Assembly (NCBI RefSeq): GCF_008831285.2
Contig: NC_045147.1
Coordinates: 15,602,854 to 15,666,853, forward strand
DNA from: Nymphaea colorata
Taxonomy: Eukaryota; Streptophyta; Magnoliopsida; Nymphaeales; Nymphaeaceae
DNA length: 64,000 bases
Direction of reading: 5' to 3'
Shown: one piece after another, positions 1 to 64,000 of the stretch
Layout: the number at the start of each line of letters is the position of its first letter
How positions within the stretch are numbered: position 1 is the first letter of the stretch
Notes under the pieces: model-generated
What the model was told of the DNA's origin: nothing
Database searches by the model: none
What the model saw: the letters and a program-made list of their open reading frames with translations, nothing else
Position numbers and translations under genes: made by a program

Positions 1-2290
1 CATAACTAAAAATAAAATTAGGTCATATGATTAAAATAAATATAAAAGTTATAACATGGAAAAAATAACTTTGCGGAAATGTTAAACGTAAGGACATTTG
101 AAAATTGGCTATTCGATGATGAATAAAGAGGGTGCTAGAGAAAAGTATACAGTCAGATGATTCTAATTTCATATATCTTTAACCATATATGCTCTTTTGG
201 ATAATCACTTATTCGGATTCAAATAAGATTTCAATATAAATAAAGAAAAGTCGTATCAAAGTCTGCACCTCAAACCAAATTTTGTCAATTTTCAAAATGT
301 AAGAGAATTAGATATATGATGTTTGTTTAAAGATAAATCAAATCTGAATCCGGTCAGATATTTATGTATATTCGAATCTGATCAAATATCGTTTCTTAAA
401 TCAGAAACTGATCCGATTTCTTAATTGGATATTATTTTTTTTTTGTATACAATTTTTTCGAACCGACTAGGTCATATAATCCGATTCAAATCGTATATAT
501 TGACACCCGTATGTACAAGAAATAGAACACTTGCCACGTGAAGTTAATTGAACTTGTCAAAAAAGGTAAAAAATTATTTTGCCTACATAATAAATATAGA
601 GAGCAACCAAAGCTTAAGGTATGACTATTGGAGGTACGCTTTACCTTTATTTCCAAAATAATGAGTTTGTACAACAGCATTGGATATGAGATGCTCAGTT
701 AAGAACCGTGAATTTAAAATCAGATCCTCTCCATCTTGACATTAAATCTGATATTTTCTCAATGCAAAGAAGTAAAGTAAGAATAGTAAATGTGGATCTT
801 AGGTTTGGGCTAAGAACCTTAGTTCCATGAACCATGAAATTTATAAATCTTTTGCCATATTACAAATCCTTGGATTTCAAATCCAGAGTTATCAAACGCC
901 TTTCAAAGCTTGGTTTTGCCTAAAAAATCTTTGACAAATCCATATTAAAAAAAGATTTATTTTATTGTGCACATGTCAAACTGTTGCTTTAAAATGTCGG
1001 TTAATAAAAAAAAAAAATCTAACAAAAATTCACTATTTTTCGGATATTCACCGACAGTTGAGGCGGAGTTGCCTAAAATAGACTTACGTTTCAGCCAGTA
1101 TGTGGTTTACCATGAGTTTTTGGACATCCAAAATTAACTAACGGCGAACCTTTTTCTTTTGAATAAATCTAGAAAAAAAAAGTCTAAGAACAAGTTAAAA
1201 ATCATTTAGTAGGATATATAACATGGTTAGATTTCTTAGTATTTCATTAGATATGGATACAATTGTAATAAAAGTAAATAATTTATAGTTTTTTTAATGA
1301 CAAGTTTTTAAATTTTTAAATATTTGGCGGCTTTTCGGGCATTGAGTTTTCCATCAAAACATATAATTGCAAATGAATGACATGAGTATTGAATACATTA
1401 TCAAATATATACTAGTACTTTTATTTTAAAAGCCACGCATATCCAAAAATTGCGTGTAACGTACATACGCAAGAAAGTAGGGAAATTAAATTTCATAAAT
1501 AAGAACAAACAATTAGTGCATTTTAAACTTGGTTTAATAAAAAGGGAAGCAGATTTTACGAGATGTATTCGGAAGTAGAAAAAAATTACATGTTCATTGA
1601 ACATTCCCGATCAAAAGACGTCTATCTCCAAGAACTCAATGAAAATTCTTAAAAATTGCTTCAAATGATCGAATGGTTAAACAAACAGACACGATCGAAA
1701 TGGAAATCCCTAAAATTGTCCAAGTGATCGAATGGTCAACAAAGAGGCAAGATGAGATCAAAAGCATACAACGTACTTCGTTGAAGTATTTGAAACCCTT
1801 AGAGGGGGATAGAGAGAGAAGCTTCAAGTTTCCAACATATTATTTTTTTTAAATAAATCTCTTGGACAAAATCAGTTGCTTTAAAAAAGAATGGAGGGGC
1901 ATGACAATGTATATAATATTTTCAGGCAGCCGATCAACTTCATCAAAATTTCCAATTGGGGGCTCCGCGAGGCTTTTCTTAAAAGATTTGCATAGTAAAT
2001 AACTTACTCCAGTTATGATGAAGAAGATGACTTAGTCCTTTCAACAGCATCATGATAAAAAGGGAGACACAAAAGTTTACTAAAAAAACAACGGAGATTA
2101 AAATAGGCACTTAGTCTAAAGGTGAGACTGTTTTTGGGTAAAATATTTCTTAACTTATGGGTGAAAAGAAAATCCGTTAAAGCGAGTGGGTTTTTGTTAT
2201 TAAGCAAGCCCCAGGCCCAGGCACGTTGAAATTGAAATATTTCCTAAAATAAATCCATTCCAACCGCAGGACGCGGGGAACAGCGGTTGG
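1..2290. other. AT-rich intergenic region upstream of the RhoGAP gene
   Basis: No coding region is supported here. Open frames are short and of skewed composition, with no recognisable protein family. The sequence is AT-rich with several A or T homopolymers. The right end, from about 2220, grades into the promoter and leader of the RhoGAP gene. I saw no RNA gene. Confidence 0.6.
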
Positions 2291-2558
2291 TTCCCTCCCT
2301 CCTTTCTCTCTGCGGTTCATCTCTTTCTCTTTCTTTCTCTTTGACCGTGTCTTCTCTCTCTTTCGTTCTTTCCCGTGAATCAAGTTCATTTCTAACAGAT
2401 TTTGAACTGCGACGACGTTGTTCCTTGTGCGGATAGAGTTGTTTTCCTTCCCTGTCACCTGCATTTGGTTTGGATCGGGCATGGTATTTTCTTACGTTCA
2501 GGTGAAAGTTTTTGTTGCAGCTGCTGGCATTCATTTATGGTTCTGATTGATCTCGAAG
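2291..2558 (+). promoter_or_regulatory. CT-rich 5' leader of the RhoGAP gene with two upstream ORFs
   Basis: A pyrimidine-rich tract (about 2293-2372) typical of plant 5' untranslated leaders precedes the chosen start ATG at 2559. Two upstream ATGs lie in the leader. The ORF 2481-2546 encodes 21 residues. The ORF 2537-2575 encodes 12 residues and overlaps the main start codon in another frame. If the leader is not spliced they could lower translation of the main frame. No clear TATA box was found. Confidence 0.45.
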
Positions 2559-5500
2559 ATGGTATCGTGCAATGAGGACGCATCTCAGGTACTATATGGA
2601 GAAAATAGTACTTTTTTTTTTAAATATTGAGATTCACAAATTGCTTTAGCTACATTACGTGGATGACCTGATGAATTCGAGGAAGGAGTTGGGGGGTTCG
2701 CTAATGAAAAGTTGTTCTGGCGATGAGATGCAGGAACACTGTGCGACATCTAAAACGACTTTACCGTTTGATCGTCCACAGGCACGGGCCAACAGTGTAC
2801 GTGAAATTTTAGATAATCGCTAATCAAGTTTTCATTTGTTTTATATTTCTTTCTTGGTTCTTAATCTCCCGATGTATTATCTGCATTAGCGGAATCTGGG
2901 AATAGTCGAGGTTTGTCATACTCATGTTATGCTTCAAACCTTCAACGTAGTCCTTTCGCTTTATTCTCGAGGGAAATGAATTGGCACTCGATGTCTAGGA
3001 TGTCCTGCGTCAGTTTTGTGGAACATTTGAAATTTAGCATGTAAGGAATGAAAAAGTTCCTGTTGATGGACCGATGTTACTGTGCCTCTATGTGCACTTG
3101 AGTTGCGTGCTTTATTGCTTCGGCTAAATTTATTTTATATAGGCAATAAGTTCTAGCATGGATGACTTATTGCCCATTGGTTGTTGCAGTCCAGCAACAT
3201 TTATTTTCACATAAAATACTGTTGGTGTTTGCTTTGCTTGTTTTATTTTCAGATAGAGATTTCTTATTCAATTCATATTTGGAGGGAAACAGCTTTCCGT
3301 TTTGTGCTGACTTATGTTTCACTTCATTCTGTAGGTCTTCAAGAGTGGACCGCTTTTCATTTCATCCAAAGGTGAGCATAGTTGGATTTTCTCCTTTAGT
3401 TTTGGGTCTCTAGTCTCTACACACGCGTTCCATGTAGTTGGTCACTCGCTAGCATCACGTCCTGGGAGCCATGTAGGTGATATATCTCATGCTTTTAGTG
3501 GTAGCGTTAATGGTATTCTCGAATGGGTGAATGGCCACAGGTCAACAACCTAAAATACTGTTACCTCTATTTGACTTTAAAATTGATAACTATTTGAACT
3601 CCAAGAAAGCTTTCCACTAGAGAGAATATGGTTAACTGCAGCTACTTCTTCTGTTTTAGTATGTAATCTTCATAGAAATGTTCATTATGGTTGGCCTTAA
3701 GCAGCCAATTTAAGATGTTAGCAGATTGTTAGCTATATAGACTAATATATATCTTTTGCATAACATTAGCCCGAAATGTCATCAGATGGGCCACCGTCAT
3801 GGCATAAATTCAAGTTTTCAAGAATATCATGTAAAAATGAGTATGATAAGAGATATAGCATCTCAAAAGTATTAAAGAAGAATATAAAGTAAGTTCAGAA
3901 GTCTCGAGGGAATCAAATCCTCTCGGATAAAAGTCTATAATTTGTGCTAAGATGCAAAATGACAAATACAATATACTTCTCACCGGTGTTGTTAATATCG
4001 TTCCATGCAGTCACATATCAGCTGCATGATGCATTGCAGGGCCAACACAAGTTTATATTATTTTTTGTTCATTTTTAAATCAATTTAGATTATTTTTACC
4101 TTTTTCTTTTTTTTTTTAAGAAAGAAAATGGGGCGATACAGGGAAATACATAAGTGTTGGCTGACGCACAGTGTCAGTGTTCACATTGATATGGTGCTAA
4201 TACCGACACTTACAGTATTGCTTCTCACACAATGTATGCTTAGAAAAACATACATAAGAAGATGGGATAGCCCCTCAACATATACAATAAGGAGAAGAAG
4301 GAGCTTGTCATTGGTTTCATTAGAAGACATTGTTTTTGAGATGAGTAAATAGCCATACAAAACCTTTACTATTAGGTTTACAAAAAAAAAAAAAAAGGAA
4401 AATAAAAGAAAAAGAAAGGAACATGTGAAAGGGCCAAAAAGGTACTACTTGATGATTAGTGGCTATATTTTCTCGGAACTGCTTTCTATAGCATTATTTT
4501 TTCTCACCTGATGTTAGAAATTCTTTAGCATATCTTCAGTGTACAACTTTTTTTTGGATACCTTATTCTGAAATTTTAAGTACTAATAGAAGTTCAGGAG
4601 ATGCAATATGGAAAAAAGAAGATAATTCTATGCTATTCTTGAGAGTTTGTCACAAATATGCTGCTATTGAATGTTTCTTCTGATCAATTGTATAGGGATA
4701 GGATGGACTTCCTGGAAGAAGCGCTGGTTTATCCTAACTCGAACATCATTAGTATTCTTTCGAAGTGACCCTGTAAGGATTTTCTATGTTCCTAATTTGC
4801 TGATGTGGTTGGCCTGTCTTGATTATATCCAATCTAAGTTCCTGGCTCTGACTCAAGAGCATAAATTTGCTATAAGAAATATCTTGCACATACTACAACC
4901 GTATTCTATATTTCTTCTCTTTAACAGTTGGAACATCTCGTTTGTGTATAATTGATCACACTCAAGATGGTTGAAACTGCTCAACTAGAAAGAGGAAAAA
5001 TTGCTTCATACACAAGCTTCTTTTCTTTTAGTCCATCTCTTAAAGTTAAAACAGTTCAACTTGACTTCTTTGCAGGTTTAAGTCTTTGCATAATCTCATT
5101 CTCTTATACTTAGTTATCGGTCCATGTACACATTGGATCCATTGACAGTCTTAACCCTTCTGGACTTGGAGCTTAATAGAAGAGCATTACCACTCAGAAC
5201 ACTAATGGATAGTAATTAAGCTTTCTTTTTTTAAATCGAACGTGTGGGGATCTTCTTTTTTTTCCCGAGAATTTCTTCTTTCTTCACAATGCTTGGGAAT
5301 TATTTTCCATAATGTAATCCTGGTAACCAGCTTGCTTCTATCAGATTTTTGGTGCTTGGAAAATGTTTTAAGGAATTCCATAGTCTTGATGATATCTTCT
5401 TTTGGTGGAAAAGTTACCATGTTCTTTTATGTTGACCATGTAAAAAGGGCAGCTCTGGAGTTGATGCATTAATTTTAATTTTTGGAGTTTTTCTCGTTAT

Positions 5501-8500
5501 GCCACAATCGTATTTTCCCCATGTTTTTAATGAATTGTCTAGTTTCCTTATTGATTTATATTAGTAGTAGTGCTTATGTTTATCCACTTTATTATAGTCA
5601 TGGGTCTCATTCTTTTCTGTATATGCTATTTCAGAGTGCCCTGCCCCAAAAAGGTGGTGAAGTAAATTTGACCCTGGGTGGTATAGACCTTAATAGTTCG
5701 GGAAGGCATGTCAAGTTTTACTTACCTCAGGACTATCTATGAAATGTTGGCAATTGCCCTTACCTGATGTAAAATCATGCAGTGTGATCGTCAGGGCTGA
5801 TAAGAAACTATTGACAGTATCATTTCCTAATGGAGGTGATGGACGGGGGTTCACTCTCAAGGTATCATATTTCTTTCCATTTATTTTTCGGGATTCCTTT
5901 TCATAATCCTTTTCCATGGCGTGCAGGCAGAGACATCGGAAGATTTGTATGAGTGGAAAGCTGCACTGGAAAGTGCTTTGGCTCAAGCACCTAGTGCCCA
6001 TCTTGTGACGGGTCATAATGGGATTTTTCAGAATGACCCAGCAGATACCATTGAAGGATCTTTGGAACAATGTACTGAGTTTCTAGTAGTGAAGTTGAAT
6101 TTTTCTTTTTTAGATAGTCTTCCAGGATGCTTGCTATGCAAATCATATGTGGTAAAATGGCAATATGGATTGTGATGCAAGGTTACAGGCATGGTTTTTG
6201 AAAATATTATATATATATAGAGGAGCATAAATCCTCTGGCCATCTGGATGCTCGCTGCATGTGTGAGAGGCCGGAGCATCTGGACAGGCTGAAAAATCCA
6301 GGTCCTGTATATATGTAGACGACACACACACACACACATTATATGATCTTGCACTAGGTGTTTGATCTTGTGCATTTTGATCATCTTTAAATGGTGAGAT
6401 TGTTCAGAAAGTTTAGTTGTTTTCACTTAAGGTGAAAATAATTAATACTTTCATTATGATCTTTTGTAAATTTTCCTGTCTGCTGCACGAAAAGCTTTTT
6501 CTTCTCCAGCAGTACTGAAAAATATCATGCTGTATTGCATTTGTCTGCCTCGTGATTTAAATTGCAGCGTAATAAAGATATATTGTTGTGGTGATCCAGG
6601 GAGGGAAAGGCGGCCTGTGAAGTCCTTAGTTATTGGCAGACCCATATTACTTGCACTAGAAGACATTGATGGGAGTCCTTCCTTTTTGGAGAAAGCATTG
6701 AGATTCATTGAACAGTATGGTAATTTTTTCTCCGTATCAATTTTGCCGTACTTGTTGGATTTTTCATGTAGCTCTCCATAAAATAAGTCTAATAACAATT
6801 TCTCTCATTTACTTTTTTCTTTCTTTTGGATTTTTACCATGGTTCAGAGCTTAGATCACGATTCATGATTGATCATTTCAATTTTCTATATCGAACTCGG
6901 ACAGATTTTATCTGCTTCCAAATGACACAGTGTCATAGGCAAATTGCCTTGACATGGTTGATATCCTAATTCATTAATGATAGGAACAGCAGGCTGATTA
7001 AAATTTTGGAAATGTTATGAATTACATGTCCTAATTGACATGCTCAGTTTTAGCATTTTTTAATGATCAAATTGACGATACCAAACATTTTGTCGGTGTC
7101 TATACAAGAAAATTCATTCTCAAAACTGGTTTATGTCCCTTGCTCCTCTTCTTCTACTCTCTTTATCTCTCTACTTATAGATTTTTGATACTCTTTTATC
7201 AGGAATTAAAGTAGAAGGCATATTAAGACAAGCAGCTGATGTTGAAGAGGTTGAGTTGCGTGTTCAAGAATATGAACAAGGTTCCTTTCTGTTTCTTGAA
7301 ATACTGCTTTCACTTCATTCAAATGACCTTGTGGAAACTGGCTCCCTAAGTTTGCAGTCCGTCACTATACATCAAATAAACACGTTAGAGACACTTCTCC
7401 TGCAGTTCATCATTAAGAAAAGAATATAATGTCATGATAAGGGTTAAATTGGAGCTTCCCCATGATGTACTGTCCATAAGTGCCCGTGATATAATGTTTG
7501 TCTTCTGGAAATAATTTATGTGTTCAAAGTCAATATTGTTTCTTGTCATTACTTATTTCAGATGTTGTATGATGGTATAATTCTAGGGAAGATTGAGTTT
7601 TCTCCTGATGAAGATGCACATGTTGTGGCTGATTGTGTGAAGGTACATTCTTTCCTTCTACAATAAAAAATGCTGTACCTTTAGTTACTTATTTTCTGTC
7701 AAAATAGAGTGCAGATTTCTCATTCAACTTAGTCCATATGCAATGATTGCAGCATGTTCTTCGGGAGTTGCCTTCATCTCCAGTTCCTGCTTCTTGTTGT
7801 GTTGCACTGCTGGAAGCATACCGTAAGGCCTACTCTATCTTTTGCTTTGCTACATTGTTTTATTTGATGTTTCTCAAGTTCTTTTTATTGCTAGGGGAAA
7901 CACTTTTAGATAAAGGAAACAAAACTTCTTGCTGTACAATCATGAAACTTGTTAGTTTTACTGAGCTGTTTTCCAAACCTTCTATTCTTCAAAGTTCTTT
8001 GTTCCTTATTCTCGTGCTTCTCTATGTAGTCAGTTTTGCTTCTCAGTTGCATGTTACATCATTACTGCAAGAGTTTAGTGTTTCTTTATTTCCTTTTGCA
8101 GTCTCTTCATGTCACAGGGTTTTCCTTCTCAGTGCCATGGTAAAAATTAAAAGAAAAAAGGCGCTTTTCTTAGATGAGCTGAGTGCTTAAACCATGCATT
8201 GATAGAAAGATCGGTTGACCAGAATGAATGACAGCAGTTATACATGTTTGTGTAATTTATTTCATATGTTATTTATTTATAAAACAGTTTGCATGCATAT
8301 ATAATCATATACATATGAAAGTTGGGTCTTCTTACCGTTCATATGGTTTGGAAGGTTGTTAAGTTTCTTCCCCAAAAAAATTTGTAAAGCATGTCAGCCA
8401 AGTAACATCCTATAGATGTATTACTGAAGGTCCTTTATTTATAATTCTTGTATCATGCCTGAAAAACGATAAATTATTAAGATTTGAAGATGATTGATTT

Positions 8501-11500
8501 TAATTATTGGATCATATGTAGTTTGAATTTTATGAGCAAACAAATCTATGATTTTTTTTTTACCTTAAACACCATTATAAAATTTGACATGCATCAGATT
8601 TTCATTTTCTCTTTGAATGTTACATTTCTGAACGTGTAAAGTCCACCTACATGGTCGGATTCATAAAAAACATCTCAAAAGTACTGGGAAGGCTGAACAA
8701 TCCAGATAGATACATAAATTTGCATGTTGTGTGTGCATGCATGTGCATGCATATATATATACGTACTAGGTAATATGTATATATGCATACTAATTAATCT
8801 GTATATATGCATGTAGACACTGATCCACACTGCTTTTAGTTAGGCTTAATTAGGCCTTGACGACAAGCATATTTAAGATATTTTGTCAAGTCTAGGACTG
8901 TACTTGTGTTTCACAATGATTGTGCGCTAAGAAATATACATATATATGCACATGTGTTTGTGTGTGTGTAATGGGTGTGGATGTATGCATATACACATAG
9001 TGCAGTTGAATTGTGCCTTCCCAGATGTGCCATCAAATACTTCCTTTTTGTATATGTTTTACTTAACTTTATCTTATGCTCCTTTTTGTGAAGGGTAGCT
9101 TTGACCTTATCCAACTAGCAAGTAGATATTTACTAGCCCCCCATGAGTAGGTTTCCGTCCATTCTGAAGAGTTTACCTGTTCCTTCACTTCATGTTTATC
9201 TTGAGTGGTGAATATTAATAGGACTATTCATGTTTTACATTCTTCATCATCTGCTGCCATTTTTGGTTGCTTTGCTTGAACATTCTTTGCTTGAAGTAAT
9301 GGTTCTTTTGAATTGCAACATACTTAAGGGAATATAGACCCAAATAGTGCTCAAGTTTATTACTGACTTGTACTATCTCAGATGTGTGAACAATTTGTGA
9401 ATGTTTGGTTCTGATTTTAACAATCGCTTAAGGTATCGGGAGGGCTGCTTTTGTTGATTGACTTATTTATATAATGCTATTGGGGTTATTTATCATTTGA
9501 GACTACAGTTCCAGTTTTTTAGTCTGGGGAACTGATGCATTGCTTGCTCCCATGCCCCAAATCCCATGCACTCTGGATAGGAACAAGTCCTGACTTGAGG
9601 GTTGATGCCTTACGCGATGTGATTTTTGAGACATTTCCAGAGCCTAATCGTCGGCTATTACAGAGGTAAAGGTTCTGGATACATGCTTCGCAGATAGAGC
9701 ATAGCTAACTGAAATGACATTTTTTACTATATTATCCTGGACTAGAAGTTACATCTGCTGTTATAGTTTCTGCGTTTATGCATTTTTCCTTAGGTTTGTG
9801 CTTTCTGTGCTTTTTGCCTACTTGTTTGCACTTCCATTTTCTTGACTACTGGTATATATGATTTGGCTCAATGGCATTCTGTTGGACGACTAGTAGCTTA
9901 TGGTATTGATTGTCTTATGCTAGAATTTTGGCTTTTTGTTTCACATCAAGCTCAATCACAAAACATTTGCTACACCTGATGTTGATTCCCATGGTTGACA
10001 ATACATATTGAAGACTGAACCTGTTCTCCACCTTGTAGGTTCTAGAGTGAAAAGTGCCATTATAAACTAGAGCTTAATGCATTGCCTTGAGGTTGCATAT
10101 TTCAACAAAGAATGGTCATTTTAGATGATCAGTTGGTGTGTCTCATAATTTCATTACTATTACTCCATAACATGACAAGAGCGTGTAAGGTAGCTTGAAT
10201 TTCATGTTAATGCCATCTATATCACATGGGTGCTAGTGCATGTGCGGAGCATTTCAAAGAGCTTGGTTGTGGGGCTATGACTGAAAACTTCAACGTAATG
10301 TTGCATTCAAGTTTTATGTGTTGTAAAAGATTGATTTTTTTATTGCTCAAATTACATAACACACCTATATACAGATATACATACTCAAACCCTATGTACA
10401 CACATATATACATATATATGAATCTACAGTCACATGTATATTACACACATATGAATATAGATAAACATATAAACAGATATGCATATGTCTAATACATATG
10501 CTGCATTTTACAAGATATTTTCTAACAAATGATAGTTCATCACTGTCATGATCTTGCAACATTTTATTGCTTACTTTTATAATCTTAAAGAAACTTGACT
10601 TGCCAGAGTAACGAGTGAGTTTGTGGCCCGCCTATCCAAGACTGAATTACGATAATTCCAAATACGATTGGTGCAATACCCCTTTAGGACTGTCCATGTG
10701 ACATGAATTGAAGGATCAAGGAACTCGCTAATGACAGACTCAGTTTGCAGTGATTATGGTTTGTCTGTGTCTTTCTCAATTTCCCCACCTCTTGTGATAC
10801 AATAACATCTGAGCACCTGTACCTCCATAATCTTGAAAAGGTCCTCGTGATTGATTTCATTTTCCTCTTTATATGTATATGACTGGTGTGGTGCTACACA
10901 AATGTTGTCCGTTTCATATACTTCATTTTTATGCATTTGTCTTCATGAAGGGTGCTCAAGATGATGCATGCTGTTTCTTGCCATAAGTCTGTGAATCGAA
11001 TGTCAGCATCTGCTGTAGCAGCATGCATGGCACCTCTGCTTCTTCGTGCTCTTTTGGCAGGCGACTGTGAGCTGGAGGGTGATTTTGATATTAGTGGTGA
11101 TGGTTCTTCTCAACTATTGGCTGCAGCAGCAGCTGCTAATCATGCTCATGTCATCGTGACAACATTACTGGAGGAGTATGATAGTATATTTGGAGTAAGA
11201 GTTTCTACGTTTAATCACCTAGATATCGTATATTTTCTTTCCTTGACATGGATCTTTTGCAGCATCAATGGAGTTGTTAAGTTGTATAAAGTCATTGACT
11301 CATTGATATGTGGAATGGTGTTCTGGTTAAATTGTAGCCTATTTTGAGCCTTATGATTTTAGATAGTCATGCACTCTTAAGATTTTCTTCTGGAGTGTCC
11401 CTATTCTTTCTCTCTTTACGTACATGCATTCATACATAAAGACAGAAACATACACACACATAGATATACATGCACATGCACTCAAACACGAATACTAGTT

Positions 11501-14500
11501 AAACTTAAAAATATTGCTGATGTTTTGAAATTATTGCGATAGTGTCACCATTTTAAAGCTATCAGACCATATTATCAAAGTTTGCCATATTTTTAGATAT
11601 CACTCATAGTTTTTGAAAGTTGAGCCCAGATGAAGACGACTGGATCTGGATCCAGATTCAGACATCATTTGGACCCAATGGTCTAACATCACTAGGAACA
11701 AAACTATCTCAATATTACCCAAGATTTTACCAAACTTTTCAAAATAATTTCCTTTCTATAATTTTCTTAGCATGTAAGATTTTTCAAATAATTATTTTAG
11801 TTTTTCTTCATATTTTTTGCAAGAAAAATAGTAGAAAATCCTATTGTAAGATTTTTTTTTTGTTGTTAGTTGTATTTTTCAAGTTTTAAAATTCAGAAAT
11901 TGGAAAATCACCCCAGAAGAATGTTGCTTAGAACTATACTGGTGACTATGAGATACACATGCATACATAGATAATATTGTGTGTGTCCATGTATGTATAT
12001 AATTTCATTGTGCCAATGGTTTTTGCTGTGTCTTGCTTATACGAATGACATAACATATTGACTCAGAAAAGGATGTGATTTACTGAATTGTGAACATTTT
12101 AGACTTTGGTTAATTTACAGTTCCGAGTGAGTCTTCCATAGAGAAGGGTGACGATGGCTTGTAGGCCTTGATGGTTACATCTATGTTCAACTGGTTCCCT
12201 AAAATATGTCTGAAAAAGGATTTTCTTAATGTATGTTCGATAAGCTATTTGCCTAAAGGACTTGCTCATGTAAAGTGGGCGGGCTGATTGGAAGCAATAA
12301 TTGAAAAGCTTTCAGGATGAGAAGATAGACTTTTGGTAATTCCTTTGAAGGTTATATATGTTCTAACTGGTTTCACTGGGCGGCATTTGTGTTTTTCCTC
12401 GCTTCTGCTTATGTTTTTTGTTATTTCTTTGTACTCTGAAGTGTAACCATAAGGTCCCTTTTTTTGAGAAAGTGGAAGGAAGATGTCTCTTTATTCTTTT
12501 TCAAATTGGGTCTACTCATCTCTTTACTTTGTCGTGTGTGCTTTCAATACACAAACTAGACCTGAAGGGGTTGGGACTTGGGATAGTAGGACAGGTCTGG
12601 CTGCTATGCAGAAGTCTTCTTGAGTCCCCAACTCCTCATGTGCTTAATCTTCTTATGTGAGCCAAGGCTTGCTCTACCTCCTGGGTTAAGGAGGTAAATC
12701 TGAGGGCTTTACTGCTGCTCCAAAGAGGGTTTAGAACTCAATCCCCTTTTAACTATTGAAAGAAATGTTATTTTCTTTGTCAGTATTATATTTAAAAAAT
12801 TGTTCATGAACTTTTGTATTTTCAGTGAAATCCAGAAAACATACTATTTCATATTTTCTTTTATCATTTCTAATTTCCACCCTTTTTGAACATAAAAAAA
12901 CTGGAATTTTTCCAAGTAGCTAGCCTGGTCACACCGTAATTACGGGAATGCCCTTATGAAAATATAAAAAAAAAAGCAAAAAGAGATATAATAAAAAATT
13001 ACATATAGTGGCAAACTAGGGTCAGGACATGTATTGCACTTTTGATCTTCGTTGACCTGAGGTCTTAAGTACAACCTCCTTACTCCTTAGCAAGGTATAT
13101 GCAGACATATAACTTATACCATTGTATGAGTACATACAGAGGGTAGATACTTATATACAACTGGATGTGCATATGCATGTTGGATACATCTAAAACACAA
13201 GCAAGGGCACACATATTCGAAAGGGGATTACCTAAATATTTCTCTTTTTTTCTTTGAAACAGTGAAATGGCCCAAAAATTGTTGATATTTTCTAGGAAGA
13301 AAACAAAGGTATTTGCTTGCAAAGAAAACCCCCCAAAACAATAATTTTCATTATGGTATGCTTGAGCCATACTGCTTCATACCAATATGCTTGATTGGGA
13401 GTTTCCATTGTGTATAATGTATATCTCATCTCCAAATCCTATGACCTCTGGTCTTCTGATTTATGCTTGTAGCAGTTCATTTTATCTATTTTGAAATTCA
13501 CTCAGCAAAAAATAACATACATTTCCATCTCTTTTCATGCTTGCTGGAGCACCTCACCGTCCCTGTATGTTGCTTTTCTTACTATGTTCATTCATGATAT
13601 GACTTCTTGACCAACTTATGGTTCTAGCTCTGTCAATATTTGTCCTGGCTTCAACCTTGTTCCTTCTAACAGATAGAATAGTCACTGTTTCTCTCCTAGT
13701 GAGATTTCTGAATTAATGTTAGTTATTATGCAGGATGATAGCTCACAGAGGGGCTCTTGTTCACCTGATATGTACACTGATTCAGAGATCAGTTGCAGTG
13801 AGGAGTCAATGGAGGATCACAACCTTGAATCTGCTGATGATGGATATCATGGTGAAGAGGATGACCTTGACCCAGATGATGATTATGAGCATAGTGGAAC
13901 AATCAGCGAGAGTAGTGGAAATGCAGGCAGTGATCTCTATGTCAATAAGGTTTTTGCTAGTTGTCATCCAGAACCATTTTTCTTGTTTGTGTCGTTCTTA
14001 ATGGTGTTTCAGATGGTATGATGACCAATCATCCTCTGACATGAAACCCTCCATGTTCTTCCATAAAAATGCACATATTGTACTATTTGTATTCTGAGTC
14101 TATGTGCCTTTGATCTTGAGTTGCTCACTTATGTCTCCATTTCAACAATCCATTTCAACAATGTTTTTTTCATGATAGCTTTGTTAAATTTGAATCACTG
14201 TTAGGCTGTTCGCACACATGATGCTAATTAGGATTCTTCTGATTAATTTGTGATTTTTCATAGAAGGTCGCAGCTCCATTGATATGATTGATATGTATTT
14301 TGGACTGCTTTCTGTCTCGCTCCCACCTGCATGCTTGATGCTTTCTGATATATTTGGATTGCTGTAGATGATCTGTATGTGTTCTTTTAGTTTCTTCTTT
14401 CATACTGAACCTAAATGTACTTGCTTGAGTAATAGGACTATAGCAGATCCAACTCTGATGCTGATATCAGAAACGGTGAGCAGATAAATATAACAGCGGA

Positions 14501-17500
14501 GAATTTGATGAATCAAGCTGAAGCCCCATCACAGCATCTTGGTGTTGTTCAGGAGAATCTTGAACATGACAAGGTATGCGTTGCATCTGACAGTGAACTG
14601 CATGATCGTTTGAGAAAAATTCCTTCTTTGGGAAGTCCGGAGCTTGATGCATCTGGCCTGAGTTCACCAGCATGCCTTACAAAAGCTACTAGCAAGCCAA
14701 CTAGCTCTTCAGGCACTACCAAACGACCAAAAATCTTGGGGCGCACAGGTGTAAGTGTACTTTGTGTGTGTGAGTGTGCTAACATGGATATCAGGTTGTA
14801 GGGAGTGGCCAACAATCATTACAATTATTGTTTTCTATTCTTTGTGTTATGTGGTTCTCTAATGCTAGCAGGCTGTATTCCATCACCATTATAAGTTCTC
14901 ATACAAGTTTTTGTTGTGATTGTCCATGATTGGTTAAGATAACAACATTTTGGTGCTACTCAGAGGCTGTTTTTGTGTCATCCACTCATCTTTTTTCTGC
15001 TTTTCTGGTCCTTCCAGGGAAGAAGGAATCTATCTATGGAGTCCATCAATTTTTCTAGTGAGGATGAGTAAGTATCAGATTTGATATCTTGATTGCATAG
15101 AAAATGAAATTGATGTCAGCAAGTTTTTTCATTGATTCATGGAACTTTACTGATGAACTAAAAATAATTATGAGTTTTGTCTTTCCCTGTTTGATTCAGC
15201 CTGCACACATGGTACAACCATAAGTATTCTGGCTATGATTGTTGCATCCTTTTTTTTTTCCCCTGATAATTGTCTTTTCAGTTAGCATTGCTTCATAATT
15301 CATAACTAAACACAAGCATGAAAAAAGCTGAAACTGCAACAAATCATAAATAGTTTTCTGGTGTACCTAACATATCAATCAGTTTCAATAAATATCGTTT
15401 TGGTATTTCACCTATTAAGCAACTGTAGAAATAATCCCACTTAGTAATGAAGCTTATTCAGATTGGTATTTTGGAGAAAATTAAATGCACTAATATTTAT
15501 ATTATATGTGCATATTTTGTAACGATTTTTCTTCTGCAGCTTTTTATCATACTCTTGACCTCATCATGCTGGGGATGATAGATATTCATTTGGCACGTGG
15601 TGCTACTATCTTTTAGATGTCATGCATGGATATGGACATTTATAGAATAATCTGTTTATGACCATAAAAAGGTTGTTTAAACTTTAAAGTAATTTGTTAC
15701 ATCTGATAGTATTCCTGTAAAAAAGTGATATGAACAATGTCTCTTTCACTTATGTATAGATTAATATCTAATGGAGTTACTATCTTTTCTATTCAAAGTT
15801 TATAGGACAAATTTGGAGGGTTCTGCTTTTTATCTCTCTGGTCCTTGTTGTAGTGTATCTTGCTACTCAAACCTTAATATTTCTCTTCACTATTCACCTA
15901 TCGGCATTGATTTCAGTCTGTTCCCAGGAAGATGGTTGTTGTTCCCCTTCTGGTTTTCCAATTGGTGTCATAAGTTGGCGAACAAATTTTTTTTTCTTGT
16001 GTTTATCAACTTATTTTCAGGATTTTGATTCAGAAGCTTCAGATCACAAAGAACGATCTTGAAAGCAAACTTGCGAAGGAGGTAAGACTATCATCCACAC
16101 TTTTTTTTTTTTGAGTAATTTTTTATCCTTTCCCTTAACAATGTTATTTTTCAAATAAAGGCAAAAGGGAATGCAATCTTAGAAGCAAGCTTGGAGAGAA
16201 GAAAGCAAGCTTTACATGAGCGTCGACAAATGCTTGAACAAGATGTATGTCTGTGTGTCTATGAAAGTGTGTGAGTATGTCCATCTGATTATGCATTGGA
16301 AATTGGTATGCCTGTGACTGCATGATTGCTAATGTTTATTGCCTTTATTTTCTGGTGCCATGATTGATTCCAACACCATAAAGGCTCGGTAAGGGACCAA
16401 CCTTAATTGAACATGCACCATATTAGAGTCTGTATAGTTGCAACAGACCCGGAATGATGCCTTAAATTATGTCATGTGGACATGAAAATATGAATCTTTA
16501 GACCTTGAAAAAAAATTGGCACATTATGGGCTATCAATTTTTTAACAGATTAAGATACCCACATTTATGTAAAAGTTAAATAACTAAAAAAGTTCTACCG
16601 AAAATTTATGTAAACCATATCTACAAGGCTTTGATGAACAAGCAAGATTATTACTTATGACAAAATTTAGGTTTTGCTAAGTTGGTGTAGGTGCATTAGC
16701 GACTTATCATCAATATAAGCCATTTAATGAGTCTATAGGACATTATGCAGACACAGTGTTTCTTTTCATTTGTGTGCTTTTCAAAGTTGTATCCCTGACA
16801 ATGGCGATTAGTGGAACCAGTCACTGTAGCCAAAGCTAAGAATCTCACCAAATTTATTTTAGGATCATCTGACCAATTGGTACCATTGATCATGGTATCA
16901 ACTCAAGTTCATAACCAGTCACATGTTATTGACTTTGTATTAACTCTTGTAAATGTAGTTCAAACACTGTAAATCTGTGAAACCGTGACTGCCTCTTACA
17001 CACCTCTCAGTTTTCAAGTGGAAAAAAAGGTTATATATGTTGCTTTCTGCAATTAATGTATCTCACTTTCATCAGATCAGGTTAGACATGATGATCATCC
17101 AATTTCTTATTTTAGAGTCACTTTGTACTTCAGTAAATTATTGTTCCTTATATTTACATGCCCCTGCATCCTCTGTTTTCTTTAAGTTCAGAGTACGTCA
17201 GGCATACAGTAAAGATGTTGCGATGTGACTAAAATGTAATATAGTTTACATCTTGCTCCTTTGTTTTTCAAGATTTCAAGTTTTAATACGCTTGCACATA
17301 TCCTACATTATAAGTTCTTTAAAAATCATATTACATACTGTGGCACATAGATATTCATCCATGGCTTTCTGACAGTTTTGAGTAAAAAAAACGCTGACTT
17401 GTTTATATCCATGTTTCTCTATGTGTGTATGGGTGGTCATGAGGTTGGTGTGCAATGACCTGTTTATGTGAAACAGTGGAAGGGTCCAATATTCCATTTC

Positions 17501-18616
17501 ATTAGATTCCTCAATGACAATGTAATTCTATGTCTTCTCAATCGTTCTGTCAAGAAAAAAGTAAAGGCACTTTCTTTGTGGAAGATAGTTGTTTTTCTTA
17601 TGTTCTTGCTGAAGGGTTTGTTCTTCTATTTGACTTCATCATATAGCAGGTCACATGTCCATAAATGAATCTAGGATTTATACTGTCGAATTTCAAAATA
17701 ATCTCCAAGATTGTTGTTTCCCTATGCAAGTTGGTACTAGTAATTGAACATTTCCTCATTTGTCAAAGAGTTGATTATGGGGTTCTTGAAGCAGCATCTA
17801 TTACTGGGGATGTTGGCAGGGAAGATCCCATTGATGGCTGTAGATAATTGATCCCCTTTCTATATCTTTGATTTGTCTCTCATGTGATTAACTTTCTCAT
17901 GTTTGTGATGGAATTGGTGGCGGTACAGGTGGCAAGATTACAAGAGCAACTGCAAAAGGAGAGAGACCTTAGGGCAACTCTGGAGGCCGGACTAAACATG
18001 CATCCAGGAAATTTGCTGTCAGACAGCATGGACCCAAAGGTTTGTTCTCTTGGTATTCCTATTTATCTGCAATTTGGGTCGTTTAAATCTATGGACTGAT
18101 AGATACTTTTCTCCTTGAGAAGATTAGGGCTGAACTTGAAGAAATTGCACTTGCGGAGGCAGATGTTGAAAGCTTGAAAAAGAGAATTGCTGATCTTCAT
18201 TTGGAGCTCAATCAACATAACCAGCATGGCCATGATTCCATCTGTGAATCATGTAGGCAACATCGGCATGTGCAAGGTCGTGAGTTGACACGGTAGCAAT
18301 TCTTTCCCATTCTGATTCTTCCAAATTATATATTTCCTTTTAGATTTGTATTTGGTTTAGGTGGAGCATACTTCTAGATGGAAATTTCCTATGTGTAGGC
18401 ATTTTTTAATATGTGAATTTGGAAAGCTGATTCATTGCTATATGAATTTTTCCAACTCTGCTGAGAGCAAGTTGGTTTGCCAATCATTTATGAACACAAG
18501 GCCTAACATGAAAAAAGGAAACTTATGGAACGGTGGTCATATGCAGGCAGTTTCAGAAACGCGATATAGGTACTACTAGTGGTAAGTTGCGCCGTGAAGG
18601 AACTGGGAGAAGCAAG
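2559..18616 (+). CDS. REN1: Rho GTPase-activating protein, REN1-like (PH-RhoGAP-coiled coil); 3' end not resolved
   Basis: Plant PH-RhoGAP that stimulates GTP hydrolysis by ROP GTPases; Arabidopsis REN1 restricts ROP1 at the pollen-tube tip. Exons: 2559-2588, 2650-2796, 3335-3371, 4696-4772, 5635-5705, 5783-5861, 5927-6071, 6600-6719, 7203-7280, 7587-7642, 7753-7822, 9581-9665, 10951-11194, 13734-13949, 14436-14750, 15018-15067, 16021-16081, 16161-16244, 17929-18039, 18123-18292, 18547-18616. They join in frame into about 772 residues. The PH domain is about 60-160 (GWTSWKKRWFILTRTSLVFF). RhoGAP is about 205-415, with GILRQAA placing the arginine finger at Arg244, then KHVLRELPSSPVPASCC and NRMSASAVAACMAPLLL. 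An acidic Ser/Asp linker is about 414-485, and coiled coil (LERRKQALHERR, ARLQEQLQKERDLRA) about 607-725. The first two exons are placed only by open frame and splice sites. All introns are GT-AG except 5706-5782 (GC-AG). The family's C-terminal block (about 100 residues) is not found. Confidence 0.88.
5706..5782 (+). other. GC-AG intron inside the PH domain
   Basis: Between the exons encoding ALPQKGGEVNLTLGGIDLNS and VIVRADKKLLTV the only junction that keeps the family sequence uses donor AAG|GCATGT at 5706 and acceptor TGCAG ending at 5782. The split codon AG|T restores Ser in the conserved SGS stretch. No GT donor nearby gives that frame, and reading through meets a stop at 5740-5742. The intron is 77 bp. 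Confidence 0.8.
6320..6338. repeat. (CA)n microsatellite in RhoGAP intron
   Basis: A short CA dinucleotide run lies in the intron between the exons ending at 6071 and starting at 6600. It follows a stretch with an AT run at about 6211-6220. No coding role. Confidence 0.75.
8720..8815. repeat. Alternating purine-pyrimidine TGCATG/TATATA tract in RhoGAP intron
   Basis: The 1.76-kb intron (7823-9580) holds a dense cluster of TGCATG and TATATA words, many of them self-complementary. Similar ATAC/ATGC-rich patches occur in later introns at about 10365-10500, 11420-11490 and 11950-12005. They look like decayed microsatellites. Confidence 0.55.
18117..18122 (+). other. NAGNAG tandem splice acceptor
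   Basis: The intron before the coiled-coil exon ends in GAGAAG, so either AG can serve. Use of the second starts the exon at 18123 (IRAELEEIALAEAD); use of the first adds one Lys from 18120. Both keep the frame. Confidence 0.55.
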
Positions 18617-20439
18617 GTAAATATGCAAAATTCAATGATTTTGCTGTAATTTCTGACATAAGTTATGCCTGTGCTTTTCTCTCATTGGGCACAACCATGA
18701 CGTATTGCTTTGCTTGCTCATTTTTTGTCATATCTTTGGCTAAAGCTTGAGACCCATCTGTTCCATCTTCCTGTCATATTGTTGCTTACACTTTCATCTT
18801 TTTTATTTTATCCGCTGTCCATTGCAATGACACAATGGATGCCTAAAATAGAAAGAATCTCATCTACAAAATGTCCCACAACTGTTACAAGTGCACTTCA
18901 ACATAATTATGCATGCTAAGCTGAAATTGTCAAACTCACTGATTTTCTGCATGCGACAGAGAAGCAAGAGATTTCAGTTTAACCAATTATATGCAGTTGT
19001 TAACTGTTTTCATCTTTATACACTAATAGAGTTGTACAATCTCCCGTTTGGTATTCCAAATGTTTATGATGGAGCTATATTGTTGCCAGAACATAAAGGC
19101 CATAAAGCCTAAAACAGTATATGATTGCTATAGAAATAGAAAAATTATCTTGTGTCTGAGAAAAATATGGCGTGAAGAAAAAGATGGTGGTTCAATGTAA
19201 GTAATGAAGACACTGTGAGACAGTATTTATTTATTTATTTCATTATTTGTTTCCACTTGAGAATTTAGAATCCTTGAAAAGGCACACCGGAAGAGCTTTA
19301 AAATGTTGAAATGCTAATGGGCATAAGGTGCAAGGAGTGGGAAATCATTGTAAGACATGATGGAAAATCAGGCTGACTAGTGTTCTGTCCATTTGGCTAG
19401 GGTGCACGTTTATGACCTTCAAGTTGGAGGAGGTCAGGTTTGCAATAACTGGGAGTGCATCCCCTGGAATAAACTGGTAAGTGTCTGTCTAAACCCCAGC
19501 TTGCTTATGGAAAACAGAAGGCATGAACTGCATCACATGCATGCGCATATTATACACATGTAAGAAAGTACTAAGCATACAGATGAGTGGCATAGAAATT
19601 TGTGTTGGTGTTCTTGACTTATAATTTCCTGTTTTGAATCTGTTGGGTCAGAACAAATTTGGAAGGTTATACAAATTGTTATGTGTTTTGGGACAAGTTT
19701 TCTAATTTTTGTTATTTGTTTATATTGAGGAAAACTTTTATGGGCGCTCCTCCATATGTGTGCGCAAAGAAAATTTGAAAGATCTACTAGTACACTAGGC
19801 CTCTTATTCTTTTTACTTCTCAAAATTTTAGAACTTCCAAAATTTTCCCATGATTTTCTGAAGAAGGTTCACATTTTCAAAAATAACTGTTAAGGAAAAC
19901 GTAGCTGCAGAATTCAAAAAAAATTGTTGGTGACTTAACTTGAAAGCACAATCCAGATTGAATGGGGCTTTCTCTTCGCTTGTTACTGTGCTGTTTCTCC
20001 TGTGAAAAAACTTTTATCGGCACATACCAGTCACTTGTGTAACTTACTAAATGTTAAATCAGTTTTTCTGGTTAAGATCAGATTCTCTAATGCCTAGTAA
20101 ATGCATTTCACAGCTAAGTGACAACATCTGTGTTTGGGTTTCAATTGTTTCGCTGCTCAAGGCAGGATGTGTTATGTTGACCTCGCCAAGGATTTTCAAG
20201 AACACATGGCATACCTCCCATAGAAAGCAGGAAAGCTGCTGGAAATGAGTAGAATTTACAAGCGTGTCCACAGTTTTTTCTTGCTTCCATATGAGGAAAC
20301 CACAACCAAGCAGTGAGATTTAGTTGATTTCTGATACCCAAGCTAATACCCTTGCCCCTAGGGCTCGATCCCATCGTTTTGAACTTCAGGATAGCTGAAC
20401 TCCATCAAGCATGTCCACCATGATTCTTGTTCTGTGAAG

Positions 20440-20493
20440 GAACCCATTCCTCAGGGGGTGGTCCAGAATTTGGAGCTTCAAATTAAAGAATAA
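20440..20493 (+). CDS. Candidate last exon of the RhoGAP gene (weak)
   Basis: An AAG acceptor at 20437-20439 is followed by 17 codons (ending VVQNLELQIKE) and TAA at 20491-20493. The phase fits the donor at 18617. AATAAA overlaps the stop at 20489-20494. This would close the frame, but the peptide does not match the conserved REN1 C-terminus and the intron would be 1.8 kb. It is a guess made from frame and signals only. A different open stretch at about 19402-19478 ends at a good GTAAGT donor but does not fit the phase of the 18616 junction. Confidence 0.2.
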   Translation, partial: EPIPQGVVQNLELQIKE

Positions 20494-22706
20494 ATGTCAC
20501 GGATATTGTTATCTCTTATGCAATGCTCTTGAATGTTTTGATTCTCAAGTCTTGCACTCATACTCTTCATGCTTGCGCATCTGCCCATTATTGCCTAACA
20601 AAATGCTGCTTTCACAGTTTAAAGATTACAGTGGCATTCCTTAGACTGATTTCAATCAGTGGCAAAGGGATTGAGCTTTAACCATGTCCCTCTGGTTGTA
20701 TCAGGGAGTTGTTACCACATCTTCTGCACGGATCTAATTCAAAACTCAACTAGACTGTTAAGGGAACAGCACTTTCAGATTTTGAAATTAATTTCACACC
20801 CTTGATGGAAATTCAAGGGACAAGTTGGCAAGTGACAAGTGACAAGGCCATGAATAGCCCTTCAAAATAGTACTTAGTTACTTACCGATCAGATGGCAAC
20901 TGACTGGAAATTAACTGAAGCCAGTTTCTCATCCTGTGTATTTGGCCATGTCTTTTTCTTTTCTCTTTCCTGTGTTAAGTCAACCTCTTAATACGTGACC
21001 ATGCTGTCCAGGCATCTTTCTGTTTGTAAAATATTTGGCACGGTCTTTTCTTGAGTTCATTCGACGGGGTTGGACCCAAATAAGGTTCATACTTCTAGCT
21101 CTTTTCAGGATGGTATGAACTCAACTGCCTCTATGACTTATTGAGATTCTTGTGACGAAGGAAAAAGAAGAAATTGTGTACAGATTTTTTTTTTCCGTCT
21201 GATGGATAGGGATTATTATTGAACAGAAGTTTGCGATTCTTTCATTAGTTTGCCTCATTTGCTGTTTTCTTTTCTGGGTTGGCTCGAGTTTTAGAACCAT
21301 GGATCCTTAATGTGATTATGTTATGACTTATGAGAGAATGAGCTCAGCAAAAATTGGAGGATGTTGCCTCTCATGAGGAGTGTGCTGGTTGGACGTGGAC
21401 TTTATCAATTCATAGTGCATTATATAACTGGTGAAACTTTCGAACCTTTTATTTTAGATACAGTTTGATAAATCACAGAATTAGGAATCTCAAAACTGTG
21501 ATTTTTCACGAGTTAGATTTTGGTTAGGAATGACAAGTTCAGAGAATTTATTTGCACTAGGGATTTAAGAATCACAAGCCGCACGTCTCAAGATTGTCTA
21601 AGCTGTGAATTTTCTGTACTTTGGGCTAAAGAGTCACAAGGGCCGATGTAATTGAAGAAAGGCAGGCAGCGCAAATTGTGCGACGAAGTAATTGTTACGG
21701 TTGTCATGCAATTATGGCACAAAGCTTTGGATCTCGGCAAAAGATTACGTGCAAATATGATTGAGAGTGGAGCAGATATCCCTTATTGACTGCATTCTGT
21801 GATAAAGGACCTTTGCAACTGTGCAAACTGCAAAGCACTTGGGAGCAGTCACAACATCTGCCATCAGCTGCTTTTCATGCAGGATGAACTTTATGTGTCA
21901 AGTGATGCCATGTCGCCCGAAAGCCATTAGAATGAACAACCAAGCTGCATGTCCGGAGCCCTTATCAGCAATGACCTATTAATTTCTTTTTAGAAGATGC
22001 CATAGAAGTATGCTTGTTTTCTTTGCATTTCTGCTGAAACCAGGCAACCTAATTAAATAGGGAGGATGGTATGATTTTGGGTGAGAGGAGGTTAACAACC
22101 TATTGTGCAAGAAAGAAGCCGGAATGCCTCTCCATTCCCAACCCTTTGGGTCCCTGGCTGCATGGGAGACTTAAGTAGGGTACAGTACTCTGAGGAATCA
22201 AACTGACGACATGCTTTCTTATGGGAGATGTCATAGTAATTAAAATCAGGGAGTAAGGTATGATTCACCCTCCGCACTTGCCATTTAAGTTTCTTAAAAT
22301 CACATAGCAGTCCATCAATCAAAATGTGGAGAAGTGACCGTGAAATTCATCCGTCTCTCTCCTTATCCAAAGGAGAAATGTGGTCTAATGTAGGGCGCCT
22401 ACCACCTGGAAGGTCTGATCCTCAATAGAAGCTTGTAATCCGTGGATTTCTCCTGTCTTCTTTGCGTCACTCACTTTCTTCGTTGCAGTGAGAGACACTG
22501 GATGGGGCAAAGGGAAGTACTTTCCCATGTGAGGAGTCATCGTGAACAATGGCCATAGGTGAAGCGGCAAGATCTAGACACTCCATTATTGGCGTTGGCG
22601 TGGACCTAAAAGTGTCAGAGACAAATAACAGACCACGTTATCCGACCACAGTAACAGGTTGACATCACCAGCTCATATGAGCACATGCTCTTCCCTACCT
22701 CTCACG

Positions 22707-22741
22707 TCAATCATATATATATATATGTGTGTGTGTGTGTA
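22707..22741. repeat. (AT)n(GT)n microsatellite
   Basis: A run of AT dinucleotides passes directly into a run of GT dinucleotides in intergenic sequence. Confidence 0.85.
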
Positions 22742-23167
22742 AAATCTCGAACTGATTTTTCTGAAATAAGCTTAGTGTTTGCAGCAAACGATGACAGAAA
22801 GATCCATCTTCACGGTTGCCTCATAAGTTTTTTCTGTTATTTTGCTTTTCCTAAGGGAAAAGCAAAAGAACAACGCTGGAGAACTTCAGTTTTCATCTGT
22901 TTTCAACACTCCATGATGTAGCTGGAGGCCCTCCATTTGGCGGATACAGACAACAGTCGGTCAGTCCGCCATTAAAAAACGAAAATTTGAGGCCCCCATT
23001 TTGATAAACGTGACAAGACAAAGATGACTTTCTTACTATTGATTTTGGTAATTATTATAAGGGACGGATGGAGCTCTGCATCATGTGCATCAGGCCCAAG
23101 TTGGCTGGAAGCATGGATGTGCGGCGATACTTTTCTCTTTAAATTGGAGCTGTTGGGTGGGTGGATC

Positions 23168-23345
23168 ATCTTGTTAATTTCATATAGCTGGTTGGCTTGA
23201 ATGTCTTGAATGACATGTTCTCAGTCTGATTCACGTGGTGATGCTATTTATCTGAACTACCAACGGTGGCATGTGCAATCTTCAAGTTGAAGTTGAAGGG
23301 TGCATCGTAAGTCGACCCAGATCGCAAATTAGTTTGAAACGAGGG
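23168..23345 (+). repeat. SINE-like copy (tRNA-derived family, diverged)
   Basis: The segment shares its 3' body (GGTGGCATGTG, CAAGTTGAAG, then a GACCCA-containing stretch) with the copy at 47533-47705. Upstream lie an A-box-like TAGCTGGTTGG and a weak B-box-like GATTCACGTGG. The match is judged by eye, and limits are approximate. Confidence 0.45.
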
Positions 23346-24079
23346 CAGGGGGAAATGAATGACTTGCCTCTCGCAAATCGCCAAATATTTTAAGCAAGAC
23401 CGAAATCAAGGAGATGTAGAGAGAGGTTCGATGACAAGAATGACCAATGGTGCAGGAAGGGGCGACTTCATGTGCTAATTAAATCTGAGGCATGATTGAT
23501 TATACCACTGGCTGATGCAGAAGCATCACATGTCATAACTTAAATTATCTTTTAATTTTTGAATGAAAACTTATATAGTTCTGTTCAGTTGAATCGCTGA
23601 GTTGGGCAGATCAGCAACGAAGCAGCAACTTGGCTGTTCATAGAAAACCGCTAGATCCAATAAATGATGGAATTAAAACGTTGCAGGAACGAACAGAACA
23701 ACAATAGTACAATACGGAAGCCAATTGTAAGAAAAGAAAGCTAGTTTCTTGGCAACTTTCGTTTCTTGCTTCGTGGTTTGCCAGCCAACTCCAACTTATT
23801 TTCTCCATTGGATCGTACATCCTCCCTCTCACAGCCGAATCCAAGGCAGAGGCGACGATGGGGACACAGCTAACTGGTCACATCATGGGGCCTCATCTCA
23901 TGAAGTCGTAGCGACGGCCTTTTATCATGGAAAAATGGAAAGAAATTCAGTTTTTCTTGGTGAATTATCTGATCGGCTCCCACGTCAATGCGCAGGGATT
24001 TTTACTGGGATGAAGGAGGCCTTGTATGTCGGATGTATTTTGACTGAAGTGTTCGAGTTCGGTTGAGATCTGATATTAA

Positions 24080-24299
24080 GGTAACGTTTGATGCACAGGA
24101 TGGTAAAATTTTTAAAGAAAAAATTACCGTGAAAAAAAGTCGGACTTAAAAGAGGTTCGACTTTTTGGCGGAAGAATTTTTTCTAAATTGAATGAAAAAC
24201 ACAGTATAAAATTTGACAAAGCTGGAGAAAACCGTATCAACGGGATAAAATTCTTACTTTTACGATGCAGAATCTTTTTCCTGTGCATCAAACGGAGTC
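24080..24299. mobile_element. Tourist/PIF-Harbinger-like MITE, 220 bp
   Basis: The left terminus GGTAACGTTTGATGCACAGG and the inverted right terminus GACTCCGTTTGATGCACAGG match in the 15 bases CGTTTGATGCACAGG. A TAA trinucleotide flanks both sides (24077-24079 and 24300-24302), as expected for PIF/Harbinger insertion into TWA. The interior is AT-rich and has no coding capacity. It shares the CGTTTGATG terminal word with the larger element at 59665-60789. Confidence 0.75.
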
Positions 24300-26425
24300 T
24301 AAAAGATTAAAATTGCAATCTCTGCTGACAGTAGCCGATCGCCATCAACATGGCTTTTTTTCTTTAAGTTGTTTCTTTTTAATCGGTTCTGCTCATGAAA
24401 AATTGGGCACAACAATTGTCATTTGGCTTGCAGCATCGCTTGGTCAAAAGTTTCTGAAGTTGTAGCTGGATCCATTTAACAGTGGAATTGGTCCAACCTG
24501 GGTTCTAGATTTCAATTTCTCATGTCTTGGAAATGAGACAGCAATACGTATGCATAAGGGCTATTTAGCGATGAGAACAGCTTGTTATAGACCATCTGAC
24601 ATCAGTAACAAAATGTTATTATCAAATTGTTATATACTTCAAAAAAAAAAAAAAAAAACAGATTCATGAAACCTTATAACATAGTATTTCATAAATCTAA
24701 CCCAAATTTTGAAGCAGAATTATTATCGGTTACAATATGTTATTAGAGCTAAACAACACCTTGGCAACATGGACACTTTATGAGCGTTTCATAAGCCTAC
24801 CAGAAAAATGTGGGCACATTGATTGAGTGCTGATCCTAATGTTTCATGAATCTGCCTCTAATTTAGGATAGGTTAATAAAATATTGCTGCCAAAGAGCCT
24901 ATAAAGTATGGACATGAATTTGTGTCAAATGAACAGCAAACAAACTGTTACTGTTACTCTTGCCAAACAGGAGACAAACCGGCGTGTAATTGCAATCCAA
25001 TATGGCTGCCAACGGTTTTGACTGAGGATAAAAGTCCAAATCAAATCTGTTACCGCAAAATTGCCAAAACCCTTTTGCCAGTTCCGCAAAACTAGAATTT
25101 AGTAGAAAAGATAAACACTCAAGGTACGATCTAGACGTACAATGATGTTAATGAAAAGAAAATGTATGCGGTCATCTGTGACGCAAAAAGGTAGCCTACC
25201 ACCTTGGAGAAGATAAAATTCCAATATTAAGATGTTTGCCCACTTTTTCTAGATTTATTAAGTTCGGGACAGATGCCAAAGCCGCCGAATGCTATCCATC
25301 TTTACTGGATTGCACGGTTGCAAGAGAAATTCGCGATCGTCATCAACGTGAAATCCGTTCTGGTCCAGTTCCTTTCCCCATTGCTGGTAACGATTCTAAT
25401 TAGAAATAATCTCAACAAATGGCTTTTTGCGCCATTCTGATCGATGCTGCTAAAAAGAGTTGAGCAAAGTTCTGGACTGGATCGATCTCGCTGCTTTGTT
25501 TAAACAGTATGTGAGTTCCGTGTGCTTACAGTATCAGGCAAGCGACCAACCACCTAGACCGACCGTCTGGTTCGAAGATCTGACTCTCCCAACTTTTGGG
25601 CAGGCAGCCATGTGGCGCCACTCGGTCAGAAGCTGGAAGGAGTTGGTTATTTGATGTCATCAACCATACTTTCGTTCATGGAAGAGCCACCCGAAATTTC
25701 TCCGGCGCAAGCGCGAGGCAAGTACGCCGGGAAATCCGTAATTGCCACAAGAAGTTGAGAATGGAACAAGTAAAACAGAAGGGTGATTTTCCTTTTTGAG
25801 GCAATCCGCATCGTTCTTTTTCGTTTCACAGAGTTGATCACCGCTTTTCGGCTTGAAGCATCCATGGAATTCCAGAGATTCGAAAGACATCTAATTCTCG
25901 GCCTTTTTGTTCTGCCCACTCGAGGCTTACACTATATCCCCAAAAAAGCAGGTGCTTTCTTTCACCTGTTCTTCCAACAGTTCACCACAAACCAGAAATC
26001 AAGACACCTCTTTGTGAAGATCGTTCGTCAGTCACCATTGCCCATTGGAGAAACAAAAACCCAAAGCCCTGTTTTTTTGTTAGATAATCTCAAAGTACTC
26101 GTTGAATTTCAGAATGTGTAACAGAAATGATAAAAAAAGGAAAATTATTCTCCAGTTAGAGCTCCATACAGAGCCTGAGCTTAATCAAAGGCCCAAGAAC
26201 AGCTAAGGATAAGAAGAATGAAAAAGGGAAAACTTCCCCTTCTTCTCCTGGATGCAATAATTGAACACCTTAAGATCATAGCTCTGCAATCGTCTAAACC
26301 TTCCATCCTCGGTAAAAAATTAAAAATAACAAATAACACAAATAGAGCATCTAAAATCTACTTGAAGTTTGATCGTCACCATCGTCTTCCTCCTCTTTTC
26401 CTCATCACGACCTTGGAAGGTCATG

Positions 26426-26431
26426 TTTATT
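26426..26431 (-). terminator. Polyadenylation signal of DIC
   Basis: TTTATT on the plus strand reads AATAAA on the minus strand, about 90 bases past the DIC stop codon. Confidence 0.5.
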
Positions 26432-26520
26432 TTTCGTTCCTCATGTTCTTTCTGTTTCATATTTATGTAAATTCGAACTCCGTCCGTCTGCACCAACTCC
26501 AAATCTCCCACCAAAAATTC

Positions 26521-27492
26521 TCAGAAATCCTTGAGCAGCTTTCTGACCTGCTCCAGAGTGACGAAGAGCATGACGGTGAAGGGCCCCTGCCTGGTGATGG
26601 TGGGTATGAAGCCCTTGTAGAGCGCCATCGGCCCCTCTGCTCTGATCGTCTTCAACGCGCAGTCCAGAGGCCCGGCGTATGGCGGCGCCTCCCCCGGCAC
26701 CACCTTCATGTTCATCACCCTCGTCTTGATCACATCCACCGGGTTCGAGGCCACGGCCGCCACGATCCCGGCGGCGAAGCTCGACGTGACGTGGGTGCCC
26801 AGCCCATCCCTCATCAGCCCGTTCCCAATGATCGCCTCCTTCGCGGAGTCGTACGTTGCCAGCTGCGACGCCGTCACCAGCATCGCTCTCTGGATCGTCA
26901 TCGACGAACCTCGCCACAGGCTCGTCACTCCTTCATTCTTCGCCATCCGGGAGATGGCGTTCCCCACGCTCGTGTAGTTCCGCCGCTGCTCCACCGGCAA
27001 CCGGCCGTCCGCCTGCATCCTCACCATGGCCACGTCGGCCGGGTTGCCTACAGCCGCCCCGATCCCGCCGGCCGCGAGCCCGCCCGCGATCTTCTGGACC
27101 AGGGTCAGGTTCCTGGTGGCTGGGTCGGAGTATTTCTCCTTGTAGATGTCGTACAGACCCATCCTGGTGGTGGAGTAGAGGGCTTGCCGCAGAACGGTGG
27201 CGGAGACGCCGTTAAGGAGCGCGGCAGGACCCTCTGTTCTTATGATCTTGACTCCGACGGAGATCGGTCCGACGCGGGGTGGCGGCGGAGGCGGGGGTGG
27301 GATGGTGGCAGTGGAGACGGAGGGGGAAGGGCCAGCGAAGGCCACAGCGGGGCGGAGGGTGGAGGCGGCGGCGGCGGCGGCAGCCTCGCCCTGTAGTTGC
27401 ATACGGACCTTGATGAGATCCAAAGGATGGGTGGAGACGCCGGCGACGACGGCGGCGATGCCTCCTTCAACGAAACTTTTGACACCACCCAT
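26521..27492 (-). CDS. DIC: Mitochondrial dicarboxylate carrier (DIC family)
   Basis: Inner-membrane carrier of the SLC25 family. Plant DICs exchange malate, oxaloacetate, succinate, phosphate and sulfate across the inner mitochondrial membrane. The single coding exon gives 323 residues from MGGVKSFVEGG, the usual family start. Three carrier repeats carry HPLDLIK (residues 22-28), NPADVAMVRMQ and NPVDVIKTR. The basic residue of the second repeat's signature is Met, as in other plant DICs. The segment after the first signature is long: a seven-Ala run near 37-43 and an eight-Pro run near 65-72 lie in the loop that faces the matrix. The end is LFVTLEQVRKLLKDF. The frame stays open 53 codons upstream of the chosen start, but that part (MKPPHSTLSPP...) does not resemble the family and lies in a GA/CT-rich leader. 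The coding region is GC-rich, unlike the flanks. Closest class: Arabidopsis DIC1-3; I cannot assign which. Confidence 0.95.
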   Translation of the reverse strand: MGGVKSFVEGGIAAVVAGVSTHPLDLIKVRMQLQGEAAAAAAASTLRPAVAFAGPSPSVSTATIPPPPPPPPRVGPISVGVKIIRTEGPAALLNGVSATVLRQALYSTTRMGLYDIYKEKYSDPATRNLTLVQKIAGGLAAGGIGAAVGNPADVAMVRMQADGRLPVEQRRNYTSVGNAISRMAKNEGVTSLWRGSSMTIQRAMLVTASQLATYDSAKEAIIGNGLMRDGLGTHVTSSFAAGIVAAVASNPVDVIKTRVMNMKVVPGEAPPYAGPLDCALKTIRAEGPMALYKGFIPTITRQGPFTVMLFVTLEQVRKLLKDF

Positions 27493-27890
27493 TTTTGTTA
27501 CCAACCGATGATCCGGCAATAAATCCCAATCCGGCCACACACAGGCACAAATCCACTGGTTGGGCTCTCTCTCTCTGTCGCCCTCTCTGTGTTTGAGGCC
27601 CAGCTGAAGAGGAAGAGAAGGTGGGCTCAGAGTTGAGTGGGGCGGTTTCACATGAGAGAGAAGGTGATAATGAGGAGGAAGACGCCAAAACTAGCAGGAG
27701 TGGGTGCAGTTCATCTCATCCCACTGGAGGCCATGAAATCAGAACGAAGAGCAGAGGCAGACAACCTCCAAATTCCAATCCAACAACTAGGCCTCTCTCC
27801 CAGACATGTATCCGCTGCTTAAATCTGCAGAAAGCGAGATCTGCAGAGAGAAAGAGGGAGAGAGAGAGAGCGCTAGCTGCTGTTGAAGGC
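27493..27890 (-). promoter_or_regulatory. 5' leader of DIC, GA/CT-rich
   Basis: Between the start codon and the TATA box the minus strand is rich in CT repeats (plus-strand GAGA at 27841-27868 and CTCTCT at 27567-27577). Such leaders are common in plant housekeeping genes. The transcription start itself cannot be located; about 27880 is inferred from the TATA position. Confidence 0.5.
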
Positions 27891-27910
27891 TGGTAACAGA
27901 GGCAATGCCA

Positions 27911-27920
27911 ATTTATACTC
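27911..27920 (-). promoter_or_regulatory. TATA box of DIC
   Basis: The minus strand reads GAGTATAAAT here, a good TATA element, about 420 bases upstream of the ATG. The GA/CT-rich leader begins just downstream. Confidence 0.6.
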
Positions 27921-30900
27921 TCGCTCTCTTTTTGTGAAAGTGAAAGAAAAGGAAAGAGAGTAATAAGGAAAGTCCGGGGAAGGAGCAGAGATGGTGAAAG
28001 AACGAAGGGTAAACGGTAAAGGCCCCACGGCATTGACGTCGTAAAGTCTCCCACTTCTCAACGCGCTTTTATTTTAATCGCCTCGGCACCTGCAGACTTT
28101 CTTCTTCCACACGCTCTCTCGACTCTGCGAAAGCAAAAGCAGAAGCCCCGTCCTCCTTCCTCCCTTGACCTCGGAAAACCATGTTGGGAGCCTTCCTTGA
28201 TTGCCAAAGATTCAACAGCTCCAATTTTTCAGACCCGCAAGCTTTTAGGATCACAGAGGCATCTCCTATCTCGTGTCAGTAATCGGACTCTTTGATCCTG
28301 GAGTCTGATCTCAGAATGTAAGTTGGGCAGATCATGAAGTTTAGCATCGATCTCCTACAGAGTCGTCCTGATTTCTTGGCGTCATGGTATGACTGCGGAT
28401 TCATGCAATTTTGATGGCGTTATCGATGTCAGCAAGGAAGATATATCCAGTGATGGGTCCAGAATGGACGAACCATATTCAATTTTAACACGACGAACAG
28501 TTTTTTTTATTGGATTGACTATTCAAGTTGTATATTTACACATGAAACGTGCAGATCATAAGAAAAAACTCAACCACGTTTCGTTAGAAAAACAAGAAGA
28601 TCCGAACAATAGATCTTTGACTCCCGAAATGGAGCTAAATTTGATCGAGTGCATTCAAACTGACTTGGGAAGGAAATCAAAAATTGCAGGTCAGTGGGAA
28701 GCGCTTCCAGCAAAAGGGAGAATTCATTAGGACAGCGATTTTTTGTGGATCTTATGAGGGAGGTTATACTGTTCGAACGCCAGAAGGTGCTGGGTTTCAA
28801 AAGAAAAAAAATAGTTCCTTGGTCGTGATCGTGGCCTAGGCTCGACCATTCTCGTTGAACGACTCTCGGATCCGCTAATTGACGTCTTCTAGTTTTGACC
28901 CCTAGAAATCTGGAGAGCCCAAACACGCGTCCCTCTTTGTTCTTGTCACATTTATCCGTTTCTTTTTCTTTTTCATCATCAAATTATTTTTTAATATTTA
29001 TTTAGAAAAAAAATATTTCATATAATAAAACCCATGATCATAACCTTACACTTTCAAGATTTTTGCTTATTTTAAGTAGCTTTTAACTTGAGTATCACAA
29101 TTATTTACAATTCATAACAATAACATACCAAAATATAACAGTGGCCATGAGATTCCAACTTTCAATTCCTTGTATAGAGATGCAGAGTTCTTTAATTTAC
29201 TTTCACGAATGGTTAAAAAAAAACATTTTGAACTTAGAAAAGTTATAATTTTCAAGTAACAACAAAACTGATTGAATGTTGGCTGTATTGGGATGATTCA
29301 GAATCAAAGAAGTTGGGAAGGAGGGAGGCACTGGTTTCTCCATTTCCCTGCACCACCCATTTCCTGGGCCTACAAATTGACCTCCTTTCGTCTGCCATCC
29401 ACGAGCTAAATCCACTGACCCTGTAAATTATTCTTTTACTTCATCATTCATGGGCGGCAAACGTAGCCCCTTGTTTGATCTGCAAAGAAAATCAGTCTGC
29501 ACGGTCGAAACCTGTGGTCATTGTCACGCTTCACTGTTTTATTCATTTAGACAAAAAACAGTAGCGAACACAACATTTGAGTTGAAGGCTGTATTGTTGA
29601 ACAACCAAGCTTTAAGGCAAGTCAAAACCTTATATCTGCATAAATATATGACATTAAGAGTTTTATTTGGAATGAGATTTTCTCTAGGTAAACTGTTAAA
29701 AATAAATAAAAAAAAAAGATCTGTACTTAGCCATCTCAACGGCCCATTCTGTTGCGTAAGCTTTGATCTTATCGTCATACAAAAACAAAAAAAAAAGTTT
29801 CGAACACTTTCTTTTATGTGCAAACGAAACTGAGGTCATTAGTAGTGACAAAGGAAACTGAGATCACAAGTAGTGGCAAAATCCATCTCTACTTTCACTT
29901 TTCATTTCAAATTGATTCTTTTAAAGTGTTTTAATATTGTCATCTCAATTAAGATATATTTTTTTTTTGTTAATAAAGGTCGGGAGCCTACCCACCAGCA
30001 GACATGTAACGGCACAAGGTATTTGCTGCGAGCACAATTGGATAGGTTGCTGACCATGAAGGAAGTGACCAAAAGATGGGGTTTTCGAATTTCAGGAATA
30101 AAATAAACTGCAGTAGTTGGATGTGGATTTGCCTATTGCCACCAAGAATTTGAAAGAAAGTGTCGAAAAACAAGTGCTAGGTTTCCAGAATTTGAAAATC
30201 GATCGTTTCCTATATATCCTAAGAGTTTTCCATCATCGATGTAAAGGAAGAGATAAAAGGGATTTTTTCAATCCGTAAAAGTTCATTTCCTCTTCAATTC
30301 ATCTTTTTCCCTTTCCATATCTTCTTCTGATGATTTCACTCAAGACCATACAACAAAAATGAGGAGATGATGGAACGGCTAAGAAAATATGGACGTGACA
30401 CTGGTTTCTGTTCATTTTTCATTTGACATCTTATATATCAAAAATAAAGTGGAAGATCTAGATTAGTTTGAAGCACAACCTTCAACACAGTGAAAGAAGC
30501 TTTGGGCAGTAGAATGGCAGGGTTTTAGGTGAGCGAGGGGTTAATCCCACTGCTCGAGTGAAGGCCGAAGCCCCTTCACGCTCCTCCCACCCTCTTTTTC
30601 TTTATCCCCTATGGTTTAGAGCTGTTTTATGGTGCTTCGAGATAGACGCCCTTGCTATGCACTATTTATATATCAGTGTCTCTTTTTTGCAGCACACAGG
30701 TTGACGCCACAGGAGTTTGGAGAATGGCTGCCTACCAATATCGCTCCAGTTATTGCACCAACCCCCTTGGGATTTGATCATGACCGTAATGAAAATATAA
30801 TCTGGGGTTTGATCAAGACTAGAACAAAAGTATATTTTTGGGATTATTTGGCAGCATCAATATCAATACCATGTGAGTGTTTTATGAATTGGACCTAAAG

Positions 30901-31850
30901 ACTCAGATAGATTCATGATACATTATAATTAGTATGTCATGAACCTACCTCAATTTTTAGAAGCAGATTTATTCGACATTCACATATTGCCCCTGCGGCC
31001 AAACAATTCTTTAGGATATGTTCGATAACATAAGCAATATATTCTATTGGACATAGCATCCCATAAATGCGCACTCTATGTTCTCTGCAATTTTTCATCT
31101 ACAATAACTTGCTAATTAACACAAAATCAACTTTTTTTTATGTACAAAAAAATTGAGTAAGTATGCATTCGACCAAAAAAAAAAAAAAACACATTTGACT
31201 TCGTTTTGGATGTGGAGAAAAGCAAATGGACGTGCAGCCGCTATCTTATGCCAACCACACAAAATTTTTCCTCGCAACTGATTGGCATGACTTTTTGTCT
31301 TGGTATCTTTTGTCTATTCTAAAATGTATGAACAAGAGAAGGCGACAAGAAAAATCAAACAAAGGAGAAAAAGGAAGGGACTAACAGCGTAATGGATCAA
31401 GCCATCAACGTATGGAACGAGTCCTTGCTTAAGCCGAGAACATTTTCCAAGTTAGGTGGCTAACATGAAGAGGCATTTTTATAATTTTATGAGGAAATTT
31501 TGTTGGGATCGACGTTTTCCTGTTTGAAGAAGGGTCTTTCATTTAACCAGTAGTGGACAATTTAATCATTCCTGCTCATAACACATGGTTCTTTGTATAA
31601 CTTGCTTCAACTTAGAGTTACCTCAAAACATAGTTTTGGTAATATAACAATTGAAGAATTCTTTCTATGTAGAAACCAAATGGAGAGTACTAATCTAAAT
31701 CATATGAATACTGGTGCAGGTATGGGTATGATAGTTTTGAAAAATGTGGGTACTGGGACATAGTAGTGTATATATAATATATATACAAAATCCAAAGAAG
31801 AATTAACCATTTTGTTAAAAAAAAAAGAGTTTAATGCAATTTTAATAAGG

Positions 31851-31851
<1 letters not shown>

Positions 31852-31887
<36 letters not shown>
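31852..31887. repeat. (AT)n microsatellite
   Basis: An uninterrupted AT dinucleotide run of about 36 bases. Confidence 0.9.
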
Positions 31888-31889
<2 letters not shown>

Positions 31890-33009
31890 CAGGAATTGGC
31901 TGCTTATGAATCCCACCCCAACTATTGCAGTAATGCTATCGAGAGACAAACAACATCGAGCTTTTGATGCCATCTATTGTGGAAAGTATTATGGGTCATT
32001 GTCTATCGGCCAATGAGTACAAACTTTGGGGAATGCACATGCGACACAGGCCAACATAAATTGCTTGTTTAAATACGAGTATCTCATATTCTCATTTGCT
32101 AATTTACATACTGTTGCCTTTTAGCTATTGAGTTTTTGAAGGTGTACAAACATACAGCCCCGTATCCGCTAGTGCATTTAAATAAAATAAAGAGAAAATT
32201 ATAAAAAAGCAGCTCAATTTTTGATGTATTTACAGAAAAAGGCACTTGCTATTCTAAAAATTACAGCCGCAGCTTAAGTTTGCAAATTAATTCATGTATA
32301 TAAAAAGGATAAGAATATATCTAAAAACTGACCCTACTTCTAATAATAATAAAAAAAAAGCTTTAAACATAGAGTTTTTGACAATTCATTTTTTTAAGCC
32401 GGTGATTCATGGTTTGTTTAACTGTGATTTTCACTTTTCTACTTAGAGAGCATAACAGATAACCGGCTGTCATGGTCAATGAATATCTCAAAAATATGAT
32501 ATTGTTGACGAACTGACTTTAAAAATGTGATTTGTAAATTGTTTTTTAGAGATCAAGTTGTCGCTATTTTAGGGGGGAAATAACCTCCTTTTTTTGAATA
32601 AAATTCAATATTTTCTATGGTACTGAAGCGTGTGATTGTGAATTATTTTACAAACCCAGAGAGTAATTTGTAATTCCCAAACTTTAGGCACTGATTTGCA
32701 TGTAATTACTTTAAAATTCAAGATGTTATCTGTAAATTTCACAAAAATAAAACTATATACCAAAATACTTTTAATATTTGATTATGTAAGCCAATGCATA
32801 TAGTTTTAACGTATATTATATTTCAAACACATTGGTCATGGATCCCATTCCAGAATGGTACAGTTGCAGACAAAGCAAGTAAAATAAAATAAAATAAAAA
32901 CAAAAAAACAAAAAGGAAGAGAGTGAGAGTGGGAAATGAACTGAGAAAAGACAAACAGACAATGGAAACTAAAATCTTTGCATTTTATAATGCTTGAGAA
33001 AATAGCAAC

Positions 33010-33176
33010 TTACTGCTTACATTTGCAGCAAAGACGTGGGGCATTGGCCTGCTCGTTGCTTTCTGCGCCGCATTTCTTAAAGAATTTGAATGGAGTGTGG
33101 CGTAAGCTGTGACGTAAATTGACTGCATCGTGCCAATGATTTGAAGAAGTGCGGCCATTTGCTTCCTTCTCCTGAA
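33010..33176 (-). CDS. Possible orphan terminal exon, unknown protein
   Basis: On the minus strand an acceptor-like TTTCAG (33177-33182) is followed by an open frame that starts EKEANGRTSSNHWHDAVN and ends APRLCCKCKQ, then TAA. Base composition is more balanced than in the AT-rich flanks. The peptide is rich in His, Lys, Arg and Cys. I do not recognise the family and cannot find the other exons, so this may be a gene relic or chance. Confidence 0.2.
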
Positions 33177-33469
33177 ATGACGAGAGAAGTGAACTAGTTT
33201 TCATTGGGCAACTGAGTCTGAGGGAAAGTTTGATGATTTGATATTTGTTCTTAGTTAGTTTATTCTGAAGAAGTTGTGGGTTTTCATTCAAGCCCTATCA
33301 GAAATTTTTAAAAAAATCATGAAAATTTGTCACGTTACTTGTGTTAGAGAAGCTACTATGAATTTTTATGGCAACATTTGATTGAATCTTGCATGATGCA
33401 GACTCCTGAGTTCTTCAAGAAAACAAAGTTGCTCTAAATGATAGAAAAAGATATATATGACTACCATTA

Positions 33470-33575
33470 TGTTGTTCAGCACAGCTGGTTAGGGCCCTAA
33501 CAGTAGGTAGCTGGCTGGCCATGAGTTCGAATTTTATTAGACAGCTCAAATCAACAAGTCTTTATTTTTAAGTTT
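33470..33575 (+). repeat. SINE-like element with Pol III A and B boxes
   Basis: The A box CAGCACAGCTGG (33477-33488) fits TRGCNNAGYNGG at all but one position. The B-box-like AGTTCGAATTT (33524-33534) follows at tRNA-like spacing. The tRNA-like head resembles those near 37.3 and 47.5 kb. Outer limits are approximate. Confidence 0.5.
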
Positions 33576-34593
33576 TACTGTTTGTTGGGGAGGCTAATGC
33601 AGGGCATTTGATAGTATTGGATTTGCGATCCGGGATAATTTGAGATAATTGAAAATCTCAAATTTGCAGATTTTTACGTCAGACACCCCACCCGCCACAA
33701 AATCCGACCTCAAATTTCAGGTTTTAGTCACAAACTAAGAATCTCAAAAACTTGTTTTCACATAGTGGTAAAATTTGGTGTTTGTTTTCGCTGTGGGCTA
33801 TATGTAAAAGGGATATGATATCTCAGATCTGATATCCGAGGCTATTATCAAAGGTTAAGTTAATGTGGTCAGATTTTTCTTAAATAAAAGTTGAAAAATG
33901 TTGACAGTTCAACCGCAAAGGTGCATATTTCAAGATAATAAGGTATGGGTATACTTATCTCGAGATTTTGCTCTTCAAAGAGACAAGTATCTAGTTTGTT
34001 TTCCATGAGCATTATGTCTCTACATCTTAAGTGGTAAGCGCAGTACCTAAGTAAAAGGTGCACCGTTGCCATTGCCGACATCGACGTAGCCCAATATCCT
34101 GATCTTAAAACGATATTTTGCTATGAAAATTGTTTATTTTAACATTTGATGCTGAAAAGTAAGGAGACAAAGTATGGGCAATTATTTTTGAACAAGGTTG
34201 GTTAAGCGAAAGTTATCTCCTAACTCCATTTTTTTAATAAACAAATATGTCTTTGGACGCATTGTGGTTCGCTTTATGTACTTCATTATCACTGACAAGT
34301 GACAACTAGACATATATAATTTGTATCGATTATTTGAAGAAGGTACTTTGAAAGCATGCCTTACCTTTGATGGTTATTAAAAAATGATGCGTTTAAGCAC
34401 GAGTTTTTTTCGTTTAACAACCATTTTACAGGTAATTTTTGCATTTAACAGCCTCTTTTACAAGCGATTCAACAGTTAAATGTGACATAATCGAACCTAA
34501 GCTCCTGTTTCTCCTACCCCCATAGAAGCAAATATAAGATGTAAAAGCTCAGTATATATTTTCACCTCTCCATGAAAAAAGATTCACTTATGT

Positions 34594-34625
<32 letters not shown>

Positions 34626-34630
34626 CACAC
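34594..34630. repeat. (CA)n microsatellite, interrupted
   Basis: Two CA runs separated by ATATA. Confidence 0.85.
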
Positions 34631-34966
34631 GGAAGCTAAAAGAAGAAGATCTATAAAAGTGACCATATCTTTAGCCTATGTAACTTCAGTCCAGACTAAA
34701 GTGATTTCACCAGTTTTATGTTTTTATTTTCTGCCAACCTAACCTGTGTGTTTGATATATTTGATTATCTAACCTTTCTAGATTATCAAACTTGTCTGTC
34801 CCACTTACTTGGGAGTTGGGACCTGACACTCCATTAGCCTTTATATAATAAAAAAACAGACATTACCAAATGAATGAGAATTTGGAGAAGGGGAAGTAAA
34901 ATGCCATTTCGTCTTCCATAGTTCCAAATAGAGAGGTCAGAGGTGTTTCTTTATGTAAGAATCTGT

Positions 34967-35279
34967 AAGGGGTATTTGATTGCTTCAGTATGACATTTGA
35001 GGTGGTGATCTGATATCCCAAGACTTCAAATCCTTGATTCCTGATAAGGAATAGAAATTTTTTGTTTGAAAGATGCATAGAATACAATATGAATTTGCAG
35101 TATTTGCGTTTTAAAATCTATATATGGATCTCAACTCGAGTTTTTCTTTCTCTAACTTGAGATCCATGCACTCGAACCACAATAAAAAAGTCTTAAAGCT
35201 GCGTTCTCAAAGCTGCAGTTTTCAAGAACTATAGATTTTAAGGAGAGCCGCAACTAAAATCAGACATCAAATGCTCCTT
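34967..35279. mobile_element. Possible MITE with ATTTGAT termini
   Basis: The left end GGGGTATTTGAT and the inverted right end GGAGCATTTGAT match except at two positions. The flanking trinucleotides differ (TAA and TTT), so the limits and the class are uncertain. Confidence 0.3.
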
Positions 35280-36696
35280 TTACACAAGAAATTAACAGCA
35301 CCAGACGAGTTCTAAAGGTGGCAAGAGTACATAATCCTAACGCTGCCCCAACATTGCCTGTAGTTATATTTGATGAAGTGAATCAGTGCTAATGAATTGG
35401 ATCGGTGTGGTGCAAACTATGTAGAGAGCATTCGGATCGATTCATGTGAATTGGATCATTCACCATCTTATCTACTATCTCCCCCATCGTTGGTACTTGG
35501 CATTAAGAATAAGGTGCGAGTGTTTTATGAATCGGCTCCAAAATTGAGGTAGATGCATGGAACATTTGAACAAGTGTCTCATGAACCTATGTCAAAGTAG
35601 CTTCAGTCAAGAAGATTTGGATTTCTCAACCGGCATTCAATCCACCAACAAAGTTTGTTTAGAATTTTCTGGAAGTGGGTTTTGTGTGAAATCTGGGGAC
35701 ATGATCCGCCAAAATAACTTGGGCTCCAAAACTGGTTTAGGATCCAAATTCTGGATCTCGTCTACACAGTGAGGTTTGGAATTATGTCCTATTCGATTCC
35801 TAAGAGTAGGGGCAGGGGCTAGGCCGTGGCTCCACCCTAGCTAAGTAAAAAAAAATTACATTAAAAATTTTGAAAATTTGTAGTTGTCTAATATATTTTT
35901 TGTATTCTGATTTAGTTTAGCCATACCCAGATAAATTCGTTGGACCGTTTGGCTCGATCTAACGATCATTCGGCCCGCCCCTAAAAAAATCCTAGCATTG
36001 ACAAACGTTGGTATTGAGTTGAAGGGTATTTAATATGGTTTTCTCTCTTTCTCTCTCTTTTGGATCTGGATCCATCTATCATGAGTTGGAGCAGCTGGAT
36101 CTGAAACCAATTCCAACCGAGGCACGATACACCCGTTGTACTGGGTTGAGGGGCATTTAATGTGCTTTATTCTCTCTCTCCCTCTTCCTCTCTCTCTCTC
36201 TCCTCCACAGTTAATTATGAAAAAAAATAAAAAAGGTTGAAGGTGTCTGCACCTTAGATTATGGAGTGGAAGAAAAGGCAACAGAGAATAGAGAGAAAGA
36301 TTGTTCTGCCAAACGTACTGTACGCCTGAATACTGACCAACTCTTGCAGTTCAAAGGCTCTCTGTTTTTTCTTCCCACAAGAGTCCAAGAAGAAGTCTTC
36401 TCTATTACTTGATCATCAGAAAATAGGTTTTTTTTCTTTCCACAAAATTAATCAGCAATCAACTTTAGAAATCACTCCTAAATTAAGATCTGTCGTGGTT
36501 GCAAGCATACTGATGTTCTTTTCAGATCATGCAATTTAAAAACATTCCTTTCAAAAACTCAACGTTCTTCTCATCAGAACATGATCGACTTTCGTCATTA
36601 ATTTTGGATGGTTTGACACGTGAATACAGATGCCGGGGCATTTCCATGCAATATGGAATGTGCTAAATCTACTAAAATAAAAAGACAACATCTTTA

Positions 36697-36897
36697 GGGT
36701 TGCGTTTGATAAGCTTCCAAGTTGCATAAAAAGGTGTGTTTCTGAAGATCATCAATTTAAACAAATTAAGACCCTCTCAGTAGCATGGATTTTAAATTCA
36801 TGTCACCTTTTAAAACTATGGACTTAAGATCAATCCATGGATTTGAGATCTATGTGGATCACAGAGCCGTTGTGAAACAAACACAACCTAAAGAAAT
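36697..36897. mobile_element. Possible MITE with GTTTGAT/GTTTGTT termini
   Basis: The left end CTTTAGGGTTGCGTTTGATA and the inverted right end CTTTAGGTTGTGTTTGTTTC can be aligned. The flanks read TTA and TAA. The resemblance to the clearer MITE at 24080 is limited to the terminal word. Confidence 0.35.
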
Positions 36898-37140
36898 CTT
36901 TGTCTAAAAGTGGGAGTTAGAAAGTAAATCTGATTACATTAAATATTTGTGAAAAATCACAAAAGACATGAATTGCTATTTGCTTTAAAATCAATGCATG
37001 TTTTCTTTTGATGGGGACTGGATCACACTTTGTGAGCTTTTCGAGTGAGCATTTCTCGGGCAAAAGCAGAAGCTGCTTGATGAAGGGTTGAAGCTTTCCA
37101 CTCTTCCCTCACTCCAGGGACCATAGGCTGCTCCGGGAAC

Positions 37141-37315
37141 TATGTTGATATATAGTATACTCATCAATTAGAGCATTGACATATAGTATATTCATCAACT
37201 AGAGTGTTGCAGTCAGTATTTGTAGTTATTTAGAATAACACATATGAGAATCGAACTGACGATCTGATTCTCACCAGTGTGTCAGCTCAACCAGCAATGC
37301 TATACCCCTCAAGAC
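37141..37315 (-). repeat. tRNA-derived SINE (best-preserved head)
   Basis: On the minus strand the A box TAGCATTGCTGG (37291-37302) matches TRGCNNAGYNGG at 11 of 12 positions, and the B box AGTTCGATTCT (37247-37257) matches GGTTCGANNCC at 9 of 11, with tRNA-like spacing. The head CTTGAGGGGTATAGCAT corresponds to CTCAAGGGGTATAACAT of the copy near 47.53 kb. The 3' part contains a short near-duplicate (TGATATATAGTATACTCATC and TGACATATAGTATATTCATC at about 37145 and 37177). Confidence 0.65.
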
Positions 37316-38001
37316 TGTGAGCTTTACTTTTATTGCGAACCAGATAGTTAACATCCAAAACAATCCCTTTGGTTTCCATGGAGGTTTTGCCTAATGCAGA
37401 GAGAAAGAAGCTTGCAACCGAAGACAGAAACATTGCAAGAAGAATGGTCCAGCACTGTGAAAGCTGACCATATGGCCACCGATTCATGAATATCCTGGCA
37501 GCCATGATCGAAGAGTAAAGACGAGTGCGATTCAAGGAAGATCTTGCTTTTTTCTTGTCTTGCTTGCTAAACTAAAAATGCCCCCATCGATGTTATGCAT
37601 TCTCCGCCATATAAATCCTCCTCATTAAGCCGAGAAATACAATATCAAGCGGCTACCTTTTGAAATTTTCATTTCAAGAAGTACCCAAAGAGCCTACTAG
37701 GCACTGGTAGCTTGCTGTTATAAAGTAAATGGGACGCCTTTAGAATGGAAATCAATATAAAAGTGACCCCTCGTTATTGTTCAAATGGTCTATAGATATC
37801 CTTGACCGTTATGGATGGGGTGAAAAAAGTTCTAAGGGGTGTAGTGTTGGTCCTGTTGAAAGTTCCGTCGTGATTTGGATTTGGATTCATGTTGGTGCTA
37901 TTCCTCTACAAACAATGGATGCATGACACTTTACTTGATGGGAGTTTCTTTCGAGTGAGCGATAGGATCAATCCCATCGCCCGAAGTGAAGCCCAAAGCC
38001 A

Positions 38002-38022
38002 CCCCCCCCCCCCCCCCCCCCC
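38002..38022. repeat. Poly-C tract, 21 bases
   Basis: An uninterrupted C homopolymer, rare in this AT-rich region and prone to length error in sequencing. It lies in a segment (37940-38100) that weakly resembles 30515-30655 (shared GTGAGCGA, AATCCCA, GAAGCCC and GAGA-GAC-CCC words). Confidence 0.9.
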
Positions 38023-38430
38023 GCCAATTGCCAATGCCTTCGGGGTCCTGAGTTGCATCGTGTCAGTGATAGAACGAGACACCCTTTAACTTGGATGTCG
38101 CGCCCTACCACCTTCAGTGATGAGAGTTTCTTTCACTACCCAAGTCCTGCATGACACTTTACTATCACTCGCCACTCAGGTCCTGAAACAGTCTTGGACC
38201 CTGAGAGTGGGGAAGGAGTTAGTTTCAACATCTCATCATATCCCCATGGATGGGAGTGAAATCCATGGTAGGAATTTTCACCGCAACCTACATCGGAACT
38301 TTGAACAATATAATTTCATCCAAACCGCCATAATCGAACTTTTTGGTGAGCGTACTAGACATTGCATTAGGCAACAAAAATTAACTCTTTCCAAAACCCC
38401 ATCCAACCCAAAGAACAGTTTGGTAACGAG

Positions 38431-38600
38431 AACTATAACAAAATGTTTCATGAATATACTTAAATAATTGAATTACGTCACAATATGAAACAATTTGTAC
38501 TGTTTCTATTATCAGAACTATAACAAAATGTTTCATGAAGATACTTCAATAATTGAAGTACGTCACAATATGAAACAATTTGTACTGTTTCTATTATCAA
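38431..38600. repeat. 85-bp tandem duplication
   Basis: Two direct copies (38431-38515 and 38516-38600) each begin AACTATAACAAAATGTTTCA and end in TGTACTGTTTCTATTATC, with only a few differences. They lie beside a copy of the dispersed CATGAA/CCTGCTCCAA repeat. Confidence 0.9.
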
Positions 38601-41600
38601 ACAACCGTATAAGGGGCTGTTTTCGGTCTCATAAATCTGCACCAAAGACTAAGGCAAGTTAGTGAAATACTTTAACACCATATTTCATAAACCTGCTCCA
38701 AATCTTGGGGTAGGTTCATATCCGCATTGCCAAACGACCTCTAAAAGGATCATTTTGACAATGATAAATCAGCCTTAACCTTTGGAGACATACATTGAAC
38801 AGTTTGTTGCTACTGTTCTCATTGCTAAACACCTGCAAAGAGGATTTTACCCAAATGTTTATCAAATTAATCAATGTATGTGACCAAAGATTAAGCTAAA
38901 ATGCGAACGCTCGAGAGAAAACTTCCTCTCTTTTACACACAAGCCCTTAAACCATAAAACTCCTACCAAATTTCAGCTTCATTCGGATGCAGTAGCGGAA
39001 ATACATATGGGCTGATGTGGGTAATTGCCGAAACCAGCCCATGCAAACTGTCTTGTTGATATCTCAAGATCTTGTACTAATTTATATATAAATGTCCTTT
39101 AAAAGTTTAAAATTTAAAATAACATTAGTGCTCCACCATCGCTTGGATCCATACACAAATATGAAGTCATTGATTAGTCCAGTTTTTAGACCCCACATAG
39201 AAACAGCTTTAGCAAAATCCAGCTCAAGTGGCCAGATTTGGATATAATGTGTGCAGCAAGATAAAGAAAATAAACGGACCGCGCTTGTCGACAAAGACTT
39301 GGCAAGCGACCTAAACTAAGTTGAAAGAGGCCAAGAGTTCAATATCAGCCAGCAATAATGCATGCTTCAGCGCGCAAACAAGCAGTCCGCTAAGATTATT
39401 CATTCGTGGAGCACTTGTGTAGGTGACACAATTTTGGTGTGGGCATTGCATATAACTTTAGAGACATAACAATGTGAAGTTAACACATTATAGTGAATTT
39501 TTTGATGGATTGACGTGGGCAGCGGCCCACCCCAGCCAACAAGCAGCTACGCTACTGCAAACAAGTAGGAGTCGGCTAATCTTAACCTCAATTAGTGCGG
39601 TTTTCGCGACTAATTATCTTATGATTGAGGGAATCTGGCATGTGAGAGTTGGGGGACCAAAAGGAAGGGCATCCATGGGAGCACATGGGATGCATGTAGG
39701 GATGGAGGGGCGTGAAGTGGAGAAGAAAAGGTAAGGCCACAAAGAGAACCAGCGAAGCAAGGGATGGAGGTGAGGGCACTCGCGTGCCAACGTCCACCGA
39801 GGATGTTCGAGGCGAGGAAGCCCACCAGCCAGCATAATAATCGAACTCATTATTTTGTTTCTACGTTCGCTCTTTCTTCTTTTCTCAGAGTTTGTTCACG
39901 TAAAAGACAGGGCATCCCATGTGGGACTAGGAGCATCATCATTCTTAGGGAATTTTTTATTTATTTAATGAACAAAAATCCTTGCATTTTTCTGAAATGG
40001 CCCTCCGTTTTCAACAAAATCATGAGATGAGAGGCTCGAGGTTTCATTTTTCAAGTTGTGTTGGTATCAGGTGGTGAAATTTCTATGTGCATCAACTTGG
40101 AGGTAAAGTTGATTTCAGCCATCTTATGATGGCTAAAGCGTGAGTGATAAAAGACGGCCTAACTAACTAACAAAAGTAGCTATCTCGACTAATTATTTTA
40201 CATGTGCCCAATTATTTACGTAACCAAAAATCATCTCCTCATAATACTTTTTAATTGAGACAACTGATACGTGTTTCTTTATTTATTATTAAATGTTTAA
40301 TTGGGGTTTTTGCCACTGTTACCAAAAAACACATCTTATTGGAAAATGACATGTAAAATATACTAAAACATACATAATCAGCTGTATAATGCTCATACAA
40401 AAAGCGTCTTTTTTTAAAAGACGCTAAAAAATAAAAAAAAAATGAAAAAAACACATATTATACGTATTTTTTCATACTTTTATTTTTTTATAATTTTCAA
40501 GATTTATTAAATGTTTTAATTTTTTTAAAAATTTGTCGAGATTTTTCTATTTTATTATTGAGATATACAACTTTATCGTATTATATCCAAGAAATTCCTT
40601 ACCGTATAATATCCGTACATGTTTTTTGTGACAATGGACTTTTTATTTTATGTAATAAGCGATTATGTAGTCTGCCAGTCGAACTAGTTGTGCATATACT
40701 GATATACACCATGTTATCTTATAATTTGTTTTAACAAATGAATCAAACAAGTAAAAATTTTCTTGATCTGAATATCCAAAAATGCCATAATATTTCGAAA
40801 TAAGTTGTCCTAATAAGACCCGTTATATCAATCTTCATAAGTTGAATTCTAATTAAAAAAAATAAGTCTACGCTGCTATGCCATTTGAAACGACAACTAT
40901 ATGAGTTTCAGGCCGCCTCCAGATTTCAACGTGGATGTCAAGTCCCACCATTATGCTATGCTCTTTGAGTTCATAAAAACATAAACAAATGAATTAAGAT
41001 CCATTTAAAAACAAAAAAGGTGAATTTCTTTTAGTAACAAAAAAAAAAAAAAAGGAAAAATACAAAAATGCGTTTTGAGCAAGGATGAATGGAAGGAGGG
41101 CCAATTTCGACAATTAACAGGGAAGGGGACGAGAGGCACCGACACCGCTGTGGGGAGCCCACGTCTTTGAGTCACGGCTGCTCTCTCGATCCACACGCAC
41201 ATACATGTGACCTCTCCGTCCCAACCAGGACGGACGCAAACGGTACCGGATTGACGCCCGTGACCCAGAAAGAGCAATCCCAATCTGTCCCCTGCCTGGG
41301 CCCCACACACCCTCTCTCTCTCTTTCTTTAAGACAAATTCGTGATCCCCAACACCAGCAGCTGATTCTTCTCTCTCGCTCCCCGAATTACCCCCACTCCT
41401 TCCCTCCCCAACTACAATATTGTCCTTCCCTGGATCCGCTCCCCTCTCCTCCGGGAGTGCCGTCGTTCTCCGCTCTCGAGCGATGGCGACTAGACGGGAA
41501 ACGGACAAGCAGGAGAGATGTTTTCTCCTGCAACATACGGAAACACCTTTTCCTTTTGATCATCGACGTTGTTTTAGACCAAACACAGAAATGATATATA

Positions 41601-42334
41601 CAACTAAATCGTGTTTTGAGGAACATTTTCAATATAATGCGTTTCAAAAGCAAACTGGTTTCCTTACCAAATATTTGCTTTTATAAAAGCTATTATATAT
41701 GAGAATTCATATGTTATGAACTCTCTAACAAGGGACGGACCAGTTGGAAATGATCAAACTCACCTTACTTATTTATAAATAAGAAAGACTCTTTAGTATA
41801 TTGAGTTAACGAATATACGTTTATGCTAAAAGTTTGGACTGCGGAATGCCTTCCATTCCCATGTTAAGGAACCGGTTGTTTTCAACCAGGACGACAACAA
41901 AATCAGGGGTGGCATTATTGCAATTTGCAAGAGAAATGAGGTTTGTCTGATTCGGAGGATCACGGCGCGCTCTGGTTGGTCCAAGGAAGGAGGAGAGGAG
42001 ATTTAAGCGATCCATGAGACCGAGACGGCAAAAAGCAGGAAAGAAGGTTTTAATATTATTGCTGGGCCCAATTGATGATGCCCAGAATTATTTGGATCTA
42101 TTCGCTTCTTACTCATTACTACTACCGTGATTCTTGTTGTATTTTAGTGTCAAAATCCCACTCTTTTCTCAGCTCAAATTTGAGAAAAAATAATGTAAAA
42201 ACACAAAATGATGTGCCATTTATCAGAAATTATAAAAAAAATGAAGTCGTTTTATGAATAACAAGGTAAAATGTAAGGTTTGAATGGAACATGTTTTTCT
42301 TTTTTGGGTTTCTGCTGCCACCCTTTAGTCACGT

Positions 42335-42341
42335 TATATAA
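42335..42341 (+). promoter_or_regulatory. TATA box of the AED3-like gene
   Basis: TATATAA lies 58 bases upstream of the ATG at 42399, which implies a leader of only about 30 bases. Confidence 0.65.
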
Positions 42342-42398
42342 CGAGAGATGTCTGGTTTTTTTCCGTGAGAGTCGAGATCGTCGACCTTTCTGTTAACG

Positions 42399-43715
42399 AT
42401 GGCGGCCGTCTTCTTAACGTTGGTCGTCCTCCTCCACCTCTTCTCCGGCACCGTCACCGCCTCCGACCCGTGTGCCACCTCTTCCCCTGCCGCCGACGGC
42501 TCCACTACCCTCACCCTCCTTCACATCAACTCCAAATGCTCCCCCTTCGCGTTCACCGCCGACCCCTCCGCCTCCCTTCTCGACTCCGTCCTCCAAATGG
42601 CCTCCAACGACGCCTTTCGCTTCGCCGCCATCGCCGGCGGTAGGCGCTCCATTCCGGTGGCCTCCGGCCTCCACGTCACCAACTCCGGGAACTACGTCGT
42701 GAGGGTGAAGGTGGGCACCCCCGGGCAGCTCATGTTCATGGTCCTCGACACCAGCAACGACGCTACGTGGGTTCCCAACACCGGCTGCTCCGGCTGCCCG
42801 ACCATCGCTTCGTCCTTCTTCTTCCCCAACCACTCCACCACCTTCAGCCCGCTCGGCTGCCGCGCTCCTGAGTGCTCCCGCCTCAGAACCTCCTACTGCG
42901 CCGGCCGCGGCGCCTGTTTCTTCAACCAGACGTACGGCGGCAACTCCAACTTCTCCGCCGCGCTCTACAAGGACACCCTCCGCCTCGCCCTCGACGTGAT
43001 CCCGGGGTTCGCGTTCGGAGGCGTGTTGTCGGCCGTCGGTAGCGGGCTGCCGCCCCAGGGCCTCCTCGGCCTCGGCCGCGGCCCGCTCTCCCTCCTTTCC
43101 CAGACGTGGCCGCTCTACCACGGGACCTTCTCCTACTGCCTCCCCAGCTTCCGATCCTACAACTTTTCCGGTTCGCTCCTTCTCGGTCCGGTCGGGCAGC
43201 CCGCGTTGATGCGCACCACGCCACTCCTGACCAACCCCCACCGCCCTTCCCTCTACTACGTCAACCTCACCGGCGTGAGCGTCGGCAGGAAGCTCGTCGC
43301 TTCCGCGCCGCTGCTGCCGGTGTTCGACCCCAACACAGGAGCCGGAACGGTGGTGGATTCCGGCACCGTGATAACCCGGTTCGTGGAGCCGGTGTACACG
43401 GCCATTAAGAACGAGTTCAGGAGGAGAATGAGGGGCCCCGTGACGAGCCTGGGGGCGTTCGATACGTGCTTCACGTCGCCGGGGGTGGCGCCGACAGTGA
43501 CGCTGCACTTCCAGGGACTGGACTTGACGTTGGCGGCAGACAACGTGATGATCCACAGCTCGTCCGAGCCGCTGGCCTGCCTGGCCATGGCCGCCGCGCC
43601 GGACAACGTCAACTCCGTGGTCAACGTCATCGCCAACCTGCAGCAGCAGAACCATCGGGTCGTCATCGACCTTGCCAACTCCAGGGTCGGCTTCTCTCGG
43701 GAGCTCTGTAGCTAG
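42399..43715 (+). CDS. AED3: AED3-like aspartic protease (pepsin family A1), secreted
   Basis: Pepsin-type aspartic protease, 438 residues in one exon, closest in sequence to Arabidopsis AED3 (apoplastic, EDS1-dependent; part of systemic immunity). A signal peptide covers about residues 1-22 (MAAVFLTLVVLLHLFSGTVT). The first catalytic motif is DTSN, with Asp117 in VLDTSNDATWVP; the usual Gly is Asn, as in AED3. The second is DSGT at Asp320 (VVDSGTVITRF). Conserved blocks include GLLGLGRGPLSLLSQ, FSYCLPSFRSYNFSGSLLLG, PSLYYVNLTGVSVG and NVIANLQQQNHRVVIDLANS. Cysteines are in the usual pairs, with several N-glycosylation sequons (for example NQT, NLT, NFS). The coding region is strongly GC-rich and lies in AT-rich surroundings. 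This explains a long open frame on the opposite strand. The start is fixed by the signal peptide and the close TATA box. Confidence 0.95.
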   Translation: MAAVFLTLVVLLHLFSGTVTASDPCATSSPAADGSTTLTLLHINSKCSPFAFTADPSASLLDSVLQMASNDAFRFAAIAGGRRSIPVASGLHVTNSGNYVVRVKVGTPGQLMFMVLDTSNDATWVPNTGCSGCPTIASSFFFPNHSTTFSPLGCRAPECSRLRTSYCAGRGACFFNQTYGGNSNFSAALYKDTLRLALDVIPGFAFGGVLSAVGSGLPPQGLLGLGRGPLSLLSQTWPLYHGTFSYCLPSFRSYNFSGSLLLGPVGQPALMRTTPLLTNPHRPSLYYVNLTGVSVGRKLVASAPLLPVFDPNTGAGTVVDSGTVITRFVEPVYTAIKNEFRRRMRGPVTSLGAFDTCFTSPGVAPTVTLHFQGLDLTLAADNVMIHSSSEPLACLAMAAAPDNVNSVVNVIANLQQQNHRVVIDLANSRVGFSRELCS

Positions 43716-46471
43716 CCGGCCGGACCCGGAATCAGCTGCTAGTCCCCTTCCCTTACCTCTTAAAATTGTTCTCCTCTGCTGCTTCTTTTGCTTCTTCTTC
43801 TTCTTCGTTAGCTTTTTGTCTATGTCAGCCGTATTGCATTTCACCTTTGTTAGATACAGATGGTGGGGAAGAAGGTGACAGAGAGAGAAAGAGATAGGGC
43901 ATGCGTGTATGGATGACGACCTATAGATGAATAATCGACTGTCATGTTTTTGTTGGAAATGATTGCTGTTTCTGGTTTTTGCTTTAATTTCGATCTCGGG
44001 GTTCTTGGTTCGCCGCCGGCTACCACTCTTCTTCTTCCTCCTCCACTCTAAAAACTCCCCTGGAGTGCTGACTGTGACCACGGAATCGGGCAGCTGACTC
44101 GGTCTGAATCGATCATTTAGAAATCATTTTTCCTTTGACCAACGTATTGTAATAGTAATCTTTCTTCTCTTTAAACCAAATCCCAATTACAATAGCTGAA
44201 TCGGGTGACTGAGGCCGTTTTAATTGATGGGTACAGCCGATCTTTAAGAGGCCATGGATCGACCCCTGCGAACTGTTTCTCTCAGTAGGTACTGGTTGTT
44301 TCGATAATTCAACAAGAAAAAACAACAGATCAATTAGCGCATTAGATTTACGACAAAACTGTACTTTGCTTTAGAAAGAGAGAGAAAGAGAGCTTTAGAA
44401 AAGCTTGTAATCAAACGATGTCGGATACTGCACTTCGAAGTTCTCATCTCACGCAGAAAAAAGAACACCATTTATACCAAAGAATTCACAGGATATTTCC
44501 TCTTGCATGACTCAGAGTTGATTTCACAAAATTTCCTCTAGAGAGTCGAGACCTGCCAATTTTGCTGAAGTATCAGTAGGCTCTCCGGCCAAGGTGGTGG
44601 TGCTGCGTTTTCTTGATCTGAGCTTAAGGATCCTCCACGTACGTTAGGGTTCTGCAACTCGCCAAAAGCATAGCGACGTTTGCCTTTTTTGAGATACACT
44701 AGCGATCCTCTACTTTTCTCTTTTCTCTTTCTGCCTTTCTCAGTAGAACTCGTTCAAGAACACTCGCATCTTGCCTCTCTAGATATTTCATGAATTGACA
44801 TAACATGCACATTCATTGCCTCGTTCAAAGCAAATCGTAAAGTGAAATCAACACGTATATGACGGTCTGTAAGCTAGCGGTTGTTAGATGAGTCAAGGAT
44901 ATAATTAATTAGTCAATAAATTGCTTTAACGCCTCGTAATTGGTATCATTCGCCTAACAGTTTGCTGCCATAGGCCCATACTCAATGTTGGAACTGTTGT
45001 TAACAGTGCTTTTAATATATTTATATTCTAAAAGAATGGTTTGATCCGATTATTTCGTTTTTTCAGCATCTTGGTTGTCATGTTTCCTGATTAGAGAAAA
45101 AGTAATTTAGATCCCCGATCCCTCGTGATTGTTTGTTATATATTTTAGAAATTAGAACTATGAACATTGTAGTCAGCTGCCAACGAGGTAAAAGAATCTC
45201 CGCCAAACGAGAGATCGAGTCCCCTCGTAAAGCACTCTTTTCCTGCGCAGAATCAGGAAACTCTGTCTCTCACTCTCTCTCTCTCTCTCTCTCTTGTGTT
45301 CTTTCGGCGCAGCAGGATTTACTTTTCTCTGGCCATCTTTCTCTTCGCATATCTGTCTTTCTTTTTCTTGTCCTAATGATGGTTCTTTATCTTTTTCTCT
45401 AATCTTGTTTCAGTTAGATGCCAGCTTCCTGCTGGTAGTTTTCATTGTGCAAATTGGTATTCAGGTTCACTACTTCCCCTCGTTATAACTAAGATCTTGT
45501 TCTGTTTACTGGTTTTCGGGGATTAGGTGGCAGAACAGAGCATGTGGTTTACTGGGCTTTCCTCATCTACTGTTTGTGGGTTCTATCAGTATAATATCTG
45601 ACACAGATCCAGAGTAACGCACAAGTCCTGCTTAATTTTTCTTCATAAATTTTGTCGGAGTTGTTTGCAGAGGAATATCAGACCTCAATTATTAGAAAAG
45701 TTCGAACGCATTAACATGCCTGCAGTAGCAAGAACGAACGAGACAAATCAAATAAAGGGAAAAAATTAGGGGAGCACATGTTCTTCTCCCAAGTGGGACG
45801 TCATCTTGGTAGCAATTTGAGTGGTGGTGAATTTCCTATCCTATTCCTGAGTTAGCTGAATATGGTGTTGCTAGTAACAAGGCTATTCCAGAAACATCCA
45901 GTTTCTTCTTGTTCATGTAGATCTCTTTCTGGAGATGTTCTGATGAGCTATTTAGCAACAATAACAGTATCTCACTGTCTATTATGTTTGTACATAAAGA
46001 CACATTTATTTGAAACTATTTTGTGAATCTATCTCAATTTTTAGGATAGATATATATAACAATAACATACTGTTTGTTTCACTACAGTAACCCACCCGTT
46101 TGTTTTTCTAATTTTCCTGTAGTGAGTTGAACCAAGTTCGAGATCAGCCGGACTGGGCTTCAATTATAAACAGGTTTGGCTCAAGCAGTCAAGCTCCAAG
46201 CTTCATTTGGTTGGGCTCGAAGTTGGTCTCATCTAAACTTGAGCAGAGCTAAGTAGAAAAGCAGAGTATAAATAGATGTAATGTTTCTCATTTAGAGAAG
46301 CAGAGTATAGAAAGGATAAAAAGATGCATTCAACACACATTTGTTCAGAAAAACACCATGCTTTTACAAGGAATATTCTTCAAAAGCATGCTTCAAAAGC
46401 ACCATGTTATTATTTTATAAAACAAGATATAATTGTGTCTACCATTCGATTGTTAAATTTCAAAACAGCAT

Positions 46472-46486
46472 TATATATATATATAT

Positions 46487-46544
<58 letters not shown>
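46472..46544. repeat. (AT)n(AG)n compound microsatellite
   Basis: AT dinucleotides to 46520, with a single GA interruption, then AG dinucleotides to 46544. Confidence 0.9.
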
Positions 46545-47532
46545 TTTTCTTTGAGTGTTTAATCAAGTATATATAGGTCGACCCTAGGGTAACTTTACTC
46601 AATTAACTTGCTGAATTCAATCTGTGGCTCGAACTTGTCTGATTTAATAATGTATTCGATCGCGCTGAGCTTGTACGAGTTGAGCTTCAGCTACTTACTG
46701 TGCTGCCATAATTCCATGTACGCAATATTTTGACATTAATTCCGGACATGCTCGATCCAGCAAATCTCAGGCAAATACTATTTAAGTACCTACGGCACTA
46801 AAGAATTCATTGGAGCCACAAGCATGATTGATGACTTCAACATTTTTGTGACATCAATTTTCATGTGATATAGCATATTATATATATATATATAGTTGTT
46901 TCCTATTATTGGATGCAAAAAGTAACCGTACTGATGCGTTGTATTAAAAAATATATGGAGATGCACAGCTCCACTGTCCATGAACATCTTGGATGCAAAA
47001 ATATGTGATTGATATGACCTCTTCTTGTTAGGGTAAGGCTATAGATCTGCCTCAATAGATGCCTAGCGTGAGAAATCTCAAGCGAGGATTATGTGAAGAA
47101 TTATCGTGACCTAGAGCCTATATTGGCTGATATGAGGCCGATTCTTCTAGATCAGGCAAATAATTTAAACTTTTAACATTTTTTTAAGGCTGATACGGCC
47201 AATACAAAATGATACCTATAACTTTTTTAAAGGTTTGTAAGAAACCAATTTTTAAAATTTTTATCACATATGTGAGTTCTCACTGTTTAATTTCGCAGCG
47301 TTATAGCTATTTCAAGGGCTGAACTAAATCAAGCTGCTTTATGGTCGAGATATGTAAGACTAACCAAATTTGGGTCCGCCTTAAACCGATCTAAATCAGA
47401 TATAACACCAAAATTTACATGGTGAACTTTGTTTGATATGGGAACAAAAAATGGATTTGGTTGCAGAACTGTGTATGGAACCATACCTGTACCTTTCTCT
47501 TTTATATCCTCATACAATTAAATGGATGTCGT

Positions 47533-47705
47533 CTCAAGGGGTATAACATAACTGGTTACATAAGTAGCATGTTGATTATATGTCTTTGATTCAATTCCCA
47601 TTAGCTTACTTTTGTAAGCTATAAATGGTGGCATGTGTGACGGTCAAGTTGAAGAGTGTATTTGTATACCCACTTGGGTCCCAATGTAACTTTGAATACT
47701 AAAGA
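47533..47705 (+). repeat. tRNA-derived SINE copy
   Basis: The head CTCAAGGGGTATAACATAAC aligns with the minus-strand copy near 37.3 kb. The A-box region TAACATAACTGG is at 47543-47554, and the B box GATTCAATTCC (47588-47598) fits GGTTCGANNCC at 9 of 11 positions. The body GGTGGCATGTG...CAAGTTGAAG is shared with the copy near 23.3 kb. The 3' limit is approximate. Confidence 0.6.
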
Positions 47706-47895
47706 CAAGAGGAAGAAAGGTTCTTTCATCCTCTCACTTGGGTGATGAGGTTGTCTCTAGTCACTTGGATTAAATGGATCCCAGAAGAATAGTTCTATCC
47801 ATTAATGCTTGGGTATCAACTTGTATCGGCTGGTATGTATCGCATCACTCCTTGTTTGAAATACCAGACAAGACAGAACTTGTACCAGCCATTAA

Positions 47896-48286
47896 GGTAG
47901 GAATGTACAACGAGCTAGTCGAACTCATCTCGGACTCGGGTTGAGCTTGAAACGAGCTTTATGAGGTGGGCTCGAGCTCTACTCGCTTAATCGAGTCCGA
48001 GCTGGAGCTTGACTCGTTCTTAATATATATTTTATACTTTTCAAGTGACCAATATACGATCAACTTTGTTATCGTCCAATAAAACAGAGTTAACATTTAT
48101 ATATTTTTATTTAAGCAATTTAAAAATAAGTACTAGTGTTTAATGAATTTAATCGATTTTAATCAAGTCAAGTTCGTTCAACTAGTAAACTCGTACTCGA
48201 TTCGTTTATAAACTCAAGTTAAGCTCGAAGTAGACTTGTTTAACTTACAAGTCGAGCCCAAGTTGAGTCCACTCGTCGAACATCCT
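47896..48286. mobile_element. Degenerate hAT-like element rich in GAGCTCGA/ACTCG words
   Basis: Both ends are dense in CGAGCT, GACTCG and CTCGAGC words in opposite orientation around an AT-rich centre. The left end AGGAATGTACAACGAG and the inverted right end AGGATGTTCGACGAG are similar. Flanking octamers GCCATTAA (47888-47895) and GCCATCGA (48287-48294) agree at 6 of 8 positions, which suggests an old 8-bp target duplication. It ends just upstream of the glutaredoxin-like gene. Confidence 0.45.
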
Positions 48287-48504
48287 GCCATCGAGCAACT
48301 AACAAAGTTGTTTAATACATAACCGATACGGTCCAATATATATCGGCCGAATGCATATGTTGGAGGTTTCTCATACGAGTTGGAAACCGATACTTTTTCA
48401 TTGACTCGGGCCTCAGGCTCGAATGGATAGCCCTCCCCTTGCAAGCAGAGTTGCAGAAAATCGGCGAGCAAACGAGAGGGAGAGGGAGAGGGAGAGGGTG
48501 GGGG

Positions 48505-49309
48505 ATGGCAGCAGCTATCGGTGGTAGGGTGATGATGGCGGCAAGAAGCGCACACATCAACCCTGACCGCCGTTGTTTCTTGAGCCGGCGGTGGCCGGAC
48601 TCTTCCAATCAGGGACATTTGGCCGCTTCCTTCTCGAGCAACGGGAGTTCGAAACCCCAGAGGAAGCTGGTTCTCTACACCAAACCAGGATGCTGTCTGT
48701 GCGAAGGTCTCAAAGAGAAGCTGGATTTGGTCCTCAAATTGGGAGCCCCTGACTCTCTCGATGACGTCGAACTGCAGGTTCTGTTCTTTTGATTTCACTT
48801 TCAGTGGTGAGGTAGTGATCCATTTCTGCTTCTTTTGACTGGGTTTTCTATGAAATTTGTGGCCTTAGACTAGAGATATTTTGAGCAATCCAGAATGGGA
48901 GAGACGCTATCAGTATGAGATCCCTGTGTTGGCGAGGGTCCTTCCTGACGGCACAGAGGTGAGTTCTTGGCATTCATTCCTCTGATCTTTAGGGTTTCCC
49001 CCCCCTTTGCCCATCTTTGCTTCCGTCACATCCATCTCTTCTTGCTCGGTCTACATGTGTCTGAGTTTGAAAGACTAGTATCTGAGATCCCCACGTCGAG
49101 GATCTCAATGTGAACAGTTTCTTGAATCATGGTATTTGAGATTTGCTAGAATCTCAGATAAGTGGCTTTCAAGCTGGTTTTTTTATGGACTCTGTCATAT
49201 CCGGAAGCCGAATTATAACTTAATGTGGTGGCAGGAGAACCTTCCGAGATTATCGCCTCGTCTTGGAGTGGAGATGATCAAGAAGAAACTTGTAGCTGCC
49301 CTGCAATAA
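48505..49309 (+). CDS. Glutaredoxin-like protein (DUF836 / YDR286C-type thioredoxin fold)
   Basis: Small thioredoxin-fold protein of the glutaredoxin-like DUF836 family; its exact redox partner is unknown. Three exons join in phase: 48505-48777, 48869-48958, 49235-49309, giving 145 residues. The core starts LVLYTKPGCCLCEGLKEKL with the CxxC motif at Cys63-Cys66. The cis-proline lies in YEIPVLARV (Pro110), and the end is EMIKKKLVAALQ. The first 50 residues are Ser/Arg/Ala-rich and lack acidic clusters, which would suit an organelle transit peptide; this is inference. An in-frame ATG at 48439 would add 22 residues in a purine-rich repeat (GRGRGRG). I chose 48505 because that extension looks like leader sequence. 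Confidence 0.85.
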
Positions 49310-49520
49310 GGCTGCAGCGTCGACCAACGTTTGGGAAAAGGGGAGGCCATTAATTCTGCATTTCTGGAGCTGCTTCTTTTGCGTCTTTGCTAGTGGAATG
49401 GGCACATGAGGATGGGATTCTTCAGTGATTCATTTCTGTACCCAAATATGTATGGTCTTCTATGCAGAGGTACATAGTGATAGAGGAGAAAAGGAAAATA
49501 TTGCACAAACAATGGAGCCT

Positions 49521-49521
<1 letters not shown>

Positions 49522-49552
<31 letters not shown>
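49522..49552 (+). repeat. (CT)n microsatellite in the 3' untranslated region
   Basis: A CT dinucleotide run lies between the glutaredoxin-like stop and its probable poly(A) signal. Confidence 0.85.
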
Positions 49553-49556
<4 letters not shown>

Positions 49557-49580
49557 GAGTTGCAATTGAACTTGGCTACC

Positions 49581-49586
49581 AATAAA
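49581..49586 (+). terminator. Polyadenylation signal of the glutaredoxin-like gene
   Basis: AATAAA occurs 272 bases past the stop codon. Confidence 0.5.
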
Positions 49587-49619
49587 AAACCTGTTTGTGG
49601 ATTGTAGACAAATGATCTT

Positions 49620-51370
49620 TGCTGCTACTATGTCTCATTTCTAATCTGTCTAGACTTCTGAGCTCCAACAACAGAAGTTATAAACTGCTTAAAAATCAGG
49701 TATTCAGTTTTGTCGACCCATAGTGATTAATGAGACCAACTGCCCCAACAATACAAGCGACGAGGCTATAATGTTTGTTCTTGTACGCAATTCAAAGGAA
49801 TGAAAGGAAAGAAAATTCCACCAAAGTCGAAGAATGAATCTATGAAGTCAAGTGAGTGCTCAAATTTCCGCACATATCTAAAAGATAGGAAGGTCAACTA
49901 CGATATCTACCATTGGAAGCCAGTTTTGAACAATGAAGAATCTCTCTCTTCCAAAGGGAGTACGCCACAAAGAACATGGCTGCTTGGAAGCAATTTAAAG
50001 TTCTTAATAATGTCTGCTTTTGCATATCACATCAAGAAGAAAACGATACAGAAATTCCTCAAAGACGTTTGATTACTTTAAATTTGAAATCCAAAATCCA
50101 TAGATTTGATGTGACATACTTTTGCTAATTTGGCAAAAGATCCACCGTACAATTCATATTCCATCAAACTATGAATATTAAGTCAGACATAAGTTCCACA
50201 TCTAAAATCTTTATTTTATTTCTTTTTACATTGAGAAAAAGTGGGATTTAAGATCGAAGGGAGAGTGTCTGATCTTAAGTCAACAATTTTAGAATCTTAA
50301 GGATTTTAGATCAGAGACAATCAAACGCCCCCTAAAGAAATAGAGAGCATGCAATTACATTTAGTTATTTGGAACACTACTTTCTCAAAATTTACATTGT
50401 GGAGAAAGTTGGTGCTGCCAAATTCATCAACAGTTTATAATGAACTCAAAACTGATGTGATAAGGGCACCATACGGCACATCCCCAGATTTCTGGGCACT
50501 TTCCTCTGCTTTGGCCAGCAAACGATGTCTTCCCAAAGCAATTGCAAGGATTAACTTCAACTAGGGAAGCAGATTGATCAATGAATGTGATAATACTTTT
50601 ACACATGTATTGGAAAAGCCTTACGAAATGATCCATAAATGGGAAACTAAAAGATAGCATAAGCCATGAACTATTCAATGAGAAAGCAGGTTTGATTGCT
50701 CCAGTGATGTTAAAAACCCTTAGGAAGTGTTTGATGGATGGGAAATCATTGTGCCACTTGTTTTAAAATATCTATCCCATGCAACAATATCTCAAAGACT
50801 CTAAAATGTTATCACAAATTCTTATTCCTTTTATATATTACAAAAAATAGGTCGATAAATGGTTGTTTCCATTTAAAAAAGAGTTTCAACCTCAGCACAG
50901 AAAATAATAAAGAAAAATAAGGCTTGAAGAGCAGCAAAATTGGTTTTTATTATTTTCTGTGATAGGCAAGTCACTTAAACATTATGTATGATACATTTTA
51001 TGTAATGCTTTGAGTTTTACAAATTTTTAGCTAGTTAGTATTTGTTATTAACATTTTTCCGTCATCAAGAAGTGGCTTTATTCTGCATGAAATGATGAAA
51101 CGTTATTTGATAAATTTTATTAATTTCAAAGTTTTAATATCAATAATAACAAAATGCATTAACAAGCTATTCAAAAATATTAAAAAAATGACCACTCAGC
51201 GACAAGGATAAATTTTCTTGGAAAACTTTTTCATGCCCATTAGGTAAAATTTTATTGGAAAACTTTTACATTCCCATTAGGCAAAAATTTTCTTGGGAAA
51301 AGGGTCAATAGAAAAACATATAATCAAACGTCGCCTAAAAGGTAACAATAAATGGGAAAACGCACGGTTT
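49620..51370. other. Intergenic region before PAM16
   Basis: AT-rich. The frames at 49800-50072 (90 codons) and 50349-50564 (71 codons) match no family I know. The segment 50067-50335 has CGTTTGATT near both ends in inverted orientation and may be another decayed MITE, but no target duplication is visible. Confidence 0.5.
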
Positions 51371-51393
51371 CTTGAGCTCGAGTTTTCGTAATT

Positions 51394-51432
51394 GGAGGAG
51401 AGAGAGAGAGAGAGCGGGAGCGGGAGCGGGAC
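51394..51432 (+). promoter_or_regulatory. GA-rich leader of PAM16
   Basis: A GAGAGA run passes into GCGGGA repeats just upstream of the ATG at 51454. This resembles a plant 5' leader and supports a transcription start slightly upstream. No clear TATA box was found. Confidence 0.4.
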
Positions 51433-51453
51433 AGGTGCTTCTTCGAACCGAGA

Positions 51454-54400
51454 ATGGTGCATCACTTCCCTTCCTTTCTCGGTAGCAAATCCCTATAGGA
51501 GAATTAAGGGTTTTTTTGTATTGCTTGTATTTTTCCTTGGTAATCCAAATTTTTGTTCCTTCCTCTCGTCTTTGTTCTTTCTCTTTGTTCTCATTTCTCC
51601 TGTTCATGTTTGTTGTTTGAGATCATGATGATTTGGTGGAATTTGTGGTTTGGTTAATAGGTAGTTATATAGCTTCCTGAGTCGTTGCCTTGATGCGATA
51701 AGAAAATGTCATTTATCGCCAATTTGGCGTCTGATGATTTTTATTGCGTTCCTTTCGTTTTCGGATGCTCTATTTTTGGTGTTTCTTCGGATTTGCAGAG
51801 CGACTCTAAAACTTCCTTCCTCCGATTGTCTATTTGACTGCTTCTTGAAGGGGTTAATGTTTATTATTGAAGGATGAGGTAACCGCGGTCTTTGTCTTTT
51901 TGTGTTAGATTTGTTTCTATGCGTAAGAAGAATGGTGCGGAAGAGGGTCGTGTTTAGGGTCTCTTGAACAATGGGACGTTGGTTCTTTACCTGAAAGTCT
52001 GCTACTATTTGTCCGCAGAGTCGATTCTTTTCTGTTTTTGGACGCAGCCTCTAAAGGGCATCCTAGGAACGTTTTCTGTAGCCAAACTAGATAGGTCATA
52101 GAACTGAGTTGGTATTTTTGGTCGGTCGTTCATGCTAATTTTGATGGAAACGGTGCCAAATTTACAATGGAGGTTCTATTGCACAGGATAATAAAACGTT
52201 TAGTACTATTTGATCAATTTGCTAGTGACTCCGTTCATTTTCAAGGTTGGTTATTTTGAAAGTGTTAGTGTGAACAAAGCTTTTTTGGGGGTAGGAGAGG
52301 CCTTCTTAGGAACTTATTCCATGGATGGATTTCCTAAATCCATCTTGCTTGTCACTTTGGATCTTCAAGAGATCGCTAGTTTGAAGGGGAGGTGTGCTTT
52401 ATTTTTTCTTCATAGGAAGATGTAAAATTTGAAGGGTTTATCCCTATGGTAGCATGAAAGAAGTAGAAGAGAATTTTGAAGGCTACATCCCTGTAGTAGC
52501 ATCAATAAGTGTAATGGAAAAAATGGAATAATCAATAGAAAAATCACAAATCCATAAGTTATGCTCATTTTCTGGATTAGCAGAAAAAATAGTTTACTTT
52601 TATTTTTGTTTTTAAGTTCTTTAGTTATCTTAGACTTACCTAGTAAAGATCTTCAACATTATAGAGTCATGTTAAATTGTGGAAAGTCTAAAAATAATAA
52701 AGTTCATGTAAAAGGATTCATTCAAAGGATCTAATTGGCTTGATTGGACCAAAGCATGTCAATGTAGTTGGACATTGTCCGGGTGGGTAGGTGGAGGAAA
52801 AAGGCACTCTCATACCATGCAAACTCTTCTTTCTTTGTTCTTTGTCTATGGCAATGAGATAGATATTTGCTTTGCACATTTTGGGGAAGGTTGGTGAATT
52901 TAATCATTATGGTGGAGGGCCCTATGAAGTTTCAGTTTACTTGTCTCATAAGTAACTCGAGAAGTATGACTAATGTTGTTAATTGATGTTTGTATATGTT
53001 CATGTTTGCGAGCAATATATTCTTATTTTGAACTACTAGAACATATCCACAGACCACAGTAGGTGAAACTTTGTCCATTCTTATATTCTCATGTGGTTGC
53101 TATGCATCTTGATCATGTATTATGCTGCAGCATTTAAAACTCGGCCAAGTCAACCAAGTTCAGTCTGGTGATTGGTTCTCAACCGGGGTCAAAAAAATGG
53201 AAAAACCAAGAAATTGACATGACTCAGCTGTGTTATGGGATGACCAGGCTGTCATTCAAGTTTGGGCTGAGTCACAGGTTGGTTTAATTGATTACATCTA
53301 TTTGTACAGTACAAGTATATATATTAGTCAAACAAACTATGTAAATGATATTAGAAACTATATATGTGTATGCATACTCTATCAGATTTTCACTGTATTG
53401 CACATAAAAGGTGCATATACATATAGTAATGACATAAGGTTGTTAATATGTTACTAAAATTTGCATTTGTGTATATGTATGTATGTATGTACATATAGAG
53501 AGAGGGACACACACATATTATTATACATATTATATATAATATATCGATGTTCTAATGAATTAAAAACACCATTTGATACATCAAAACCAGGCCGAGTCAC
53601 TGAGTTGACCTGGCGATTCATGAGTCAATTCATTCTGAGTGGAGTCCTAAGTCACTTTTTAAAACCTTGCTTGTGGAGAGAATACCTAACTTTGCTAGTG
53701 TCACCTTTCATGGTTTTGCTTTCTTCTCAGTGGGGAAACTTTCATATGGGTTCTTCCTCGACCCCTGGAGTGTCTCCTGCTTTATGTTGATGAAGGGGAT
53801 CGCCACATAGGCGCACAAAAGTTGCATGGGAGGCGGCATTCCTTTCTTAAGATTGGGACTATCTATTGTACCCTTAGAGGTCTTTTGGACAATGTTGTAA
53901 AACGCGTATCGTAAGCCGTATCGGTCGGGCTTTAAGATACGCCGTATCGTAATGTATCGTAATGTATCGTACCCGTATCGTAAATTTTTAAAAAATAATA
54001 ATAATAATTCAGAAAAATTAAAAAAAAATCGGAAAATTCATAAAAAATAAGAAAAAATTAAAAATAATAAATTCTTCATATAAAACATGTTTTAGTCTTT
54101 TAGATAATGATAGACTTATTATTTTGCTAAATGTTATAAACTTACGCGTTCACGGTTCATCATTCATACTTCATAGACATCAAAATTCATAACAATATCT
54201 TCTTTTTCATCTTCATCTTCATGGTAAAAAACCCCTTTCCTCCCAATGGGAATCAGCCACCCATGCACAAATCCATGGTTTAATAGATGATTTCACTGTG
54301 AAAATCGATGATTTCACAATGGAAATCGATGATTTCCCTCTAAGGCGGTACAATCTATAGATTAGAAATGAAGAAGGGGTGGGTTTTTGTAAAAAAACTC

Positions 54401-57400
54401 AAAAAAATGGGGTTCAAGCCCCTTTTTTAGAAATCAGCCCGTATCGTACGATACGGGCTGTATCGCACCGTATCGTACGATACGGGCTGTATCGCATCGT
54501 ATCGTACGATACGGAGGCCCGTATCGCACGTATCGTACGATACAGGTACGATACACCCCCCATTTACGATACGGGGGGTGTATCGTATCGTATTTTGTAA
54601 ACGATACGATATGACCCCGTATCGTACGATACGTACAACACTGCTTTTGGATGGATATAGTTATTATCAACTTCCTGGGGAAATGGACTGTCAAACATTG
54701 TTTGAAAGATTGAAGGCAAAAGTAGTGGCCAGATATCGGGAACTTAATTTGGGGAGCATGCTTGGTTGTGATTATTCTAACTTTTTTTTCTGTAGCTTGT
54801 TTGACAATCATGAATACCTTTGTCCACACTGCTTTGCCTTCTTGCTCTTGAAGATCTTTAACTAGCTTCAGCCATTATCTTTAGGATTTTTCAGTGACAT
54901 GAACTTTCAATTTTTACTTCAATTATCTTCACTGTTTGTTAAGTATCTACACTTCATTTTTTTCCATCTCAGCATTTGGAATTTTTGCCATTAATTCATT
55001 TTCTCTTAGTATATAAGTCATTAAATAATTATCTGAATTATCTAATCAACAGGCTGCAAAGATTCTTGCAAACTTGATTGTGATGGGATCTGGAATTTTA
55101 GCCCGGGCTTTAGTCCAAGCCTATCGTCAAGCACTTACAAGTAAGTTTAGCAAAACATTTTGTTTCAATTTCAGCTTTGACAGGATGTTGTGAAATTTAT
55201 GTCTCATCTTTTTCTCGTGATAAGGAGATTATAATTAATATCCCTCATTGATGCACGTATCCCACTTTTTTATCAAAAAGTATGCAATGTTGTTTTGGTA
55301 GGCCTCCCTCTGTGTAGCTTTGTGTATATGCCTATGAAATAGGAAATACGTTGACTAGCTATGTAGTTAAAAGTGCGAGACTGCTAGTCAGGACTAGCAG
55401 CAGTTGCCAAAAGGAGCTTAGGCAGCAACTACTCGAGGCCTAGTCGGTCTTATTTTAGACATAAAACATGTCGGAAATATGAAAGAAGAAGAAAAATAGG
55501 AAACAAGGAAAAGGTGGGGGTTTTTGAAATTCCTCCATCTGAACAATATGTTGGAAGTTAGAATCATTTTTTTTAGAATTAACAAAATTAAAAACATTTT
55601 TTTTTTGAGGCATCTGGGTTGTCTCGGTGTAGGCCTTAGGGTTCCACCAGTGCCTAGACATGTTTTTGACTATATAGGTGAATGTTATAATGAAGGTGGC
55701 CTTAGTCTCTTAAATACATCATGTATGCTTTACTCCAAATATGAACACAATTCATATCCCATTGATACTTGGAGGTTCTGCAGACATAGATGATTCATGT
55801 ATGTGGAAATTAGGAGGCTCTTTTTCACGTGACAGGCTTACGAACATGAGCATTTTCATATTTGTTGGCAGAAATGATATATTCTGTCATTTTCAATTTC
55901 ACTTTCAGGGTATAACATATGAAAATCTAGTAACACCATTAAATAGAAAATAAGTCAATTGACCTTGCTTTTGATTTTATAAATGTGATATGGTAAGTGT
56001 ACCCATCCTTTTGTGGTGTGAGGCATGTGAATGATTTTTTCAAACATGGTACACAGACTTATTCTACAGATGGAAATTATTTTTCCAGTGAAGATGTTCA
56101 CTGAAATGGGAAATGTGCTTTATTGCATAGTTTCATGTGGTAAACCTTGTTCGTAAAAAGCTTGTGACTTAGAAACAAGCTAGATTGTGGTATTTACTAA
56201 GAAATTAACAATATTTCATCAGCTTGTATGATAAGGCTCCTTTAGAGTATCTATACTTAGATGCCAGAAGAAAGTATTTCTTTTGCTTGTGAAGTTTGAC
56301 CTGAATGCCCAAGTTCTTTCTTTTCCTTCTGGAAGACTTTGATTTACCTGTTTGGTGGCATTCCTATGAGGCAGTTGTCTAGGTCTGTAATGATAAGCAG
56401 GTGGATCAAGGCACTCCTTGGTTATGTCAATTTATTTCATGATCATGTGCGTAGAGAGGACTTGAGCTTTGTGATAAGGCTTCTATGTTATCGCTTCATT
56501 TGAGCTTTTGATAAGCTTTCGGTGTTACGGCTTCTTTCCTCTTGTACTGCTTTTCAATGATTCTTTTAATGGAACCTACACTTTTGAAATTTTGTGTTTT
56601 CTACTCTCAAAATCTCAACCCAAGCCTTTTTTTTTTAATGATGTTGCAGATGCCTCTAAGTCTGGTGTTGCCCAAGAAACCATACAGAACACAATCCGTC
56701 GGGGAAGTAAAGCCATGGGAGAGCAAGAAGCAAGACAGATATTGGGTGTCACAGAACAGTCAACGTGGGATGAAATTGTCAAGGTCAGTATCTTAAGCAC
56801 TTGGATTTTGCAATTTATTTAACCACCAAAAATTTGGGTTTCTGTTGACCAGGGTTTTCCTTTACTTGCCCAAATAAGTAGTTAGACCCTGGAACCTGTC
56901 TGGTTCATAAGATCTAAAATGAATGCAAACCTGACCATGTGATTTAAGGGGTATCTAGGGCATAGTTTCTCTGGAAAAATGCATGTAAACTACGTGATTC
57001 TTGTGATCTAGTTATTCTGAAATAAGTAGGGGTTAGTCATATGTTTCTTGTGTGGCACAAACTGTGTTCACGGAAGCAGTTAAAGTGTTAGACACAACAA
57101 AGAGAGTGAGGGATGTGCTTCACATATTTATATGCTATATCAAGTGGTTATGAATTGCTTAAAGTATTAAAACAGTAAACACATGTAAGTTTAGTTACGA
57201 AAGACATGCATATGAGCAATTGAGCATATTGAAAAGTGATAACCAATAAATAAACTTAAATATAACCGGGCAATTTGAACCTTAAATAAAATGATTATGT
57301 CAACAGTGTTTCAATGCTCACAATAAAAATAATTAGATCAATCATCATTATAAAATCAATCGCCAAAGTGTAGTTTCATGTTTTTCATAGGCCTTCCTAT

Positions 57401-60400
57401 CTGACCAAGTGCATTATTCTTGGATGTCCATTTATCTGTGAAATGCATCTTGCATCTACATGTGAAGGACCAATATCTCAATGTAACCTAATTCACTCTC
57501 ATACAATTTAAATGTTGGTGAAAGGATTTCGATGACATACTGCAGCTCATGCTGTACATGAAGTTATATATTCCACCTTTCATCTATAATGCATTGTATG
57601 GAAATATATGACTTCTTTCTTCCTTTCAAATAGTCTGCGCTAGCCTCTTTTTCTTTATCCATAGTTTCATAAAGATGACTAGTGGCAGGACTGTCTTCAT
57701 GAAGAACCAACCCAAGGTCCTTCACTAGGGCTATAGTGATTTTGAGCAACTTTATATGTGATTCTCAAAAGTGATGTAATATCTATGACTTTTTTTTTGG
57801 GTACATGGGTATAAGTAATTTGTAAGAACATTTGTCTTACTGTATTTATGTTGTTCACAGCATGTCATACTATCAAAATCTCAGTTGCATGTTTGGTTTG
57901 TGCGTGGAAAATCAACTCACCAACATTTGTGTACTTTTCATCAAACTTAATAACTAAGCATGTTTACAACTAAACGTCATGATTTTCTACCAGCATTTGG
58001 TGGCCTCTTTCATCTCATTTCTGTTGCCAAAGTCTTCAAGCATAAGTATTATGCAATAGAGTATGCACAGCCCAGAACAATAAATCAAACTCACACATCA
58101 ACGTTCTGACAGAATCTTATGATTGCTGCATTATCTTTGGTGCATTGCACCATCTTTTGATAGCCACTTCTCACAAAATGGTCAGAATCCTTTTTTTAGT
58201 GTTTGACAAGTCCTTGGATTTCAGGAAATCCATTTGCCATAAAACTGTACCTTGTACATTCCAACTTAATCACTGCATCATGTTTTGTCTTGGTTAACTG
58301 TTAATGGCATTATTACCAAAAATTTTCCTGTTAATTGATGAAGTCGAGACATTTGACACCCCATTCCCTGTAGCAGTAAATTATCCGTCATAGCTTGAAA
58401 TGGTCTGCATTAAAATTTCCTGCATTAAAGAATTAAGCATTTTTCAACTGCCATTTTTATTTGCTCAATGAAATGTTTGGTGATTGTCAACATGAATTTT
58501 AGTCTGTGAACTTGGAAGCAAAAGTAGGAGGGAAAATTCTCCTAACTGGTATGAGGTTGTGAGATTTGCATCCTCCATTTTGATCCATACAGCTGCTTAA
58601 GTTTGTACTATCAATTACTTCCATGATCCTTATCCTAATCCTGAAGCCCACTTATATGAACTGTATACCCATCTTAACCTGTTACACAGCGGTACGGTTG
58701 TTACAGTTCACTCCCACATAAGACGCTCTGTGTCCTCACGGTGCATCTAGTTCCCAATTCTGATACCTTCCCATGTTAGACAACAAATAAATGATATGTG
58801 CTACTTGATTACAGCAATTTAGAATCTCATGGCTGCTTCAAGAGGAGCAGATTTCTGTTATGTAAATGACTCTGAAGGACCTAACCTTGGTTAAAAAAAA
58901 ACATTTGACAAGTTAGACCCAATTCCTCACAACACTTATAAAGTTATATACTTCAAACACTTGATTATTTTTTATCCAATCTTGGGATTGCTGCTAACTA
59001 AGATCATTGACATATCTGAACTAACTCAATACTCCTTCAACCAAGCACTTTCTACTGCATTTTCCCAGTAGAGATCCCAAGGAGAATTGCAGCATAGAAA
59101 GGTCAACTGGGAATTATAAGAAAAAATGGAGCTGTTTTATGCCTACTAAACCTGCAAAATTTAATAAATTAATGTTATTTTTGGCTTGCTCATACTAGTT
59201 TGGCTTCAGGATGTTGTTTGTTTTGTTTGCTTTCTTAGTCAGTTTATTTCTGTATGCAACTAGAGCATGTGTCTCTTCCCGATCATTATGTTGATGTCTA
59301 TCATGACAGCATATGCTATAACATCTGATCTGTCAATGTTGCTCCACGTACTTTGCAACAACAACATGGAGTTGGCTACCCTGCTTTGAAACTCTTGAAT
59401 TCACAAGAATCCTTCAAAAATTTATGGAGTCAGTATGCATGCTTCCTCTTAAACTGAAAGATGAGATTTTATAGAACATTGATGCAGCCTTGTCACCCTA
59501 TAGGCACAAACTAGATGTGAATAGGCATTTACCACAAGACCTTGACCAGGTCCCCTTCTCTAAGTTAGATGACCATATGGTATCGTTGTGAGTTGGATTC
59601 TCTCTGTTCCTCACTCCAAGTATATTCCGTAAGCATTTTATGGTCATGCAAGTCTTGGGATTTGGGGGCCGTTTGATGGCTGGAAACCATGGAAACGGAA
59701 AAAAAATTTCAGAAATATATTTCTGGAATTGAGAAATAGGAAAAAAATTTCCATATTTCCAAAACAAGCTTGTGTTTGTTAAGTAAGAAATATTTTTCCG
59801 GAAAGAAATTTTGTCGTTTGGTAGAAATGGAAGAAGGGAAGGAAAGGGAAGGGAAGGGAAGGAGGAGGAGGAGGAAGAAGAAGGGAAGGGAAGGGAAGGG
59901 AAGGAGGGAGGAGGAAGAAGGGAAGGGAAGGGAAGGGAAGGAGGAGGAAGAAGGGAAGGGAAAGGAAGGAGGGAGGATTTTGGGGAAGAGGCGTCAGGCA
60001 GTGCCATCGGCGGCGGCAGGGGCGGTGCCATCGGCGGCCGCGGGGGACGTGGGGAGGTGCCCTCGCGTGCCCTCCTCCCCTTCTTCCCCTCTTCTCCCTC
60101 TTCCCCTTCTTCCCCTCGCGTGCCCTCTTCTCCCTCTTCCCCTTCTTCCCCTTCTTCCCCTCTTCTCCTTCCCCTCGCGTGCCTCTTCCCCTCTTCTCCC
60201 TCTTCCCCTTCTTCCCTTCTTCCCCTCTTCTCCTTCCCCTAGTGCCCTCTTCCCCTCTTCTCCCTCTTCTCCCTCTTCCCCTTCTTCCCTTCTTCCCCTC
60301 TTCTCCTTCCCTCCTCGTGCCCTCCTCCCCTTCTTCCCCTCTTCCCTCTTCTCCCTCTTCCCCTTCTTCCCCTCTTCCCCTCTTCTCCTTCCCTCCTCAC

Positions 60401-63400
60401 CGTGCCCTCCTCCCCTTCTTTCTCCTCCATCCTTCCCTTCCTCCTCCTCCTCCCTCTTTCCCTTCTTCCTCCTTCTTCCTCCTCCCTCCTTCCCTTCCTC
60501 CTCCTCCTTCCTCCTCCCTCCTTCCTTCCCTTCCTCCTCTTCCTTCCTCCTCCCTCCTTCCCTTCCTCCTCCTCCCTCCTTCCTTCCCTTCCTCCTCCAA
60601 CGGTCAAAAAAATATTTCTTGAAAATTTTTTCCACCCCTCTGGCTGGAAAAATTTTTCCAGAAATATTTTGCCGTTTCCACTTTTAACGGTAAAAAAAAA
60701 ATTTCTAAGTTTGATGAGAAGGAAAAATTTTAAAATTTTGAAATTTTTTTCCACTGCTACAGTAAATTTCCAGGGCATCAAACGGCCCCTTGAGGTTTTT
60801 CATGAAAAAAAAAAGTTTCACAAACCTAGACACCAGACCATTAGCACATGAAGCCCTCCACTGATTGGATGCTTCCTCATTTGGCCTTCTTACTGACAAT
60901 CTCAGAAAGGAGCCTCTAGCTCTTATGCCCATACAAGGCGCTTTGCTTTTGGGGAAACATATGCAAAATAAAGTCATTATGTCTTTCCCTTGCGGGGTAA
61001 GAAATGATTTTATCAACAAATACTTTCTAATTGTGACAAATCGCTGGAAGATATTTTATCCACAGCACCCTGAAGGGAGAGCAAGTTCTTCAACTACGGT
61101 GGTGACTGGTGACTATATTTACAAGTCTGCCTAGAGGAGCATGTGCTTCTCCTGCTAAGTTTTCACCAACTTAGACCTACCTCTAGCGTCATGGAGTTGT
61201 ATGTCTGCCTAGAGGAGCGTGTGCTTTCTCTGATAAATTTGCCACCAACTTAGCCCAATGTCTAGCATCATGGAGTTGTTCCATTGCTAGTTATGCCATA
61301 ACTGGAAGTTTTTCCTGGCTTCTTCATTTATATCATTCCTGGCTTCAATATTGTACTGTATTTTGGCTTCTTTTGGCTGAATTTTCGATCTTTGACTTCT
61401 GTTATTAAGCTTACACTGGCGTGGTTATGATATTAAATGAGCTTTCTATGGCAGCTGTGGCTGCCTTGGCCTCTATATGTATCCTCTCGGCAAGGAGCTT
61501 TTTCACATTTCCCTCTGTAATGATCAAAAGGGTTCTAGGTTTATCAGTTCAGTCATATGCGTGATGGTCCTGATGCATATGGTCAATTTGATAGTCTGTT
61601 CAACACCTGTATTATCATGTGCTTCACATCAAATTTACTACTTATGAGTGAATGAAGGCAAAAAAAAAGAACTGCATGAACTCTTCATGTTTGAACAACT
61701 TTTTTTCTCTGATTATGCATTTATAAGATTGAAACTGGCCATTTGCTCAAGCATGCTCATGCACTTTTGGAAGGCATAAAACTGTGTGGCAGCAAAAACT
61801 ATTCGATAGCAGTTCAATGTCACCCTAGCTGGGGTGGGAGTGCTCAAAAGTTCTGCTTTTAAATAGCTGATATGCTATGGGCCCTGTAGTTCTGCAACAT
61901 CAGGTTTTGTCCGCTGGTTGCTAGACATACCACTGCTTGTGGGGTATGAGGCTGGTAGCTTGTTGTTTGCTTGTCGTTTGCTTGTCGTTCTATCTTCACC
62001 TTATACCACTGATTATTTTCACATTTATGATTCATAATTATGATGGAATCTTTCCATCACCCAAAGCTTTGAAAATACACCTTCCCTTTCCGACCTGTTT
62101 GCGTCGAACACCATATTCTGCCAATGTTTTGATGTCAGCTTGAACTTGTTCAAACCCATTTAACTGAGAAGCCAGTGATGTCGTAAATCTTGTGCACAAC
62201 TTGAAACCAGCAGTGCCTCCATGAGCTCTTCAGATTTGGATAGTTAGGTGATTCCAATATGCTCACCATATTGGCTTTGGACATGATGCTTTCGCTATCC
62301 TATGGTCATTCCTGTGATGGTTTGCTGGGAAAAAAACTGAATGTTAGGCTTTAGTTGTTCCATGAACTTGCTTTTCTTTGGTGTTTTGCAATATAGTAGA
62401 CTTGTCTAAGAAGGATTCTGCCATTGATGAGTTGCCTTCTTCAGCTTGCCATGTTTGGTTGGTTGGTAATGTAAAGAACTCTTGTTCAAGTAGGATTTGA
62501 CTGTGGATGTGCTGCCTTCTGATGCTTACCTGTTAGTTGATCAGAAGATTGACCGCCGCATCCTGCATAGATCTTGCACCATCTTTGCATGCCTCTGCAT
62601 CATTTATCTATGAGATAGTGATATATTATTCATTTGCATGGGACACTACCTATAGTTGAGCTGCTTTTTGTCAAGCATTTGCAAGGCCATCATTCTCCTG
62701 CCATTGTATCTCTGGCTAATTTATCACAACCGTCTTCATTTCAAGCAAGGGAATGGGAGACTAGTTCTTATTTGCCATATTGACATATTTCCATGGAATG
62801 CACACCCTTGAGCATCCAACGGAACTCCTCCGGAAAACCGTTGTATGTACACTGTCTACTTGATGCAGAAGCAAGGCAGTCCTGTTGGAAGGTTTAAGCA
62901 ACCTAGCTGTTAGCATGTGCTTAAATTTTTTATTCTTTGGTTCGGTCTTGCTATAGTCATCTATGTGGCCATCATACATGAGGTTAAAACAATTTAGCTC
63001 CAATTCAGCTCTATTACCAGTTAAGTGATCTTATTTATGTTGATTGAGATGACGCACGTCTACCTGCACAATACAGGATGGTCCTCTAGAAGTTTTAAGC
63101 TCCTCCCTACAAATTGATCCGTTAGCCTACTTAGATCTGTGGCACCAATTGCTGTGTCTGAATTCCAAACCTGATGCCTCTTTCTATGGACAAGGAATAG
63201 GGTTGTAGAACTTGTAAAGGTTGAGGTGCATCCTTTATCACATCCTAGCTTGGTGCTTCTGGGTGTTGATTGTGATTGAAGAGCAGCCTGATGCAGCATT
63301 TACCCATCAATTTTTTGGACTGCTGCATTTATATTAAAAGTATGAAGTTTTAGTTGAAAGGAATGCTGGCAGTGATAGTTTCTTTGATGTGGACCTTTTA

Positions 63401-63609
63401 GTTGCATCTATGACGAGTGCTTTTTAAATGAATGAATATTCTAGATCAGTCAAACATACTAAATCTTGGCTTTCTGATGACGGCAGAGGTATGATGTTTT
63501 ATTTGAAAGAAATGCTGCTAGCGGAAGCTTCTACCTCCAGTCTAAGGTTCACAAAGCTAAGGAATGCTTAGAAGCGGTACACCAAAAACAAAGCCAATCA
63601 GCTGGTTGA
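51454..63609 (+). CDS. PAM16: PAM16/TIM16 mitochondrial import motor subunit (MUSE5-like)
   Basis: J-like co-chaperone that anchors and restrains PAM18 in the TIM23 import motor at the inner mitochondrial membrane; the Arabidopsis homologue MUSE5 is a negative regulator of immunity. Exons: ATG alone at 51454-51456 (tentative), 55053-55140, 56650-56783 and 63487-63609. These join to 115 residues, the usual plant length. The N-terminal hydrophobic part reads AAKILANLIVMGSGI, then ARALVQAYRQALTNASKSGV, EQEARQILGVTEQSTWDEIV and RYDVLFERNAASGSFYLQSK. The J-like domain lacks the HPD motif, as expected for PAM16. Exon 2 begins at codon 2, so the start codon must lie on an upstream exon; ATG followed by GTGCAT at 51454 is the best-placed candidate, though the donor is weak. 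A second option is ATG|GTAAAA near 54222. Introns are 3.6, 1.5 and 6.7 kb. Confidence 0.88.
53890..54643. mobile_element. hAT-like non-autonomous element, 754 bp, with CGTATCG palindromes
   Basis: An exact 8-bp target duplication CTTTTGGA flanks it (53882-53889 and 54644-54651). The left end CAATGTTGTAAAACGCG and the inverted right end CAGTGTTGTACGTATCG share CARTGTTGTA. An 8-bp duplication with CA...TG termini is characteristic of hAT elements. Subterminal regions are packed with CGTATCG/CGATACG words, including a perfect 20-bp palindrome at 54438-54457, an 18-bp one at 54468-54485, and a hairpin around 54545-54595. The centre is AT-rich. There is no transposase frame. It lies in PAM16 intron 1 if the start exon at 51454 is right. 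Confidence 0.85.
59665..60789. mobile_element. PIF/Tourist-like element, 1,125 bp, with long purine and pyrimidine tracts
   Basis: Both ends carry GGGGCCGTTTGATG in inverted orientation, and the match continues imperfectly through TGGAAA. TTG trinucleotides flank it (59662-59664 and 60790-60792). Subterminal AAATATTTTTCC/GGAAAAATTTTTCC words are also inverted. The core has a GGAAGGGAAGG-rich purine block (about 59826-59978), a GC-rich centre with GGCGGC words (about 60000-60055) and a CCTTCTTCCCCTC pyrimidine block (about 60060-60600). It lies in PAM16 intron 3. Long frames across it encode only low-complexity peptide. Confidence 0.8.
61126..61281. repeat. 78-bp tandem duplication in PAM16 intron 3
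   Basis: Two copies, starting at 61126 and 61204, each begin TCTGCCTAGAGGAGC and end near CATGGAGTTGT, with scattered differences. Confidence 0.85.
63341..63427 (+). pseudogene. Diverged duplicate of PAM16 last coding exon
   Basis: Starting TATGAAGTTTTAGTTGAAAG, this segment matches exon 4 from 63490 at 34 of the first 43 bases. It reads YEVLVERNAGSDSFFD against YDVLFERNAASGSFYL. An AAAG acceptor-like site precedes it, in the same phase as the exon 3 donor, and the frame is open for 28 codons to TAA at 63425-63427. Homology fades after about 45 bases, so it lacks the LQSKVHKAKECLE part. It may be a dead copy or an alternative last exon. Confidence 0.6.
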
Positions 63610-64000
63610 CCTCTCTCTCTCTCTGTTTATATATATTTTATACTCTTACGTTCTCACTGTATGTGTGATTAGTCAGAAGGAGGTGCGTGCTCCTCCTCTA
63701 TGAAAATAATTGTCCAGATTATTCTCTTGGTTAACTATATTTACACGTACTTCTTTTTAATATATACATTTGGCGCCCATGAGTGATTTCTCTTGGCTTT
63801 TCTGTTTCCTACCACTGTAACAGCCTAGTTGATTTTGACGTTGATTGGGCAATACTGCTGAGTTATTAAGGAGCAATGAAAAGATACGCCTTATCTTCTC
63901 TCATGGGAAGATGTTCCAGTGCAAGCTGTACTGAAAATGTGATATACAAAACTGTCGGGTACTGAGGGCAACCATCCAAAATATGGAGATCCCGACGAAA
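63610..64000 (+). other. 3' untranslated region of PAM16 and flank
   Basis: A CT run and an AT-rich stretch directly follow the PAM16 stop. No clear AATAAA signal and no further gene are seen before the window ends; AATAAT occurs near 63705. Confidence 0.45.

Follow-up and report, generated by a model that had tools for sequence, protein, structure and literature searches.

Within the window, by which we mean the whole stretch of 64,000 nucleotides analysed here, lies an element that belongs to a dispersed hAT family. It is non-autonomous, of the Ds type and of MITE size, and its two ends are crowded with the word GTATCG. The best explanation, to which we give a probability of about 0.86, is that this element is a hAT deletion derivative and that its GTATCG words are bound by a transposase acting in trans. 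Deletion derivatives of hAT elements that carry subterminal repeats are already known as a kind; new to us are the family, its word GTATCG, and the asymmetry between a nearly one-way row of words at one end and a palindromic array at the other. In the open-licence literature, as far as its available portions go and with the motif itself not among the queries, no description of a GTATCG family was recognised.

The element and its boundaries

The terminal inverted repeats of hAT elements begin C/T A A/G N G. The window element, which runs CAATGTTGTA...TACAACACTG on the + strand (Table 1), has tips (CAATG and CAGTG) that fit this consensus, and its terminal repeats, CAATGTTGTA and CAGTGTTGTA, are identical at nine of ten bases. 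Across the whole window there are 6569 pairs of hAT-like 5-bp ends lying 200–3000 bp apart, and this pair only is flanked by identical 8-mers. When left and right flanks were taken from different copies of the family, none of 992 combinations agreed at all eight positions and two agreed at seven; given this control and the uniqueness of the pair, a chance origin of the duplication was rejected. The earlier note had described a hAT-like element defined by an exact 8-bp target duplication and by CARTGTTGTA ends, and on each of these points our analysis bears it out. The assignment to the hAT group is supported by the 8-bp duplications and CARTG ends, together with a longer partner element that encodes DUF659 and hAT-dimerisation domains between the same ends.

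The longest stop-to-stop frames of the window element are 144 and 146 aa, and both extend into the flanks. Judged by the orientation of the partner's gene, the left side in the window would be the 3′ end of the element and the right side its 5′ end. Downstream, at a distance of about 400 bp, lies an exon (Table 1) that, when joined with a second at 56650-56783, gives a partial match to PAM16 (E 2.7e-06; 27.9 bits, below the cut-off of 30.3); alone, the first exon matches at E 0.0092 and the second gives no PAM16 match. The element probably sits in intron 1 or the 5′ region of PAM16.

Table 1. Coordinates of the element, its parts and the neighbouring exon in the window.
Feature	Position	Strand	Basis or content
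Non-autonomous hAT element	53890..54643	+	754 bp; end sequences, duplications, genome copies, partner alignment
Target-site duplication, left, CTTTTGGA	53882..53889	.	Exact match to right copy
Target-site duplication, right, CTTTTGGA	54644..54651	.	Exact match to left copy
Left terminal inverted repeat, CAATGTTGTA	53890..53899	+	Sequence
Right terminal inverted repeat, CAGTGTTGTA read on the - strand	54634..54643	-	Sequence
Left subterminal array	53905..53983	+	Six GTATCG, all on the + strand; spacings 12, 26, 10, 10 and 11 bp
Right subterminal array	54439..54634	.	GTATCG 10 and 8 on the two strands; hairpins predicted strong
PAM16 (TIM16) exon downstream of the element, context only	55053..55140	+	Profile match with second exon

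A dispersed family with shared ends

The genome searched with the window element comprises 407.8 Mb in 783 contigs, and the places scored were the best 40 of 1418 first-look candidates, the window copy included, a sample biased towards the query. The proposed boundaries recur elsewhere: matches begin at query base 9 in 32 of the 40 places and end at bases 762–766 in 23, that is, at or near the predicted tips. All 40 places were read with their flanks, and a simple two-end pattern delimited 32 of them, a single end pair being possible in 25 copies and two in the other seven, for which the pair with the better duplication was retained. The eight places where both ends were not found by pattern are L017, L019, L021, L024, L026, L029, L039 and L040; by eye, L019, L029 and L039 show exact 8-bp duplications with tips either intact or mutated, and they are excluded from the counts.

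Among the 32 end-bearing copies, the 8-bp duplication is exact in 27, agrees at seven positions in four and at five positions in one, and duplications appeared in 0 or 1 of the 32 copies when the boundaries were shifted. hAT elements prefer targets of the form nTnnnnAn, and the exact duplications agree with that preference: of the 27, 16 have T as their second base and 17 have A as their seventh. Across the genome, CARTGTTGTANNNNNCGTATCG, the strict form of the end pattern, occurs 285 times without mismatch and its reversed control not at all; it is important to stress that 285 is not a copy number, since at least two of the 100 matches listed are right ends (starting CAGTG). With 40 places scored and this many end-pattern matches, the idea that the window element is a single-copy oddity was rejected. 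Short, of similar size (640–829 bp in the end-bearing copies) and dispersed many times, as the pattern matches indicate, the family would be classed among MITEs. The 32 copies fall into two groups, of 19 and 13, by the bases that follow the terminal repeat. Their divergence from the consensus has a median of 1.5% and nearest-neighbour identity runs from 93.8 to 99.4%, values that, in a sample biased towards the query, point to fairly recent movement.

A longer partner element

The earlier note had looked to an autonomous partner with the same ends, and an autonomous-type element of that description is present on contig 4. It was located by eye, by setting 100 of the 285 end-pattern places, those listed for contigs 1 to 3 and part of contig 4, against 150 listed hAT domains; an end-pattern place and a hAT domain 6.65 kb apart led to it by accident. 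The hAT domain at C4:7607579-7607839 is not the partner's own and belongs to another hAT gene on the minus strand (L070:1057-2400). The partner itself (L070:4443-8093, equal to C4:7610842-7614492) is 3651 bp long and is flanked by exact GGCGGCAC duplications. A frame of 662 codons, on the strand opposite to the MITE's orientation in the window, contains DUF659 (PF04937, E 8.9e-59) and a candidate BED finger (PF02892, E 0.0025; 18.2 bits, below the Pfam cut-off of 20.6), and a separate downstream frame contains the hAT dimerisation region (Dimer_Tnp_hAT, PF05699, E 1.2e-13). The split between the frames probably reflects an intron. A 131-bp tandem duplication of 96% identity lies at the end of the 662-codon frame and the dimerisation domain is in a frame of its own, so this copy may be inactive. 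Stretches reading SDGW, TDNA and CERNW, noticed by eye, may contain the DDE catalytic residues. PDB sequences compared with the main transposase frame gave no match at E up to 1.

The partner carries GTATCG in the same manner as the short copies: one end holds five, all on one strand, the other holds nine on each strand, and there are none between. Its transposase gene begins at the end with the palindromic array. Beside nine long-frame hAT loci of the 150 listed, the GTATCG array was absent from the one flank of about 1.4–1.6 kb inspected at each; a single GTATCG occurs in the flank of one of them.

Taken as its reverse complement, the window element aligns with the partner over positions 51-419 at 70% identity and 3382-3651 at 82%, and two further MITE copies align at 73–74% and 83–85%; in all three the coding part is missing. 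Since both ends align and the coding part is gone, the window MITE is best read as an internal-deletion derivative. With only 70–74% identity over the 5′ part in the three MITE copies, the partner is a relative and not the direct parent, and the derivation would be from a partner-like element and not from this very copy.

Words at the two ends

The density of self-complementary words that the earlier note called extraordinary survives comparison with 1000 dinucleotide shuffles. The element holds 24 GTATCG/CGATAC (shuffle mean 0.7, maximum 4), 17 CGTATCG on both strands together (maximum 2) and four copies of the 16-bp palindrome CGTATCGTACGATACG (none in any shuffle). The GTATCG words keep to the outer 94 bp on the left and the outer 205 bp on the right, and the middle has none. 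The left array also holds one reversed 5-bp core, GATAC; the right array includes the four perfect palindromes and, at 54439-54543, a 29-bp tandem unit.

This arrangement recurs in every one of the 32 end-bearing copies. The left 110 bp hold the 6-bp word 1 to 6 times, always on the + strand; the right 260 bp hold it in both orientations, 3 to 13 times in one and 3 to 10 times in the other; and it is missing from the middle. Motif number per copy, which the earlier note proposed to count, ranges from 10 to 29, and the perfect 16-bp palindrome is absent from three copies. The one-way rule at the left end is not absolute, since 28 of the 32 copies, and also the partner, have one reversed site there when the 5-bp core GTATC is considered.

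Could the words be a plain satellite or microsatellite expansion captured by the transposon? The 29-bp tandem unit would fit such an origin, as would the variability of copy length (640–829 bp) and motif number. However, the motifs are restricted to both ends in the same arrangement in all 32 copies and in the partner, and no cluster of the word (at least four in 150 bp) was found in 20 stretches of 10 kb from contigs 1–4, about 0.05% of the genome. That scan for stand-alone arrays covered 200 kb only, which at 285 end-pattern matches per 408 Mb is too small for a family copy to be expected in it; three weak alignments within it were left out of the copy tally. On this evidence, small sample included, a plain satellite is unlikely, and we would give the idea very little credence.

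The earlier note had also suggested that the words could form hairpins, which in silico stands for the right end and falls for the left. In the window copy the right end folds far more strongly than its shuffles (z -12.0) and the left end does not (z -0.5); over the 32 copies, with 30 shuffles each, the medians are -9.5 (range -16.2 to -5.3) and -1.0 (range -2.6 to 0.7). The palindromic array might accordingly be kept for single-strand hairpins, acting in replication or gap repair or in resistance to end loss, and not for duplex binding. A hairpin-type role of this sort has reportedly been proposed for Tam3. A study by Yamashita (1999), listed among the references of PMC2222647, has Tam3 end regions and gap repair as the subject of its title. 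Palindromic binding sites fold as well, so folding does not favour hairpins alone and may be a by-product of such sites; moreover, no folding signal is seen at the left end, although it is built of the same words. We regard hairpins as the main reason for the array as improbable.

A third possibility is that the array serves mainly as a target of methylation or small RNAs, by which the family or the host gene would be silenced. The many CpG sites pointed out earlier are indeed there (50 in 754 bp, an observed/expected ratio of 2.03 as against 0.59 for the window), and in the family copies transitions are more frequent at CpG (3.6%) than at other C/G (2.4%) or A/T (1.2%). This CpG excess is small, however, and the words deviate from the consensus less than their surroundings do. 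At the left end, 14 of 925 motif bases are off consensus against 78 of 2051 other subterminal bases, and at the right end 57 of 2835 against 124 of 3180, with 361 of 13499 in the middle, in a comparison that pools two subfamilies of related copies chosen for similarity to the query. Gaps are commoner in motif columns than in the columns beside them (3.6% against 1.4% at the left, 16.4% against 8.8% at the right), so it is the letters of the motif that are conserved and not its number. Silencing as the chief function appears quite improbable to us, and both hairpin and methylation roles are possible as additions to a binding role.

How the words may be used

The GTATCG words are most likely transposase-binding subterminal repeats, a reading that draws on the analogy with Ac and Hermes. 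The lower divergence of motif letters from the consensus speaks for it; the changing number of motifs, and the three copies that lack a perfect palindrome, speak against it. The sequence of events would begin with a DUF659-type hAT element of 3.65 kb, similar to the partner, that lost about 2.9–3.0 kb internally while both complete ends stayed. Transposase supplied in trans would then bind the terminal CARTGTTGTA repeats, and its BED finger would bind the GTATCG words. At the 3′ end (left in the window) the transposase would load on single sites that nearly all point one way, and at the 5′ end (right in the window) on paired, palindromic sites. Such unlike loading could distinguish the two ends, and the deletion derivative would move by excision and reinsertion, duplicating 8 bp of its target.

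Work on other BED proteins encourages this reading: for four hAT-encoded proteins, one study reports motifs that match the subterminal regions of their own elements, and it reports that hAT-derived BED proteins often favour CGG or CGC words (PMC8097297). A high count of words is no guarantee of an equal count of functional sites, as Hermes repeats that are in part unused and the evidence from Ds1 indicate. The Hermes report describes right-end repeats that make no contact with a BED domain, and considers it unlikely that additional transposases bound deeper in the element are of importance (PMC10368747). In maize, some Ds1 elements without the hexamer are still mobile and the Ds-like elements tested that bear the hexamer did not move (PMC3260210).

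In a more elaborate scheme the ends would form a two-part code. The 3′ end would offer single BED sites that nearly all face one way, and the 5′ end, immediately ahead of the transposase gene, an amplified array of palindromes. Through this array the transpososome could acquire its polarity of assembly and the transposase could control its own promoter; deletion derivatives would carry the array along. Because the one-way rule fails for the 5-bp core and Hermes uses only some of its repeats, we consider this scheme doubtful.

Asymmetric BED loading is known from Hermes (PMC10368747); here the asymmetry is written in the sequence of the 32 end-bearing copies and of the one partner examined. With its marked ends in the hundreds and its candidate transposase gene, this single genome offers a tractable system for studying how hAT ends are told apart. 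If the host is a water lily, the family is placed in an early-branching flowering plant.

Comparison with known systems

Ac/Ds elements of maize make 8-bp duplications, as the present family does. They resemble it further in having deletion derivatives that keep both ends and depend on the autonomous element, with copies of a short subterminal word that the transposase binds or, in the present family, would bind; the Ac transposase binds AAACGG repeats in the subterminal regions (PMC3260210). The word is AAACGG there and GTATCG here, and the present family differs further in having a palindromic array at one end only and a partner whose main domain is DUF659.

Two other likenesses are by description: BniHAT-1 and BniHAT-2 of Brassica nigra are high-copy hAT MITE families (PMC7385995), likened for that and not for their subterminal words, and Tam3 is a hAT element whose end regions are reported, in a title, to be important for gap repair, likened without regard to sequence.

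Hermes of the house fly has in common with the present family palindromic pairs, subterminal repeats bound by BED domains and ends arranged unlike each other, with binding in the present family taken by analogy; for Hermes, cooperative binding of BED domains to a quasi-palindromic pair of subterminal repeats is described, together with a different layout of repeats at each end (PMC10368747). The two systems differ in motif, density and host, and whereas the Hermes left end has two palindromic pairs (PMC10368747), the family described here has a long palindromic array.

Other hAT sequences and features

hAT dimerisation domains above the cut-off number at least 150 across the whole Nymphaea colorata genome (150 scored of 1113 candidates), and frames of 650-760 codons hold several of those listed; the partner element's own dimerisation domain is absent among the matches listed. 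About 2 kb from this partner, which has the same ends as the window element, lies a different hAT gene on the minus strand. In L026, one scored place of the window element's family, a further CAATGTTGTA end (near 997) immediately follows the right subterminal GTATCG-word array; seen in one copy, it suggests a nested or tandem insertion.

Besides ordinary genes, the window holds what is probably a second DNA transposon, perhaps Mutator-like. GA/CT-rich tandem repeats fill its interior, and by eye its termini read GGGGGCCGTTTGATGGC and CATCAAACGGCCCC and its flanks, TTGGGATTT versus TTGAGGTTT, match at 7/9 positions.

Coordinates of features in the window and in L070, the contig 4 stretch that holds the partner element
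Feature	Location	Strand	Content
Different hAT gene	L070:1057-2400		448 codons, encoding a hAT RNase-H fold domain and a dimerisation domain
Mitochondrial carrier gene	window 26521-27687	-	
Aspartyl protease-like gene	window 42369-43712	+	
Glutaredoxin-like gene	window 48316-48789	+	
Probable second DNA transposon	window 59667-60790
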